From: Rhodothermaceae bacterium
GTDB taxonomy: Bacteria > Bacteroidota > Rhodothermia > Balneolales > Cyclonatronaceae
NCBI GenBank assembly: GCA_020201275.1
Contig: JAIVHB010000142.1
Span: 1-51,909, forward strand
Reading direction: 5' to 3'
Length of the DNA stretch: 51,909 nucleotides
The notes below the pieces were generated by a model. It saw only the letters and a list, made by a program, of their open reading frames with translations, was not told the origin of the DNA and did no database searches. A program made the translations under genes and the position numbers. The number at the start of each line of letters is the position of its first letter. Position 1 is the stretch's first letter. This document shows positions 1 through 51,909 of this stretch, piece by piece.

Positions 1-105
1 ACATTGTCTTGTGTCTCATGTCTCATGTCTCATGTCTCATGTCTTGTGTCTCATGTCTCACGTCTCATGTCTCACCTCTGATGTCTCACGTCTGATATCT
101 CAATA
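1..105. repeat. Imperfect heptanucleotide tandem array (TGTCTCA)
   Basis: About 14 head-to-tail copies of a 7-nt unit, mostly TGTCTCA with variants TGTCTTG, CGTCTCA and TGTCTGA. It runs from the window edge to just before the phosphatidyltransferase gene, so its left end is not seen. A second array of the same unit lies at 46003-46103, and both open with the string ACATTGTCT. There is no spacer structure, so it is not CRISPR. Function unknown. Confidence 0.9.
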
Positions 106-146
106 CCCCTTTCCGTTGACCGGCTTTTTTGCCATCTTCGCATGCA

Positions 147-737
147 ATGGAATCAACACAAAATATTGACGGAGTAAATGTGCGCGTGAAGCGTAAGCTT
201 TTCACCGTTGCCAACATGCTGTCGGCCTCCCGCATCGTTGCGGTGGTACCACTCGTTATGGCCTATGAAGCAGCGGGGCGCACCCCCGACATCTGGGTTG
301 GCCTCTGGACGGGCTACATCATTCTGTCGGACTACCTCGACGGCCTCGCAGCCCGAAAGCTTGATGAAATTACGGAAGCCGGCAAAATTGTCGATCCCAT
401 TGCCGATAAAACCTGCGCCATCATGCTCATCTCCTACTCCGTGTGGATCGGCATGATACCCCTCTGGTTTCTGGTCATTCTTACTGTCAGGGAGTTTCTG
501 ATCCTTGCCGGATCACTGCATATCAAAGCAAAAAGAGGGAAGGTGGCCATGTCGGTGATGAGCGGAAAAATCGCCGTGAATGTGCTCTCAGCCTATTTTA
601 TTGCCGTATTTTTCTTCCCTGTTGCTATTTATGCCCACTTTTTCCTGAAATGGCTCACCGTTCTGTTCCTGGTAGGCTCACTTGCCGACTACTACTACCG
701 CTACCGGAAAATCCTGCAAGGCTATGACTTTAACTGA
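147..737 (+). CDS. CDP-alcohol phosphatidyltransferase family protein (PgsA-like)
   Basis: Integral membrane enzyme of phospholipid synthesis. It transfers a phosphatidyl group from a CDP-lipid to an alcohol, most likely glycerol-3-phosphate (PgsA). The CDP-alcohol signature D-x2-D-G-x2-A-R-x8-G-x3-D-x3-D is complete (DYLDGLAARK then GKIVDPIADK, around residues 62-88). Several hydrophobic helices surround it. The length, 196 aa, is normal for PgsA. I chose ATG 147; a TTG at 129 would add six residues, and a GTG at 180 begins close to the conserved NMLSASR segment. The gene stands alone, with a heptamer array upstream and repeat-rich DNA downstream. Which alcohol is used cannot be read from the motif, so other family members remain possible. 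Confidence 0.88.
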   Translation: MESTQNIDGVNVRVKRKLFTVANMLSASRIVAVVPLVMAYEAAGRTPDIWVGLWTGYIILSDYLDGLAARKLDEITEAGKIVDPIADKTCAIMLISYSVWIGMIPLWFLVILTVREFLILAGSLHIKAKRGKVAMSVMSGKIAVNVLSAYFIAVFFFPVAIYAHFFLKWLTVLFLVGSLADYYYRYRKILQGYDFN

Positions 738-770
738 GTCCACACTCCTTCGGGGCTACACAATTTGTGC

Positions 771-821
771 TGTTAGTATGCTTTGAATTAGGGAACAAGT
801 GAACAATAGAACATTTGAACG
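771..821 (-). repeat. Dispersed repeat with octamer units (NNNGAACA on +)
   Basis: Positions 771-805 match the reverse complement of 13217-13251 at 34 of 35 positions. The right part is an octamer array reading AGGGAACA, AGTGAACA, ATAGAACA and TTTGAACG (790-821). The unit on the other strand, TGTTCNNN, also makes the array at 38433-38490. The copy at 13217 ends a sigma factor gene. The rest of the 738-1083 gap holds an imperfect inverted repeat (840-849 with 872-881) and a direct repeat of TTTGGGAGG (831 and 885). No gene is visible in it. Confidence 0.8.
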
Positions 822-930
822 GCGAAGTGATTTGGGAGGATGTTGCCGGTAGCCCCTGATTTTGCCCAATGCTGGCAACATTATTTGGGAGGTGATATAG
901 CTTCACCCTGTAGAATTGATATAAATCGGT

Positions 931-970
931 ACATCGCTACGTCGTTGAATCTTATGAATCTATAAATCAA
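931..970 (+). repeat. Fragment of the dispersed element seen at 37384-37480
   Basis: ACATCGCTACGTC followed shortly by TTATGAATC and TAAATCAA resembles the right arm of the inverted repeat at 37431-37480, with about 8 extra bases inside. It lies in the gap between the phosphatidyltransferase gene and the DUF819 gene. It is probably a degenerate copy of the same repeat family. Confidence 0.5.
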
Positions 971-1083
971 AAACGTGCATATCAAACCGCGATTATTCCA
1001 CCTGAAAAGGTTGTTGATCGTACAATTGTCCAATCCGACGCAGACTCACCCCCACATTAATAATTCTTTTGTTCTCCTGTTCA

Positions 1084-2325
1084 TTACGGCGCAACAATAC
1101 TCATCAAAATCCCGCAAAACCACGCCGCATACGTACCCAGCGCATATCCCAGTACCGCCAGCAGTACACCAACCGGCGCCAGGGCGGGGTGGAAGGCCGA
1201 TGCCACGATAGGCGCCGACGCCGCACCTCCCACGTTGGCCTGACTGCCCACCGCCACAAAGAAAAACGGTGCCTTGATCACCTTCGCGACCGTGAGCAGG
1301 ATGGTGACGTGGCAGATCATCCAGATAAACCCGATCATGAACAGCTCGGGCTGACGGATGATGGCCATGATGTCCATCTGCATGCCAATTGTGGCCACAA
1401 GTACGTAAAGCAGCAGTGTGCCCACCCGTGAGGCTCCCGCTCCCTCAAACTGCCTTGCACGTGTGAACGACAGGATCAGGCCCAGCGTGGTGGCGATGGC
1501 GATCAGCCAGAAGAAAGGGGAGGTGAGGCTCAGCCGGTCGAGCCCCTCAAACTGCTCCATGAACGGGGTGATCACGTCCGCGCCCACGTGTGCTATCGCG
1601 GTCATCCCGAAACCGAAGGCGACTATCACGGTCAGGTCCTTGAGATCGGGAATTTTGGCGATGCTCAGCCTGTAGTTCTCAACCTTCTCCCTCAGGGTTT
1701 CGATGGCGGACGTATCGCCCTTGAAAATCTTGTCGATGCGGTCCGAAATACCGGCACCGTACAGCAGAAACGCCAGCCAGATGTTCGCAACGATCACATC
1801 CACGGTTACCATGGCAGAGAAAATGTCGTCGCCCACATTGAAGATCTCCTTCATGGCCGTCTGGTTGGCGCCGCCACCGATCCAGCTTCCCGCGATCGTC
1901 GCCATTCCGCGCCAAACCGCGTCGGGACCGGCACCGCCAACCACATCCGGAGCAAAAGTGGAGATGATGAGTATGGCCAGCGGTCCGCCGAGTACAATGC
2001 CCAAGGTTCCCGCCAAAAACATGATGATGGCTTTGGGCCCGAGCGATAAGATCCCCTTCATGTCGATGCTGAGCGTGAGCAGCACAAGGCTGGCCGGCAG
2101 CAGGTAGCGTGAGGCCACAAAGTACAGGTTCGATTCAGACCCCGATATCACGCCCATCGAATTGAGGATGGACGGCACAAAATAGCACAGCAGCAGTGCC
2201 GGCACGTAGGTGTAGAATTTTTTCCAGAAGGGATGGGAACTGGCGGCCGTCGAGAAGATAACAGCCAGAATGGTGATGAGGATGCCCAGTACAACGGCAT
2301 CGTTGGTAAACAGGGGAGTGTCCAT
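1084..2325 (-). CDS. DUF819 family membrane protein
   Basis: A 413-aa polytopic inner-membrane protein that reads as DUF819 (YjcL-like). It has about ten hydrophobic helices with glycine-rich turns such as SWIGGGANQTAMKE and the late GSQANVGGAASAPIVASA segment, both characteristic of the family. DUF819 proteins are distantly related to ion-coupled carboxylate or amino-acid carriers, but their substrates are not settled and nothing here fixes one. The ATG at 2325 overlaps the stop of the upstream peptidase gene by one base (TAATG), so the two are probably co-transcribed and translationally coupled. The length is normal and no damage is seen. Confidence 0.85.
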   Translation of the reverse strand: MDTPLFTNDAVVLGILITILAVIFSTAASSHPFWKKFYTYVPALLLCYFVPSILNSMGVISGSESNLYFVASRYLLPASLVLLTLSIDMKGILSLGPKAIIMFLAGTLGIVLGGPLAILIISTFAPDVVGGAGPDAVWRGMATIAGSWIGGGANQTAMKEIFNVGDDIFSAMVTVDVIVANIWLAFLLYGAGISDRIDKIFKGDTSAIETLREKVENYRLSIAKIPDLKDLTVIVAFGFGMTAIAHVGADVITPFMEQFEGLDRLSLTSPFFWLIAIATTLGLILSFTRARQFEGAGASRVGTLLLYVLVATIGMQMDIMAIIRQPELFMIGFIWMICHVTILLTVAKVIKAPFFFVAVGSQANVGGAASAPIVASAFHPALAPVGVLLAVLGYALGTYAAWFCGILMSIVAP

Positions 2326-3806
2326 TACTCGGTGTGATTTGCGTTCAGATTATGAGGATAGGCGGCCAGCATCTGCACAACCGCTTCAATAACTTCGTTT
2401 ACCCTGCCAGTGGATACCAGATGGTTGTTCGACATGATGGAAAAAGCGTACGTACGGCCGTTTGCGGCGTCAACATAACCGCTCAGGGCACGCGCGCCGC
2501 CGATGGTCCCGGTTTTTGCCCGCACGTTCATCGATGCCGGACCGCTCCTGAACAGGGTGCGCAGTGTTCCCTCCGGATGCCCACCAACGGGCAGCGATTT
2601 CATGAAAGCGTCCCTGAGTTCGCCGTCGGGCAGCATCCACATGTAGCGCAACAGGGATGTGGACATGTGGGGCGTAACCAGGTTGCGGCGCGAGAGGCCG
2701 GACCCGTCAACAAGGGCGATGCGGCTGGTATCGACGCCCGCGGAACCGAGAAACTCGTTCTGCCGGATGAGGCCTTTCTGATGGCTGTTCCGGTCGTCGC
2801 TGTTGTCGGGCGGGAAGAGGGCCCCGACCGTCATCAGCAGCGTTTCCGCGTACATATTCTGGCTTACCGTATTTGTAACATTCACAATATCGGCCAGGGG
2901 AGGCGATTCGTGCGTAGTGATGAGGGTGAGCCGGTCGTAGTCGGGCCTGATGGACCACTCCGCAACATCGGCCGGCCGGCCCAGAACAGGGATGCCCTCA
3001 AGCAACAGCGATTCGCGCAGCACATGGGCAAAATAGAGGGTGGGGTTGGGAATCGAGAGCGAGTAGCGGATGGTGTCGCCCTCGGGTACATGGTTGGCGA
3101 TCGTGATCCGGTTGCTGCCGATGGGCCTGTCATAGCTGATACGCCGGGCCGAGTCGGCCGGAACGGTAAGCGTGTGGTTCAGAATCTCCACATAGCTGGT
3201 GTTGTTCGGCTCGATCAGTATCTGTGCCGGCCGCCCTGCGGTGGTTCCGATGATGGCCGCATCCACCGTATTGTCGTTGAAACTGAGGCCGGCGTGTTCG
3301 GCGGCATACCAGTAGGTGAGGTAGTCCCAGCTCCAGCTGCTGCCCAGGGGAGGGCTGTCGAAGATGGTGCCGTCTCCGATAATGTCGCCCCGTATCTGGT
3401 GGATGCCGGCGCTGCGCAGCGTATCGGCCCACTGGCGGAATAGTTCGGTCCGGTCGTTGTCATTGAAACGCCCGCCGATCACCGGATCACCCGATCCGCG
3501 CACGATCAGGTTGCCGTGCAGCACGCCGTCTTCCACCTGCCCGTCGGTGTAGAGCCCGGTGCGATAGCGGAAGCCGGGACCGAGATAGTGCAGCGCCGTC
3601 GACGTTGTGTACAGTTTTGTGTTCGAGGCCGGCATGAAGCTTTTGATGGCGTCACGGGCATAGAGAACAGCGCCGCTCTCAGCATCGCGGATCGATATGC
3701 CCCACAGGGAGTTCTGAAAATCGTCGTGGTTAGGTTATATAAGTAGTTTTGAGATGTCAATGTCAGCAAATAATGTTGCCATTAGGAGCGATACAATGAT
3801 TTCCAA
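2325..3806 (-). pseudogene. dacB: D-alanyl-D-alanine carboxypeptidase/endopeptidase (PBP4/S13), interrupted at 5' end
   Basis: A periplasmic S13 peptidase that trims or cuts peptidoglycan cross-links. All three active-site motifs are present: SNTK (SxxK), SQN (SxN) and KTG in RAKTGTIGG. The earliest ATG in the main frame (3635) falls only three codons before SxxK. The frame upstream still encodes family sequence (DDFQNSLWGISIRDAESG and onward) back to an in-frame TAA at 3735-3737. Beyond that stop the same frame reads a signal-like stretch, EIIVSLLMATLFA, with a possible TTG start at 3806. This is best explained by one nonsense change between signal peptide and mature enzyme. Without it no export signal exists, so function is doubtful. 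A sequencing error is the alternative. The divergent neighbour is also a peptidoglycan enzyme. Confidence 0.72.
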
Positions 3807-3876
3807 CTTCGGTACCGGGTGAGTATCTTCATCGCGAAAGCATGGAAAATACAAGAAAAACGGAATCATCAAAGGT

Positions 3877-4941
3877 ATGAAGTCACAAAACAGACGATCT
3901 TTTCTGCGGTACATGGGCCTTGGAGCGATGGCGGGACTTGTTCCGGGCCTTGCAGTGCCGGCATCCGGGGCGGCAAATGCGGCCATATCCATGCCGATCA
4001 TTAAGCCCGAACGGCTCAAACCCGGCGATACGGTGGCCGTGGTGAATCCGGCGGGAGCACTCTACAGCTCGACCGACATACAGGTGGTGGTTGAACGGCT
4101 CGAAGCGCTCGGGCTTAAGGTGAAGACCGGCAAATACGTGCTGGCGCGGCATGGCTATTTTGCGGGCACCGACCTGCAGCGCGCCGAAGACCTGAACCGG
4201 ATGATCCGCGATACGTCGGTGAAGGCCATTGTGGCAACCCGCGGCGGCTGGGGATGTGCCCGCATCCTGCATCTGGTCGATTACGATTTTCTGCGCCGGA
4301 ATCCCAAGATCATTGTCGGCTACAGCGACGTGACGGCCCTGCTGAACGCCATACACGCCAAAACCGGGCTGGTTACCTACCACGGACCGGTGGGGATGTC
4401 GCCATTTACGGAATTTACAGCCGACCATTTCCGCCGGGTGCTGTTCGATGGCGAGGCATTGACCATGCAAAATCCCGTACGCGTAGGCAACGACCTCACC
4501 CACACGGGTGACAGGGTTGCGACACTCACCCCCGGCGTAGCCCGCGGCAAACTGCTGGGCGGCAACCTGACCGTACTCACCGGCATCCTCGGCTCCGAAT
4601 ATGTGCCCGACTACAACGGCAGCCTGCTGTTCACCGAGGATGTGGGCGAAGAGCTCTACCGGGTCGACCGCATGCTCACGCAGCTTGGCCTGAACGGCAT
4701 CCTCAAAAACATGAACGGCATGGTGTTCGGCCGCTGTACCCGCTGCGATCCCGGCACCGGCTACGCCTCCTTCACCATCGAAGAGCTCATTCAGCAGCAC
4801 ACCGCACTCCACAACGTCCCGGTCTGGTACGGCTCCATGATCGGCCACATCCCCGACATGTTCACGATCCCCCTCGGCCTCCAGGCCGAAATCAACGCCA
4901 CCACCGGCACCCTAACCTTACTTGAGTCCCCGGTAACTTAA
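3877..4941 (+). CDS. LD-carboxypeptidase (peptidase S66), Tat-type signal
   Basis: A serine peptidase of family S66 (LdcA/MccF type), 354 aa. LdcA enzymes remove the terminal D-Ala from murein tetrapeptides during recycling. The N-terminus carries a twin-arginine pattern (NRRSFLRYMG) followed by a hydrophobic stretch and an Ala-rich cleavage region, so it probably acts outside the cytoplasm. The core begins with KPERLKPGDTVAVVNPAG. The nucleophile lies in GYSDVTAL, the catalytic Glu in FTEDVGEELYRVDRM, and the His in GSMIGHIPD. All match the S66 Ser-Glu-His triad. It is divergent from the broken dacB, and the 70-140 bp between them should hold both promoters. The carboxypeptidase role is inferred from family. 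Confidence 0.9.
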   Translation: MKSQNRRSFLRYMGLGAMAGLVPGLAVPASGAANAAISMPIIKPERLKPGDTVAVVNPAGALYSSTDIQVVVERLEALGLKVKTGKYVLARHGYFAGTDLQRAEDLNRMIRDTSVKAIVATRGGWGCARILHLVDYDFLRRNPKIIVGYSDVTALLNAIHAKTGLVTYHGPVGMSPFTEFTADHFRRVLFDGEALTMQNPVRVGNDLTHTGDRVATLTPGVARGKLLGGNLTVLTGILGSEYVPDYNGSLLFTEDVGEELYRVDRMLTQLGLNGILKNMNGMVFGRCTRCDPGTGYASFTIEELIQQHTALHNVPVWYGSMIGHIPDMFTIPLGLQAEINATTGTLTLLESPVT

Positions 4942-4945
4942 AGGA

Positions 4946-4983
4946 GGCCACCTTCAAGAGTCCGCAGGACCTTGAAGAGTGGC
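4946..4983 (+). repeat. REP-like palindrome, left copy flanking the RAYT
   Basis: A 38-nt imperfect palindrome with CTTCAAG/CTTGAAG and CCAC/GTGG arms around GTCCGCAGGAC. An identical copy in the same orientation lies at 5701-5738, on the other side of the transposase gene. It begins five bases after the LD-carboxypeptidase stop. Confidence 0.88.
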
Positions 4984-4988
4984 CGCCC

Positions 4989-5007
4989 GGACCACTATCA
5001 GTGGTCC
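4989..5007. repeat. Perfect hairpin inside the RAYT unit
   Basis: GGACCACT and AGTGGTCC form an 8-bp perfect stem with a 3-nt loop. It lies between the left REP copy and the transposase start, where RAYT units often keep a second palindrome. It could also act on the transposase mRNA leader. Confidence 0.7.
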
Positions 5008-5052
5008 AAAAATGTCCAAATAACGACAAATATAACCCCAACCCACATCCCC

Positions 5053-5679
5053 ATGCGTTTCCCCGAAAACACATGGCACCACCTCTACCACAAATCCATC
5101 GATGGATCCCCGCTCTTCAAAACCCGTAGCGACTTCCGGTATTTCCTCGATCGCTACTTCTACTATCTCCATATCTCCACCCACACCTGCTGCTACTGCC
5201 TGCCCGACAACCATTTCCATTTCCTGATCAAAATTTTACCATTGGCAGAACAGCAATCTCGTTTTAACACTATTCGAAGCCAAAACAACGGCAATACATA
5301 CTTCCAATCCACCCACGAAACCCTCAAACCCATCCCCGTCGAAACCCTGATCGGCCACCTGCTGAACAGTTACACCAAATACGTCAACAAAAAACGCGAA
5401 AGAACCGGCCCTGTCTTTTCCGGTCGTTTCAAAAGCAAACACATAACGGATGAAACCTGGTTGACCCACCTTGTCTGCTACATCCACCGCAACCCGTCGC
5501 ATCACGGCCTTATGGAAGACTTCCGCCTCTACCCGAACTCCTCCTACAATCTGATTTTAGATGAAACCCCCACATATCTAAGCCGGAATCTGGTATTAGA
5601 GCTTTTTGGCGGCAAAGAAAACTACATCGAAGCCCACAAACAGATCAGAAATCGCCTCGGCGACAATTTTTTCGAGTAA
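5053..5679 (+). CDS. REP-associated tyrosine transposase (RAYT, Y1 HUH family)
   Basis: A 208-aa single-strand-specific Y1 transposase of the TnpA-REP type. The HUH metal motif reads NHFHFL in CLPDNHFHFLIK. The candidate catalytic tyrosine is in LNSYTKYVNKKRERTG, followed by the typical VFSGRFKSKHI, and the late YIHRNPSHHGL block is diagnostic for RAYTs. I chose ATG 5053. A reading from TTG 4972 would run through the REP palindrome, which is implausible. The gene has identical 38-nt palindromes on both sides and more hairpins at 5761-5852. RAYTs are usually single-copy domesticated genes thought to spread REP sequences. It appears intact. Confidence 0.9.
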   Translation: MRFPENTWHHLYHKSIDGSPLFKTRSDFRYFLDRYFYYLHISTHTCCYCLPDNHFHFLIKILPLAEQQSRFNTIRSQNNGNTYFQSTHETLKPIPVETLIGHLLNSYTKYVNKKRERTGPVFSGRFKSKHITDETWLTHLVCYIHRNPSHHGLMEDFRLYPNSSYNLILDETPTYLSRNLVLELFGGKENYIEAHKQIRNRLGDNFFE

Positions 5680-5700
5680 AGGGGAAATGCCACCGCGATT

Positions 5701-5738
5701 GGCCACCTTCAAGAGTCCGCAGGACCTTGAAGAGTGGC
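5701..5738 (+). repeat. REP-like palindrome, right copy flanking the RAYT
   Basis: Exact 38/38 direct repeat of 4946-4983, starting 21 nt after the transposase stop. Confidence 0.88.
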
Positions 5739-5760
5739 ATTCCCGGTAACAGCGCACTAA

Positions 5761-5784
5761 ATGGGGGCATTGCGATGCCCCCAT
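5761..5784. repeat. Perfect 10-bp hairpin (possible terminator for the M14 gene)
   Basis: ATGGGGGCAT and ATGCCCCCAT form a perfect 10-bp stem with a 4-nt loop TGCG. It lies between the right REP copy and a variant REP. Read on the minus strand it is followed by TTTAG, so it could also end transcription of the leftward M14 peptidase gene. Confidence 0.7.
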
Positions 5785-5788
5785 AAAA

Positions 5789-5852
5789 CCACTCTTCGAG
5801 GACCTCCGCTCCGCTTCACTTCGTTCGCTCCGCTCCGGACTCTCGCAGGTGG
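5789..5852 (-). repeat. Variant REP in opposite orientation with long loop
   Basis: The arms CCACTCTTCGAGGACC (5789-5804) and GGACTCTCGCAGGTGG (5837-5852) resemble the two halves of the 38-nt REP read on the minus strand. A 32-nt pyrimidine/CG-rich loop separates them (CTCCGCT repeated). Flanking TAAAA and TTTTA extend the stem. With 5701-5738 it makes a head-to-head REP pair, as in BIME structures. Confidence 0.65.
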
Positions 5853-5854
5853 TT

Positions 5855-7105
5855 TTATTCCTTTACCTTCAGCACTTCTTCCATGAGGCTGGTGGCGGCG
5901 GCGCGGGCGACATCGCGGACGAGTTCGCGGGGGGTGTTGTCGCCGATTTCGTAGGTGACGGCGCCGGCCCCGAAGGTGTGGAAAATCCAGTTTTTGGCGA
6001 TGGGGGAGGCCACGCCGAAGGGCTCTTCGACGAGTTCGTAGTCGGGCAGGATGCGCGTGATGCCCTCAAGCCAGCGGTCGGTGAGACCGTGCGAAAAGTA
6101 GGGGATGTCTTTGTTGATGGTATAGAACACATCGTAGGAGGTGGAGTGGAAATCGAGTCCGTAGTACACCTGGTGGCCTGAATCTTTAATTTTGAGCAGT
6201 TCGTCACGGACCGCCCGGTTCTCCGGCTGGTTGAAGGTGATCCAGTCGCGGTTCAGGTCCACACCGCCGAAATTATGCCGCCAGTGGCCCTTGTCTACGC
6301 CGTCGGGGTTCATCACCGGAATAACGACCACACGGAACTGCTCGCGGAACCGGCGTGACAATTCGCTGTCATCCGCCATCCGGTCCACAAAGGCCATCAT
6401 GCCCATCGATCCGGTCACCTCGGGCGGATGCTGCCGTCCGATCACGATGATCACTCCCGGATCATCGGTTTCGGTGCCGTCGATCTCCATCTTCATGATA
6501 GGCCGCCCCTGGTGGGATTCGCCGATCTGGCTGGTGGTGATGAACGGTTTTTCGTCGGCAAGCTCACCGGCCCAGCTGTGGATCATGCCGGTATCCAGGA
6601 TCTCCTGCCCGGACACGTACAGCGTATCCGGCCCGACCATCAGGCTCACCCAGGCCGAACCGATTGTCCGGTCGTGGTTGAAGTGGACCGAGTCGACGGG
6701 TGTCCATGTTTTCCGGTCGCGGCTGATTTTCGGATAGTACCGGTGCGCCCCGTCCTCATACCAAAGCTGGATGCGGGCGAGCTGGGGTTCATCGGCCCAC
6801 ACCCGGAAAGCGTACCATGGGCTCCGGTTGATCGGGGCGTTCTCGGGGGTGATCAGCGCCCGGTAGTGTTTCGGGCCGGTCTTGCTAAAGTCGTTTATTC
6901 GTGCTCCCACAAACATGTTATCGGCAAAAATTCCCGCATCATCAATCTGAAACACCATGCGTTCCTGCAGGTCGATGGGTTTGGTTTCGGTGGTCGCCCC
7001 AGGCGGGTCATAGGAGATGATGCCCGCATCCTGCGTAGATTTGCATGCACTCATAAAGAGAACTGCTGTGATGATGATCGTAGTAAGTCGGTTTCTGAAA
7101 GTCAT
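5855..7105 (-). CDS. M14 family zinc carboxypeptidase, lipoprotein
   Basis: A predicted surface or periplasmic zinc metallopeptidase of family M14 (416 aa from ATG 7105). The N-terminus is a lipoprotein signal ending LFMSAC, with the lipidated Cys at residue 21. A beta-rich region of about 130 residues follows, then the M14 domain. Zinc ligands are visible in GRQHPPEVTGS (H-x-x-E) and GLDFHSTSYD, the substrate-binding NR pair in GGVDLNRDW, and the catalytic Glu in AVTYEIGDNT. Such enzymes cleave C-terminal residues or cell-wall peptides; the substrate is unknown. A longer reading to 7177 only adds non-signal sequence. It lies 68 nt downstream of rlpA in the same direction. Confidence 0.88.
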   Translation of the reverse strand: MTFRNRLTTIIITAVLFMSACKSTQDAGIISYDPPGATTETKPIDLQERMVFQIDDAGIFADNMFVGARINDFSKTGPKHYRALITPENAPINRSPWYAFRVWADEPQLARIQLWYEDGAHRYYPKISRDRKTWTPVDSVHFNHDRTIGSAWVSLMVGPDTLYVSGQEILDTGMIHSWAGELADEKPFITTSQIGESHQGRPIMKMEIDGTETDDPGVIIVIGRQHPPEVTGSMGMMAFVDRMADDSELSRRFREQFRVVVIPVMNPDGVDKGHWRHNFGGVDLNRDWITFNQPENRAVRDELLKIKDSGHQVYYGLDFHSTSYDVFYTINKDIPYFSHGLTDRWLEGITRILPDYELVEEPFGVASPIAKNWIFHTFGAGAVTYEIGDNTPRELVRDVARAAATSLMEEVLKVKE

Positions 7106-7173
7106 GGTGTTCGTTTTATTTCGGCGTGTTGATTTAAAAAAGGTGATGATAAAAGCGCAAAAAGTAGTGCAAA

Positions 7174-7803
7174 TCAATTTTCTTCCTGTTTCACAAAACC
7201 ATCGAAGCCCCGGCGTCTGAGGTCCTTCAGGGCATCCTCAGCCTCGCTGCGGTTTTGATAGCGGCCGTAATATACACGATAATAGGTTCTGCCGTCCAGC
7301 CGTGCCTCGGTCACGCGCGACCCTCGGATTTCCGCCGACCGCCGTTCGGCATCTGTCCGCCGGAGGTACGATTCAAGCTGCACGGTAAACACCTCCCTGT
7401 TCAGTGCATCGCCGCGCCGCGCCACCGGTGTCGGGCTCCTGAGCAGCTCCAGCCGGACCCTGGCAGTGCCGGAATTGATCATGTCGATGCGCCGCGCGGC
7501 TTCCCTCGACAGGTCAATCACCCGGTTGCCCACATACGGACCCCGGTCGTTGATACGCACATCGACCGATTTCCGGTTATCAAGGTTCGTCACCCTCACA
7601 ACCGCGCCAAATGGAAGGGTACGGTGTGCGGCCGTGAGTTTGTTCATGTCGTACGTTTCGCCGTTGGCCGTAGTCTTGCCATGAAAACCGGGCCCGTACC
7701 AGCTCGCCATCCCCGACTGAATCACCTCTGGCCTCTGCGTAGCACACGATGCCAGCAAAAAACCAGCCACAAAAAGAAGGAGTAAATATCTGTTTAACCG
7801 CAT
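7174..7803 (-). CDS. rlpA: RlpA family septal ring lytic transglycosylase, lipoprotein
   Basis: An outer-membrane lipoprotein that binds and, in characterised members, cleaves denuded glycan strands at the septum. From ATG 7803 (209 aa) it has a signal with lipobox LLASC. A double-psi beta-barrel RlpA core follows (GMASWYGPGFHGKTTANGE, then RINDRGPYVGNRVIDLS, which carries the conserved Asp). A C-terminal SPOR domain begins near FTVQLESYLRRTDAE and includes YYRVYYGRYQNRSEAE. A longer frame to 7935 would read into the composite palindromic repeat upstream, so I rejected it. Transglycosylase activity is family knowledge and not all RlpA proteins have it. Confidence 0.88.
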   Translation of the reverse strand: MRLNRYLLLLFVAGFLLASCATQRPEVIQSGMASWYGPGFHGKTTANGETYDMNKLTAAHRTLPFGAVVRVTNLDNRKSVDVRINDRGPYVGNRVIDLSREAARRIDMINSGTARVRLELLRSPTPVARRGDALNREVFTVQLESYLRRTDAERRSAEIRGSRVTEARLDGRTYYRVYYGRYQNRSEAEDALKDLRRRGFDGFVKQEEN

Positions 7804-7836
7804 AAATAATAAATCCAAAATTATTACACCCTCTAA

Positions 7837-8105
7837 CGTCATACTGAGCGCAGTCCCGGGCAACCGGGACGAAGTCGAAGTACATGGAGGCTTTTTAAAG
7901 CCTCCCGAACCCGCAAATTCCTTCCGATCTGGCAATCTTTCTCACATGAAAAAAACGGAACCCGCACAAAATTATCCGCTCCCAATGAGCAGTGCGACGC
8001 ACTGCTCACATGCTTCGACTTCGCTCCACTCCGCCCTTCAACTCCACTCGTCGCTGCCGCTCCTCGTTTCGCTCAGGACTCCGCTCCGCTGCGCTCAGCA
8101 TGACG
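7837..8105. repeat. Composite palindromic element, copy 1 (TIR-like ends)
   Basis: A 269-nt non-coding element filling the gap between rlmI and rlpA. The ends CGTCATACTGAGCGCAG (7837-7853) and CTGCGCTCAGCATGACG (8089-8105) are inverted repeats matching 16/17. Inside are a CCCGGG..CCGGGA arm, GAAGTCGAAG, a 9-bp hairpin GGAGGCTTT/AAAGCCTCC (7886-7905), an AT-richer spacer, and a perfect 10-bp hairpin TGAGCAGTGC/GCACTGCTCA (7986-8008). The right half contains CTTCGACTTCG and CTCCGCT-type repeats. The same order of parts occurs at 38178-38402. Confidence 0.85.
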
Positions 8106-8112
8106 GTGAATT

Positions 8113-9288
8113 TCACATTATCCTGAAAACCATAAACTTCAAATACCCCGTCTCGGGCATAGCCGCGAGTATCGGGTGGTCGGCCGGCTGAAACGCCCGG
8201 TGCAGGATCACCGCCTTCCGGTTCCTTTTCTGCGCCGCCTCCATCACCGTGTCGAGAAAACGGTCTTCGCGGATGTGGTGCGAGCAGGACGCCGTGCACA
8301 ATATACCGCCCTCCTTCAGCGCCTTGATCGCCATGCCGTGCAGCTTGATGTAGCCTTTGAGGGCCGGAATGGCCGATTTTTTATTCCTTGCGAAGTTGGG
8401 CGGGTCCAGGTTGATCACATCGTACGGACCGCCGGCCCCGATCAGCTCGGGATGCTTCATCAGGTCGCCCTCCATGAAGGTGATCTTTCCGTCGAGGCCG
8501 TTCAGAACCGCGTTCTCCTTCGCCCGGGCCAGTGCCGGAGCGGAGATGTCGGCCGCCATCACTTCGCCCCCGGCAAGCGCCGCGTTCATCGCGAACCCGC
8601 CGTCGTTGCAAAACCCGTCGTACACTTTGTCGCCCTCGGTAACGAGATCGCGGAAAAAGCGCCTGTTCTCGCGCTGATCGATGTAGAACCCGGTTTTCTG
8701 TCCGCCGATAAGGTCCACCTTGTACGTGAGCCCGGATTCCTGGATCTCAAAACCAACTTCTTCCGCCTCGGGCACAGACCGAACATATTCGGGCAGCTCC
8801 TCAAGCGTGCGCTGGTAGGAGTCGTTGCGGAACAGGATGCCTTCCGGCTTCACGATATCCTGCAGCAGCTCGGTGATCAGGTCGAGGCGCTTTTCAAATC
8901 CGGCCGCGTTCACCTGAACGGTGAGCCAGTTTCCGATCCGGTCCACAATCAGGCCCGGCATCCCGTCGCTTTCGCCGTGGATCAGCCTCACGGCCCCGGC
9001 ACCCGGGAACAGCTTTTCCCTGAAACCCACGGCCGAACGGATTCGGGATGCGAACAGCTCGGCATCCTCCGGCGGCTTGCTGCGTGTGAGGATGCGCACC
9101 GCGATGAGTGCGTGGGGATGGTAAAAACCGAACCCGATCAGTTTGGTGTCGTTTCGGCGGACCTCCACCCAGTCGCCGACGCCGGGGGCGCCGATCATCG
9201 ATTCGATTTCGTTGCTGAACACCCAGTCGTGACCGTTCAGTACGCGTTTGTCTTTACCCCTTTTGAGGGTGATATGTGGGAGTGACAT
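8113..9288 (-). CDS. rlmI: Class I SAM-dependent rRNA methyltransferase (RlmI/YccW family)
   Basis: A 391-aa cytoplasmic methyltransferase of the COG1092 family. RlmI methylates a cytosine C5 in 23S rRNA. It opens with a PUA-type RNA-binding domain (LKRGKDKRVLNGHDWVFSNEIE). An EEHEA-like middle domain follows with RLIHGESDGMPGLIVDR. The Rossmann fold contains GGQKTGFYIDQRENRR, motif I-like VYDGFCNDGGFAMNAAL, and the DPPNFARNKK and TASCSHH motifs around the active site. The length is normal. The gene stops 8 nt before the composite repeat. The exact target base is inferred from the family. Confidence 0.87.
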   Translation of the reverse strand: MSLPHITLKRGKDKRVLNGHDWVFSNEIESMIGAPGVGDWVEVRRNDTKLIGFGFYHPHALIAVRILTRSKPPEDAELFASRIRSAVGFREKLFPGAGAVRLIHGESDGMPGLIVDRIGNWLTVQVNAAGFEKRLDLITELLQDIVKPEGILFRNDSYQRTLEELPEYVRSVPEAEEVGFEIQESGLTYKVDLIGGQKTGFYIDQRENRRFFRDLVTEGDKVYDGFCNDGGFAMNAALAGGEVMAADISAPALARAKENAVLNGLDGKITFMEGDLMKHPELIGAGGPYDVINLDPPNFARNKKSAIPALKGYIKLHGMAIKALKEGGILCTASCSHHIREDRFLDTVMEAAQKRNRKAVILHRAFQPADHPILAAMPETGYLKFMVFRIM

Positions 9289-9394
9289 TGTTTAGAAAAT
9301 GGTATAGGATGTGGGGAAAGCTGATGAGCGGATAAGCTCTCAGGCTGTTAAACTGCTGAGATAACGTGTCGGGATGAAAATGGGTACAGGTAAT

Positions 9395-10237
9395 TTATTC
9401 GCTTTTTTCCTTCTGATCGAAAAAATGGACATCCCGCTGCGGAAAAGGAATGGAGATGTCGTTCTCGTCGAAGGCGGTTTTAATGCGCTCCATATTGTCC
9501 CAGAACACGGGCCAGTAATCCGGGGTATTGCACCAGGCGCGCACCGACAGGTCGAGTGAGCTGTCGCCGAAATTGTTGAAAACGACCATGGGTTCGGGGT
9601 CTTTCAGTATCCGCTCATCCGTTTTGAGCATGGCCAGCAGCACCTCCCGGGCTTTCCCGATGTTATTGCCATAGCTGATACCAACGCTCATGTCCACCCG
9701 TCGGGTCTCCTTTTTGGTGAAATTTATGACGGCTGAGTTGGCGAGCTGCCCGTTCGGAATCGTAACGACCCGCAGGTCGAAGGTGCGCAGCTGGGTGTAG
9801 AGGATGTCGATGCGTTCGACCACACCGGTGTGGTCGCTCCCCTCGATCACGTCGTTCACCTTAAAGGGCTTGAACACAAGAATAATCACCCCACCGGCGA
9901 AATTGGCGAGGCTGCCCTGTAGCGCCAGTCCCACTGCAAGGCCGGCCGCACCGACCAGGGCGATAAGGGATGTGGTCTCAATGCCGATCATTCCGGCCAC
10001 AATCAGTATCAGGATCACTTTAAGCGTGATGCTGATGAGGCTGCCCAGAAATGTTTTCAGGGATGCATCAAACTCCGCTTTATCCATGCCCCGACGGGTA
10101 AGTCGGATAATAAATTTGATAATATAGAGTCCGGTAAAAAGGGTGATGAGGGCAAGGACGAGTGAGGGCCCGACTTCAAAGGCAAAATCGATCGCTTTTT
10201 CGGTAATAATGGTTAAGTCGTAATCTTCCGTTTGCAT
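9395..10237 (-). CDS. Small-conductance mechanosensitive channel (MscS family)
   Basis: A 280-aa inner-membrane channel that releases solutes on osmotic downshock. Three hydrophobic segments occupy about residues 20-110. The pore helix TM3 shows the Ala/Gly pattern AAGLAVGLALQGSLANFAGG. The MscS beta domain follows (VFKPFKVNDVIEGSDHTGVVERI, then TFDLRVVTIPNGQLANSAVINFT) and a C-terminal alpha/beta domain ending IPFPQRDVHFF, which is typical of the family. It is a short MscS like E. coli MscS, with no extra domains. It is probably monocistronic. Confidence 0.92.
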   Translation of the reverse strand: MQTEDYDLTIITEKAIDFAFEVGPSLVLALITLFTGLYIIKFIIRLTRRGMDKAEFDASLKTFLGSLISITLKVILILIVAGMIGIETTSLIALVGAAGLAVGLALQGSLANFAGGVIILVFKPFKVNDVIEGSDHTGVVERIDILYTQLRTFDLRVVTIPNGQLANSAVINFTKKETRRVDMSVGISYGNNIGKAREVLLAMLKTDERILKDPEPMVVFNNFGDSSLDLSVRAWCNTPDYWPVFWDNMERIKTAFDENDISIPFPQRDVHFFDQKEKSE

Positions 10238-10469
10238 ATGAACAATACTTTTATATTAGGTATGTAGGTATGGTGGCCTGGAAATCTCTAAAATAGGGCT
10301 TAATGTGCTGAATTCCACAGCCTTCGGGAAGGAGAACCGGCCCTTGCGGGAGATTCTGCGCATCCTGTAAAAAATTGTAAAAAAGCGATTTTTCCCATCC
10401 ATTGCAGTAGAAATATGTCTGCGCACCCCCTTTTTCTGTAAATTCCAATGGTGATCATCAAACATGCAG
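10238..10469. other. Gap between divergent mscS and GH97
   Basis: Together with the following repeat this is a gap of 397 nt with no convincing gene. It should hold the mscS promoter and the promoter of the PUL. A weak inverted pair is seen (CTTCGGGAAGGAGAACCGG region), but no clear riboswitch or operator. Confidence 0.4.
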
Positions 10470-10625
10470 CCTCATCAAACAGGCAGTCGCATCAGCAGAC
10501 AGTCGTATCAAACAGGCAGCCTCATCAAACAGGCAGTCGCATCAAGCAGACAGTCGTATCAAACAGGCAGTCGCATCAGCAGCAGGCAGACACATCAGCA
10601 GCAGGCAGACACATCAGCAGGAAGA
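10470..10625 (+). repeat. Imperfect tandem array (units of about 15-17 nt) abutting GH97
   Basis: Roughly ten copies of GCAGTCGCATCA-type units, each followed by AACAG, GCAGA or GCAGCAG; the right end is GCAGGCAGACACATCA repeated twice. Several unit lengths are multiples of three, so the GH97 frame stays open through it back to 10464. The translated repeat (HQTGSRIS, QSYQTGS) has no resemblance to GH97 or to a signal peptide. The array ends about 10 nt before the likely GH97 start codon. Confidence 0.85.
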
Positions 10626-10634
10626 ACCGAAAAA

Positions 10635-12641
10635 ATGGAACCATATAGACAACCGATAAACGAGATCCGGTTCAACCTGAAAGAGGGCGTTCCGTCGTAT
10701 TCCGTAACGCGTCTGGGTACAGACGTGATCCTGGATTCGCGCCTCGGCCTGGAACTGCAGAACCGGGCCCACCTTGACGGCAATTTCCGTATTGAGCATC
10801 ATGAAATCAGTGATTTTGACGAAACCTGGGAGCAGGTGTGGGGAGAGAAACGGTTTATCAGTAATCAATACAGGGAGTTACGTGTAGACCTGGCCGGCAT
10901 CGAACCGGACGGCCGGAGACTCACGGTCGTATTCAGGGCGTTCGACGACGGGATCGGTTTCCGCTATGAGGTTCCCGGCATTGATGGCCCGGCCGACTTC
11001 AATATTATGGATGAACTCACCGAGTTTGCCCTGTCCGGAGATCATCAGGCATGGTACATCAAGGCCTACCAGTGGAACCGGTATGAATACCTGACCCGCA
11101 ACACACCGGTCTCTGCTGCCGACACAGTACAGACCCCGATTACCATGAAAACCACCGACGGTCTGTACCTGAGCATCCACCAGGCAGCCCTGACCGACTA
11201 CTCCACCATGACGCTCGAGCGGACCGGCGAAAACCTGTTCAAGGCTAATCTCATACCGTGGGCCGACGGTGTGAGGGTGCGTGCCACCGCACCGATGAAA
11301 ACGCCCTGGCGTACCATCCAGATTGCAGACAACCCGGCCGGTCTTATTACGTCACACCTCATCCTGAATCTGAATGAGCCCAATAAAATTGAGGATACAT
11401 CCTGGATCGAACCAGCCAGATATGTTGGGATATGGTGGGGGATGCACCTGGATAAATACACATGGTCGCCTGGTGAAAAACTGGGTGCCACCACAGAAAA
11501 CGCCATGCGCTACATCGATTTTGCCGCGAAATACGGATTCCGGCACGTGTTGGTGGAAGGGTGGAATCCCGGCTGGGACGATGACTGGTTCGCCAGCGGA
11601 GTGGTTTTCGATTTCACACGGCCCATCGACGAATTTGACCTCGAAAAAGTAGCCGGATACGCCAGGGAGAAGGGCCTCCGTCTCATGGGACATCACGAAA
11701 CATCGGCCAGCGTGGCCCATTATGAAGGCCAGATGGAAGAAGCGTTTGCTCTGTACGAAAGGCTGGGTGTTCGGGCTGTCAAAACCGGTTATGTGGGCCA
11801 CGGCACGGAAATTTTCTGGACAGATGAAAATGGCGACAAGCAATACGAATGGCACCACGGCCAGCACATGGTGCGCCATCACCAGAAAGTGGTCGAGCTT
11901 GCAGCACGACATAAAATCTCCCTCAATGTTCATGAAGGACTTATGGATACAGGTCTGCGTCGTACCTGGCCCAACCTGATGACCCGTGAAGTAGCCCGCG
12001 GCCAGGAATACAATGCCTGGGGCGAAAGCGATGAGTTGTGGGCGGGGCGGAGCAATCCCCCCGATCATGTAGTTACAATCCCTTTCACCCGGATGCTCGC
12101 CGGACCGTTCGATTACACGCCGGGAGTTCTGCAGCTCACATTTCCCGAATACAAACCCGATAACCGTGTGAATCATACCACTGCCAAAGAACTGGCACTG
12201 TACGTGATCATCTACAGTCCGCTGCAAATGGCCGCGGATTTACCCGAAAATTATGAAAATCACCTGGAACCGTTCCGTTTCATCCGCGAAGTACCCACCG
12301 ACTGGCACGATACGCGGGTGCTGCATGCCGATATAGGAAATTATCTGACTATTGTGCGAAAAGACCGCAACAGCGACGACTGGTACCTCGGAAGTGTTAC
12401 CGATGAATACGGGCGCGTGCTGGAAGCCCCGCTGCATTTTCTCGACCCGGGCAGGAATTACACTGCCATAATCTACCGTGACGGAGATGACACCAACTGG
12501 GAAACCAACCCGTTCGAACATGTGATCGAAGAGAAACAGGTCACATCCGACGACACGCTTATCCTGCGGCTTGCGTCCGGCGGGGGCCAGGCAATCCGGT
12601 TTGTTGCCGGCGATGAAAGAAATGCCGGTGATGTAAGGTAA
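10635..12641 (+). CDS. Glycoside hydrolase family 97 (alpha-glucosidase, SusB-like)
   Basis: GH97 enzymes hydrolyse alpha-glucosides (inverting, SusB-like) or alpha-galactosides (retaining). From ATG 10635 (AGGAAG 10 nt upstream) the protein is 668 aa. It has an N-terminal beta-supersandwich (RFNLKEGVPSYSV, SRLGLEL), a TIM barrel (YVGIWWGMHLDKYTW, HVLVEGWNPGWDDDW), and a C-terminal beta domain. Around residues 382-388 it reads VKTGYVG, with Gly where retaining members have a nucleophile Asp. Glu434 in NVHEG and Glu458 in RGQEYNAW suit the inverting type. That assignment is from memory of the family. No signal peptide is encoded; an upstream tandem repeat occupies that place. It heads the PUL and lies 99 nt before the sigma gene. 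Confidence 0.88.
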   Translation: MEPYRQPINEIRFNLKEGVPSYSVTRLGTDVILDSRLGLELQNRAHLDGNFRIEHHEISDFDETWEQVWGEKRFISNQYRELRVDLAGIEPDGRRLTVVFRAFDDGIGFRYEVPGIDGPADFNIMDELTEFALSGDHQAWYIKAYQWNRYEYLTRNTPVSAADTVQTPITMKTTDGLYLSIHQAALTDYSTMTLERTGENLFKANLIPWADGVRVRATAPMKTPWRTIQIADNPAGLITSHLILNLNEPNKIEDTSWIEPARYVGIWWGMHLDKYTWSPGEKLGATTENAMRYIDFAAKYGFRHVLVEGWNPGWDDDWFASGVVFDFTRPIDEFDLEKVAGYAREKGLRLMGHHETSASVAHYEGQMEEAFALYERLGVRAVKTGYVGHGTEIFWTDENGDKQYEWHHGQHMVRHHQKVVELAARHKISLNVHEGLMDTGLRRTWPNLMTREVARGQEYNAWGESDELWAGRSNPPDHVVTIPFTRMLAGPFDYTPGVLQLTFPEYKPDNRVNHTTAKELALYVIIYSPLQMAADLPENYENHLEPFRFIREVPTDWHDTRVLHADIGNYLTIVRKDRNSDDWYLGSVTDEYGRVLEAPLHFLDPGRNYTAIIYRDGDDTNWETNPFEHVIEEKQVTSDDTLILRLASGGGQAIRFVAGDERNAGDVR

Positions 12642-12740
12642 TGTGTTCCAATATGTTGTAAGTTAAATACATGCTGATCAGTTGCACCCCCGCCCGATAA
12701 ACGGCGAGGAGATGAACCGAATAATTATAAAGGAAGTGTT

Positions 12741-13283
12741 TTGATATCCCGATCTGTACCAGCCGGGACCGGTGCCGGATTCCATGCCGACGGGGAGCTG
12801 TGGGAGCTTTTCAAATCGGGGGACAAAAGTGCGTTTCAGACAATCTACGAGTCGCACGCAGACGCTTTATATAACTACGGGATGAATTTTGGCGGGGATG
12901 ATTGTGAGGTCAGGGAATGCATACAGGATCTGTTCGTCGAAATCTGGAACCGGAAGGACTATCTGGGCCGGACGGATAACATCCGCTACTATCTGCTGAA
13001 ATCACTGAGGCGCAGGATATTTGCCAGCCAGAAGGAACAGAAAAAATGGTTGTTCGACGACCAGGGCGAGAATTACGGCATCATCAGCCTGCTGAACCGG
13101 CGCTCACTGGAGACGTTTAATGAAAGTGAATACAGCGGGGAGGATATCAGGAAGAAATTGACATCAGCAGTCGAAAATTTGCCTCTCAGACAAAAGGAAG
13201 CGCTTTTCCATATCTATGTTCACTTGTTCCCTAATTCAAAGCATGCTAACACCCACCTCGTTCTCACCAATAAAATTGTATAA
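12741..13283 (+). pseudogene. FecI-type ECF sigma factor, truncated in region 4
   Basis: The TTG at 12741 follows AGGAAG at 12731-12736. Region 2 is clear (LWELFKSGDKSAFQTIYESHADALYNYG, then CIQDLFVEIWNRKDYL and the DNA-melting part NIRYYLLKSLRRRIF). Region 4 starts normally (SAVENLPLRQKEALFHIYV) but the helix-turn-helix that reads the -35 box is absent. At that point the sequence changes to the dispersed repeat at 13217-13251 and the frame ends 30 residues later in unrelated sequence. FecI-type factors normally run about 180-200 aa with an intact SYEEIA-type helix. It would probably be unable to recognise promoters. It belongs with the FecR gene two genes downstream. Confidence 0.8.
13217..13251 (+). 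repeat. Dispersed repeat that truncates the sigma factor
   Basis: 35-nt inverted copy of 771-805 with one mismatch. It begins TGTTCACT TGTTCCCT, two octamer units of the TGTTCNNN family, then AATTCAAAGCATGCTAACA. Its left edge coincides with the loss of sigma homology. Confidence 0.85.
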
Positions 13284-13389
13284 CAAAATCTTTCTCCCTG
13301 CAGTAGAAAAAAGCCCTTTTCTCTCCTTTCATCTTATACAGGGTGAATGCCCGGTAAAGTAACAACTCAATTTAATACGGAGATCAAAC

Positions 13390-14856
13390 ATGGAACGTAC
13401 CAGACTACGATTAATGCCGGGTTTATATCTGCTGATGGTATCGGCAATTCTTTTCACGGCCGCATCCGGCGTGTATGCACAAAATCTTCCGCCCTACGAA
13501 AATCTATATATGATCGGAGATGCGTCACCCTCGGGCTGGAGCATCACCAATCCCATGCCCTTTCAACAGGATGCTGAAGATCCATGGATCTTCACCTATT
13601 CCGGCCACATGTTCTCCGGCGAATTCAAGATCCTGACATTCACCGGCGGCGATTGGTGCGACGAAGAAGACTGGATCAGGCCTCCGTCCATGCACCCACC
13701 TCTCGAAGATACCGCCTATATCATTACCACAGGCTGCCCGCCCGAAGAAGAAGATTACAAGTGGAAACTTGAAGACCAACAGCTCAGCGATTATACAATT
13801 ACCGTAAATCTGCGTGATGAAACCATCACTATTGTGAACAACGGAGCCATCAATGTGCCTTACGAAAGCCTCTACCTGGCAGGGAACGCTACCACCGGCG
13901 GCTGGGATAACCCCGTTATGATGGAGCGTGATGAAAACCTGCCATGGATTTTCCGTTTCAGCGGTTTTCTTCTTTTCGGCGAATTTAATGTAAAAACATT
14001 TACAGGCGATTCATGCGACGGTGACTGGATCCGCCCACCGTCCAATCATCCGCCCCTCGATAATACGGAATACATCATCACCAAAGGATGCCTTGCGCCT
14101 GCTTTGGATTACAGATGGCGGATAACAAATGACCAGGTCGGTGATTACAAAATAACCGTCAACCTTCAGGATGAAACCATCGTGATAACCCGGGATGTGA
14201 CGGATCCCAATGAACCGACAATTTTCGACATGTTCCTGGTAGGCGATGCCACCCCCGGCGGATGGAGCCTCGGCGAACAGACACCAATGCTGGTAGACAG
14301 TGAAAATCCATTCATTTTCAGCTGGACAGGCGATCTGGTACCCGGGGAATTCAAGATTAAAACCTATACAGAAAACGACTGGTGCGGCGGCGACTGGATC
14401 CATCCGCTGGAACATGGGCAGGCATTTCAGCTAACCGATTTTGAAATACTTGCCGGATGCGGCACAGAGGACAGGAAATGGGTGGTCTCGGAAGAGAGTG
14501 CCGGCTCCTTTACGATAACTGTTAACCTGGAAGAAGATGTGATCATCTTTAACGGCGATGCCCTGAGCATCGATGAGAATAACAGCATCCCCGGGTACTA
14601 TGCCTTGAACCAGAACTATCCTAATCCATTTAATCCGTCGACGGTAATCAGTTTTCAACTACCGGTGAACAGCGATGTGCGTCTCGAGGTATTTGACATC
14701 ACAGGCCGCAGTGTCTCTGTTCTTGTAGACGGTATGCTTGCTTCGGGAAGGCATGATGCGAGATTCGACGCCAGCAGTCTGGCCAGCGGTCTGTATCTGT
14801 ACCGGCTGAGCGCCGGAACCTTTTCGCGGACCAGAAAACTGATGCTCATCCGCTAA
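13390..14856 (+). CDS. Secreted SusE/SusF-like carbohydrate-binding protein with T9SS sorting domain
   Basis: A 488-aa exported protein with a signal peptide cleaved near GVYA (residue 30). Three tandem modules of about 115-125 aa follow (about 37-151, 159-275 and 283-402). Each opens with a LYLxGxATxGGW-type strand, then WIFxxSG..xGEFKxxTFTG, WIRPP or DWIHP, and TITVNLxDETI. This pattern is shared by SusE/SusF starch-binding modules, whose Trp residues stack on glucans. Residues about 415-488 are a type A T9SS sorting domain (NYPNPFNPST, then FDITGRSV, SGLYLYRLSAG). It should therefore be surface-anchored or released, unlike classical lipoprotein SusE. It sits between the sigma and FecR genes, an unusual place. 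The ligand is inferred from context. Confidence 0.82.
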   Translation: MERTRLRLMPGLYLLMVSAILFTAASGVYAQNLPPYENLYMIGDASPSGWSITNPMPFQQDAEDPWIFTYSGHMFSGEFKILTFTGGDWCDEEDWIRPPSMHPPLEDTAYIITTGCPPEEEDYKWKLEDQQLSDYTITVNLRDETITIVNNGAINVPYESLYLAGNATTGGWDNPVMMERDENLPWIFRFSGFLLFGEFNVKTFTGDSCDGDWIRPPSNHPPLDNTEYIITKGCLAPALDYRWRITNDQVGDYKITVNLQDETIVITRDVTDPNEPTIFDMFLVGDATPGGWSLGEQTPMLVDSENPFIFSWTGDLVPGEFKIKTYTENDWCGGDWIHPLEHGQAFQLTDFEILAGCGTEDRKWVVSEESAGSFTITVNLEEDVIIFNGDALSIDENNSIPGYYALNQNYPNPFNPSTVISFQLPVNSDVRLEVFDITGRSVSVLVDGMLASGRHDARFDASSLASGLYLYRLSAGTFSRTRKLMLIR

Positions 14857-14866
14857 GCAGTTTCAT

Positions 14867-14906
14867 CATTGCAGGATGTCTCTCGACAGGGAGGGATCCT
14901 GCAATG
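14867..14906 (+). terminator. Hairpin after the SusE-like gene (weak terminator)
   Basis: CATTGCAGGAT (14867-14877) and ATCCTGCAATG (14896-14906) make a perfect 11-bp stem with an 18-nt loop, 11 nt after the stop codon. There is no T-run, so it may attenuate transcription or protect mRNA. The remaining gap to FecR (14907-15071) likely holds a promoter. Confidence 0.55.
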
Positions 14907-15071
14907 TTAACTTCAGTACCATGTATTCAGATGAGGTTTTCCCAATGATTACCCGATAATCTCGATGAGTACCCGAATTGAAATAACTGAAAATTCACGG
15001 AAATCTGACCTTAAATAACTTCCACATTCCTCTTTCTACATGCCCCATATTACCTGTCAATTGATACTGAA

Positions 15072-16121
15072 ATGAACTATAGAGACTATAATGTTGGTGA
15101 TTTTGCCCAGGACAAGTGCTTCCGGGAATGGGTAAATTCCGAAAATGCCGAATCCGACGATTTCTGGAACCGGTGGATGGCGGAAAATCCGGATAAAATC
15201 CCCCTGATCAACGAAGCGAGGGTAATTGTGAGTAACATGGAGTTCAGGGAATTCTCTCTGGGTTCAGCCGGAAAAGATAAGCTGTGGGAACAGATCAGGC
15301 ACGAAACGGAACAACCTGCGCAGAAGAATGTCCCCATCCGGTACCTCAACATTGCCCGCTACCGGCGCGAGAACACCGGAATCCGCTTTAACGTGAGGCA
15401 ATTCGCTGCTGCGGCAGCGGTGTTGCTGATGATGTCCCTGTTCGCTTTCTGGCTGATGCAGCCGGGTGGAACCATTGAAGAACTTGTGTACAGTACAGGT
15501 TTTGGGGAGACCCGTGAAATTGTGCTTCAGGACGGGTCAGTTGCCATCCTTAACGCCAATACCACCATCAGAATGCAAAGCAACTGGGCTGCAGGCCGCG
15601 ACCGTGAGGTCTGGCTTGATGGAGAAGCATTTTTCGATGTCAGCCGGAATGAAGATCAAAAGCGGTTTACAGTGTATGCAGGAACTGTCGGCGCCCAGGT
15701 TCTGGGGACCGAATTCAATGTGTACAGCAGATCCGGCAAAACGTTTGTCGAGCTCGCTTCTGGCCGGCTGATGCTTAACGACAGCATAACCCGGATACCG
15801 GTCGAAATGGAGCCGGGCGACAAAGTGACCTACGCCGACGGGTATGTAACACCGATCCGGTCGAGATTCTATATTGAGGAAGTCGCGTCCTGGAAAGACA
15901 ATCTGCTCGTCTTCCGCAGAACATCACTGGCCGAGATTGCAGAATTGCTGAAATCAAACTACGACCTGGATGTGATCTTCGAAGACACCTCCATAGCTGA
16001 TTACAATTTTACGGGTACGGTACCCGCCGACGACCCCGGTGTACTGTTTGAAACCCTCGCGTTAACGTTCGATCTGACTATCGAGCGCAGCGAAAACACG
16101 GTTATAATCCAAAACGACTAA
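15072..16121 (+). CDS. FecR family anti-sigma factor/transducer
   Basis: An inner-membrane regulator (349 aa) that passes a signal from a SusC receptor to its sigma factor. The cytoplasmic N-terminal part (about 1-110) binds sigma. A single membrane helix, FAAAAAVLLMMSLFAFWLM, lies around residues 116-135. The periplasmic FecR domain follows (ETREIVLQDGSVAILNANTTIR, then VWLDGEAFFDV and VLGTEFNVYS). A DUF4974/STN-like C-terminus ends it (TSLAEIAELLKSNYDLDVIFED). It precedes susC by 11 nt. Its expected partner sigma at 12741 is truncated, so the pathway may be cut unless another sigma serves it. Confidence 0.9.
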   Translation: MNYRDYNVGDFAQDKCFREWVNSENAESDDFWNRWMAENPDKIPLINEARVIVSNMEFREFSLGSAGKDKLWEQIRHETEQPAQKNVPIRYLNIARYRRENTGIRFNVRQFAAAAAVLLMMSLFAFWLMQPGGTIEELVYSTGFGETREIVLQDGSVAILNANTTIRMQSNWAAGRDREVWLDGEAFFDVSRNEDQKRFTVYAGTVGAQVLGTEFNVYSRSGKTFVELASGRLMLNDSITRIPVEMEPGDKVTYADGYVTPIRSRFYIEEVASWKDNLLVFRRTSLAEIAELLKSNYDLDVIFEDTSIADYNFTGTVPADDPGVLFETLALTFDLTIERSENTVIIQND

Positions 16122-16132
16122 CAGTCAAACCC

Positions 16133-19100
16133 ATGAAAGTTCTCACCTGCAGCTTCCTGCTGATCCTTCTGCTAACCGGTCCTGCCTGCTATGGACAGGA
16201 CGGATCGCATGCATCCAATACGCTCTCAGGGCAACAGATCAAGAAAAGGGCCGATTCCAACGTAATTTTCGTAAAGGATGTACTCTTTGAAATTGAGAAG
16301 GAACTGAATGTCTTCTTTAATTTTGACGACGATCTGCTGAGTGATAAGATATTGACAAAAAAACCCGAAATCCCCGTGCTGTCGGGCGAGCTAGACACAT
16401 TTCTTTCCAATATGCTCAAAGGGTTGGACATGGTTCACGAGAAGCTGGATGATCATACGATCATTATCAAAAGAGCACCGAAAAAAAGCGGAAGTTTTTT
16501 CATTCCGCTTCCACTCCGGCAGAATCGTACCGTAACGGGAACTGTGACCGGAACCCGCGGAGAAACCCTTACGGGTGTGAATATTATTCTGAAAGGAACA
16601 CAGATCGGCACCACCACAGATATTGCAGGCGAATACAGTATCACCTTTCCTGATTCGCTGAACATCCTGGTATTCTCTTATCTCGGTTTTATGCAGAGGG
16701 AAGAAGTAATAGGAGACCGGGAAGTAATTGATGTGGTTCTTGAAGAATTCGCCTATCTGGGCGAAGAGCTCGTGGTTATCGGATATGGTACGCAACAGCG
16801 GCGCGATCTTACCGGCTCGATCGGAAGCGTTTCCGGCGCCCAGGTCAGCGACCAGCCCTATCTCGGCGTCGACCAGGCCCTTCAGGGTCAGCTTGCAGGC
16901 GTGCAGGTCAGCCCGGCCTCCGGAAAGCCCGGTGATGCAGTATCTGTGCGAATCCGTGGCACGGGAACGGTAAATCAAAGCGATCCGCTGTATGTGATCG
17001 ACGGTTTTCCCGTTAGCGGGGGCATCAGCGCAATCAACATGGACGATATCGAATCGATCGACGTGCTGAAAGACGCTTCGGCGACGGCGATCTACGGTGC
17101 CCGGGGTGCCAACGGGGTCGTGATTATCACCACCAAACGCGGCCATCACGGCGGAATTGAAGTGGATGTGAATATGTACGCGGGTTTTCAGGAGCTGACG
17201 AATCCGATCCGGATGCTGAACGCCTCGCAGTATGCTGAAATGAACAATGAAGCCCGCCTGAATGCCGGTGAGGCCATCAACCCCGCCTTCTCCGACCCGT
17301 CGGCCCTGGCCGACTCGGCGAACTGGGTAAATGAAATCTTCCGCACCGCCCTGATGCATAATTATTCGGTGTCGGTCCGCGGCGGTTCCGAAACCCTCAG
17401 ATACAACCTGAGCGCCGGTTTTCTCAGGCAGGATGGTGTGATCATCAGTTCGGGCTTCGAACGCAAGTCGTTCCGGCTGAACCTCGATTCCGACATCTCA
17501 CCCATTGTGGATATCGGCAACAGTTTTACCTACAGCCTTATAAATTTTCAGAATGAGGGGAATGGTGGTCTGGTTCGGTCGGCCATGAATTCCCTGCCCA
17601 CCCAGCCGGTACGGCGTAACGGAAGTTTTTCCGGCCCACAGGGCATCGCCGAGTATGATGGGGATGTAACCAATCCGGTCGGCCTGGCTTCGATCAACGA
17701 ACATTCCGACGACAAGCACCGCATACTGAATAATTTCTTCCTGCGTGCTCAGCCCCTTGGCGGCCTCACCCTGCGATCGGAATTCGGCGTTGATTTCGCT
17801 TTCGAGCGTAGCAGGAACTGGTCTCCGCGTTACCAGTGGGGGATCAAGGAGGTTCCGCACTCTCATCTGTTCGAAGGTTCGTTTCAGCGAACCGACTGGC
17901 TCTGGGATAACACAGTGACCTATGAAATCGATTTTGAACACCAGTCTCTCACCCTTCTGGGCGGTATGAGCGCCCAAAAGTCCACGAACAATTTTACAGG
18001 GGCTTCAGGTCAGGAATTTGTTAGTGAAGTAGCCAACCAGCTCGATAACATACAGAGTAATGAAAGTGTGTTCGGATCGACATCCGAATTCGGCCTGCTC
18101 TCCTATATGGGCCGGATTTTGTACAACTACCAGTCGCGGTATCTTGTAACGGCAACCGCCCGCTACGACGGCTCCTCCCGTTTCGGTGCCAACCACAGGT
18201 TTGGTTTGTTCCCGTCGGCATCGGTGGCCTGGAGGGTCTCGAGCGAGCCGTTCATGCGTCGTTTCACCTTTCTGGATGACCTCAAAATTCGCGCGGGCTA
18301 TGGCTACACCGGCAATCAGGAAGCGATTCCGGCATTCGGGTACATCGCGCTTCTCGACCCGACATTCCGGTATACCTTCGGCAACAGTACCGTTCCGGCA
18401 GTGGTACCGCAGAATTTCCCGAACGACGATCTGAGATGGGAGAAAGTAATCCAGTCGAACGTCGGTGTAGATATGATGCTGTTCGACGGAAAAATTGACC
18501 TCACCCTGGAGTATTACATCCGCGACACCGAAGATATGCTTCTCATTTCCCCCATCCCGATTACTTCGGGGTTCTTTGATTTCGAGCGGCCGATTCTGAA
18601 CGTGGGATCGGTACGGAACGAAGGATTTGAGATCGCCCTGCGCACAGCGAATCAACTGGGCGTGCTGCAATGGAATTCCGCGTTGAATGTTTCCTTTAAT
18701 GATAATGTGGTTCTCCGTTTGAGCGGTGTGGATGGCAATGATCCCATTCCCGGCGGCGAGATAACCTTTAACAAGTTTGCCTCCCGCCTTGAAGTCGGAC
18801 ATCCAATTGGTGCTTTTTACGGATATGTGACCGATGGCATCTTTCAAAACCGGGACGAGATTGCAGCCCATGCCATTCAAACTGCCGGTACAAATCCTGC
18901 AAACAGTACGGCTCCGGGCGATATCCGGTTCAAAGATCTGAACGGTGATGGCATAATCAGCGACGATGACCGGACATTCCTGGGTGATCCCAACCCGGAC
19001 TTTTACTTCGGTTGGACCAACACCTTTTACTACAAGGCATTTGATCTGACCATTTTCATGCAGGGCACCTATGGCAACAGCATCTTCAATGCCAACAAGG

Positions 19101-19474
19101 TATTCAGCGAGGCAATGGCAACCGCCCAGAACCAGACCATCAACACCCTGAACAGATGGAACGGCGAGGGTACAAGCAGCAGCGTGCCGCGTGCCACCAC
19201 AACCGATCCCAACGATAACACAAGAGTCTCTGACCGGTATATCGAAGACGGCTCCTACCTCAGGATCAAGAATGTTACCCTCGGTTACGATCTGCCTGTG
19301 TCGGTTCTTGAAGCCATTGGATTTCGCCGGCTCAGGGTGTATGCCTCATTCCAGAATCTGTACACGTTTACCAGATACACAGGATTTGACCCTGAAGTGG
19401 GTGTTTTCGGGATCGATAACAGCGTATATCCGCCCGGCAGAACCATCATGGCGGGATTAAACATAGGACTTTAA
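16133..19474 (+). CDS. SusC/RagA family TonB-dependent outer-membrane transporter
   Basis: An 1113-aa TonB-dependent transporter for large ligands. In order: signal peptide (to about residue 22); STN signalling domain (about 45-110; ADSNVIFVKDVLFEIEKELNVFFNFDD); carboxypeptidase-like regulatory domain (about 130-210; TVTGTVTGTRGETLTGVNI); plug (about 220-335; DPLYVIDGFPVSGG, DIESIDVLKDASATAIYGARGANGVVIITTK, the SusC signature); and a beta-barrel ending in Leu. The STN domain and adjacent FecR indicate ligand-dependent regulation. It begins 11 nt after fecR and ends 7 nt before susD. Full length and undamaged. Substrate is presumably an alpha-gluco-oligosaccharide, judged only from the neighbouring enzymes. 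Confidence 0.95.
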   Translation: MKVLTCSFLLILLLTGPACYGQDGSHASNTLSGQQIKKRADSNVIFVKDVLFEIEKELNVFFNFDDDLLSDKILTKKPEIPVLSGELDTFLSNMLKGLDMVHEKLDDHTIIIKRAPKKSGSFFIPLPLRQNRTVTGTVTGTRGETLTGVNIILKGTQIGTTTDIAGEYSITFPDSLNILVFSYLGFMQREEVIGDREVIDVVLEEFAYLGEELVVIGYGTQQRRDLTGSIGSVSGAQVSDQPYLGVDQALQGQLAGVQVSPASGKPGDAVSVRIRGTGTVNQSDPLYVIDGFPVSGGISAINMDDIESIDVLKDASATAIYGARGANGVVIITTKRGHHGGIEVDVNMYAGFQELTNPIRMLNASQYAEMNNEARLNAGEAINPAFSDPSALADSANWVNEIFRTALMHNYSVSVRGGSETLRYNLSAGFLRQDGVIISSGFERKSFRLNLDSDISPIVDIGNSFTYSLINFQNEGNGGLVRSAMNSLPTQPVRRNGSFSGPQGIAEYDGDVTNPVGLASINEHSDDKHRILNNFFLRAQPLGGLTLRSEFGVDFAFERSRNWSPRYQWGIKEVPHSHLFEGSFQRTDWLWDNTVTYEIDFEHQSLTLLGGMSAQKSTNNFTGASGQEFVSEVANQLDNIQSNESVFGSTSEFGLLSYMGRILYNYQSRYLVTATARYDGSSRFGANHRFGLFPSASVAWRVSSEPFMRRFTFLDDLKIRAGYGYTGNQEAIPAFGYIALLDPTFRYTFGNSTVPAVVPQNFPNDDLRWEKVIQSNVGVDMMLFDGKIDLTLEYYIRDTEDMLLISPIPITSGFFDFERPILNVGSVRNEGFEIALRTANQLGVLQWNSALNVSFNDNVVLRLSGVDGNDPIPGGEITFNKFASRLEVGHPIGAFYGYVTDGIFQNRDEIAAHAIQTAGTNPANSTAPGDIRFKDLNGDGIISDDDRTFLGDPNPDFYFGWTNTFYYKAFDLTIFMQGTYGNSIFNANKVFSEAMATAQNQTINTLNRWNGEGTSSSVPRATTTDPNDNTRVSDRYIEDGSYLRIKNVTLGYDLPVSVLEAIGFRRLRVYASFQNLYTFTRYTGFDPEVGVFGIDNSVYPPGRTIMAGLNIGL

Positions 19475-19481
19475 CTGAACG

Positions 19482-20957
19482 ATGAGAATCATGAGAAAAT
19501 CACTACGAATTCCTGTTCTGGCCGCCCTGGTTTTTACACTGGGCTGCGAGGGTATCCTCGATACCGTACCGTCGAATTCCATCAACAGCGAAAATTTTTT
19601 CAGTTCACCTGAAGATGCTGTCGCTGCGCTAAACGGGGCATACCAGCCGCTCCAGTGGCCTAATCTGTATAACCTGCGGATCTGGGCGCTCGATATGGTA
19701 GCAGGTAACGCAGAAGTTGGTGCAGGCGGCGGTGATGACGGGCTCGAAACCAAACAGCTTGCCTCCTTTCTGATCCAGCCTGACAATCCCGGCGTCGAGG
19801 ATATGTGGAGGGGGATCTGGCCCGGCATTGCCAATTCCAACTTCGTGATCAACCGCGTATCGGGAATGAATAACCTGGATTCACAGCTCAAAAGCCGGAT
19901 TATCGCCGAAGCCCGGTTCCTCAGGGCGCTGTACTACTTCAACGGGGTACGCCTTTTTGGCGGGCTTCCTGTAATACTCTCATCATCCGACGATCAGATG
20001 GTGAAAAGGGAAAGTGTTGCAAAAACCTATGAGCAGATTATTGCCGACCTGCTGGCAGCCGAAAAAGATCTGCCTGCAACCTACAACGGCTCGCAATTCA
20101 ATGAGGTCGGCCGTGCCACAAAAGGTGCCGCTCTGGGCCTGCTTGCCAAAGTGTACCTCACAACCGGAGAATATGAACTGGCTGAAGCAGCGGCCCGGCA
20201 GGTAACAACATTGAACTATGACCTGCATACTGTTTTTACCCGCAATTTTGATCCGTTTTTCAATAATGGAATCGAGTCCGTTTTTGAGGTTCAATACAGT
20301 TCGGGCAGCGCGTTTAATCAATTCGAGAAAAAACACCAGGGATCGTGGGTTACCGAATTTACAAATCCCAGGGGAAGCGGACTGAGCCCTTGGGGCGGTT
20401 TCGGCTGGGGACATGTTACTCAGGAGTTTGTCAATTCATGGGAGCCGGGAGACCGCAGACTGAATCATACCGTATGGCAAAGTGGGGATTCTTATGGAGC
20501 ATATACCTATAATCCCGGTTTCTCGTCCACCGGGTACAATATCAAAAAATGGGTTCGGGGCAGCAGTTCCGTCACCGGTATGGACAGCAACCTCAATTTC
20601 CCGGTGCTCCGTTATGCCGACGTCCTGCTGATGCTCGCCGAAGCGCTGAATGAGCAGGGGAAAACAGTGGAAGCGGAGCCGCATATCAACCAGGTTAGAA
20701 GCAGGGCCGGTCTCCCGGCTTTGTCGGGCCTTACACAGGTGCAGATGAGAGAACGCATTCTTCAGGAGCGGCGCGCCGAGTTCGCCTTCGAGGGCCAGTG
20801 GTGGTTCGACCTGATGAGGGCCGGCCCGGATTACGCCGAAAGCTATTTCCACGGCCTCGGCAAAGATAATTTCGACAAGACGAAACATATTCTGTTCCCG
20901 ATTCCGCGCACCGACATGGACCTTAACAGAAATATGGTACAAAATCCTAATTACTGA
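19482..20957 (+). CDS. SusD/RagB family nutrient-binding outer-membrane lipoprotein
   Basis: A 491-aa surface lipoprotein that forms the lid of the SusC transporter. The signal ends in lipobox TLGC (Cys near residue 22). The mature start GILDTVPSNSINSENFFSSPEDAVAALNGAYQPL is typical of the family. The TPR-like helical core includes AEARFLRALYYFNGVRLFGGLPVI and GAALGLLAKVYLTTGEYELAEAAA. The C-terminal SusD signature is VLRYADVLLMLAEALNEQG, then QERRAEFAFEGQWWFDLMR. The stop overlaps the next ATG by one base (TGATG), so susD and the first GH27-type gene are translationally coupled. Confidence 0.95.
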   Translation: MRIMRKSLRIPVLAALVFTLGCEGILDTVPSNSINSENFFSSPEDAVAALNGAYQPLQWPNLYNLRIWALDMVAGNAEVGAGGGDDGLETKQLASFLIQPDNPGVEDMWRGIWPGIANSNFVINRVSGMNNLDSQLKSRIIAEARFLRALYYFNGVRLFGGLPVILSSSDDQMVKRESVAKTYEQIIADLLAAEKDLPATYNGSQFNEVGRATKGAALGLLAKVYLTTGEYELAEAAARQVTTLNYDLHTVFTRNFDPFFNNGIESVFEVQYSSGSAFNQFEKKHQGSWVTEFTNPRGSGLSPWGGFGWGHVTQEFVNSWEPGDRRLNHTVWQSGDSYGAYTYNPGFSSTGYNIKKWVRGSSSVTGMDSNLNFPVLRYADVLLMLAEALNEQGKTVEAEPHINQVRSRAGLPALSGLTQVQMRERILQERRAEFAFEGQWWFDLMRAGPDYAESYFHGLGKDNFDKTKHILFPIPRTDMDLNRNMVQNPNY

Positions 20958-22348
20958 TGAAGCCACATCCGTTGTCCCTGCCCCTGTTCCTGATCCTTCT
21001 TCTGGCGCCATCTCACATTACCGGGTGCAGCGACATACGCGACCCGCAGGGAAACCTGCGGGCACAGCCGGGGGGGGCACCGGAACTTTCGGATACTATC
21101 GCGGGCCCGCAGGCAAATCCGTATAAAGCCCCGCTGTACTGGAGCGTGTACGAAAATCACATCCTGCAGCCCGATGATCACCTGAATTACATTACTGAAG
21201 AAGACTGGTCCGATAATATCGACTGGGTGGAGGAAAATCTGCTGCCCTACGGCTACGACATGGTCGCCATCGACGGCTGGGGCGATACATCCCAATTCAA
21301 CGAGTACGGCTACCGCACAACCCATTCCCGGTACTGGGAGCACGATTATGCCTGGTGGGCAGAAAATCTTCAGAGCCGCGGCATGAACCTTGGCATGTAC
21401 TTCAACCCAACCGGCCGGCCGCTGTGCGACATCATCGATCCCGATGAGGATGCCCTCGCTTTTAAATGGGTTCAGGTGAATAACCCTGGCGCCGAAGAAT
21501 ATGTGAAAGGCTACATTCAGTTTTATGCCGATATGGGCATCAAATACCTGAGAATCGATTTTCTCTCCTGGTTTGAGGACGGTTTTGACAAGGGTCAGGG
21601 CAGGATCGGCCCCGATAGGCCTTCAGCCGATTACGAAACCGCCCTCCACTGGATGAAGGAAGCCGCAGACGAAAACGGGCAATTCCTGAGCCTGGTGATG
21701 CCGCACCTGAAGAATGAGGCTGAAATGGAGCTCCGTTACGGCCATATGATCCGCATCAATGAGGATGTGGGCACCGGCGGATGGGAGCGGTTCAGTAATT
21801 ACGAGCGGGGAGTCCGGCGCGACTGGTGGTCGCAGTGGGCCAACACATTCGATGGCTATATCTATTGGTCACATCTTTCAGGCCGCAACCGGATGATACT
21901 TGACGGCGATTTTATACGCATCAACACCATGGCGAACGACGACGAAAAACGCACAGTAATCTCTCTTCACCTGCTTGCCGGCGGTCCGCTGTCGCCTGCC
22001 GATCAGTATAACACCATCGGCGACGACTTATGGTTCTACCAGAACCGCGAAATGCTGGCCCTGAATGAAGACGGATTTGTGGGGAAACCGCTGACAAATG
22101 ATCCGACAATGGAAGACAGCCAGATATGGACGGGGCAGATGTCGAACGGGGACTGGATCATTGGCCTGTTCAACCGTGAGGATGATGCCCGTACCCGCAG
22201 CATTGATTTCAGGAAACACCTGGGGCTTGACGGTAAATCAGCAGTCCGCGACCTCTGGGAGCACGAAGACCTGGGTGAAATGGACTCCTATTCCGAGGAA
22301 ATCCCACCGCATGGCGTGAGGGTACTGAGGATAGCATCAGGCAACTGA
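20957..22348 (+). CDS. GH27-type (clan GH-D) glycoside hydrolase, lipoprotein; isomaltodextranase-like
   Basis: A 463-aa lipoprotein (lipobox ITGC, Cys24) with a clan-D TIM barrel: YGYDMVAIDGWGD early, a nucleophile-like Asp201 in KYLRIDFLSWFEDG, an acid/base candidate Asp270 in RINEDVGTGGW, then LAGGPLSPADQ and WFYQNREMLALN before a beta-sandwich. GH27 covers alpha-galactosidases and the actinobacterial isomaltodextranase. The spacing of 69 between the two Asp residues resembles what I recall for isomaltodextranase (D198/D266), which would fit an alpha-glucan PUL. An alpha-galactosidase remains possible. It is co-translated with susD and has a paralogue immediately downstream. Confidence 0.72.
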   Translation: MKPHPLSLPLFLILLLAPSHITGCSDIRDPQGNLRAQPGGAPELSDTIAGPQANPYKAPLYWSVYENHILQPDDHLNYITEEDWSDNIDWVEENLLPYGYDMVAIDGWGDTSQFNEYGYRTTHSRYWEHDYAWWAENLQSRGMNLGMYFNPTGRPLCDIIDPDEDALAFKWVQVNNPGAEEYVKGYIQFYADMGIKYLRIDFLSWFEDGFDKGQGRIGPDRPSADYETALHWMKEAADENGQFLSLVMPHLKNEAEMELRYGHMIRINEDVGTGGWERFSNYERGVRRDWWSQWANTFDGYIYWSHLSGRNRMILDGDFIRINTMANDDEKRTVISLHLLAGGPLSPADQYNTIGDDLWFYQNREMLALNEDGFVGKPLTNDPTMEDSQIWTGQMSNGDWIIGLFNREDDARTRSIDFRKHLGLDGKSAVRDLWEHEDLGEMDSYSEEIPPHGVRVLRIASGN

Positions 22349-22421
22349 ACCGGAATACCAATACAACCACTCAGTAATGATATCAAAAATACCTTCTTGC
22401 TCTGAACCGGAAATCCATCTG

Positions 22422-23801
22422 ATGAAACCGAAAAAAGTGTCCGTTCTGTTGAATACGGGAATCGCCGCACTTGTACTTTTGCTTACCCTGATTCAGGGAG
22501 TTGACGCTCAGAATCCTTTCAAAGCCCCGCTGTACTGGAGTGTGTACGAAAACCATATCCTGCAATCCGACAACTCCTCCAACTATATCACCGAGGCCGA
22601 CTTGTCTGCCAATATCGACTGGGTGGAAGAGAACCTGCTTCCCTACGGTTATGATATGATTGCCATCGATGGCTGGGGCGACGTTTCGCAATTTAATGAG
22701 AACGGGTACCGCACATCCCATTCGGTGCACTGGCAGAACGATTTCGCATGGTGGGCGCAGGAGCTGCAAGGGCGCGGCATGAACCTTGGCATGTACGATA
22801 ATCCGCTCTGGGTGAACATGTCGGCGGTAAATGCCGGGCACAAGATCGCCGGCACCGATATTCCGCTCGAGAACATCATCAACCGTAATGAGCAGAGCCT
22901 GTGGTTTACCTGGGTGCAGGTCGACCGCGAAGGCGCTGAGGAATACGTGAGGGGGAATATCAGGCACTGGGCAAGTATGGGCATCCGGTTTCTGAATGCC
23001 GATTTCCTGTCCTGGTTTGAGGATGGTTACGATAAAAACCTTGGTGTTGTCGGCCCGCAGAATCGCCCTCATGAGCATTACGTGACAGCGATGAGATGGA
23101 TGAAGGAGGAGGCGGATGCGAATAATATGCTTTTCAAAGCCGTGATGCCCCACCTTAAAAACGAAGCTGAAGTGGAGCTGCAGTACAGCCACATGATCCG
23201 TATCAATGAGGATGTGGGTTCCGGCGGGTGGTACAGGTTCAGTCAGGACGACCGCTCGAACCGGCGCCCGTGGTGGTCGCAGTGGGCCAATCCTTTCGAC
23301 GGATATACATACTGGTCGTACCTGACCGGAAGGAACGGGCTCATACTGTGCGGCGACTTCATCCGGCTGAACACCTTTGAAAGCGTTGAGGAGAAAAAAT
23401 CGGTCATTTCCCTTCACCTGATGGCAGGTGGCCCCCTCGGTGTTTCCGATCAGTACAATACGATCGGCAACGATTTGTGGCTATATCAGAATGAGGAGAT
23501 GCTGGCCCTGAATGCCGACGGGTTTGTGGGAAAACCCCTCACCAACGATCCGACCGATGCGGCCAGCCAGATCTGGACAGGCCTGATGTCGGATGGTGAC
23601 ACAATTGTGGCGCTTTTTAACCGCGAAAGCTCGCCGAGAACAAGAACCATCGATTTCAGCCAACATCTGGGCATCGAAGGTCAGGCAACGGTTCGTGATT
23701 TGTGGCAGCATTCCTACATTGGTACGATGGATTCCTATTCCGTGGTTGTTCCGCCCCGCGGGGTAGTGGTCCTCAGTCATCGGCGCAGTCGGTTACAATA
23801 A
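22422..23801 (+). CDS. Second GH27-type hydrolase, catalytic module (frameshifted from its C-terminal half)
   Basis: Paralogue of the preceding gene, sharing KAPLYWSVYENHILQ and most motifs (Asp194 in FLNADFLSWFEDG, Asp264 in RINEDVGSGGW). The ATG at 22422 gives a Sec signal ending GVDAQ, so this copy is exported as a soluble protein rather than a lipoprotein; an ATG at 22377 would add 15 unlikely residues. The catalytic region and beta-sandwich look complete up to VVVPPRGVVVLS, where the frame runs into a TAA seven codons later. The continuing modules sit in another frame from about 23780, so the present product would lack its T9SS sorting signal. Compared with the first copy it has an insert near residues 125-160 (WVNMSAVNAGHKI). 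Confidence 0.75.
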   Translation: MKPKKVSVLLNTGIAALVLLLTLIQGVDAQNPFKAPLYWSVYENHILQSDNSSNYITEADLSANIDWVEENLLPYGYDMIAIDGWGDVSQFNENGYRTSHSVHWQNDFAWWAQELQGRGMNLGMYDNPLWVNMSAVNAGHKIAGTDIPLENIINRNEQSLWFTWVQVDREGAEEYVRGNIRHWASMGIRFLNADFLSWFEDGYDKNLGVVGPQNRPHEHYVTAMRWMKEEADANNMLFKAVMPHLKNEAEVELQYSHMIRINEDVGSGGWYRFSQDDRSNRRPWWSQWANPFDGYTYWSYLTGRNGLILCGDFIRLNTFESVEEKKSVISLHLMAGGPLGVSDQYNTIGNDLWLYQNEEMLALNADGFVGKPLTNDPTDAASQIWTGLMSDGDTIVALFNRESSPRTRTIDFSQHLGIEGQATVRDLWQHSYIGTMDSYSVVVPPRGVVVLSHRRSRLQ

Positions 23802-24847
23802 CGACTGCCACCGAAGATGCTGTAATCTACTACACTACCGACGGAACCGACCCGGATGCATCATCCGCAGCATATACCGGCCCGGTGGATGTAGCCGTTA
23901 GCATTACGCTCAAGGCAATTGCCATGAAATCCGGCCTGGAAAATTCGGATATCAATACTGCAGACTACGTGATTTCACCGCTCCCGCAGGGCTGGCAAAA
24001 CACGGATATCGGAAATGTCTCGCCAGCCGGTTCGGCGGCATGGTCCTCTGATACATTCACCCTCGAAGGTTCCGGTGCCGATATTGAAGGCACCGCCGAT
24101 GCGTTTCACTATGTCTATCAGTCCGTTGAGGGTGATGTTCTCCTCACTGCACGGCTCGAATCACTTGGCGACACCGACCCGTGGGCCAAGGCGGGCCTGA
24201 TGGTGCGGCAGACCCTCGAACCCGGCTCCGCGAATGTGATGATGGGCGTTACGCCGGGCAACGGGGCGATATTCCAGAACAGATCGTCTGCCGGCTCGGG
24301 CACCTTGGCCTCGGTCATGCCGGGTATCAGTATGCCTGTATGGCTGGCCATCCGGCGTGATGGAAATACATTCTCCGGTTTCGTTTCCCCCGACGGGGCG
24401 TCAGGCAGCTGGACTCAGGCCGGTTCTGATATCCAGGTCGGCATGGGGACGGAAGTGTACGTAGGCCTCGCTGTAACCTCACATAACAATGGCGTCCTCA
24501 CATCGGCCACTTTCAGTGATGTATCCACCGACAGAACCCTAACAGATATCATAGATGATGACCCCGAACGGCAATCGGTGAAGGAATTTGCATTGGCGCA
24601 AAACTATCCGAACCCGTTCAATCCCTCAACACTGATCAATTTCAGCCTGGAGACCTCATCCCACACAACCCTGATCGTCTACGATCAGCTCGGCCGAAGA
24701 GTGGCCACTCTCATCGACGGACATCTTACTGCCGGTGCCCATAGCAGTATTTTCGAGGCGGATACCTCCCTTGCCACAGCGCTCTATTTTTATGTACTCA
24801 CGTCCGGAAGCCGGCAAACGGTAAAGAAAATGCTGCTACTGAAATGA
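23780..24847 (+). pseudogene. Detached C-terminal half of the second GH27 protein: chitobiase-type, DUF1349-like and T9SS domains
   Basis: This frame has no plausible start of its own; its upstream part (from 23702) overlaps the GH27 end in a wrong frame. The real content begins near SAQSVTITTATEDAVIYYTTDGTDP, a chitobiase/beta-hexosaminidase C-terminal-type module. A DUF1349-like concanavalin module follows (GWQNTDIGNVSPAGSAAW, DPWAKAGLMVRQTLEPGSANV, VYVGLAVTSHNNG), then a T9SS sorting domain (NYPNPFNPSTLINF, YDQLGRRVATL, TVKKMLLLK). The offset equals loss of 3n+1 bases near 23770-23800. A proline-rich opening expected before SAQSVT is missing, so this may be a small deletion rather than one lost base. 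Confidence 0.75.
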
Positions 24848-24893
24848 ACGCTATGATATCCCTGGCAACATACCCTTCTCCACCGCCTTCAGG

Positions 24894-27197
24894 TTACTTG
24901 TACGTAACAGTCCACTGAACAGGGAAAAAATTGCCGGCATCGTCATAGCTGTAACCAACAATCTGACCCTTGTTATTGATCGCCCGGGCATAACTGTTGC
25001 CGCCGTAAGTAGGCAGCTCCACCATCCCGGTTTTCTCGTCCCAGTAAAAAGCCCGGTGTTTGTTATCCCCGATATCGCTGTAACCCACAACCTGCCCCTG
25101 ATCGTTGATGTCCCAGGCCGTTGCCCATTGACCACCCAGGTTGCCCAATAGTTGAACACCACCCTGTTCATCCCAGATAAAGGCTTCTCCCTGCCATGTA
25201 GTACTCTGGGTAGTAGACAAGAGCAGGTTCATTTCAGACTGATCCCACACAGTCGTATTGCGGCCGTTATTTTCCGCATATTTTTCAGGCATCATTTTAC
25301 TCACCCAGGGAAACGCGTGTGATCGGAATGTTGAATTACGCAGCATTTCGAGAACATGGCCAGTATCATATACACCCCTGGAATGGGTGAGGCTCATAAT
25401 CTTCCTTGCGTTGTTTCTCGATTTGTCAGATATATTTCCCTGGCTGGCTAATATTGTGCTTGTGGTTTGTACGTCAGCCCGACCCGCTACCTGCCGGTTA
25501 TTGTTAATAGCATAAGCATCGATATAGATGTTTAACGGTATTATGATCTCTTCTCCGTCAATAAATGAACCGCCGGCAAAGGTTCCGGTAACAGTGCCAT
25601 TATCATTTATGCCCCATGCGGTACTGTAACCTATCCCTATTAAACTTGCATTTTGACCCGTATTCCATGTAAAACCAAACCAGTCATAGTCGTACACAGG
25701 ACCCTCATCCTCATCCTCGAACATGAATTCTTCCCATTCGAGTTCTCCTGCCACTTTACCTGAATTGTTAATATCGTATGCATTTATGTTGATATTATCT
25801 TTATCAGGTGCGCAGCAATACGTGATTTCCGTGAGACCGATGGTTTTGTGCCATAAATAGTTCCTGTGAACCACCTGGCCATTGTTGTTCATTGCAAAAC
25901 CTGAAATCGGCATCGTTATAATTGTTCGGGTTTCACTGTTCCAGTAGGAACCTCCGCCAATAATATGGCCGTGATCATTGATATCAACAGCTGCGGTCAG
26001 GCCAAACCGGCTTAAGTCATTCATTTCAAATGCAAGTTCACCAGTTCCCGGATGGTTAACATTCTCATACATATATAGTTCACCGGCATGGGCAGCTATA
26101 AAAATATTCCCGTCGCAATTAAGCTCAGACAGATCAACCGTGAAGGATTGTGAATTTTGCGGATCACCGTCATAGGTGTGAGGAAACCGTCCCGGTGCCA
26201 CATTTCCGGAATTTCCCGCCCGTGGAAAGTCATCAAGTGAACAACCGGCCCAAAGATGGTAATCTCCGAGCAGATATTCCGGAAAGGCACGAAAGGTAAT
26301 TTTCAGGCTGCTTCCGCTTTTGGATAGTTCCATACTGCCGATGGTGGTGCCAACCTGATCCGCGGGCATTGTCCCGTTGTCGTTGCCGCCGCCGGCTATC
26401 AGTTCCGTGGATGCGCTGAATGACCCGGAGTCAAATTCATAGATCCATCCCCACTGGCCTTTTCCCTGGCCCGTAACACCCAGCTGATCCATGAGAGCGC
26501 GGTTTCTGAAACTGTGCTGACCATATGCCCAGACCGACTCACCAACTTCGATGATGAGTGTCTGTGTGTTTGAGGGAGTTTCTGCAACTACGGCATACCT
26601 GGTTGCAGAAGTGTACGTAAAGGAGTCAACATTGCTGTTCACGTGCATCACGATCTGTTCGGCTTTCCTTCTGTCAAAATCCGGTTTGCCATCCCTAACC
26701 ATGTCGGATGGCAGCTGTTCGGCCTTAATTTTATTCAGGTTGAATTCAGGATAGTGCAGCAGTGACCAGATAGCTACCTGAATCTCCTTGTAGGTCAGAT
26801 CCTGGTCCTGCGCCATCAGGGCCCCCTTTATATTCAGCAGATAATTGACCGGTTTAAGACTTTTGTCACCATAGGATGAATGCAGCCTGATGCCATCATG
26901 AACACCAGTGCTGATAGGGGTTCTCCAGTCGATACACCAGGCTTTGGCCAAACCGGGCAGGATGTGGTCATTTGGGTCAATGTTGCTGATCTCAAGCCGG
27001 AAGTAACTGTCGGTACCCTTGGTAAGTGTGATGGTTGAATTTTCTGCACCATCAATAAGTTTGACAAAAGGTACGCCCTGAACGGAATCCTGCAGGCTTA
27101 CCGGCTGATAGTTGTCGCAGCTGGTTATGGTCAGGAAAAGTCCTGCAATGAGGGCGCACATGATGAAGACACAATGCCTTTTATCTGATATTGTCAT
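24894..27197 (-). CDS. Lipoprotein with thioester-domain-like N-terminus and HAF repeats
   Basis: From ATG 27197 (767 aa) the signal ends in TITSC, lipidated Cys27. Residues about 45-190 hold AWCIDW (Cys88) and, 52 residues later, EIQVAIW (Gln140, Trp144). These match the thioester-domain motifs xC and FQxxFW (F hydrophobic), where Cys and Gln form an internal thioester. A middle beta-rich region of unclear type follows (about 190-375). The last 390 residues are HAF-type repeats such as ATAWDINDQGQVVGYSDIG and YARAINNKGQIVGYSYDD. HAF repeats occur in secreted bacterial proteins of unknown role. A covalent surface adhesin is possible but unproven. The gene ends 46 nt from the convergent GH27 fragment. 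Confidence 0.72.
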   Translation of the reverse strand: MTISDKRHCVFIMCALIAGLFLTITSCDNYQPVSLQDSVQGVPFVKLIDGAENSTITLTKGTDSYFRLEISNIDPNDHILPGLAKAWCIDWRTPISTGVHDGIRLHSSYGDKSLKPVNYLLNIKGALMAQDQDLTYKEIQVAIWSLLHYPEFNLNKIKAEQLPSDMVRDGKPDFDRRKAEQIVMHVNSNVDSFTYTSATRYAVVAETPSNTQTLIIEVGESVWAYGQHSFRNRALMDQLGVTGQGKGQWGWIYEFDSGSFSASTELIAGGGNDNGTMPADQVGTTIGSMELSKSGSSLKITFRAFPEYLLGDYHLWAGCSLDDFPRAGNSGNVAPGRFPHTYDGDPQNSQSFTVDLSELNCDGNIFIAAHAGELYMYENVNHPGTGELAFEMNDLSRFGLTAAVDINDHGHIIGGGSYWNSETRTIITMPISGFAMNNNGQVVHRNYLWHKTIGLTEITYCCAPDKDNININAYDINNSGKVAGELEWEEFMFEDEDEGPVYDYDWFGFTWNTGQNASLIGIGYSTAWGINDNGTVTGTFAGGSFIDGEEIIIPLNIYIDAYAINNNRQVAGRADVQTTSTILASQGNISDKSRNNARKIMSLTHSRGVYDTGHVLEMLRNSTFRSHAFPWVSKMMPEKYAENNGRNTTVWDQSEMNLLLSTTQSTTWQGEAFIWDEQGGVQLLGNLGGQWATAWDINDQGQVVGYSDIGDNKHRAFYWDEKTGMVELPTYGGNSYARAINNKGQIVGYSYDDAGNFFPVQWTVTYK

Positions 27198-27662
27198 CAG
27201 AATCGATCCGGTTGTGTTACTCATTGGTGCCCTGGCTTTCTCATTATATCTGATGATAGTAAGTGTAAGGGTTCAGCCTGAAATATGAGGCCCGCTTGTC
27301 CATTACAGCAATTCGCCTAACTCATTATTTTACATAAACTCAAAAAGTTGGTTTATGTTGTAATGATATATTGTATAGTCAGTCCTTCGCGGGTTATTAG
27401 CAAGTTAGTCTTTTTTAATATTGATAGCCCCGCAAAACGGCAAAGCTCGTGAATTCCATTACATAGACATAATCCGCTTCCACCTCCCTGCCTTTCGCCG
27501 ACACCGGCTCACCTTCACCGGTGTCATTGATATGGTTGCTATTATTATGCTTAAAAGCATACGAAATTATGAACATAGCAGGTAATTTAAATACTAAATT
27601 AACAGAGGTTCTTCAAAGGGCCTAAATACTAAGATAGTATCACAAATTTTATTTTCATTTTT
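27198..27662. other. AT-rich intergenic region upstream of two divergent genes
   Basis: About 465 nt without a supported gene between the divergent HAF lipoprotein and glycosyltransferase genes. It is visibly AT-richer than its surroundings and should hold both promoters. The only structure I see is the hairpin at 27500-27525. Confidence 0.5.
27500..27525. repeat. Isolated hairpin in promoter region
   Basis: GACACCGG and CCGGTGTC form an 8-bp perfect stem around a 10-nt loop. It is a GC-rich island in AT-rich DNA, with no T-run. It could be an operator or a remnant repeat. Confidence 0.45.
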
Positions 27663-28928
27663 ATGAAAGTACTCGTGTTGATCGAGAAGATATACAGATC
27701 CAACGGTGGTGCATCCACATCACTGGATTTTGCTGAAACCATTAACAGCCTGGGTGATGAAGGCATATTGTGTATCGGTTCAGGAAGTGTTATAAAGATG
27801 AAAATCCAACATGATTTGCATCTCAAACAGGATTATGGTACAAAGGTGCCCTTAAAGAATATCTGCCCCATACCCGGATCCTACCCCATCAGAAAAAGAA
27901 TTGCAGATGTAAGCGCCCACGAATGGTCGTTCAGATCGATCAAGTCTGCCGCATCCTCTCTATCGGTACTGTTTGAGAAAAATGAGAAACACTTCGCTGA
28001 ATTATTGTCAGGTGCCGACCTGATAATCGATGCCTGCATGCTTCCGATGGATACGTTTTATAAGATCAAACGGCACACTTCCGCGCCGATCATCTATAAT
28101 CACAACGGCTCCCCCGATGCTGTAGACAGCTACTGGATAAGTGATTACCATCTGACAGAGCCTGAGATGCAAAGCAGTAACAAGTACAGCATATTCTGCA
28201 GCCGGTATAACGGAATTCTGTTTCAGGCCAATGACCAGGCCGCTGAATGTGTTAGAAGGGGAGCAATGCCGGAAAACAATGTGTACGTGGTGCCACCCTC
28301 ATGTCTTGAAAAGGAAGTTCTGGCCGCGCGGTTGCTCGACAGCCCCTATAAAATAGACCGCCGTTCGCTGGTGCATGTTGGTTCGATTATACCCAGAAAA
28401 GCCCAGCATCTTGCCATCGAGGCTTTCCATGGGATATCGGCTCAGTTTCCGGATGTTGACCTGCATTTCGTGGGCGGCAGATTGAACAATGACTATGCCG
28501 CCGGTCTGTTCAAACTGGTAAAAGAGTTGAATCTGGAGGAAAGGGTATACTTTCATGGTCACAGGCCCGATTATCTGCGCTTTATGGCCCATGCAGAAAT
28601 TCTGATTCAGAGCTCCAAACAGGAGGGGGTATCCAGAATTCTGCGTGAAACCATGCTGATGAAAATCCCAATTGTCAGTTTTGATATTTCCGGCACGTCT
28701 TCAACATTGGAGTCAGGAAAGGAAGCCCTTCTCGTTGAACCTGAAAATGTGCAGGCTATGGCGGAAGCTATTACCAGGCTACTCACAGACAAACATCTGG
28801 CAGAATCGCTGGCCGGGGCCGCTTTTCAAAAGTATCTGTTGAAGCACTCATGGCCGGTCTATGCCAATAACATAAAAATGATGATCGGCCATTTTACCGG
28901 ATCCGGCCTGGAATCAGCTACAGTCTGA
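27663..28928 (+). CDS. Glycosyltransferase family 4 (GT-B fold)
   Basis: A cytoplasmic glycosyltransferase of 421 aa that would move a sugar from a nucleotide donor to a glycan or lipid. The N-terminal domain starts MKVLVLIEKIYRSNGGAS, with the Gly-rich loop for the acceptor side. The C-terminal donor domain shows LVHVGSIIPRKAQHLAIEAF, LHFVGG, RVYFHGHRPDYLRFMAHAEILIQSSKQEGVSRILRETMLMKIPIVSFD with the E-x7-E motif, and ALLVEPENVQAMAEAI. It has no sugar-gene neighbours, so its pathway cannot be told. AT-richer DNA upstream hints at acquired sequence. A weak 7-bp inverted repeat (28951-28973) follows the stop. Confidence 0.87.
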   Translation: MKVLVLIEKIYRSNGGASTSLDFAETINSLGDEGILCIGSGSVIKMKIQHDLHLKQDYGTKVPLKNICPIPGSYPIRKRIADVSAHEWSFRSIKSAASSLSVLFEKNEKHFAELLSGADLIIDACMLPMDTFYKIKRHTSAPIIYNHNGSPDAVDSYWISDYHLTEPEMQSSNKYSIFCSRYNGILFQANDQAAECVRRGAMPENNVYVVPPSCLEKEVLAARLLDSPYKIDRRSLVHVGSIIPRKAQHLAIEAFHGISAQFPDVDLHFVGGRLNNDYAAGLFKLVKELNLEERVYFHGHRPDYLRFMAHAEILIQSSKQEGVSRILRETMLMKIPIVSFDISGTSSTLESGKEALLVEPENVQAMAEAITRLLTDKHLAESLAGAAFQKYLLKHSWPVYANNIKMMIGHFTGSGLESATV

Positions 28929-29025
28929 TGATGAACTTCCGGTTTAATCCTTTAGCTTTTCTATTTAGCTAAATCCCCCGCTATAACTGCCTTAAGATAA
29001 ATATAATAAGGACTTTAATAGATAG

Positions 29026-29098
29026 AGCCGAAGAGCGGACTCGAACCGCCGACCTGCTCATTACGAGTGAGCTGCTCTACCAGCTGAGCTACTTCGGC
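29026..29098 (-). tRNA. tRNA-Thr (anticodon CGT)
   Basis: Full 73-nt cloverleaf on the minus strand: acceptor GCCGAAG/CTTCGGC, D-stem GCTC/GAGC, anticodon stem GCTCA/TGAGC with loop CTCGTAA (CGT reads ACG), T-arm GGCGG-TTCGAGT-CCGCT with one G-U pair, discriminator T. CCA is not encoded. Confidence 0.95.
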
Positions 29099-29521
29099 TT
29101 GATCATGATCACATTGCAAATCAGTATGATCAATATTCATTCAGTACTTCAAACGTCGGTCGGAAACGATACCGTACACGATTTGGACGGTTTTGCGGCC
29201 CGGGCTGTTTCCGGGGTCATAAGTTACGCAATCACTGAATTCGGAAAAATACATTTCACAAAATGCATCTGTCATCAAATTAGAACATGGAAACCCGTAT
29301 ATCGCCGGATAATATTCAGGCAGATGCTGTACCGGGTTTTTCCCGTAATTTCTGCTCTCTGATCAACGCCGGGCTATCGATTGAATTAACATTGAAATGA
29401 CTATTGGTTCTGAGTAAGTTAGTCAGGAATGATGTTATTCATTTCACGCATACTTTACACCCCATGATATGTGTAACTTGCTGTCTGGTCAAACATTTTG
29501 AGATTATTTATCAGGAGCCAT
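29099..29521. other. Intergenic region upstream of the RCC1-repeat gene
   Basis: About 420 nt after the tRNA. An 87-codon open frame exists (29099-29362), but its protein has no recognisable features and it starts right at the tRNA edge, so I do not call it. The RCC1 gene's promoter should be near the right end. Confidence 0.4.
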
Positions 29522-31612
29522 ATGAAAAGTAAAATCGGGAAAGTTTCATGTAAGCCAGTTCCAATTGCCCTGCTCATAATCATAGCTGTTACATCCATTT
29601 CTGTGTTCCCGGGTTTTGCACAGGATACCACCGCGTTGGCACTGTCAGGCCCCGGATTTGACAATGAACTAACAAGTAGTGACGGGAATATGGTAACCTG
29701 GGGCTGGAATAATTTCGGCCAGCGAACACTCCCGGAAGGATTGAATGAAGTGACGGCCATAGCAGCAGGTTCTTTTCACAGCGTGGCTTTGCAAAGCGAC
29801 GGTTCTGTCATGCACTGGGGCGACTGGATGATGATCCCAAACGGTCTGGATAACCTGACCGATGTCAAAACCGGTTTCAGTCACAGTATTGGAATACGCA
29901 GTGACGGAACACTTGTGGCCTGGGGATCGAATCATACAGGCCAGCTTGATATTCCTGCGGGGCTGAATAATGTGGAAGCTTTAACTGCCGGGTCAGATCA
30001 TAACCTGGTGTTGCTCAATGACGGAACCATTGCCAGCTGGGGTGATAATTCGTACGGGCAATTGATGGTGCCTTATAACCTGACTAATGTAGCAGCAATT
30101 GCAGCAGGCGGATATCATAATCTGGCAGTGCTGGCAAACGGGTCTGTTGCCTCCTGGGGAGGCAATGATAATGGTGGCGTTATCGTAAACTATGGACAAA
30201 CAAACGTACCCGCCGGGCTAACCGGAGCGATAGCAGCAGGAGCCGGGACTTATCACTCTCTTGCAGTACTGGCAGACGGAACGGTTATAGCCTGGGGAGA
30301 TAACAGGTATGGACAGACAGATGTACCGGCTGGTCTTGCCGGGGTGGTTGCCGTTGACGGTGGGGAACGCCATAGCATCGCATTGAAAAGTGATGGTACG
30401 ATCGTAGCCTGGGGAAATAACAGTAACGGACAGACGAATGTAACGCAGGGCCTGACCAATGTGAAGGCAATTTCAGCTGGTCTGTTCCACAACCTAGCGC
30501 TTCAGAACAATGGGAACGTAGTAGCATGGGGCAGTAACAGCAATGAACAGATCGATGTACCGGAGTCACTTAATGGTTTGGTAGAGCTATCAGCCGGTTT
30601 CAGTTTTAATCTTGCCCTTCTGTCGAATGGCAGAATTAAATCCTGGGGCGACAGAACATGGGCATTAAATGATGTGACCAATGCCGTTTCGGTTGTAGCC
30701 AGCCATGATCATGCCCTGGCCCTTCTTGATGACGGAACGGTGGTTGCCCATAATACATCCATACCCCAGGCATTAACCAATATATCCGCTATATCTTCAA
30801 AAGGCGCCCACAGCATGGCCCTGAGGGATGATGGAACGGTTGTGGTTTGGAACAGCCTGGGATTTTTAACTGTGCCTGATGGATTGACGGATGTTATTGC
30901 CATCGCGGCAGGCATCAATCATTGCCTGGCTCTGCGGAGTGATGGCACCGTTGCAGGATGGAGCTATGGTTCCGCTGGCGGAGCATCGTATGTACCCGCA
31001 AATTTGAACAACGTGGTGGCAATCGATGCCGGTGAAACGTTTAGTCTTGCGCTGAAAAGCGATGGTACGGTAGCAGCGTGGGGCAGTTCGCAATACGGTC
31101 TTAACAATGTGCCAGCCGGGCTCAGTGATGTAGTCGATATTGCTGCAGGCCGGCGCCACGCACTGGTATTACACAACGACGGAACAGTGTTCGGCTGGGG
31201 TAGCAATGAATACGGTCAGGTCAGTATTCCTGCCGGCCTGACCGGTGCTGACAGGGTTGTTGCAGGCAGTTTTCACAGTTTTGCAATTAAAGGTGTTGAA
31301 AGAAGGATTCAGGTTTCAATACCCGACGAGCAGAACCGGCAGGCACCATCCGGCATTCGCCTGCATCAGAATTACCCGAATCCGTTTAATCCAAATACTC
31401 AAATCACCTACGAACTGAACCAGGCATCCCATGTGCTCCTCGAGGTATTCGATCTCACCGGCCGGCATGTGGCAACCCTCCAGAATGGCATGCAAATGGC
31501 GGGAAGCCATACGATCACATTTGATGCATCCGCATTGTCGAGCGGTATTTACATCTACAGAGTGTCAACATCCGGAACTGTACATTCACGCAAAATGATG
31601 CTGATAAAGTAA
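29522..31612 (+). CDS. Secreted RCC1-repeat beta-propeller protein with T9SS sorting domain
   Basis: ATG 29522 follows AGGAG (29513-29517). The 696-aa protein has a signal peptide ending VFPGFAQ, then about a dozen RCC1-type repeats of some 45-50 residues. A typical unit runs IAAGxxHxLALxxDGTVxAWGxNxxGQxxVPAGLxNV. In bacteria these build one or two seven-bladed propellers. Residues about 615-696 are a T9SS sorting domain (NYPNPFNPNTQITY, FDLTGRHVATL, SGIYIYRVSTSG). It should be exported to the surface or medium; ligand unknown. It stands alone and converges on the small DUF gene at 31673. Near 30640-30780 two blades are degenerate (VVAHNTSIPQALTN lacks the AWG core). Confidence 0.87.
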   Translation: MKSKIGKVSCKPVPIALLIIIAVTSISVFPGFAQDTTALALSGPGFDNELTSSDGNMVTWGWNNFGQRTLPEGLNEVTAIAAGSFHSVALQSDGSVMHWGDWMMIPNGLDNLTDVKTGFSHSIGIRSDGTLVAWGSNHTGQLDIPAGLNNVEALTAGSDHNLVLLNDGTIASWGDNSYGQLMVPYNLTNVAAIAAGGYHNLAVLANGSVASWGGNDNGGVIVNYGQTNVPAGLTGAIAAGAGTYHSLAVLADGTVIAWGDNRYGQTDVPAGLAGVVAVDGGERHSIALKSDGTIVAWGNNSNGQTNVTQGLTNVKAISAGLFHNLALQNNGNVVAWGSNSNEQIDVPESLNGLVELSAGFSFNLALLSNGRIKSWGDRTWALNDVTNAVSVVASHDHALALLDDGTVVAHNTSIPQALTNISAISSKGAHSMALRDDGTVVVWNSLGFLTVPDGLTDVIAIAAGINHCLALRSDGTVAGWSYGSAGGASYVPANLNNVVAIDAGETFSLALKSDGTVAAWGSSQYGLNNVPAGLSDVVDIAAGRRHALVLHNDGTVFGWGSNEYGQVSIPAGLTGADRVVAGSFHSFAIKGVERRIQVSIPDEQNRQAPSGIRLHQNYPNPFNPNTQITYELNQASHVLLEVFDLTGRHVATLQNGMQMAGSHTITFDASALSSGIYIYRVSTSGTVHSRKMMLIK

Positions 31613-31672
31613 AAAGGCACCCCCATTTTACCGGAGATGCCCTGTTTTTGGGGATAGAAACCAATGAATCGA

Positions 31673-32098
31673 TCAGGATCCCTTTTTTGGGAAAAGCCCC
31701 TTGTTGATGATAAATATATAGGGGATTACATACACCCAGTGGCGCACCATTGAACCGATCGCCATGTCGATACCCACGTTCAGTCCGGCAACGCCGGCGC
31801 CCACAAGTGGGAACATGAAGAACCAGACCAGGGCCACTGTTTGTGCTGTAATGAAAATGTACGGCCTGATCCACGACGGGCCCAACAGCGAGGGGGCGAT
31901 TCCCGCATAGAGTATGGCAAGTAAAATTCCGTTGCTGAAATGGCCAAAAACACCGTAGGCCAGTCCAAGACCGGTTTTTTCGCCGAGCAGGGCAGGAATA
32001 TCCCACCAGCCCATGCCCATGATAAGTCCGAACAGGTCGAACAGAATGGTTCCGAGAAATCCGGCAATGATCGCGTTTTTCCAGTTAATGGTATGCAT
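31673..32098 (-). CDS. Small four-helix membrane protein, unknown function
   Basis: 141 aa from ATG 32098, which follows GGAGG at a good distance; a start at 32122 would overlap the upstream gene. It has about four hydrophobic helices (NAIIAGFLGTILFDLFGLIMGMGWW, GHFSNGILLAILYAGIAPSLL, FITAQTVALVWFFMFPLVGAGVAGL, HWVYVIPYIFIIN). I do not recognise a characterised family; it resembles YagU/DUF6789-like proteins, as does the protein at 36721-37218. It is the last gene of the DUF3179-AraC-CMD-DUF operon, 13 nt after the decarboxylase-like gene. Confidence 0.72.
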   Translation of the reverse strand: MHTINWKNAIIAGFLGTILFDLFGLIMGMGWWDIPALLGEKTGLGLAYGVFGHFSNGILLAILYAGIAPSLLGPSWIRPYIFITAQTVALVWFFMFPLVGAGVAGLNVGIDMAIGSMVRHWVYVIPYIFIINKGLFPKKGS

Positions 32099-32111
32099 AG
32101 TGATGACCTCC

Positions 32112-32660
32112 TCAGTTTTCAATTTCGGTTAATTCCGGAGCTGCAGGGAAATCGACCGGGATTCCGGTCACATTGTGCAGATAATTGGTGACCGATTTTT
32201 CTCCCACATTTACGATCACATCGATCAGGTTTTCTCGGGTGTACCCGGCATCAAAAAAGCCTGACAGTACGTCGTCGGAAATGTTTCCGCGGTTTGCGGT
32301 GATGGCGCCCGCCAGCTTTACAAGGGCATCCAGTTTATCGTCAAACGTGGCCTCGCCCTGACGCAGCTCAAGGATTTGCTCATCGGTAAAGCCGTTCATT
32401 TTGCCGATCTGGGTATGCGCTGCCAGGCAGTAGGTGCATCCGTTTACCTGGCTTGTTACCAGATTGATCGCCTCTTTTTCTTTGTTGTTAAGCGAGGTTT
32501 TGCCGTTGGCGAAGGCCAGGTAGCGGGCCGGTGCGTGTTTCGAGTAGGCGTAGGTGGCGTAGATGTTGGGAACAAAACCGACCTTCGATTTGAAATCGTC
32601 GAAGATCTGCTGGTTCTGTTCGGTTACCTCGTCGCGGGTAGGTACGTTAAATGGTCTCAT
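32112..32660 (-). CDS. Carboxymuconolactone decarboxylase / AhpD-like family protein
   Basis: 182 aa from ATG 32660, preceded by AAAGGAAAA. It is an all-helical AhpD-like protein. The redox motif is C-x2-C-x3-H in GCTYCLAAHT, the peroxidatic arrangement of alkylhydroperoxidase D. The region INLVTSQVNGCTYC and the C-terminal DVIVNVGEKSVTNYLHNVTGIPVDFP are typical of the wider family. It likely reduces peroxides or carries out a related thiol-based reaction. It follows the araC-type regulator and precedes a small membrane protein in one operon, a common setting for AraC-controlled oxidative-stress genes. The true substrate is unknown. Confidence 0.88.
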   Translation of the reverse strand: MRPFNVPTRDEVTEQNQQIFDDFKSKVGFVPNIYATYAYSKHAPARYLAFANGKTSLNNKEKEAINLVTSQVNGCTYCLAAHTQIGKMNGFTDEQILELRQGEATFDDKLDALVKLAGAITANRGNISDDVLSGFFDAGYTRENLIDVIVNVGEKSVTNYLHNVTGIPVDFPAAPELTEIEN

Positions 32661-32752
32661 CGTTTTCCTTTGGTTTGGAGTTGTTGTTTGATCTGTACAC
32701 AACATCCCGCTTTTTTTTGCCGTCCAACATGGCAGTACTACACTATGAGTTG

Positions 32753-33604
32753 TCAATTCTGCCCGAAGGGTATAACCGATTTGCTGTTTTTGAACACGGA
32801 GGTGGTTATACCGGTATGGTTTTTGAACAGTTTGCTGAATTGCGCGGGATCGGAATACCCCAATTCGTAGCCGATCTCCCTGGCCGGTTTGTCCGTATAG
32901 AGAAGCATCCGTTTGGCCTCCATAATTACCCGGTTGTGGATCACCTGCAACGGGCTCTCTTCAGAATATTTGCTGAACACATTGGTGATGGTTTTGGGCG
33001 ATTTATACATCAGCGCGGCATATTCTCCGACCGTTTTTTTTGTGCGGAAATGCTCTTCAACCAGCACATTGAAGACGCGTACCAGGTCGATATCCGACTG
33101 TTTATCAGCACTTTTCAGGATCTGTTGCCGGGCGAGGCGCGTGCAGCGAATGATAAACCGCTTCAGCAGTATCCTCAGCATCTCTTCCTGGTTCGAATCG
33201 GCGATCGCGAATTCCTCTTCAAGCACCGAATAAAGGGTTCTCAGCCGTCCGGTCTCTTCGCTGTCGAGCTTCATTACCGGGGATGTGTTGGATCCGAAGA
33301 ACAGTAGCCCGCTGCACGACACCTCGCTGTCGTAGGTATGTACGCAGTAGAATTCACGGTTAAATACCAGTGTTTTCAGATGATCTTCAGAATTGTCAAT
33401 TTGTACTTTGTGGAGGTAAGTGGTACAGGTGATGTGATCCGGTTCCAGGATGATCTCACGGTCGTCAATCTGCATCATTACCTGTTCCTTTCCATCATTC
33501 CAGAAGAACATAAAATTGTCGCCGCTTTTCAGCAGTTCTTTCGGAAAGCCCCTCGCAATAGCAAAGCGCGCGTCGATGTTGGGATTTGTGAACGAATTGA
33601 TCAT
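32753..33604 (-). CDS. AraC family transcriptional regulator
   Basis: A 283-aa regulator with an N-terminal cupin-like sensing part (MMQIDDREIILEPDHITCTTYLHKV) and a C-terminal double helix-turn-helix. The DNA-binding region is KTVGEYAALMYKSPKTITNVFSKYSEESPLQVIHNRVIMEAKRMLLYTDKPAREIGYELGYSDPAQFSKLFKNHTGITTSVFK (about residues 190-275), a standard HTH_18 pattern. ATG 33604 lies 2 nt after the DUF3179 stop, so it is co-transcribed with it, and the AhpD-like gene follows 92 nt on. It probably controls its own operon. The signal is unknown. Confidence 0.92.
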   Translation of the reverse strand: MINSFTNPNIDARFAIARGFPKELLKSGDNFMFFWNDGKEQVMMQIDDREIILEPDHITCTTYLHKVQIDNSEDHLKTLVFNREFYCVHTYDSEVSCSGLLFFGSNTSPVMKLDSEETGRLRTLYSVLEEEFAIADSNQEEMLRILLKRFIIRCTRLARQQILKSADKQSDIDLVRVFNVLVEEHFRTKKTVGEYAALMYKSPKTITNVFSKYSEESPLQVIHNRVIMEAKRMLLYTDKPAREIGYELGYSDPAQFSKLFKNHTGITTSVFKNSKSVIPFGQN

Positions 33605-33606
33605 TC

Positions 33607-34809
33607 TTACTGTACCACTTCCGTATCCGGATAGAAAACGAGCCAGGCAAAGGCGAAGTAATCCCCGAAAATTTTGGTTTCAAGCTGCTCACCCTGCAAC
33701 GTTCCGGATGTGGCCCTGCCGGTAATACTCCAGGTGCTGCCGGTGTTTGTGTCCCGAATTTGTCCGTCCCTGAACTCAAATTCCAGGGTTTTTCCGTTTA
33801 ACAGGGGAGAGAAGACACCCGTAGCCCCGTCATCTCGTGAGCGGTGGATGTCGCGGTTATCCATAGCAGATGCCATTCCATCAAGGTGAAAAATCACAAT
33901 GGGCTCGCCCCCGACCCGGTCGTGGAGCACGCGTTTGTCGACCGTTACCCGGTACGAATAGCCTTTAACCTCCTTTTCGGTACGAACGCCCACCACTTTT
34001 TGCATCGGGCTTATCTTGTCCGATACCTTTTCCTTCAGCAGAAACGGCGAGTTTTTTATGTCATCATAGCCGGCATAGGGGTTTTGCCCGTAGTTGCGCC
34101 GCTGGCCCGTTTCGCGCGACATCACTTCGGCCCCGGGATACATCTCCCTGAACTGTTCGAACGAGATGAGCTGGCTGGGCAGAATGTCGAGGTAGTCGCC
34201 GGTCAGGTCTCCGACCAGCGCTTCGCCCGAAAACTGCTGCCAGAGGCTTTCGGTAGTCCGGTCGTACATGATCATATCGGAATGGCGCAACATGCCCGAA
34301 ACGCCGAATTCAAGCACTTCGCCATCCAGCCTCCGGTCAAATACAATGGCCGAATAGCATAGCGGACAAAACGTCACCGCAACCGGAACACCTCCGAGCT
34401 CATCGTTAGCGATTTCATGCCACATCAGGATCTGAATGGGATAGGCCCTGGCTTCACCGTTCACCTCAAGCGAAATCACAGGTTCGACGTCGCGCAGCCA
34501 GGCCGAGGCCTCTTCCTGACTTACAAACTGAGGATTATCAATCGACGGGATGCCGTCCTTGCCCGGGCCGCCATCAATAAGTTCATCAAGCTCAATACTT
34601 CGCATCTCAAGGTTGGTATTAAATCCGGGCAGTTGCCGGGAGTTCGCCGGTTCAAACGCCGGAAACAAAAACAGCGCGAATATCAAAAACTGAAGAACCG
34701 GATTCTTAAACGTCGTTTTCCTGATCTTTATCGTTGACGTTGACGTTGTTTTCCGGATATATCTTGTTGATGCTGCCATTGTTTTGTTGATGTTGTTTAC
34801 TGTAACCAT
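33607..34809 (-). CDS. DUF3179 domain-containing exported protein
   Basis: A 400-aa protein dominated by DUF3179. Family blocks are VISLEVNGEARAYPIQILMWHEIAND, GVPVAVTFCPLCYSAIVFDR (conserved Cys-Pro-Leu-Cys), LRHSDMIMYDRTTESLWQQFSGEA, and a C-terminal GSTWSITGRA. The C-x2-C pair suggests metal or redox binding, but the family has no settled function. The hydrophobic signal (QFLIFALFLFPAFEP) begins only about 40 residues in. Before it lies a Thr/Lys/Ser-rich stretch encoded by short repeats (GTTGAC), so the true start is uncertain (34779 also possible). It is first in the operon with araC. Confidence 0.85.
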   Translation of the reverse strand: MVTVNNINKTMAASTRYIRKTTSTSTIKIRKTTFKNPVLQFLIFALFLFPAFEPANSRQLPGFNTNLEMRSIELDELIDGGPGKDGIPSIDNPQFVSQEEASAWLRDVEPVISLEVNGEARAYPIQILMWHEIANDELGGVPVAVTFCPLCYSAIVFDRRLDGEVLEFGVSGMLRHSDMIMYDRTTESLWQQFSGEALVGDLTGDYLDILPSQLISFEQFREMYPGAEVMSRETGQRRNYGQNPYAGYDDIKNSPFLLKEKVSDKISPMQKVVGVRTEKEVKGYSYRVTVDKRVLHDRVGGEPIVIFHLDGMASAMDNRDIHRSRDDGATGVFSPLLNGKTLEFEFRDGQIRDTNTGSTWSITGRATSGTLQGEQLETKIFGDYFAFAWLVFYPDTEVVQ

Positions 34810-34936
34810 TTCGTTCCTCTTTATGCCAGGTGCTTTCCTGATAAGAAAGAATATTCGGTAACCTTATATATAACAAAAGAGTAACAACTTTATAGACGTC
34901 TCGACATATTCGAACCTGTTCCGGCCCTGGTACAGG

Positions 34937-35323
34937 CTATTTACCGGTACTCTTATCCATAAGAACCGCTATCTGATATTCCATTCGTTTCATCTCCCGC
35001 AGTATTGAATTTTTATGCATTTGCAACCAGGTCCACAGTTTGATCATGGATGCAAACATCAGGGCTAAGAACATGCCAGATCCGTATCTGAGAATTTCAA
35101 TGGTGCTTTCTGCAGTGAACAGTTTATAGCCACAATAGAAGGCAACGACTGCCACGATCAGGTGTACAATACTCATTACCGCAGTTATCCAGGCTAATTT
35201 GCCTGTATATAGCCTGCCAATGCTTTTCCATAAACCTTCTTCTTCTTCAAGGTTGTGATAGAATTCAGCTTCCTCTTTATTCAGTGATTCAGTGATCAGT
35301 TTGTCGATTTCTTCTTTTTTCAT
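34937..35323 (-). CDS. DUF6768-like membrane protein, putative partner of ECF sigma
   Basis: 128 aa: a charged cytoplasmic N-terminus (MKKEEIDKLITESLNKEEAEFYHNLEEEEG), two hydrophobic helices (about 45-70 and 80-98), and a C-terminus with KLWTWLQMHKNSILREMKRMEYQIAVL. This block is the hallmark of DUF6768 as I recall it. It starts 17 nt after the sigma factor stop. A small two-helix membrane protein in that place usually restrains its sigma. That role is inferred from position only. Confidence 0.75.
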   Translation of the reverse strand: MKKEEIDKLITESLNKEEAEFYHNLEEEEGLWKSIGRLYTGKLAWITAVMSIVHLIVAVVAFYCGYKLFTAESTIEILRYGSGMFLALMFASMIKLWTWLQMHKNSILREMKRMEYQIAVLMDKSTGK

Positions 35324-35340
35324 TTTTATACCTCGAATTG

Positions 35341-35889
35341 TTATTTGATCAATTTTTTCAGGGTTTCACGGGCGTCGAACAGCCGCGATTTTACGGTACC
35401 TTCCGGGATCTTCAGAACGGTGCTGATCTCTCCTAAACTCATACTTTCCAGGTAAAACATCTGTATGACGATTCGCCTGGAAGGGGACAGGTCCCTGATA
35501 CCTGCCTGGACCTTTTCCAGCAAGGATTCCGGTTCATCCGGTTCACTATCTTCCGGTGTGGATTCGGTTTCTGCGATCAGTATCTGTTCCTGTTTGCGCA
35601 ATCGTTGCTGGTTTCTGATCCAGTCGATCGACTTTCTGCGGGCTATGGTTAATGCCCAGGCTTCAAAGCTGATTTTCAACTCCAGCCCGTCCAATTTTTT
35701 AATGATTGTATACCAGCACTCCTGGGCAAGATCATCAGCCTCACCCGGGTTCCTTGTGTAATAGGTTATTGTGCGGACCATTATCGGATGGAATCGATTG
35801 ATAAGCAGCTTCAATGCATCTCTGTCACCATTCTGATAGAGACTGATCAACATCGTGTTGCTGGTTTGCCTTGTTAATGAATTTTTCAT
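35341..35889 (-). CDS. ECF RNA polymerase sigma factor
   Basis: A 182-aa ECF sigma factor, complete. Region 2 is RDALKLLINRFHPIMVRTITYYTRNPGEADDLAQECWYTIIKKLDGL, followed by FEAWALTIARRKSIDWIRNQQR. Region 4 is LSPSRRIVIQMFYLESMSLGEISTVLKIPEGTVKSRLFDARETLKKLI, with an intact helix-turn-helix. It is paired with the DUF6768-like gene, a two-gene regulatory unit. Unlike the truncated FecI-type factor at 12741 it is fully intact. ECF factors often drive their own promoter, which would lie in 35890-36113. Confidence 0.92.
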   Translation of the reverse strand: MKNSLTRQTSNTMLISLYQNGDRDALKLLINRFHPIMVRTITYYTRNPGEADDLAQECWYTIIKKLDGLELKISFEAWALTIARRKSIDWIRNQQRLRKQEQILIAETESTPEDSEPDEPESLLEKVQAGIRDLSPSRRIVIQMFYLESMSLGEISTVLKIPEGTVKSRLFDARETLKKLIK

Positions 35890-36113
35890 GCACCCCTATA
35901 GTCGTGTAAACTTCTAAAAGGTTCACTTTTATTTTTAAGTAATGATGTGGGGGTGCTTTGCTACATACCAGCATCGGCTTGCCCGTTAGAAATGTGTGAT
36001 GGTCATCAAGCATTTACTGGTGCGGGCCACATACAACTGCTCATCGGTCATGTCCACCCCGATTCTGTAACATCTTTCTGAAGAATCTCGAAAAATGGCG
36101 TAACTTCCCGCCC

Positions 36114-36713
36114 ATGATTTCCATTACCATCATCCTCATTATTATCACGGTTGCGACCACGGTTCTGGCGTGGACCGTCATGCCCGGCTTTCAGGAAGAC
36201 GGCATGCTCCGTCCCTACTACACTTTCCGGCAGAACAAGTGGTATCAACTCATCACCAGCGGATTTCTGCACGGTGACCTGATGCACCTGTTGTTCAACA
36301 TGATCACCCTTTTCTTCTTTGGGCCCGTGGTGGAGCAGACGATTGGCGGACCGTTGTTCATCGCTCTATATTTCTTCTGCCTCATCCTTTCGGGCATTCC
36401 CACCCTGTTCAGGCACCGGAACAATCCCAATTACGCGAGCCTTGGCGCATCCGGAGCGGTAATCGGCGTGTTGTTTTCATTCATCCTGTTCTATCCCTTC
36501 GAGAGCATCTACCTGTTTTTCATTCCGATTGGCATACCGGCCATTATCTTCGGTTTCCTGTTCCTGGCCTACAGCATGTATGAGGGCAAGCGGCAGAGCG
36601 GCATCATCAATCATGAAGCGCACATCGCCGGTGCAGTTGCCGGAATCCTGTTCACAATCGTCTTCGTGCCCCGCGCGCTGGAGCATTTTTTCACGGTTAT
36701 CGGAGTGCTGTAA
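36114..36713 (+). CDS. Rhomboid family intramembrane serine protease
   Basis: A 199-aa, six-helix membrane protease. The L1 loop shows WYQLITSGFLHGDLMHLLFNM. The nucleophile Ser is in GASGAVIG (GxSG), and the catalytic His in INHEAHIAGAVAG on the last helix. Both members of the Ser-His dyad are therefore present. Rhomboids cut single-pass membrane proteins near their helix ends; substrates are unknown here. It converges with the next gene; only 7 nt separate the stops. Confidence 0.93.
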   Translation: MISITIILIIITVATTVLAWTVMPGFQEDGMLRPYYTFRQNKWYQLITSGFLHGDLMHLLFNMITLFFFGPVVEQTIGGPLFIALYFFCLILSGIPTLFRHRNNPNYASLGASGAVIGVLFSFILFYPFESIYLFFIPIGIPAIIFGFLFLAYSMYEGKRQSGIINHEAHIAGAVAGILFTIVFVPRALEHFFTVIGVL

Positions 36714-36720
36714 GGATTAC

Positions 36721-37218
36721 TCATCTTTCATTTTTTACAGTACTCAATCCCCTCACGCCCGCATACTTGAGGCACAACATGAGCACGATCCCGTAGCCGA
36801 GATGCATGATGAAGCCGGCAAGCAGGATGCGGCCCGGAATCCATGTCTCCGAATAGAATATGCCCACCGTTTCTCCCGCCGCTTGCATCGCGAGCGGTGA
36901 GATGACCAGACCCGCCGCAAAGGAAATGATGACTCCGTATATCAGCCCCTGGATCACCCAGTTGCCGGGGATGCGTTCCTGGAAAAAGACAACCCAGGCC
37001 AGGGCCAGCAATATCCCGACAATATTATAGGCCAGATTCCCCCATAAAATGGAGTAAACCGGTGATCCGTGTACATAGTTGAAGCTTTCCTTCAGAATAT
37101 GACCTACATCAATGACCGGAAGCCCGATCCCTCCCAGAAGAAAGGAGATAATAGTCATAAAAAAAGTGGCAATAAAACCGGATATAACGGTTCTTATAAA
37201 AGTATCTGAGCTTATCAT
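36721..37218 (-). CDS. Multi-pass membrane protein, unknown function
   Basis: 165 aa with about four to five hydrophobic helices (TVISGFIATFFMTIISFLLGG, ILWGNLAYNIVGILLALAWVVFF, GLIYGVIISFAAGLVISPLA, RILLAGFIMHLGYGIVLMLCL). Gly- and His-containing helices and the SGFIATFFMTI opening resemble YagU/DUF6789-like proteins and the small protein at 31673. No catalytic motif is evident. Confidence 0.72.
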   Translation of the reverse strand: MISSDTFIRTVISGFIATFFMTIISFLLGGIGLPVIDVGHILKESFNYVHGSPVYSILWGNLAYNIVGILLALAWVVFFQERIPGNWVIQGLIYGVIISFAAGLVISPLAMQAAGETVGIFYSETWIPGRILLAGFIMHLGYGIVLMLCLKYAGVRGLSTVKNER

Positions 37219-37383
37219 ATAGGTCCATTAATCATTTTTGGTTGATAAAAAGCAAGAATACAGATGGCTGATAAAAAAGCAAGATTACGTCTAACTTATA
37301 CTGCATCAATTATTTACACTGCGATGCATACTACAAAAAAATGCAGCAAAATCCTCAGGCCGGCAGCGCGAGTTTTTGATATA

Positions 37384-37469
37384 CGATTCATAAGACGTAA
37401 CGACCCGGCGATATTCGATCTTTTTGGCGAACATCGCTACATCGCTACATCGCTACGTCTTATGAATCG
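37384..37469. repeat. Perfect 16-bp inverted repeat with octamer array in its loop
   Basis: CGATTCATAAGACGTA (37384-37399) and TACGTCTTATGAATCG (37454-37469) are exact inverted repeats. The loop includes three perfect tandem copies of ATCGCTAC (37433-37456). A related fragment is at 931-970. The rest of the gap from 37219 to 37530 shows no gene; a 69-codon frame at 37264-37473 merely runs across the repeat. Confidence 0.8.
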
Positions 37470-37533
37470 CTAAATCAATTAGACCCTATTTCGGCCGGCA
37501 GCGTACTGACTTTAGTACCCACCCCCCTTTTGC

Positions 37534-37605
37534 CTCACGCCTTCTAACTTTTGCCTTTTGCTTTTTGCCTTCTGCTTTCCGTGTCTCATATCTCACTACT
37601 CACTC
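37534..37605 (+). repeat. Mixed heptamer tract (CTTTTGC, then TGTCTCA-like)
   Basis: Imperfect 7-nt units CTTTTGC, CTTCTAA, CTTTTGC, CTTTTGC, TTTTTGC and CTTCTGC run into TGTCTCA, TATCTCA and CTACTCA. The second part is the heptamer family of 1-105 and 46003-46103. It overlaps the 3' end of the Y1 transposase gene. Confidence 0.7.
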
Positions 37606-38080
37606 CCACCCCGCGCTTCTTCCTCCTCACCGGCCCGTCCCAGGTATCCAGCTCCATATTATGCGCCCTCAGCATTCTGATCAGTTCTTCCTTGAACGAG
37701 CTCGATTTGTGGATGTCCCACTGCTCGTCGATATATCTGATGGTTTTGCCGATCATCGACTGACTCACACTGAAAACAGCATACCCCTTTGCCCAGCGGA
37801 ATTTATCATCTGTGAAATAGCGCTCATTAAGCCAGCGTGTACTGGTACTTTTAACTTTCTGGATAATTTTTGACAGATCGACTGTGGGTGGCATGGAAGC
37901 CAGGATGTGCACATGGTCGGTAGTGCCGCCCACCGACAGTACCTGACCGCCCGAATCGCTGATCAGTGCCCTTAACGCTTCGTAAAGATAAATTTGAACG
38001 TTGCCCTTTATACACCGTTTCCTCCGGTTGGTACTGAATACAAAATGCAGATGCAACGCATGATAGGAAGTCTTGCTCAT
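37586..38080 (-). CDS. IS200-like Y1 HUH transposase
   Basis: 164 aa from ATG 38080. Motifs follow the IS200/IS605 TnpA-like group: SYHALHLHFVFSTNRRKRCI at the start, the HUH motif DHVHIL in GGTTDHVHILASMPPTVDLS, then KSTSTRWLNERYF, FRWAKGYAVFSVSQSMIGKTIRYIDEQ (candidate catalytic Tyr) and FKEELIRMLRAHNMELD. It has no TnpB partner. The last residues (GVSSEI) are encoded in the heptamer tract, so the natural C-terminus may have been altered. A composite palindromic element starts 98 nt from its 5' end. The gene is otherwise intact and differs clearly from the RAYT at 5053. Confidence 0.88.
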   Translation of the reverse strand: MSKTSYHALHLHFVFSTNRRKRCIKGNVQIYLYEALRALISDSGGQVLSVGGTTDHVHILASMPPTVDLSKIIQKVKSTSTRWLNERYFTDDKFRWAKGYAVFSVSQSMIGKTIRYIDEQWDIHKSSSFKEELIRMLRAHNMELDTWDGPVRRKKRGVGVSSEI

Positions 38081-38177
38081 GATCCCGTTCTCTCCTGATT
38101 GATTTATAGTTTTTCTTCTCCAATAAAGAGCCTGAAAAACCAAAAACCTGTCAAAAAATTAGGAGATTCTAACAAAA

Positions 38178-38402
38178 CGTCATGCTGAGCACTGCCCCCC
38201 CCGTCATGCTGAGCGCAGTCCCCCCGTCATGCTGAGCGCAGCGGAACGAAGTGGAGTGAAGTCGAAGCACGTGGGGGCTTTTAAAAAAGCCCCCAAAAGC
38301 CCGCAAGGGAGGCTTTCTTTTCCCCAAATGAGCAGTGCACAGCACTGCTCACATACTTCGACTACATTTCATGCTGCGCACGAAATTGCGCTCAGTATGA
38401 CG
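38178..38402. repeat. Composite palindromic element, copy 2, with triplicated left end
   Basis: Same architecture as 7837-8105: a CGTCATGCTGAGCGCAG left end (here three times, at 38178, 38202 and 38225), GAAGTCGAAGCAC, a hairpin GGGGGCTTTT/AAAAGCCCCC (38273-38294), a spacer with CCCGCAA, a perfect 10-bp hairpin TGAGCAGTGC/GCACTGCTCA (38329-38351), CTTCGAC, and the right end TTGCGCTCAGTATGACG (38386-38402). It lies upstream of the Y1 transposase. The gap 38081-38491 holds this and the octamer array, and no gene. Confidence 0.85.
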
Positions 38403-38432
38403 TGGTGGTGCCCATTCCCCCACTTCCACATT

Positions 38433-38490
38433 CAATTGTTCAAATGTTCAATTGTTCTACTGTTCTACTGTTCTCCTGTTCTCCTGTTCT
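38433..38490 (+). repeat. Octamer tandem array (TGTTCNNN)
   Basis: Seven 8-nt units: TGTTCAAA, TGTTCAAT, TGTTCTAC twice, TGTTCTCC three times. TGTTC is fixed and the last three bases drift between units. The same unit makes up parts of 771-821 and 13217-13251. It ends against the stop of serC. Confidence 0.9.
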
Positions 38491-38491
38491 C

Positions 38492-39450
38492 CTACCCTTT
38501 CCTCTTCCGGAAATCGGCCATATAATCAACCAGCACCTGTACGCTTTCTTTCGGACATGCATTGTAGATACTCGCCCGCATTCCGCCTACACTCCGGTGA
38601 CCCTTGAGCCCGCTCAGCCTGAGTTCTTTGGCACCCGCCAGAAACTCTTTTTCCAGCTCCTCAGATGCCAGCGTGAATGTGACATTCATCAGCGACCGTG
38701 AATCGTTCTGCGCTGTGCCATGATAAAAACCGTCGCGGTCGATCTCATCGTAGAGGATACCCGCTTTTTCCTGGTTGTGCTTGTCCATGGCATCCAGTCC
38801 GCCCCGGGCAATGAGCCAGTCAAGCACCAGGTTGAACATATAGACGGCAAATACGGGCGGGGTATTGAACATCGTGCCCGTATGGGTTGCATAACTGAGT
38901 ATGGTGGGCACACCCTCGGTTTTGGCGGTTCTCAGGAAGTCTTTACGGATGATCACGATCGTGACCCCGGCCGGTCCGGCATTTTTCTGCGCACCGGCAT
39001 AGAGTACACCGTACCGTTTAATGTCGATGGGCCGGCTCAAAAAATCGGACGAGGCATCGCACACTAGTGGCACTCCGGCCGTTTCGGGCTCTTTGCGGAA
39101 CTGGGTGCCGAATATGGTGTTGTTGCTCGTGAAATGCACATACCGGGCTTCCGGACGCAGTTTCAGCTCTTGATCGGTTGGAATCCGGTTAAAATTGCTG
39201 TCTTCCGACGAAAAAGCGTTGTTGGCCTGCCCGAACAGCTTGGCCTCCTTTAACGCTTTTTTCGACCAGGACCCGGTAAGGATGTAATCGGCCTGTTCGG
39301 GTCTACTTCGGTATACTCGGGACCGCGGTGGCTGAGCTCAATGAGCGATGATCCTGTTCCCCTGTAGTCGAGCAGCTCTTCCTGAGCTTTTTGTAATACT
39401 TCGAATGGCAATACCGCGGGACCCGCGCTGAAGTTGTGAGATCTGTTCAT
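38492..39450 (-). pseudogene. serC: Phosphoserine aminotransferase with internal out-of-frame deletion
   Basis: SerC makes 3-phosphoserine from 3-phosphohydroxypyruvate with PLP. The first 55 codons read correctly ([34 protein letters not shown]). At about 39295-39306 the sequence jumps to [21 protein letters not shown] in another frame, which continues to a normal C-terminus (VHFTSNNTIFGTQF, GVLYAGAQKNAGPAGVTIVI with the PLP lysine, GLKGHRSVGGMRASIYNA). By comparison with SerC from other bacteria about 40-45 residues are missing, including the GG-containing PLP-phosphate loop, with a net loss of 3n+1 bases. Neither half can be a working enzyme. The DUF1015 gene, a usual serine-operon neighbour, is next to it. 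Assembly collapse is an alternative. Confidence 0.85.
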
Positions 39451-39512
39451 AATAGTTGTTGGTAAATGGGTGATGGATGTATAAAGATATATAGATGGTA
39501 TAAGATTATCTG

Positions 39513-40721
39513 TTAAAAGGTATGGATCAGAATTCCTGACCTTAGTTTGGGCTCAAACCAGGTCGACTTGGGTGGCATAAGCATTCCGGCGTCCGACACA
39601 TCAACAAGTTCTTCGATACTTGTAGGATGCATGCTGAAGGCGAGTGAAACCTTGCCGCTGTCAACCGCTTTCTTCAGGGCATCGGTTCCCCGTATTCCGC
39701 CAACAAACGAGATATTTTTATCGGTGCGCGGATTGGTGATGCTGAAGTAGGGTTCCAGGATGCTGGTCTGCAGCCGCGCCACATCCAGCGTGGTTGCCGG
39801 CGTACGCTCTTTCGGCTCCGGCAGCATGATATCATGCCAGCTGCCATCATAGTAAACTGAAACGTGGCCCCGGCGTGTTGGCCTCGGCGGAGCGTCGTTA
39901 ACGGCCTTGAGTTCCCTGAACATCCGCCGTACCGTTGAATCGGATGCCTTGTAAATGACCCGGTTGTAGGCCAGAATGTTCATCAGGTCCATCGGAAAGA
40001 TCACCGCGGGAAAAAAATTGTACTCCTCGCTGCCCGTATGGCCCGGATTCTCCTTCGTAATAGCTTCAGCCGCCCGCGAGGCACTTTTGCAGCGGTGATG
40101 GCCGTCGGCCACATACAGTTTTTTCACATCGCCGAATGCCTGAACAAAAGCGGACGTATCCCCGACTCTCCAAACCCGGTGTTCAACACCATCCCCGGCC
40201 GTGAAATTGTAAAGAGGATCGCCCCCGGTAATGTTGTCCATAAGCCCTCCGATGTTGCCCGGGTCGCGGAAGGTGAGCATTACGGGCTCGGCATGGGCCT
40301 GCTGGGTGAGGATGTGGCGCGTGCGGTCGTCCTCCTTGTCGGGACGCGTAAGTTCGTGCTTAACGATGAGGTCATTGTCGTAATCCTGCACAGATACACA
40401 GGCAAAAAGACCGGTCTGTGTGCGGTCATGCCATTTCAGCTGATAGATGTAGAGGCTGGGGGCATCCTCCTGCACAAGCAGACCCCGCTCTTTGAAGGCA
40501 TCCAGATTTTCGGCACCTTTGCGGTAGGTTTCGTCGGCATACAGATCAAAACCTTCCGGCAAATCGATTTCAGGGCGAATAACATGAAGAAAACTGTCGG
40601 TGTTGTCTTTGGCCATCTCGCGCGCTTCGTTGGTGTCGATAACGTCGTAAGGTACACAGGCGATACGGTTTACCTTCTTCGGCTCTGGCCGCCATGCTTT
40701 GAATGGATGGATGTGGATCAT
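39513..40721 (-). CDS. DUF1015 family protein (serine-operon associated)
   Basis: A 402-aa cytoplasmic protein, full-length DUF1015. Family blocks are [78 protein letters not shown], and the conserved [11 protein letters not shown]. The HxxR/DGHH residues suggest a metal- or nucleotide-handling enzyme, and the family often sits beside serA/serC, but no activity is fixed. It lies 62 nt upstream of the damaged serC in the same direction. It is intact, so any loss of serC would be recent. Confidence 0.88.
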
Positions 40722-40812
40722 AAGATTCGTTCTTCCGCTTCAGGTTCTTGGTTGTATGGCGGGCTTTGCCTAATTTTTAGCCGGCAGCGATTCCCCGGGT
40801 TTACGCATTGTA

Positions 40813-41355
40813 ATGTCGGTTGATAAAGTTAACAAATTTTCGATAACAGATATGGAAAACACCACAAAAGGTTTGGATGCGGAGCAGCATCAGCAACTGC
40901 TTTTCATGATGCTCATACAACAGCACGAACAGATTGCCGGTATGGGCCTTGGCAGAATACCGAATCCGGTAACCAATAAAACCGAAATGGATCTGCAGTC
41001 GGCCAAATACGCCATCGATACGCTTATGATGCTGCAGACGTTCACCAAGGGCAACATCAGCAACGATATGAACGAGTTTCTGGAGCAGACCCTTACGCGC
41101 CTGCGCATCGATTACGCACGGGCTGTGAGCGATGCGAAGCGAAAAACCGCTGACAGCCGCAAACCGGATGCGGGTAACACTGATGCCAGCCAGGAAACAG
41201 ACGCAAAGGCCGGAAGCGGCAGTGGCAGAGCCGGCTCCGGTGATGATCCCGACGGCAAAGATTCGGCCCAAAACACCGCCGCAACGGATCAAGACAGCAC
41301 GGCGCAGCCGGGTACCACCAGGGCTGGCAAACCGGGTAAATCGGATCCGTCGTGA
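40813..41355 (+). CDS. DUF1844 domain-containing protein
   Basis: 180 aa from ATG 40813 (ATG 40852 is a fair alternative; neither has a good ribosome site). Residues about 24-100 are DUF1844: QHQQLLFMMLIQQHEQIAGMGLGRIPNP, EMDLQSAKYAIDTLMMLQTFTKGNIS, EFLEQTLTRLRIDYARA. This is a small helical domain of unknown role common in Bacteroidota and other phyla. The remaining 75 residues are a disordered tail rich in Ala, Gly, Ser, Asp and Thr. The stop overlaps the Nudix start (GTGA), so the pair is translationally coupled. Confidence 0.85.
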   Translation: MSVDKVNKFSITDMENTTKGLDAEQHQQLLFMMLIQQHEQIAGMGLGRIPNPVTNKTEMDLQSAKYAIDTLMMLQTFTKGNISNDMNEFLEQTLTRLRIDYARAVSDAKRKTADSRKPDAGNTDASQETDAKAGSGSGRAGSGDDPDGKDSAQNTAATDQDSTAQPGTTRAGKPGKSDPS

Positions 41356-41807
41356 CCGGTAACGGTACACCCGGCAAAGCAGGCCGCATAGACGTACCGG
41401 CAGCCGGAGGCGTGGTTTTCAGGATCCGTTCGGGCACGCCCGAGGTGTTGCTCATCTACAGAAAAGGGGTGTGGGACCTTCCGAAAGGAAAAAAGGAGGA
41501 AGGGGAGGGCTATGCCATGGCCGCGGCCCGTGAGGTGGCCGAGGAGACAGGATCTGATCTGCCCCTGATTGTAGGAAGCCTGCCGGTAACATACCACGAC
41601 TACAACATGGATGATGTGGAATACAGCAAGCACACCCGCTGGTATGCTATGATCACCCGGTCGAACCACTTCTCACCCCAACTCGACGAACAGATCGAGA
41701 AGGTCTGCTGGATCGGGCTTGAGAAGGCCGAAAAACTGGTCGGATTCGAAAACCTCCGGCTGGTTCTTTCCGACCTCCGCCGCCTGCTCGGGTCAGATCA
41801 GAAATGA
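41352..41807 (+). CDS. Nudix hydrolase
   Basis: A 151-aa pyrophosphohydrolase with a complete Nudix box, G-x5-E-x7-REVAEETG (residues about 44-63). It opens with AAGGVVFRIRSGTPEVLLIYRKGVWDLPKGKKE, a layout typical of diadenosine-polyphosphate or (d)NTP-type Nudix enzymes; the substrate cannot be told. The start is GTG at 41352, inside the GTGA overlap with the DUF1844 stop. It converges on tonB, with no intergenic base between the stops. Confidence 0.92.
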   Translation: MTGNGTPGKAGRIDVPAAGGVVFRIRSGTPEVLLIYRKGVWDLPKGKKEEGEGYAMAAAREVAEETGSDLPLIVGSLPVTYHDYNMDDVEYSKHTRWYAMITRSNHFSPQLDEQIEKVCWIGLEKAEKLVGFENLRLVLSDLRRLLGSDQK

Positions 41808-42455
41808 TCAGATCAGCTTGAAGTAGACCGTCTCGCGCAGTTCAACACTCACTGCTATGCCATCCCGCAGTGCCGGTCTGAAGCGGAACCGCTTTATGGC
41901 ATTCATGGCAACCTCATCACACCCCCATCCCAAACCTTCCACAATTCGGGGATTTACCACATAACCATGTGGATTTACCGTAAATTCGACGACCACAAAG
42001 CCCTGTACCCCTGCCATCCGGGCTTCCTGCGGGTAGGGTAGGCCACGCGTAACATGCCGGGTATCCGTTAGCAGCTTCGGTTCCCTTTCCACCTCGCCCA
42101 GCAATGGCCTGGCCAGATGGCTCAGATCTGATTCCACCAGCCGGAAGGGCAGTCTGAAATAGTACTCACGGTCGCGCAGCAGTATGATCTCCTCATCGAT
42201 AAGAACATCAACCGGCTTATCGATGCCGGAGACTGGCCTGGGCGGGGGGGATGGTTTTTCAGCGTAGACAGTCCGTTCAATTTCGAGAAAGGCTACCGGC
42301 GTGCTCACCACATCCATACGATCCGATGTCCGGTCATGGCTGATGTTTACCCTGAAAATGATGATCAGCACAATGAGAACAACGGCAAGACAAACCTGGT
42401 ACCGTATCAGATACACGGTGTCGGGCTCATTACGGAATGGTTTCCCTTTTTGCAT
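41808..42455 (-). CDS. Energy transducer TonB (copy 1)
   Basis: 215 aa from ATG 42455. One N-terminal membrane helix (VCLAVVLIVLIIIF), a periplasmic linker with a short proline run (KPSPPPRPV), and a C-terminal TonB domain: LPYPQEARMAGVQGFVVVEFTVNPHGYVVNPRIVEGLGWGCDEVAMNAIKRFRFRPALRDG. It carries proton-motive energy from ExbB/D to SusC-type receptors; exbB/D are not in the window. The linker is short for TonB. A second tonB gene lies upstream across the hexamer array. Confidence 0.9.
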   Translation of the reverse strand: MQKGKPFRNEPDTVYLIRYQVCLAVVLIVLIIIFRVNISHDRTSDRMDVVSTPVAFLEIERTVYAEKPSPPPRPVSGIDKPVDVLIDEEIILLRDREYYFRLPFRLVESDLSHLARPLLGEVEREPKLLTDTRHVTRGLPYPQEARMAGVQGFVVVEFTVNPHGYVVNPRIVEGLGWGCDEVAMNAIKRFRFRPALRDGIAVSVELRETVYFKLI

Positions 42456-42580
42456 GGCTGAAGTGTACTGATTTAACCGGGCATTAAACGCACTCTCTAC
42501 TGGTAAATATATAATCAGGCCGGTAAAAAACAAGTGTTTTTACCGCAAGTATTAGCGTAAAAGTGTCTGCCCGAAGCCAA

Positions 42581-42758
42581 AATCGAAGTCGAAGTCGAAG
42601 TCAAAGTCGAAGTCGAAGTCAAAGTCAAAGTCAAAGTCAAAGTCAAAGTCAAAGTCAAAGTCTGAGTCTAAGTCTGAGTCTAAGTCTAAGTCTGAGTCTG
42701 AGTCTGAGTCTGAGTCTGAGTCTGAGTCTGAGTCTGAGTCTGAGTCTGAGTCTGAGTC
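42581..42758. repeat. Hexanucleotide tandem array between two tonB genes
   Basis: About 30 units of 6 nt: first GTCGAA, then GTCAAA, then GTCTGA/GTCTAA, ending in a long run of GTCTGA. GTC is constant and the other three bases change in blocks. Both strands are open for long stretches, which creates a false RS/QS/LS-repeat protein. Confidence 0.95.
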
Positions 42759-42830
42759 ACAATCACATTCACAGGCACAGCCACTGTCATATCATATCAC
42801 TGTCACAGACAGCCTAAGCCGCAGGCGCAT

Positions 42831-42866
42831 AAAAAAAGGCATGATCCCGAAGAACCACGCCTTTTT
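42831..42866 (-). terminator. Bidirectional-looking rho-independent terminator after tonB copy 2
   Basis: AAAAAGGCATG (42833-42843) pairs with CACGCCTTTTT (42856-42866) with one mismatch, a GC core of GGC/GCC and T/A tracts on both sides. It lies 18 nt beyond the stop of the leftward tonB gene. Confidence 0.8.
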
Positions 42867-42884
42867 GAACTAACAATGGAGTTG

Positions 42885-43538
42885 TTACTGCAGCCTGAAT
42901 ACCACAGGCTGGGTCATTCTTACTTTTACCGGACGCCCGCGCTGCAGACCCGGTGTAAAGCTCATTTTCTGAATCGCTTCAACAGCGGCTTCATCGGCAC
43001 CGCCCCCGATTCCACGGAGTACAACGGGATCGACTACTTGTCCCTGTTCGTTAACTACAAACTGTACAATCACCCGTCCTTCAATCCCTGCCCGGCGGGC
43101 CATCTCAGGATAGCGAAGGGCTGCGTAAAGAGCTTCCTGACCACCGCGCATGTCGGGCATCTGCTCAACGGCGATGAAAATTTCAGGCTCCTGATATTCT
43201 TCCTCTTCTGCTGGAGGCGGCGGCAGATCAAACGCGTCGCCGGTATCAAACTCGGAATCAAAAAGCATGATGTCTTCGTCGATAATCGCATCGTTAGGCA
43301 CCTCTACTGGCACCGGCGGCCTCGGCGGCGGCGGCGGGGTTTCAATGTGCTGCGTTTGCTCAATCTCTTCCATCTCAACGATTTCCTGTTCAAAATCGGG
43401 GATATCGAAAGACGAGTCAGGCTTCCAGTTAATCCGGAAGAGTACAATCATTACAAAGAGCGTAAAAATCATTCCGCTCTGGAGCGTAATTCTGTAACTT
43501 CTTCTCAGATCCTTTTCAGGTATTTTTCGTTCGAGCAT
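42885..43538 (-). CDS. Energy transducer TonB (copy 2)
   Basis: 217 aa from ATG 43538. One membrane helix (SGMIFTLFVMIVLF), an acidic and proline-rich linker (HIETPPPPPRPPVPVEVP, then DLPPPPAEEEE), and a TonB C-terminal domain (GGQEALYAALRYPEMARRAGIEGRVIVQFVVNEQGQVVDPVVLRGIGGGADEAAVEAIQKMSFTPGLQRGRPVKVRM). It is better conserved than copy 1. Probably transcribed alone, with a terminator at 42831-42866. Confidence 0.92.
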   Translation of the reverse strand: MLERKIPEKDLRRSYRITLQSGMIFTLFVMIVLFRINWKPDSSFDIPDFEQEIVEMEEIEQTQHIETPPPPPRPPVPVEVPNDAIIDEDIMLFDSEFDTGDAFDLPPPPAEEEEYQEPEIFIAVEQMPDMRGGQEALYAALRYPEMARRAGIEGRVIVQFVVNEQGQVVDPVVLRGIGGGADEAAVEAIQKMSFTPGLQRGRPVKVRMTQPVVFRLQ

Positions 43539-43759
43539 TTTTATTGGTTTAGTTAGACGAATAGATAGGAAGTGCAAAGTTAACAAATTCAGTTAGAATT
43601 GCAACAATCGGTACGTTTCATAACGAAATCATAACACATGTATTGCCAATCACTGTAAAATCAATGAGATTACATTATAAATGATGTGTGAGAAAATATG
43701 ATAAACCGTCAGAACGTGCTTACTGAATCAAAAACAGTCTCTGTGTGCACGGTACAATG

Positions 43760-44200
43760 TCAGCCTTCCTGCAGCTCGGGCCTGGCGGCTTCAGCTTCGC
43801 CTGACGACTCTTCAGGAAAGTACTGTTTGATGATACCCAGGGCCAGTACGGCGGCAAGGCACCCCAGACCGTTTGCGGCAAGGTCGGCCAGGTTCCCGCT
43901 TCGGTTGACCGGCATAATGTGCTGATAAACCTCTATAAAGGTACCAAAAAGGAAGGCTATCCAGAAGATACGCTTAAGCCCCACATCGGTTTTCCTGCGG
44001 TAGTACATTACAAAAAGCCCGTACAGGAAGGCCCAGCCGCCGAAGAGCGCGAAATGACCAAGCTTGTCGTACTGGAATACCCGCGATTCGACCAGGTACT
44101 TGGCCGGCATTGCCGTCAGGTAGAGGGTTATGACCATCCAGATCCCGAACAGATAGGGGATGGACCGAAAGAAAAAGGATGCGGTGAGATAGTGCTTCAT
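43760..44200 (-). CDS. VanZ-like family membrane protein
   Basis: A 146-aa protein with four hydrophobic helices. The VanZ signature is present: YDKLGHFALFGGWAFL, GTFIEVYQHIMPVNRSGNLADLAANGLGCLAAV. Despite the name, most VanZ-like proteins are unrelated to glycopeptide resistance and have no fixed role. The start ATG overlaps the NnrDE stop (ATGA), so it is translationally coupled to that gene. Confidence 0.88.
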   Translation of the reverse strand: MKHYLTASFFFRSIPYLFGIWMVITLYLTAMPAKYLVESRVFQYDKLGHFALFGGWAFLYGLFVMYYRRKTDVGLKRIFWIAFLFGTFIEVYQHIMPVNRSGNLADLAANGLGCLAAVLALGIIKQYFPEESSGEAEAARPELQEG

Positions 44201-45861
44201 AAAATGTCCGATGGACCAGGTATGAGGTCCGGTGATGCAGCCCTGCGGTACCTGCGTATGCCGTCGAGCAAGGCGTATATTGCGGCGGCATCCGTAGTGT
44301 GACCGGTCGCCATTGCGGCTGCAATTTTACCGGCAAGCACATCACCGAATCCGGCCCGGCCGAAAACAGTGGTATCGTAACCCGTCACGAATGTTCCTGA
44401 TGCCGGTCCGGTTACATACACAGGGCAGCCCTTGGCGACTGTTATTGCACCGGTTTCGCCGGATACCATTTTTGCCTGTTCGAGCCTGTCCAGATTCGTC
44501 ATAGCCGTTTTTCCGGTTAACTGCTGCAGTTCGCCGGGATGTGGTGTTAATACTGTTTCATGGTTGAAGACCGGAAGCCTTCCTGCCTGCGACAGGCACC
44601 AGAGTGCGTCGGCATCTATTACCAACGGACATTTTGCGTGCCTGATGACCTCATTTACGAAACCGACCGTCTCATTATTGCGTCCTACACCGGGCCCGAG
44701 AAGCAAAATCCCGGGTTTTTCATGGATTATTTCCAGCACACGGCCGGTGTGGGATGTCCCGAAAAAGTGATCGTCTGCCCCGCCAACCGGCTTTTTTACC
44801 GGTTCGATCAGGTTTTTTTCGAACACGGGAAGCAAACCGGCCGGGGTGATCACGACTACAGCCCCTGTACCCGTTTTCCATGCCGCTTTTGCCGATAATA
44901 CGGGCGCACCGGTCAAACCCGGCGATCCGCCCAGGATGTAAACAATACCGCGCTCGTATTTGTGCCGGCCGCTCATTTTATCAGGCACCGGCAGCCGGGT
45001 TATATCGGGGCCGATGGCAAAGGCCCCGTCTTCCGGGTACAGGTGCGGCGCGAAGGGCAGCTCGCACAAAACCACATCACCGCAGCAGCGGAACCCTGCA
45101 GGTGTGTAAAAACCGTGCTTGTAACCCCCGAAGGTACAGGTCACCGCCGCTGTTGCGGCAATACCATGCACTTCGCCGGTATCGGCATCCAGACCCGAAG
45201 GGATGTCCATGGCATAAATCGGAACACCGAGGTTGTTCATCCGGGCAATGGCATCCCTGTATGAACCCCTTACCTCCTGGTTCAGACCGGTACCGAACAG
45301 CCCGTCGACAGCAAAATCAAGATCGCGGGGATCAACGGATGTTATGCTGCCGGTTTCGTTAACTGCGCCGGGAATTGCGCCAGGATGTGCGTCAGGAAGT
45401 GCGCCAGGAAATTCACCCTGGCTGGCACCCTCATTTTCACCTTGATTGCCACCTTGAAAGGCACCACGTTTTGTATCACGATTTGCACCCTGGCCGCTTT
45501 CGGCAGCATCTCCGTCGGGGGTACCGTAGTCCGCCACCGACTTTTTGAGGCGTTCATAATTGGTCGCCGCACCCGGGCTGAGCCCCTCTTTGCCCCCGGC
45601 AAAAAACAGGGTGATGTGAAACCCGTTCCTGCTCAGATACCGGGCAACGACCAGCGCATCGCCGGCGTTGTTCCCCTTGCCGCATACGATGAGGCCCCGC
45701 TTGCGCCCGTTCTGCCGCTGCATGATCTCTTTCGCCGCCTGGAATCCCGCAATCTCCATGAGCACATCGCCCGGGATGCCGGTTTCATGTATGGCAGCCT
45801 CATCCAGTGAACGGATTTCTGACGCCCTGAATATTCTGTGATGATGGTCGGTTGTAATCAT
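44197..45861 (-). CDS. nnrDE: Bifunctional NAD(P)H-hydrate epimerase / ADP-dependent dehydratase, with repeat insert
   Basis: A 554-aa metabolite-repair enzyme. The N-terminal YjeF_N domain epimerises R/S NAD(P)HX (LMEIAGFQAAKEIM, GLIVCGKGNNAGDALVVARYL, AVDGLFGTGLNQEVRG, MDIPSGLDADTG). The C-terminal ribokinase-like domain dehydrates it (YILGGSPGLTGAPVLSAKAAWKTGTGAV, LLLGPGVG, LVIDADAL, VLTPHPGELQQL, AGFGDVLAG). The usual AGSGD/GTGD reads AGFGD here. Residues about 115-168 (DNA 45358-45519) are a Gln/Gly/Pro/Ala-rich insert (GAFQGGNQGENEGASQGE) where most members have a short loop, coded by imperfect short repeats. The extreme C-terminus is divergent. It overlaps vanZ. Confidence 0.88.
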   Translation of the reverse strand: MITTDHHHRIFRASEIRSLDEAAIHETGIPGDVLMEIAGFQAAKEIMQRQNGRKRGLIVCGKGNNAGDALVVARYLSRNGFHITLFFAGGKEGLSPGAATNYERLKKSVADYGTPDGDAAESGQGANRDTKRGAFQGGNQGENEGASQGEFPGALPDAHPGAIPGAVNETGSITSVDPRDLDFAVDGLFGTGLNQEVRGSYRDAIARMNNLGVPIYAMDIPSGLDADTGEVHGIAATAAVTCTFGGYKHGFYTPAGFRCCGDVVLCELPFAPHLYPEDGAFAIGPDITRLPVPDKMSGRHKYERGIVYILGGSPGLTGAPVLSAKAAWKTGTGAVVVITPAGLLPVFEKNLIEPVKKPVGGADDHFFGTSHTGRVLEIIHEKPGILLLGPGVGRNNETVGFVNEVIRHAKCPLVIDADALWCLSQAGRLPVFNHETVLTPHPGELQQLTGKTAMTNLDRLEQAKMVSGETGAITVAKGCPVYVTGPASGTFVTGYDTTVFGRAGFGDVLAGKIAAAMATGHTTDAAAIYALLDGIRRYRRAASPDLIPGPSDIL

Positions 45862-46002
45862 GGTACGCTGCTCTTTTATTGAACACGCTCTGCTAACATT
45901 TTAAGGTTAACCATTTTGAAACACTTTTCTGAACATGCTTAATGCTTACGATATTACCTGCGTTAGGAATACGACAGGAATCCGGAAAGAAAAAAAGCAT
46001 GA

Positions 46003-46103
46003 CATTGTCTCATGTCTCATGTCTCATGTCTCATGTCTGATGTCTGATGTCTCATGTCTCATGTCTGATGTCTCATGTCTCACGTCTCACGTCTCATGTC
46101 TCA
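46003..46103. repeat. Heptanucleotide tandem array (TGTCTCA), second copy
   Basis: About 14 units of TGTCTCA with TGTCTGA and CGTCTCA variants. It begins ACATTGTCT like the array at 1-105 and ends 3 nt before the stop codon of proS. The same strand carries the unit in both arrays. Confidence 0.92.
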
Positions 46104-46105
46104 AA

Positions 46106-47575
46106 TCAATACGACCGCGCAAACAGCACTTTTTTTGCCGACGGTTTGCCCGTTACCATACAGCTGCCGGCGCCGGAATCGTATTCGAGCGGTATGCAGC
46201 GGATGGTTGCTTTGGTCTCCTCCTTGATCCGTGCTTCGGTCTCGGCGGTTCCGTCCCAGTGGGCATAGATAAAGCCGCCCTTGTCGTCAATCACCTGCCT
46301 GAACTCCTCGTACGTATCCACGTGTCGCGTCGAATCATCAACGAATTTCCGTGCGCGCGCAAGCAGGTCTGCCTGAATACGGTCGAGAACCGTTACGGCC
46401 GATTGCACGAATTCATCGCGGTTCATGATCTGCTTTTCAAGCGTATCGCGCCGTGCCGCTTCAACGTTTCCGTTTTCTACATCCCTCGGCCCTACGGCCA
46501 CGCGAAGGGGTACGCCCTCAACCTCGTGCTGCGCGAATTTCCATCCCGGCTTGTACTGGTCGCGGTCGTCAAGCTTCACGCGGATGCCCTTGTCGGCCAG
46601 CTCCCTGTATATCGCCCGGGCATAGTCGAGCACCAGGGCCTGCTCGTCGTCGTTGCGCCAGATGGGCACGATCACAATCTGGGTCGGGGCCAGCTTCGGC
46701 GGCAGTACAAGTCCGTTGTCGTCGGAATGGGTCATGAGCAGCCCGCCGATCAGCCTGGTTGATGCACCCCAGCTCGTAGCCCATACGTGTTTCAGCTCCC
46801 CGTCGCGGTCCTGAAAGGTTACATCGAACGCTTTGGCGAAATTCTGCCCAAGAAAGTGGGATGTACCCGCCTGAAGGGCTTTCCCGTCCTGCATGAGCGC
46901 TTCGATGCAGTACGTTTCGACGGCCCCGGCAAAACGCTCGCTCTCGGTTTTCAGCCCGGTGATCACCGGCATGGCCATATACTCTTCGGCAAACGTTCTG
47001 TACACATTGAGCATCCGTTCGGTCTCCTCCACAGCCTCCTGCTCGGTTGCATGGGCGGTGTGCCCCTCCTGCCACAGAAACTCCATGGTGCGCAGAAACA
47101 GGCGGGTGCGCATCTCCCATCTTACCACATTGGCCCACTGATTGATCAGTATGGGAAGATCGCGGTACGACTGTATCCACCCGCGGTAGGTATCCCAGAT
47201 GATGGTTTCGGATGTGGGCCTTACAATCAGCTCTTCTTCCAGTTTTGAGGCCGGGTCTACTTCAACGCCATTTTCCGAGTTGATGAGACGGCTGTGGGTT
47301 ACAACGGCACACTCCTTGGCGAAACCCTCAACGTGTTGTGCCTCTTTCGACAGAAACGATTTCGGGATAAAAAGCGGGAAATAGGCATTCTGATGGCCGG
47401 TTTCCTTGAACATCCGGTCGAGGGCGCCCTGCATGAATTCCCAGATGGCATAGCCCGTCGGCTTGATTACCATGCAGCCGCGAACAGGGGAGTGCTCGGC
47501 CATTTTGGCCTCGCGGACCACATCCAGGTACCATTGTGAATAATCTTTCGATCGGGGGGTAATGTTTTTTGCCAT
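46106..47575 (-). CDS. proS: Prolyl-tRNA synthetase (ProS type 3, archaeal/eukaryote-like)
   Basis: A 489-aa class II synthetase that charges tRNA-Pro. Motif 1 region is [21 protein letters not shown]; the proline and ATP sites include [62 protein letters not shown]; motif 3 lies in [18 protein letters not shown]. An anticodon-binding domain ([50 protein letters not shown]) and the C-terminal ProS-type domain ending in Tyr follow. This is the short form without the bacterial editing insertion, usual in Bacteroidota. The length is normal and the gene intact. Confidence 0.95.
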
Positions 47576-47727
47576 CGGTTAATTAGAATATTTTATGAGT
47601 CGAAACAGAAGGGTCGAAAATTAATACAATTTCATCTCAAGAGCAGACTAAAACTCGGGATATACATAATTTTGAAGGAGTGCAGGCAAATTGGTAGCTT
47701 TTGCTGTACACTATAACGAAGGGCTAT

Positions 47728-48393
47728 ATGCTGGAATTCAAGATCAGAAAAACAATCTATGCTCCCTATGATGTGGTTTGGGAAATGGCAAACATTACGG
47801 GAAATCTGGAAAAGTGGGCACCGATATCCTTTCTGAATACTACCGATGATGTAATGGTGGATAACGGTCTCCGGCTGCGGCAGGAGAAGCTCTTTATGGG
47901 GTTGTCGGGGGCCTCGGTGTTTGAAGTAAGCGACATGCACACCGATTCACTGGTCAGGCGGCAGTTCTCTTTTTCCATGGCCGGCAAAAGACGCTCGATG
48001 AACAGAATAACCTTCCTGTTCGATGATTTCAGCATTCAGACGTTTCTGGATCTTTATGAGGCAAGAAACAGTGAAACGATTGTTTTCCAGGAGGGCAGAA
48101 TCGAACCCGAATACTCGGTGGGCCCCCTGAACGATTTCAGTAAATCGATCGCCAGACTGAAGAGGGAACTCGACCAGGGACCCAGCTATGAAGTGAAAAT
48201 AACAGCACATGTGTATTACGACCTGGGGCAGACCATGTGGGGCTCAATGGTCGAGAAGCTGTTTGTGAACACCGTTTTGCTGGGCCGCTACAGGAAAAAT
48301 GTGGAGAATGCCCTCGATAAACTCAGGGAACTCAGCGAGGCCGAGTATGAAAAAAGGTCGGGCGAAAGGGTAAGGCGGCAAAAGGCTGTGTAG
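47728..48393 (+). CDS. SRPBCC-like (START-fold) protein
   Basis: 221 aa from ATG 47728 (MLEFKIRKTIYAPYDVVWEMANITGNLEKWAP). This opening is typical of polyketide-cyclase/START-fold SRPBCC proteins: a beta strand, IYAPYDVVWE, and a Trp in the first helix. The rest (GLRLRQEKLFMGLSGASVFEVSDM, MNRITFLFDDFSIQTFLDLYEAR) is consistent with an alpha/beta lipid-binding cup but I recognise no named family. The C-terminus is charged and Arg-rich. It is monocistronic, followed by tRNA-Met, and likely binds a hydrophobic ligand. Confidence 0.65.
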   Translation: MLEFKIRKTIYAPYDVVWEMANITGNLEKWAPISFLNTTDDVMVDNGLRLRQEKLFMGLSGASVFEVSDMHTDSLVRRQFSFSMAGKRRSMNRITFLFDDFSIQTFLDLYEARNSETIVFQEGRIEPEYSVGPLNDFSKSIARLKRELDQGPSYEVKITAHVYYDLGQTMWGSMVEKLFVNTVLLGRYRKNVENALDKLRELSEAEYEKRSGERVRRQKAV

Positions 48394-48469
48394 AATAGTT
48401 GCCGGGCCGGTATGCTGAATACATCAGGGAGCGGGAAAAAAGCGATCCGGCGTGTGGGGAATTTTTTTT

Positions 48470-48509
48470 AAAAGTTCGTATATTGCTTTTCTGCCTGTGA
48501 AAGTGATAT
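48470..48509 (+). promoter_or_regulatory. Probable promoter of tRNA-Met
   Basis: The AT-rich stretch AAAAGTTCGTATATTGC ends about 20 nt before the tRNA. TATATTGC resembles the Bacteroidota -7 consensus TAnnTTTGC. No clear -33 TTG is seen at the usual spacing. Confidence 0.35.
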
Positions 48510-48583
48510 GGCGTGGTAGCTCAGCCGGTTAGAGCGTCGGATTCATAACCCGGAGGTCGGCGGTTCAAGTCCGCCCCACGCTA
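48510..48583 (+). tRNA. tRNA-Met (anticodon CAT)
   Basis: 74-nt cloverleaf: acceptor GGCGTGG/CCACGCT (one G-U), D-stem GCTC/GAGC, anticodon loop TTCATAA, T-arm GGCGG-TTCAAGT-CCGCC, discriminator A. The acceptor starts G-U rather than C-A, so it is an elongator or a lysidine-modified tRNA-Ile2, not the initiator. The closing anticodon-stem pair is A-C. Confidence 0.93.
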
Positions 48584-48602
48584 CAGCAAGTCTTTAATCA
48601 CG

Positions 48603-48632
48603 AAGCCGGATTCTTTGATCCGGCTTTTTTTT
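48603..48632 (+). terminator. Strong rho-independent terminator after tRNA-Met
   Basis: AAGCCGGAT (48603-48611) and ATCCGGCTT form a 9-bp stem with a 6-nt loop, directly followed by a run of T ending at 48632. It is placed 20 nt after the tRNA. Confidence 0.92.
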
Positions 48633-48692
48633 CGTCCCCGCGGGGCGCCGGAAACAGGCCTTAGGGCCGGATTGGCAGTTCGTATATAAAGA

Positions 48693-48724
48693 AAGCACCA
48701 CGGTCAATCAAGAACATGGTGCTT
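48693..48724 (-). terminator. Hairpin downstream of the response-regulator gene
   Basis: AAGCACCA and TGGTGCTT form an 8-bp perfect stem with a 16-nt loop. Read on the minus strand it is followed by TCTTTATA. It lies about 120 nt past the stop of the leftward regulator gene and may end that operon. Confidence 0.5.
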
Positions 48725-48845
48725 ATTTATCATCTACAGACGGCTATTACCCCATTTGTGTTCAAACAAAATAGCCGGCTCCACCTGTGCCGGCAATACT
48801 GTAATACCCGTATTTCTGTATCCGTATTTTTACGTAATGAATACC

Positions 48846-49496
48846 TCAGGTATACCCATTTTCAACAGCATACCTGACCAGAGCCGCCGAGTTTTTTACG
48901 TTCAGCTTCTGCATCAGGTTGGCCCGGTGTGTATCTACAGTTCTGGGGCTGATGAAAAGCTTAGCCGCGATGGCCTGGCTGGTCTGACCCTCGGCAATCA
49001 GCTTTAAGATTTCGTTCTCCCGCCTGGTCAGCTGAATCCTGTTGTCGCTGCGCGTTCCGCCACTCTGTTTTTTGCTCTGCCGGATGTAACTCTGGGTCAT
49101 CAGATCGGAAACGGACGTGCTGAATACCTTCTCGCCGTTGTACACCCGCCTGATACTGTTTATGAGATCTGTTTTGTTCGTGTTTTTCAGCAGATACCCC
49201 ATAGCACCGGCACTTAGTACCTGGTTCAGGTACTCTTCGTTCAGATGCATGGTCATGATTATGATTTTGGCCCCCGGCGATGTACGAAGTATCTGACGGG
49301 TGGCTTCCAGCCCGTTCATAACCGGCATCGATATGTCGATGATGCACACATCGGGCTGATGCTGTTCGTACAGGCTTACGGCTTCGCTTCCGTCGGATGC
49401 TTCCGCAATAATATTGATGTCGGGCGAGGTATTCAGAATACTTGAAATACCATACCGTACAATGTTGTGATCATCTGCAAGCAGAACATTTATCAT
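48846..49496 (-). CDS. NarL/FixJ-family response regulator
   Basis: 216 aa. The receiver domain has the acidic pair in LLADDHNIV, phospho-acceptor Asp53 in CIIDISMPVMNG, Thr in IIIMTMH and Lys in GYLLKNTNK. The LuxR-type helix-turn-helix is LTRRENEILKLIAEGQTSQAIAAKLFISPRTVDTHRANLMQKLNVKN. It is a DNA-binding output partner of the kinase encoded just upstream, whose stop overlaps this start by 4 nt (ATGA). Its targets are unknown. Confidence 0.94.
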   Translation of the reverse strand: MINVLLADDHNIVRYGISSILNTSPDINIIAEASDGSEAVSLYEQHQPDVCIIDISMPVMNGLEATRQILRTSPGAKIIIMTMHLNEEYLNQVLSAGAMGYLLKNTNKTDLINSIRRVYNGEKVFSTSVSDLMTQSYIRQSKKQSGGTRSDNRIQLTRRENEILKLIAEGQTSQAIAAKLFISPRTVDTHRANLMQKLNVKNSAALVRYAVENGYT

Positions 49497-51445
49497 AGTG
49501 CTTCCGTGGTATTGTTAAGCGGGATTTCGATAATAAGCTCCAGCCCCTGGCCGGGTGCCGATTCTATCTGGAGCCGCCCGTTGTGCAGTTCCACCCTCTC
49601 TTTTATGTTGGTCAGACCGCTGCCAATGCGCGACAGGTCGGTTCGGATCGTTCCGCGGTCAAATCCCTTGCCATTGTCATGAATAACCACGAGCACGGTA
49701 TTCGACCGCCTGTACAACTGTATGCCAGCCTCGGTGGCATCAGCATGTCTTACAATATTGCTGATGGCTTCCTGGCATATACGGTAAACCGTGATTTCAA
49801 GCCCCGAGGGAAGCCGTTCATTCAAATCGAACGCCCCCATGGTGATATCGATACCCGAGACCTTCGAGAAATCTTCACAGAGAAGCCGGAGCGCCGGTAT
49901 AAGGCCGAAATCGTCAAGAATGGCAGGGCGCAGGTCCTGCGATATATTCCGAACTTCCTGTATGGTGGTGTCGAGAATGGCTTTTACGCTTTCCACGTAT
50001 TCAATCGCCTGGTCGGATCGGGTGCGGATGGCATTTTCGATGAGCTCCACATTCATGACCGCTGCAGTGATCATCTGCCCGAGCCCGTCATGCAGTTCAC
50101 GCGATATTTTGCGGCGCTCTTCTTCGATGGTCTCCAGACGTGACGCCAGCCGGACTTTCTGGCGAATCAGGTTTTTCTCGGCTTCATCTGCTTTTTTTCG
50201 TTCTGTTATCAACTCGGTGAATATGATGATGCCGCCAATGGTATCCTGCTTCTGGTACCAGGGCTGTATCTCCCAGCGAATCCACTCTTTCGATCCGTCG
50301 GGCAGGGCAACCAGTTCTTCCTCACTCGTTGCCGTATTCCCGCCAAGCGCAGTGTCGATAACGTTCTTCCACCCTTCGGGGATATCGGGAAATGTATCGT
50401 GCAGCCGTTTTCCCTGCAGGGCCGGATGGTTCAGCTTGAAATCCTCAATCCACCGTTTGCTGGTAAGCAGATAATTCATACCGGTATCGAACATGGCAAC
50501 GGCTGCAGGGGTGCTGAATACAAACTGCCGGAAAAGCATTTCGCCGATCCTGAGCTGCTCCTGCGCCAGGGTCCGGTCGGTTACATCATGTATGATGGAA
50601 TAGAGCAGTGTTTTGCCGCCCAGCTGAACCGGAGCGGTATACACTTCAACCTCCCTGATCTCTCCGTCGGCTTTACGGTGGTTGAAGTGAAAGAGCGATC
50701 CACCGCTGTTCATAACCTCAACAATACGTGCATTGACGGTGTCGGTGGCCAGCGTGTTAATATCGCTGATGTTGAGGGTGAGAAATTTCTTGTAACTGTA
50801 CCCGTAAAACTGGCAGGCAGCCCGGTTGGCATCAAGGATGCGGCCGGTTTCAGGTTCTATGAGAAACTTAACGGCCGGATTGTTCCGGAAAATCTGGTCG
50901 TAGCGCTCCTCACTGCGTTTCAGGGCTGTTTCGATCGACCTGTTCTGCATGTGCGATCCGATGGCACACAGCAGGGTTTTGATAACACCCGTTTTTTCAC
51001 GGATTGCCACATCACCGGGCCCGGTAATCACACAAATAAAGGACTGCAGCCCCGAATATGTTTTAACCGGAATAATCATCACATCACTGTCTCCTGCAAG
51101 TAAGGCAGATAATCCGAAGTCGTTCAGTTTAGTTGCCTGTACAAAACTCCCGCTTGAAAGCTGCTGGTGCCAGGGCGATTTTTTATTAGCCGGCAGTACG
51201 GTTGCGGGGAACGGGGCAGCGCTGTCGCCGCTCCAGACCACGGCGGGTATGAACGCCGGTTTGCTGTCGCCGGTGCGTTCGTAATAGATGAGCGCTGAAG
51301 CCGATATGAAGGGCCCCAGCTTCCCGAAAGCCAACTCAAGTGCCTTTTTCTCATCATCAACCGTAAGCAATTGTGTTGTGATCACAGATAGTACATCAGA
51401 TAACTCACTGCTTGTGTACATCGCTTTGGGTTCGGCTTTCAGCAT
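49493..51445 (-). CDS. PAS-containing sensor histidine kinase (HisKA_3 type)
   Basis: A 650-aa kinase with no obvious membrane helix, so probably cytoplasmic. Order: a GAF-like N-terminal domain (about 10-170), PAS 1 (about 175-300; NPAVKFLIEPETGRILDANRAACQFYGYS, then DVTDRTLAQEQL), PAS 2 (about 305-425), coiled-coil, and a HisKA_3 dimerisation domain with phospho-His in EEERRKISRELHDGLGQM. The HATPase domain shows EITVYRICQEAISNIVRHADA (N box), VVIHDNGKGFD (G1) and GSGLTNIKERVELHNG (G2). It autophosphorylates and drives the NarL-type regulator. The signal is unknown; the soluble layout suggests an intracellular cue such as a redox cofactor or gas. Confidence 0.92.
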   Translation of the reverse strand: MLKAEPKAMYTSSELSDVLSVITTQLLTVDDEKKALELAFGKLGPFISASALIYYERTGDSKPAFIPAVVWSGDSAAPFPATVLPANKKSPWHQQLSSGSFVQATKLNDFGLSALLAGDSDVMIIPVKTYSGLQSFICVITGPGDVAIREKTGVIKTLLCAIGSHMQNRSIETALKRSEERYDQIFRNNPAVKFLIEPETGRILDANRAACQFYGYSYKKFLTLNISDINTLATDTVNARIVEVMNSGGSLFHFNHRKADGEIREVEVYTAPVQLGGKTLLYSIIHDVTDRTLAQEQLRIGEMLFRQFVFSTPAAVAMFDTGMNYLLTSKRWIEDFKLNHPALQGKRLHDTFPDIPEGWKNVIDTALGGNTATSEEELVALPDGSKEWIRWEIQPWYQKQDTIGGIIIFTELITERKKADEAEKNLIRQKVRLASRLETIEEERRKISRELHDGLGQMITAAVMNVELIENAIRTRSDQAIEYVESVKAILDTTIQEVRNISQDLRPAILDDFGLIPALRLLCEDFSKVSGIDITMGAFDLNERLPSGLEITVYRICQEAISNIVRHADATEAGIQLYRRSNTVLVVIHDNGKGFDRGTIRTDLSRIGSGLTNIKERVELHNGRLQIESAPGQGLELIIEIPLNNTTEAL

Positions 51446-51690
51446 CGGTTAGTGGCTACCTTCAATTTGCCCGGTTATATAAGACTAAACACATTTCTAA
51501 AGGGTATATAAACGGTTCGACATAATCAAGGCGTCATACGGGATGTTGGCTCCGGAACTGACCTCGTCTTCCTTGACAGTAACCTGATTATTGTGAACGA
51601 ACCGGTATCAGCACAGAAACAAATAAACGGGGATGATCAGAAGGATATTCACCAGCTGGTGAGGATGTTCACCGGTAGAAATGGGAATCC

Positions 51691-51909
51691 TCACAGATAA
51701 AAAAATCCGCCCAGAACCAGGCAGCGGACCGTCCACATAAACGTCCTCAGCCGGTTTTTACGGGTCAGTTCATCGATGAGTGATGCGTCGTAACCGGTCG
51801 TTCCAAGCCGGTTGTGTACAGGAACCACGCGGAAAGCCGTATCCGCGAATATGGTGGCAATCAGCAGCAGGGCCGGTACAGAAAGGGTGTACGGCATGAA
51901 TTCGGGAGC
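51691..51909 (-). CDS. C-terminal part of a membrane protein, cut by the window edge
   Basis: The frame stays open to the window end (APEF then MPYTLSVPALLLIATIFADTAF), so the first Met at 51897 need not be the start. The visible 70 or so residues contain a hydrophobic helix, a PVHNRLGTTGYDASLIDELTRKNRLRTFMWTVR segment and a final helix. This ending (PxHxxL, D.I..L...N.xRTxxW) resembles small multi-pass membrane proteins of the DUF1772-like kind. Too little is visible to name it. Confidence 0.55.
   Translation of the reverse strand, partial: APEFMPYTLSVPALLLIATIFADTAFRVVPVHNRLGTTGYDASLIDELTRKNRLRTFMWTVRCLVLGGFFYL

Follow-up and report, generated by a model that had tools for sequence, protein, structure and literature searches.

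A divergent thioester domain predicted in a family of lipoproteins from a Gram-negative bacterial order

Introduction

Thioester domains (TEDs) were defined as occurring exclusively in Gram-positive bacteria, mostly at the tips of wall-anchored stalks (Walden et al., 2015, PMC4450167). A gene on a contig from a Rhodothermaceae bacterium (GenBank JAIVHB010000142.1; the 51,909-bp stretch analyzed, referred to below as the window) carries motifs that a first-pass annotation had assigned to such a domain in a Gram-negative lipoprotein. This raises the questions of whether the domain is indeed of the TED type, which residues would form its bond, and to what the protein may become attached. Residue conservation, AlphaFold2 modeling with Foldseek searches, and profile comparison support a TED fold, and the gene belongs to an undescribed family of lipid-anchored minimal TEDs in a Gram-negative order, which is unseen by Pfam and linked to exopolysaccharide genes.

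Gene and Domain Architecture

The open reading frame with a lipidation signal and thioester motifs was present as first annotated: the lipobox reads ITSC27, and reading back the DNA placed the codons of Cys27, Cys88, Gln140, and Trp144 where expected (Table 1). The frame is 776 aa long when counted from the ATG at 27224 and 767 aa from the ATG at 27197. The former is the more probable start: L002, the ortholog from the same genus (MNNAIGSILVARSDK), retains the upstream ATG and has no Met at the inner position, and AGGG stands upstream of ATG 27224. Residue numbers throughout count from ATG 27197, the start used in the first-pass annotation, and are higher by nine in the full form.

Table 1. 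Predicted features of the TED lipoprotein gene and its divergent neighbor in the window
Feature	Position	Strand	Basis
Gene for TED-WGW-HAF lipoprotein	24894..27224	-	Open reading frame and start choice (ortholog L002, AGGG)
Lipoprotein signal peptide with lipobox ITSC27 (Cys codon 27117-27119)	27117..27224	-	Cys27 in 44/44 relatives
Thioester-domain core, aa 45-220	26538..27065	-	AlphaFold2 topology, Foldseek to TED structures, hhalign
Predicted thioester Cys (Cys88 in WCI) at end of strand C	26934..26936	-	44/44; codon checked
Helix motif Q140-V-A-I-W144, TQxxPhiW equivalent, not bond partner	26766..26780	-	Gln140 and Trp144 44/44; helix a2
Predicted thioester Gln (Gln212 in TQTLI), immediately ahead of strand Q	26562..26564	-	43/44; codon checked
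"WGW" domain (aa 221-385), beta-rich, without a Pfam family	26043..26537	-	Common to relatives; high-confidence beta-strands in model
HAF-repeat region, aa 400-767	24897..26000	-	TIGR02913, DUF3466
Divergent family-1 glycosyltransferase, neighbor	27663..28928	+	PF00534 E 3.7e-27; absent in L075

With its signal peptide and lipobox Cys, the product is predicted to be a bacterial lipoprotein, probably of the outer membrane, and may be exposed at the surface. The lipobox Cys27 is found in all 44 non-redundant relatives, with S, A, G, N, or Q at position -1 and mostly D or E at +2, and the earlier observation that the domain sits behind a lipidation signal therefore holds for the whole set.

The signal peptide is followed by a short linker, a TED of ~175 residues, a WGW domain of ~165 residues, and the HAF region. 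The first-pass annotation had described a TED fused to a long HAF array; the array is there, but the two are not joined directly, as the WGW domain intervenes. This domain is common to L002, L038, L036, L051, L053, and L035, and the copies in relatives have no Pfam match above cut-off. Its Foldseek matches to carbohydrate-binding modules (5fu3, prob 0.60, E 0.14) were too weak to use. The HAF region consists of seven IND-GQVVG-like units and a ~110-aa non-repeat insert, and is recognized as HAF repeats by TIGR02913 of NCBIfam (E 7.8e-20, 70.6 bits against a cut-off of 22.65). The protein thus resembles HAF-repeat proteins (TIGR02913/DUF3466) in its C-terminal half, although HAF repeats are missing from most TED relatives and are only one of several tails. 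Identity to the same-genus ortholog falls along the chain, from 85% in the TED to 77% in the WGW domain and 49% in the HAF region.

In some members the lipid-anchored TED stands bare, at roughly 215-255 residues (~225 aa), and these would form a convenient natural set for work on the thioester; other members carry WGW, HAF, an SdrD_B-like stretch (just under the Pfam cut-off), or a DxSGSM stretch as tails. Bare and tailed copies often occur in tandem. The tail of the TED lipoprotein in L043 contains DDSGSM, reminiscent of the metal site of vWA domains, with no vWA match in Pfam.

Conserved Residues and the Predicted Thioester Bond

Relatives were collected from whole genomes of the window's own order. 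In the alignment of the 44 non-redundant sequences, only five positions are essentially invariant, namely Cys27, Cys88, Gln140, and Trp144 (each 44/44) and Gln212 (43/44), and few others come close. The sole exception at Gln212 reads AQDQ and is plausibly an alignment slip. When the WGW domain is included in a 35-row alignment, no columns are invariant other than those of Cys88, Gln140, Trp144, and Gln212. On these alignments, the conservation of the motifs is a selected pattern and not a chance match.

In solved TEDs, the bond is formed between the Cys of a [YFL]C-Phi-z motif on strand C and the Gln of a weak PhiQzPhiPhi motif on strand Q, and the Gln and Trp of a helical TQxxPhiW motif touch the Cys backbone without being essential (Walden et al., 2015, PMC4450167; Miller et al., 2018, PMC6194298). 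Each of these motifs has a counterpart in the family. The Cys stands at a strand end in all 44 relatives, mostly as WC followed by I, A, V, or L, so that the preceding Trp is a slight departure from [YFL]C-Phi-z. The helical Gln and Trp are likewise found in 44/44 on helix a2, with a hydrophobic residue in place of the Thr. At strand Q, the family reads TQTLI, VQTVF, GQTIM, and the like (Gln in 43/44), where T or G is common at the first position in place of a strictly hydrophobic residue. Cys-to-Gln spacing is 120-136 across the family (median 126), and the 124 residues between Cys88 and Gln212 compare with 129 for the Cys138-Gln267 pair of CpTIE (PMC4450167).

The first-pass reading of AWCID (Cys88) and IQVAIW (Gln140 and Trp144) as TED motifs is borne out, all three residues being invariant. 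It overlooked, however, the third and bond-forming motif, TQTLI, with a Gln212 conserved in 43/44 relatives, and accordingly named Cys88 and Gln140 as the bonded pair, whereas the bonding Gln in solved TEDs is that of strand Q, here Gln212. The distance between Cys88 and Gln140, which had been proposed as a structural check, therefore concerns the wrong pair. A Cys88-Gln140 bond would agree with the invariance of both residues, but the equivalent Gln in solved TEDs lies on helix a2, where it hydrogen-bonds the Cys backbone and is inessential (PMC4450167; PMC6194298), and the family also has a near-invariant strand Gln in Gln212. This pairing is highly improbable and was rejected on the published TED structures. 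As analyzed here, the TED identification is strengthened while the named bond shifts to a predicted Cys88-Gln212 thioester.

Two other roles for the conserved residues were ruled out. The mature TED has a single Cys in 33 of the 44 relatives, which leaves no disulfide within the domain, and it has no invariant His or acidic residue that could mark a metal site (Glu138 is found in 42/44).

Predicted Fold

AlphaFold2 models were obtained from 20 rows (pLDDT 78.7, pTM 0.74) and from 35 rows with the WGW domain (pLDDT 84.3, pTM 0.82, TED blocks mostly >90). The modeled order of four strands, three helices, and two strands is that of the TED head, A-B-C-D-a1-a2-a3-P-Q, in which Cys88 is found at the end of strand C, helix a2 carries Gln140 and Trp144, and Gln212 immediately precedes strand Q. 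With the first model, all of the top 11 Foldseek matches in the PDB were TEDs (Cpa 4c0z, prob 1.00; SfbI 5a0l, 0.98; CpTIE 5a0g, 0.80), and with the second, the top six were the Cpa TED. The structure prediction suggested by the first-pass annotation has thus returned TED topology, with solved TEDs as best PDB matches. The models therefore predict a TED fold, a beta-barrel of strands A-D, P, and Q with a three-helix bundle, and the superposition is modest, with TM-scores to TEDs of 0.38-0.48 at ~10% identity, under the usual line of 0.5.

Class-specific additions are not seen in the model. Strand D ends at model residue 80 and a1 begins at 88, leaving no class I helix a0, and a3 ends at 165 and strand P begins at 174, leaving no class II beta-sandwich of ~75 residues. 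Since neither insertion is seen, the modeled domain looks like a bare TED core.

Relation to Known Thioester Proteins

Searches of Pfam, NCBIfam, and PDB sequences did not place the domain in a known family. PF08341 gave no match in 20 family members at E <= 10, NCBIfam models left the TED region unrecognized even at E 10, and a PDB sequence search found no solved sequence relative of it. Because of the missing PF08341 match, the domain is classed as a divergent TED type by fold and motifs and not as a PF08341 member. When the 44-row family was compared by hhalign with 18 PF08341 sequences of the same phylum, the alignment was in register: the Cys columns coincided, as did those of the helical Gln and Trp (E 0.0016, score 28.9). 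None of 200 column shuffles reached this score (best 20.75), but the hhalign probability was only 16%, and the profile comparison therefore supports common descent with PF08341 TEDs without proving it alone.

The family shares with class I TEDs (Cpa, SfbI, CpTIE; PF08341) the strand and helix order, the C-T-Q order of motifs, a Cys-Gln spacing near that of CpTIE, the best PDB fold matches, and a linker of ~9 residues between a3 and strand P. It differs from them in its ~10% identity, the lack of a Pfam match, and the apparent absence of helix a0. Moreover, class I proteins have a C-terminal LPXTG anchor behind a stalk, whereas here a lipid anchor stands beside the TED in a Gram-negative host. 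With class II TEDs (BaTIE, SaTIE) and the PF08341 proteins of the same phylum, the core of the head domain aligns in register by hhalign. In class II TEDs, a3 and strand P are separated by a beta-sandwich of Ig-like type (PMC6194298), and in the same-phylum proteins an Ig-like stretch comes after the helices, whereas this family has none.

Of 198 genomes of the same phylum, 18 encode canonical PF08341 TEDs that score above the Pfam cut-off. These TEDs belong to other families and are mostly parts of large proteins (most open frames 1,000-2,300 aa). The first-pass remark that such anchoring proteins are rarely considered in this phylum fits the searchable papers but was overstated in view of these genomes. 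The same-phylum proteins L055-L071 are mostly large, with a canonical PF08341 TED followed by an Ig-like stretch and mostly a conserved IPQGTRY motif, and are possibly class II TEDs in Gram-negative bacteria. Bacterial alpha-2-macroglobulins are also thioester proteins of Gram-negative bacteria and are lipoproteins in some cases. Their fold differs from that of TEDs, and their Cys and Gln are close in sequence, in contrast to the 124 residues between the two here.

Distribution and Gene Neighborhoods

In a phylum-wide sample of 396 genomes, the 12 in which the family was seen all belong to the order of the window. Of 85 genomes and 29 genera in that order, 21 and 7, respectively, have the family, with one to six copies per family-bearing genome. 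A single-protein scan of genome contigs returned one relative, from the Balneolaceae MAG DLM2.Bin41, the nearest named record.

In several genera, TED genes have exopolysaccharide genes beside them. The gene next to the TED in L091 and L076 encodes a protein of the Wzc type, in which Pfam recognizes GNVR, AAA_31, and Wzz domains; L081 and L085 contain members of the same BLAST cluster, and a genome search placed a Wzz domain there too. An export role for the small gene beside the Wzc-type gene is only a guess, since its SLBB match is weak in L076 and it has no Pfam match in L091. Epimerases, EpsG, and glycosyltransferases stand alongside other TED genes.

Across 38 TED clusters in 16 genomes, a Wzz domain lay within 6 kb of five clusters (0.26 expected, p 6e-6) and within 15 kb of nine (0.64 expected, p 1e-8), and the closeness of TED and Wzz/Wzc genes within 6 kb was found in four genera (chance of at least four genera 2.5e-5), these p-values being too small because clusters were treated as independent although they come from related genomes, and because Wzz was the last of three markers examined, which calls for a correction, and some loci had been viewed beforehand. 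Among the matches listed, family-1 glycosyltransferases showed a modest enrichment, lying within 10 kb of at least 5 of the 38 clusters (1.2 expected, p 0.006). The polysaccharide export marker PF02563 showed no proximity to TED genes, and about half of the TED loci inspected had no exopolysaccharide genes nearby. The TED copy of the window is not adjacent to Wzc; its neighbor is the glycosyltransferase of Table 1, located 440 bp away on the opposite strand and missing from the same-genus contig L075.

An outer-membrane beta-barrel gene of one BLAST cluster (OMP_b-brl_2 in L093) is located 126-303 bp from the TED genes of L093, L094, L095, and L089. Its product is a possible partner of the TED protein, although four genomes are too few to build on.

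Proposed Function and Alternative Explanations

The protein is likely a covalent anchoring lipoprotein with a predicted Cys88-Gln212 thioester, for which we infer both the formation of the bond and its target. After export, it would be lipidated at Cys27 and passed to the outer membrane. On folding, Cys88 of strand C and Gln212 of strand Q would join as an internal thioester with loss of ammonia, as the fold and conservation suggest, and contacts from Gln140 and Trp144 of helix a2 would keep the Cys backbone in place, as they do in solved TEDs. By analogy with characterized TEDs, a nearby nucleophile (an amine or a glycan hydroxyl) would open the thioester and leave the lipoprotein covalently linked, with the WGW and HAF parts forming the variable, presented portion. 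Because the TED is conserved and stands beside the lipid anchor while the tails vary (85% identity in the TED, 49% in the HAF region), the most likely target is a partner that stays the same and lies near the membrane, which may be the cell's own exopolysaccharide or an envelope or matrix protein. The TED could instead face the periplasm and act on envelope proteins.

A sharper version of the anchoring explanation is that the thioester serves to tether exopolysaccharide made by the cell itself to its outer membrane. The TED would react with the chain exported by the adjacent Wzc-type system and be joined to one of its hydroxyls or amino sugars by an ester or amide. The Wzz/Wzc genes within 6 kb of TED genes in four genera, the Wzc-type neighbors in L091 and L076 with the members of their BLAST cluster in L081 and L085, and the epimerases, EpsG, and glycosyltransferases beside others argue for it, as do the conserved TED with variable tails and the ~225-aa TED-only lipoproteins, which have no stalk to reach past their own surface. 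Linkage, however, does not show chemistry, polysaccharide genes are missing from the vicinity of about half of the loci looked at, the window copy is beside a single glycosyltransferase that is absent from the same-genus contig, and SfbI, the best characterized TED, acts on a protein lysine (PMC4450167). This version is a tentative and somewhat unlikely one. The protein may otherwise be a classical adhesin, whose exposed TED bonds external targets such as other cells, mat matrix, or particles, with the HAF and WGW tails giving specificity. There is Gram-positive precedent in the binding of fibrinogen by the SfbI TED (PMC4450167), and the variable tails, including the SdrD_B-like stretch and the DxSGSM stretch resembling a vWA metal site, would suit such a role. 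The geometry is nevertheless inverted, in that the TED of Gram-positive proteins stands at the far tip of a stalk (PMC4450167), whereas the order from anchor to TED in this family is the reverse, with the TED directly after the lipid anchor and a short linker, and the bare-TED members have no stalk at all, which makes an adhesin possible if doubtful.

The domain might also be a TED-derived fold that has lost its thioester and keeps Cys and Gln for structure or non-covalent binding, as TM-scores only near 0.45 and the failure of HMMs to recognize it could suggest. The near-invariant residues are nonetheless exactly the two bond formers and the two lining the bond, the pattern expected if the bond is under selection, and a lost thioester is improbable. 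Returning to the anchoring lipoprotein, a more speculative and somewhat unlikely extension is that the family represents a third TED class without the class-defining indels, a lipoprotein module of a Gram-negative order that covalently ties either the exopolysaccharide of its own cell or a different polymer of the envelope to the outer membrane and is co-inherited with Wzc-type loci. A family of lipid-anchored minimal TEDs in a Gram-negative order, linked to exopolysaccharide genes, would itself extend covalent TED chemistry to Gram-negative envelopes, and it suggests a way in which part of the slime or matrix may stay attached to the cell.

Other Features of the Window

A tRNA-Thr(cgt) is close to the TED gene in both the window (27663-29098) and L075 (6937-7010). 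In the window, the glycosyltransferase gene separates the TED gene from the tRNA, on the far side of which an RCC1-repeat protein is encoded; L075 has neither, which suggests an insertion or loss beside tRNA-Thr. The RCC1-repeat protein (29498-31612, 704 aa) has a type IX secretion C-terminal tail. On the other side of the TED gene, glycosidase-like tandem paralogs (20957-23801) stand behind a SusC/SusD pair (16133-20957). The open reading frames at 22377-23801 and 23702-24847 overlap in different frames, the former encoding a Melibiase_C glycosidase and the latter a CHB_HEX_C/Fn3-associated/type IX sorting tail, and look like one protein split by a frameshift, either real or an assembly error.
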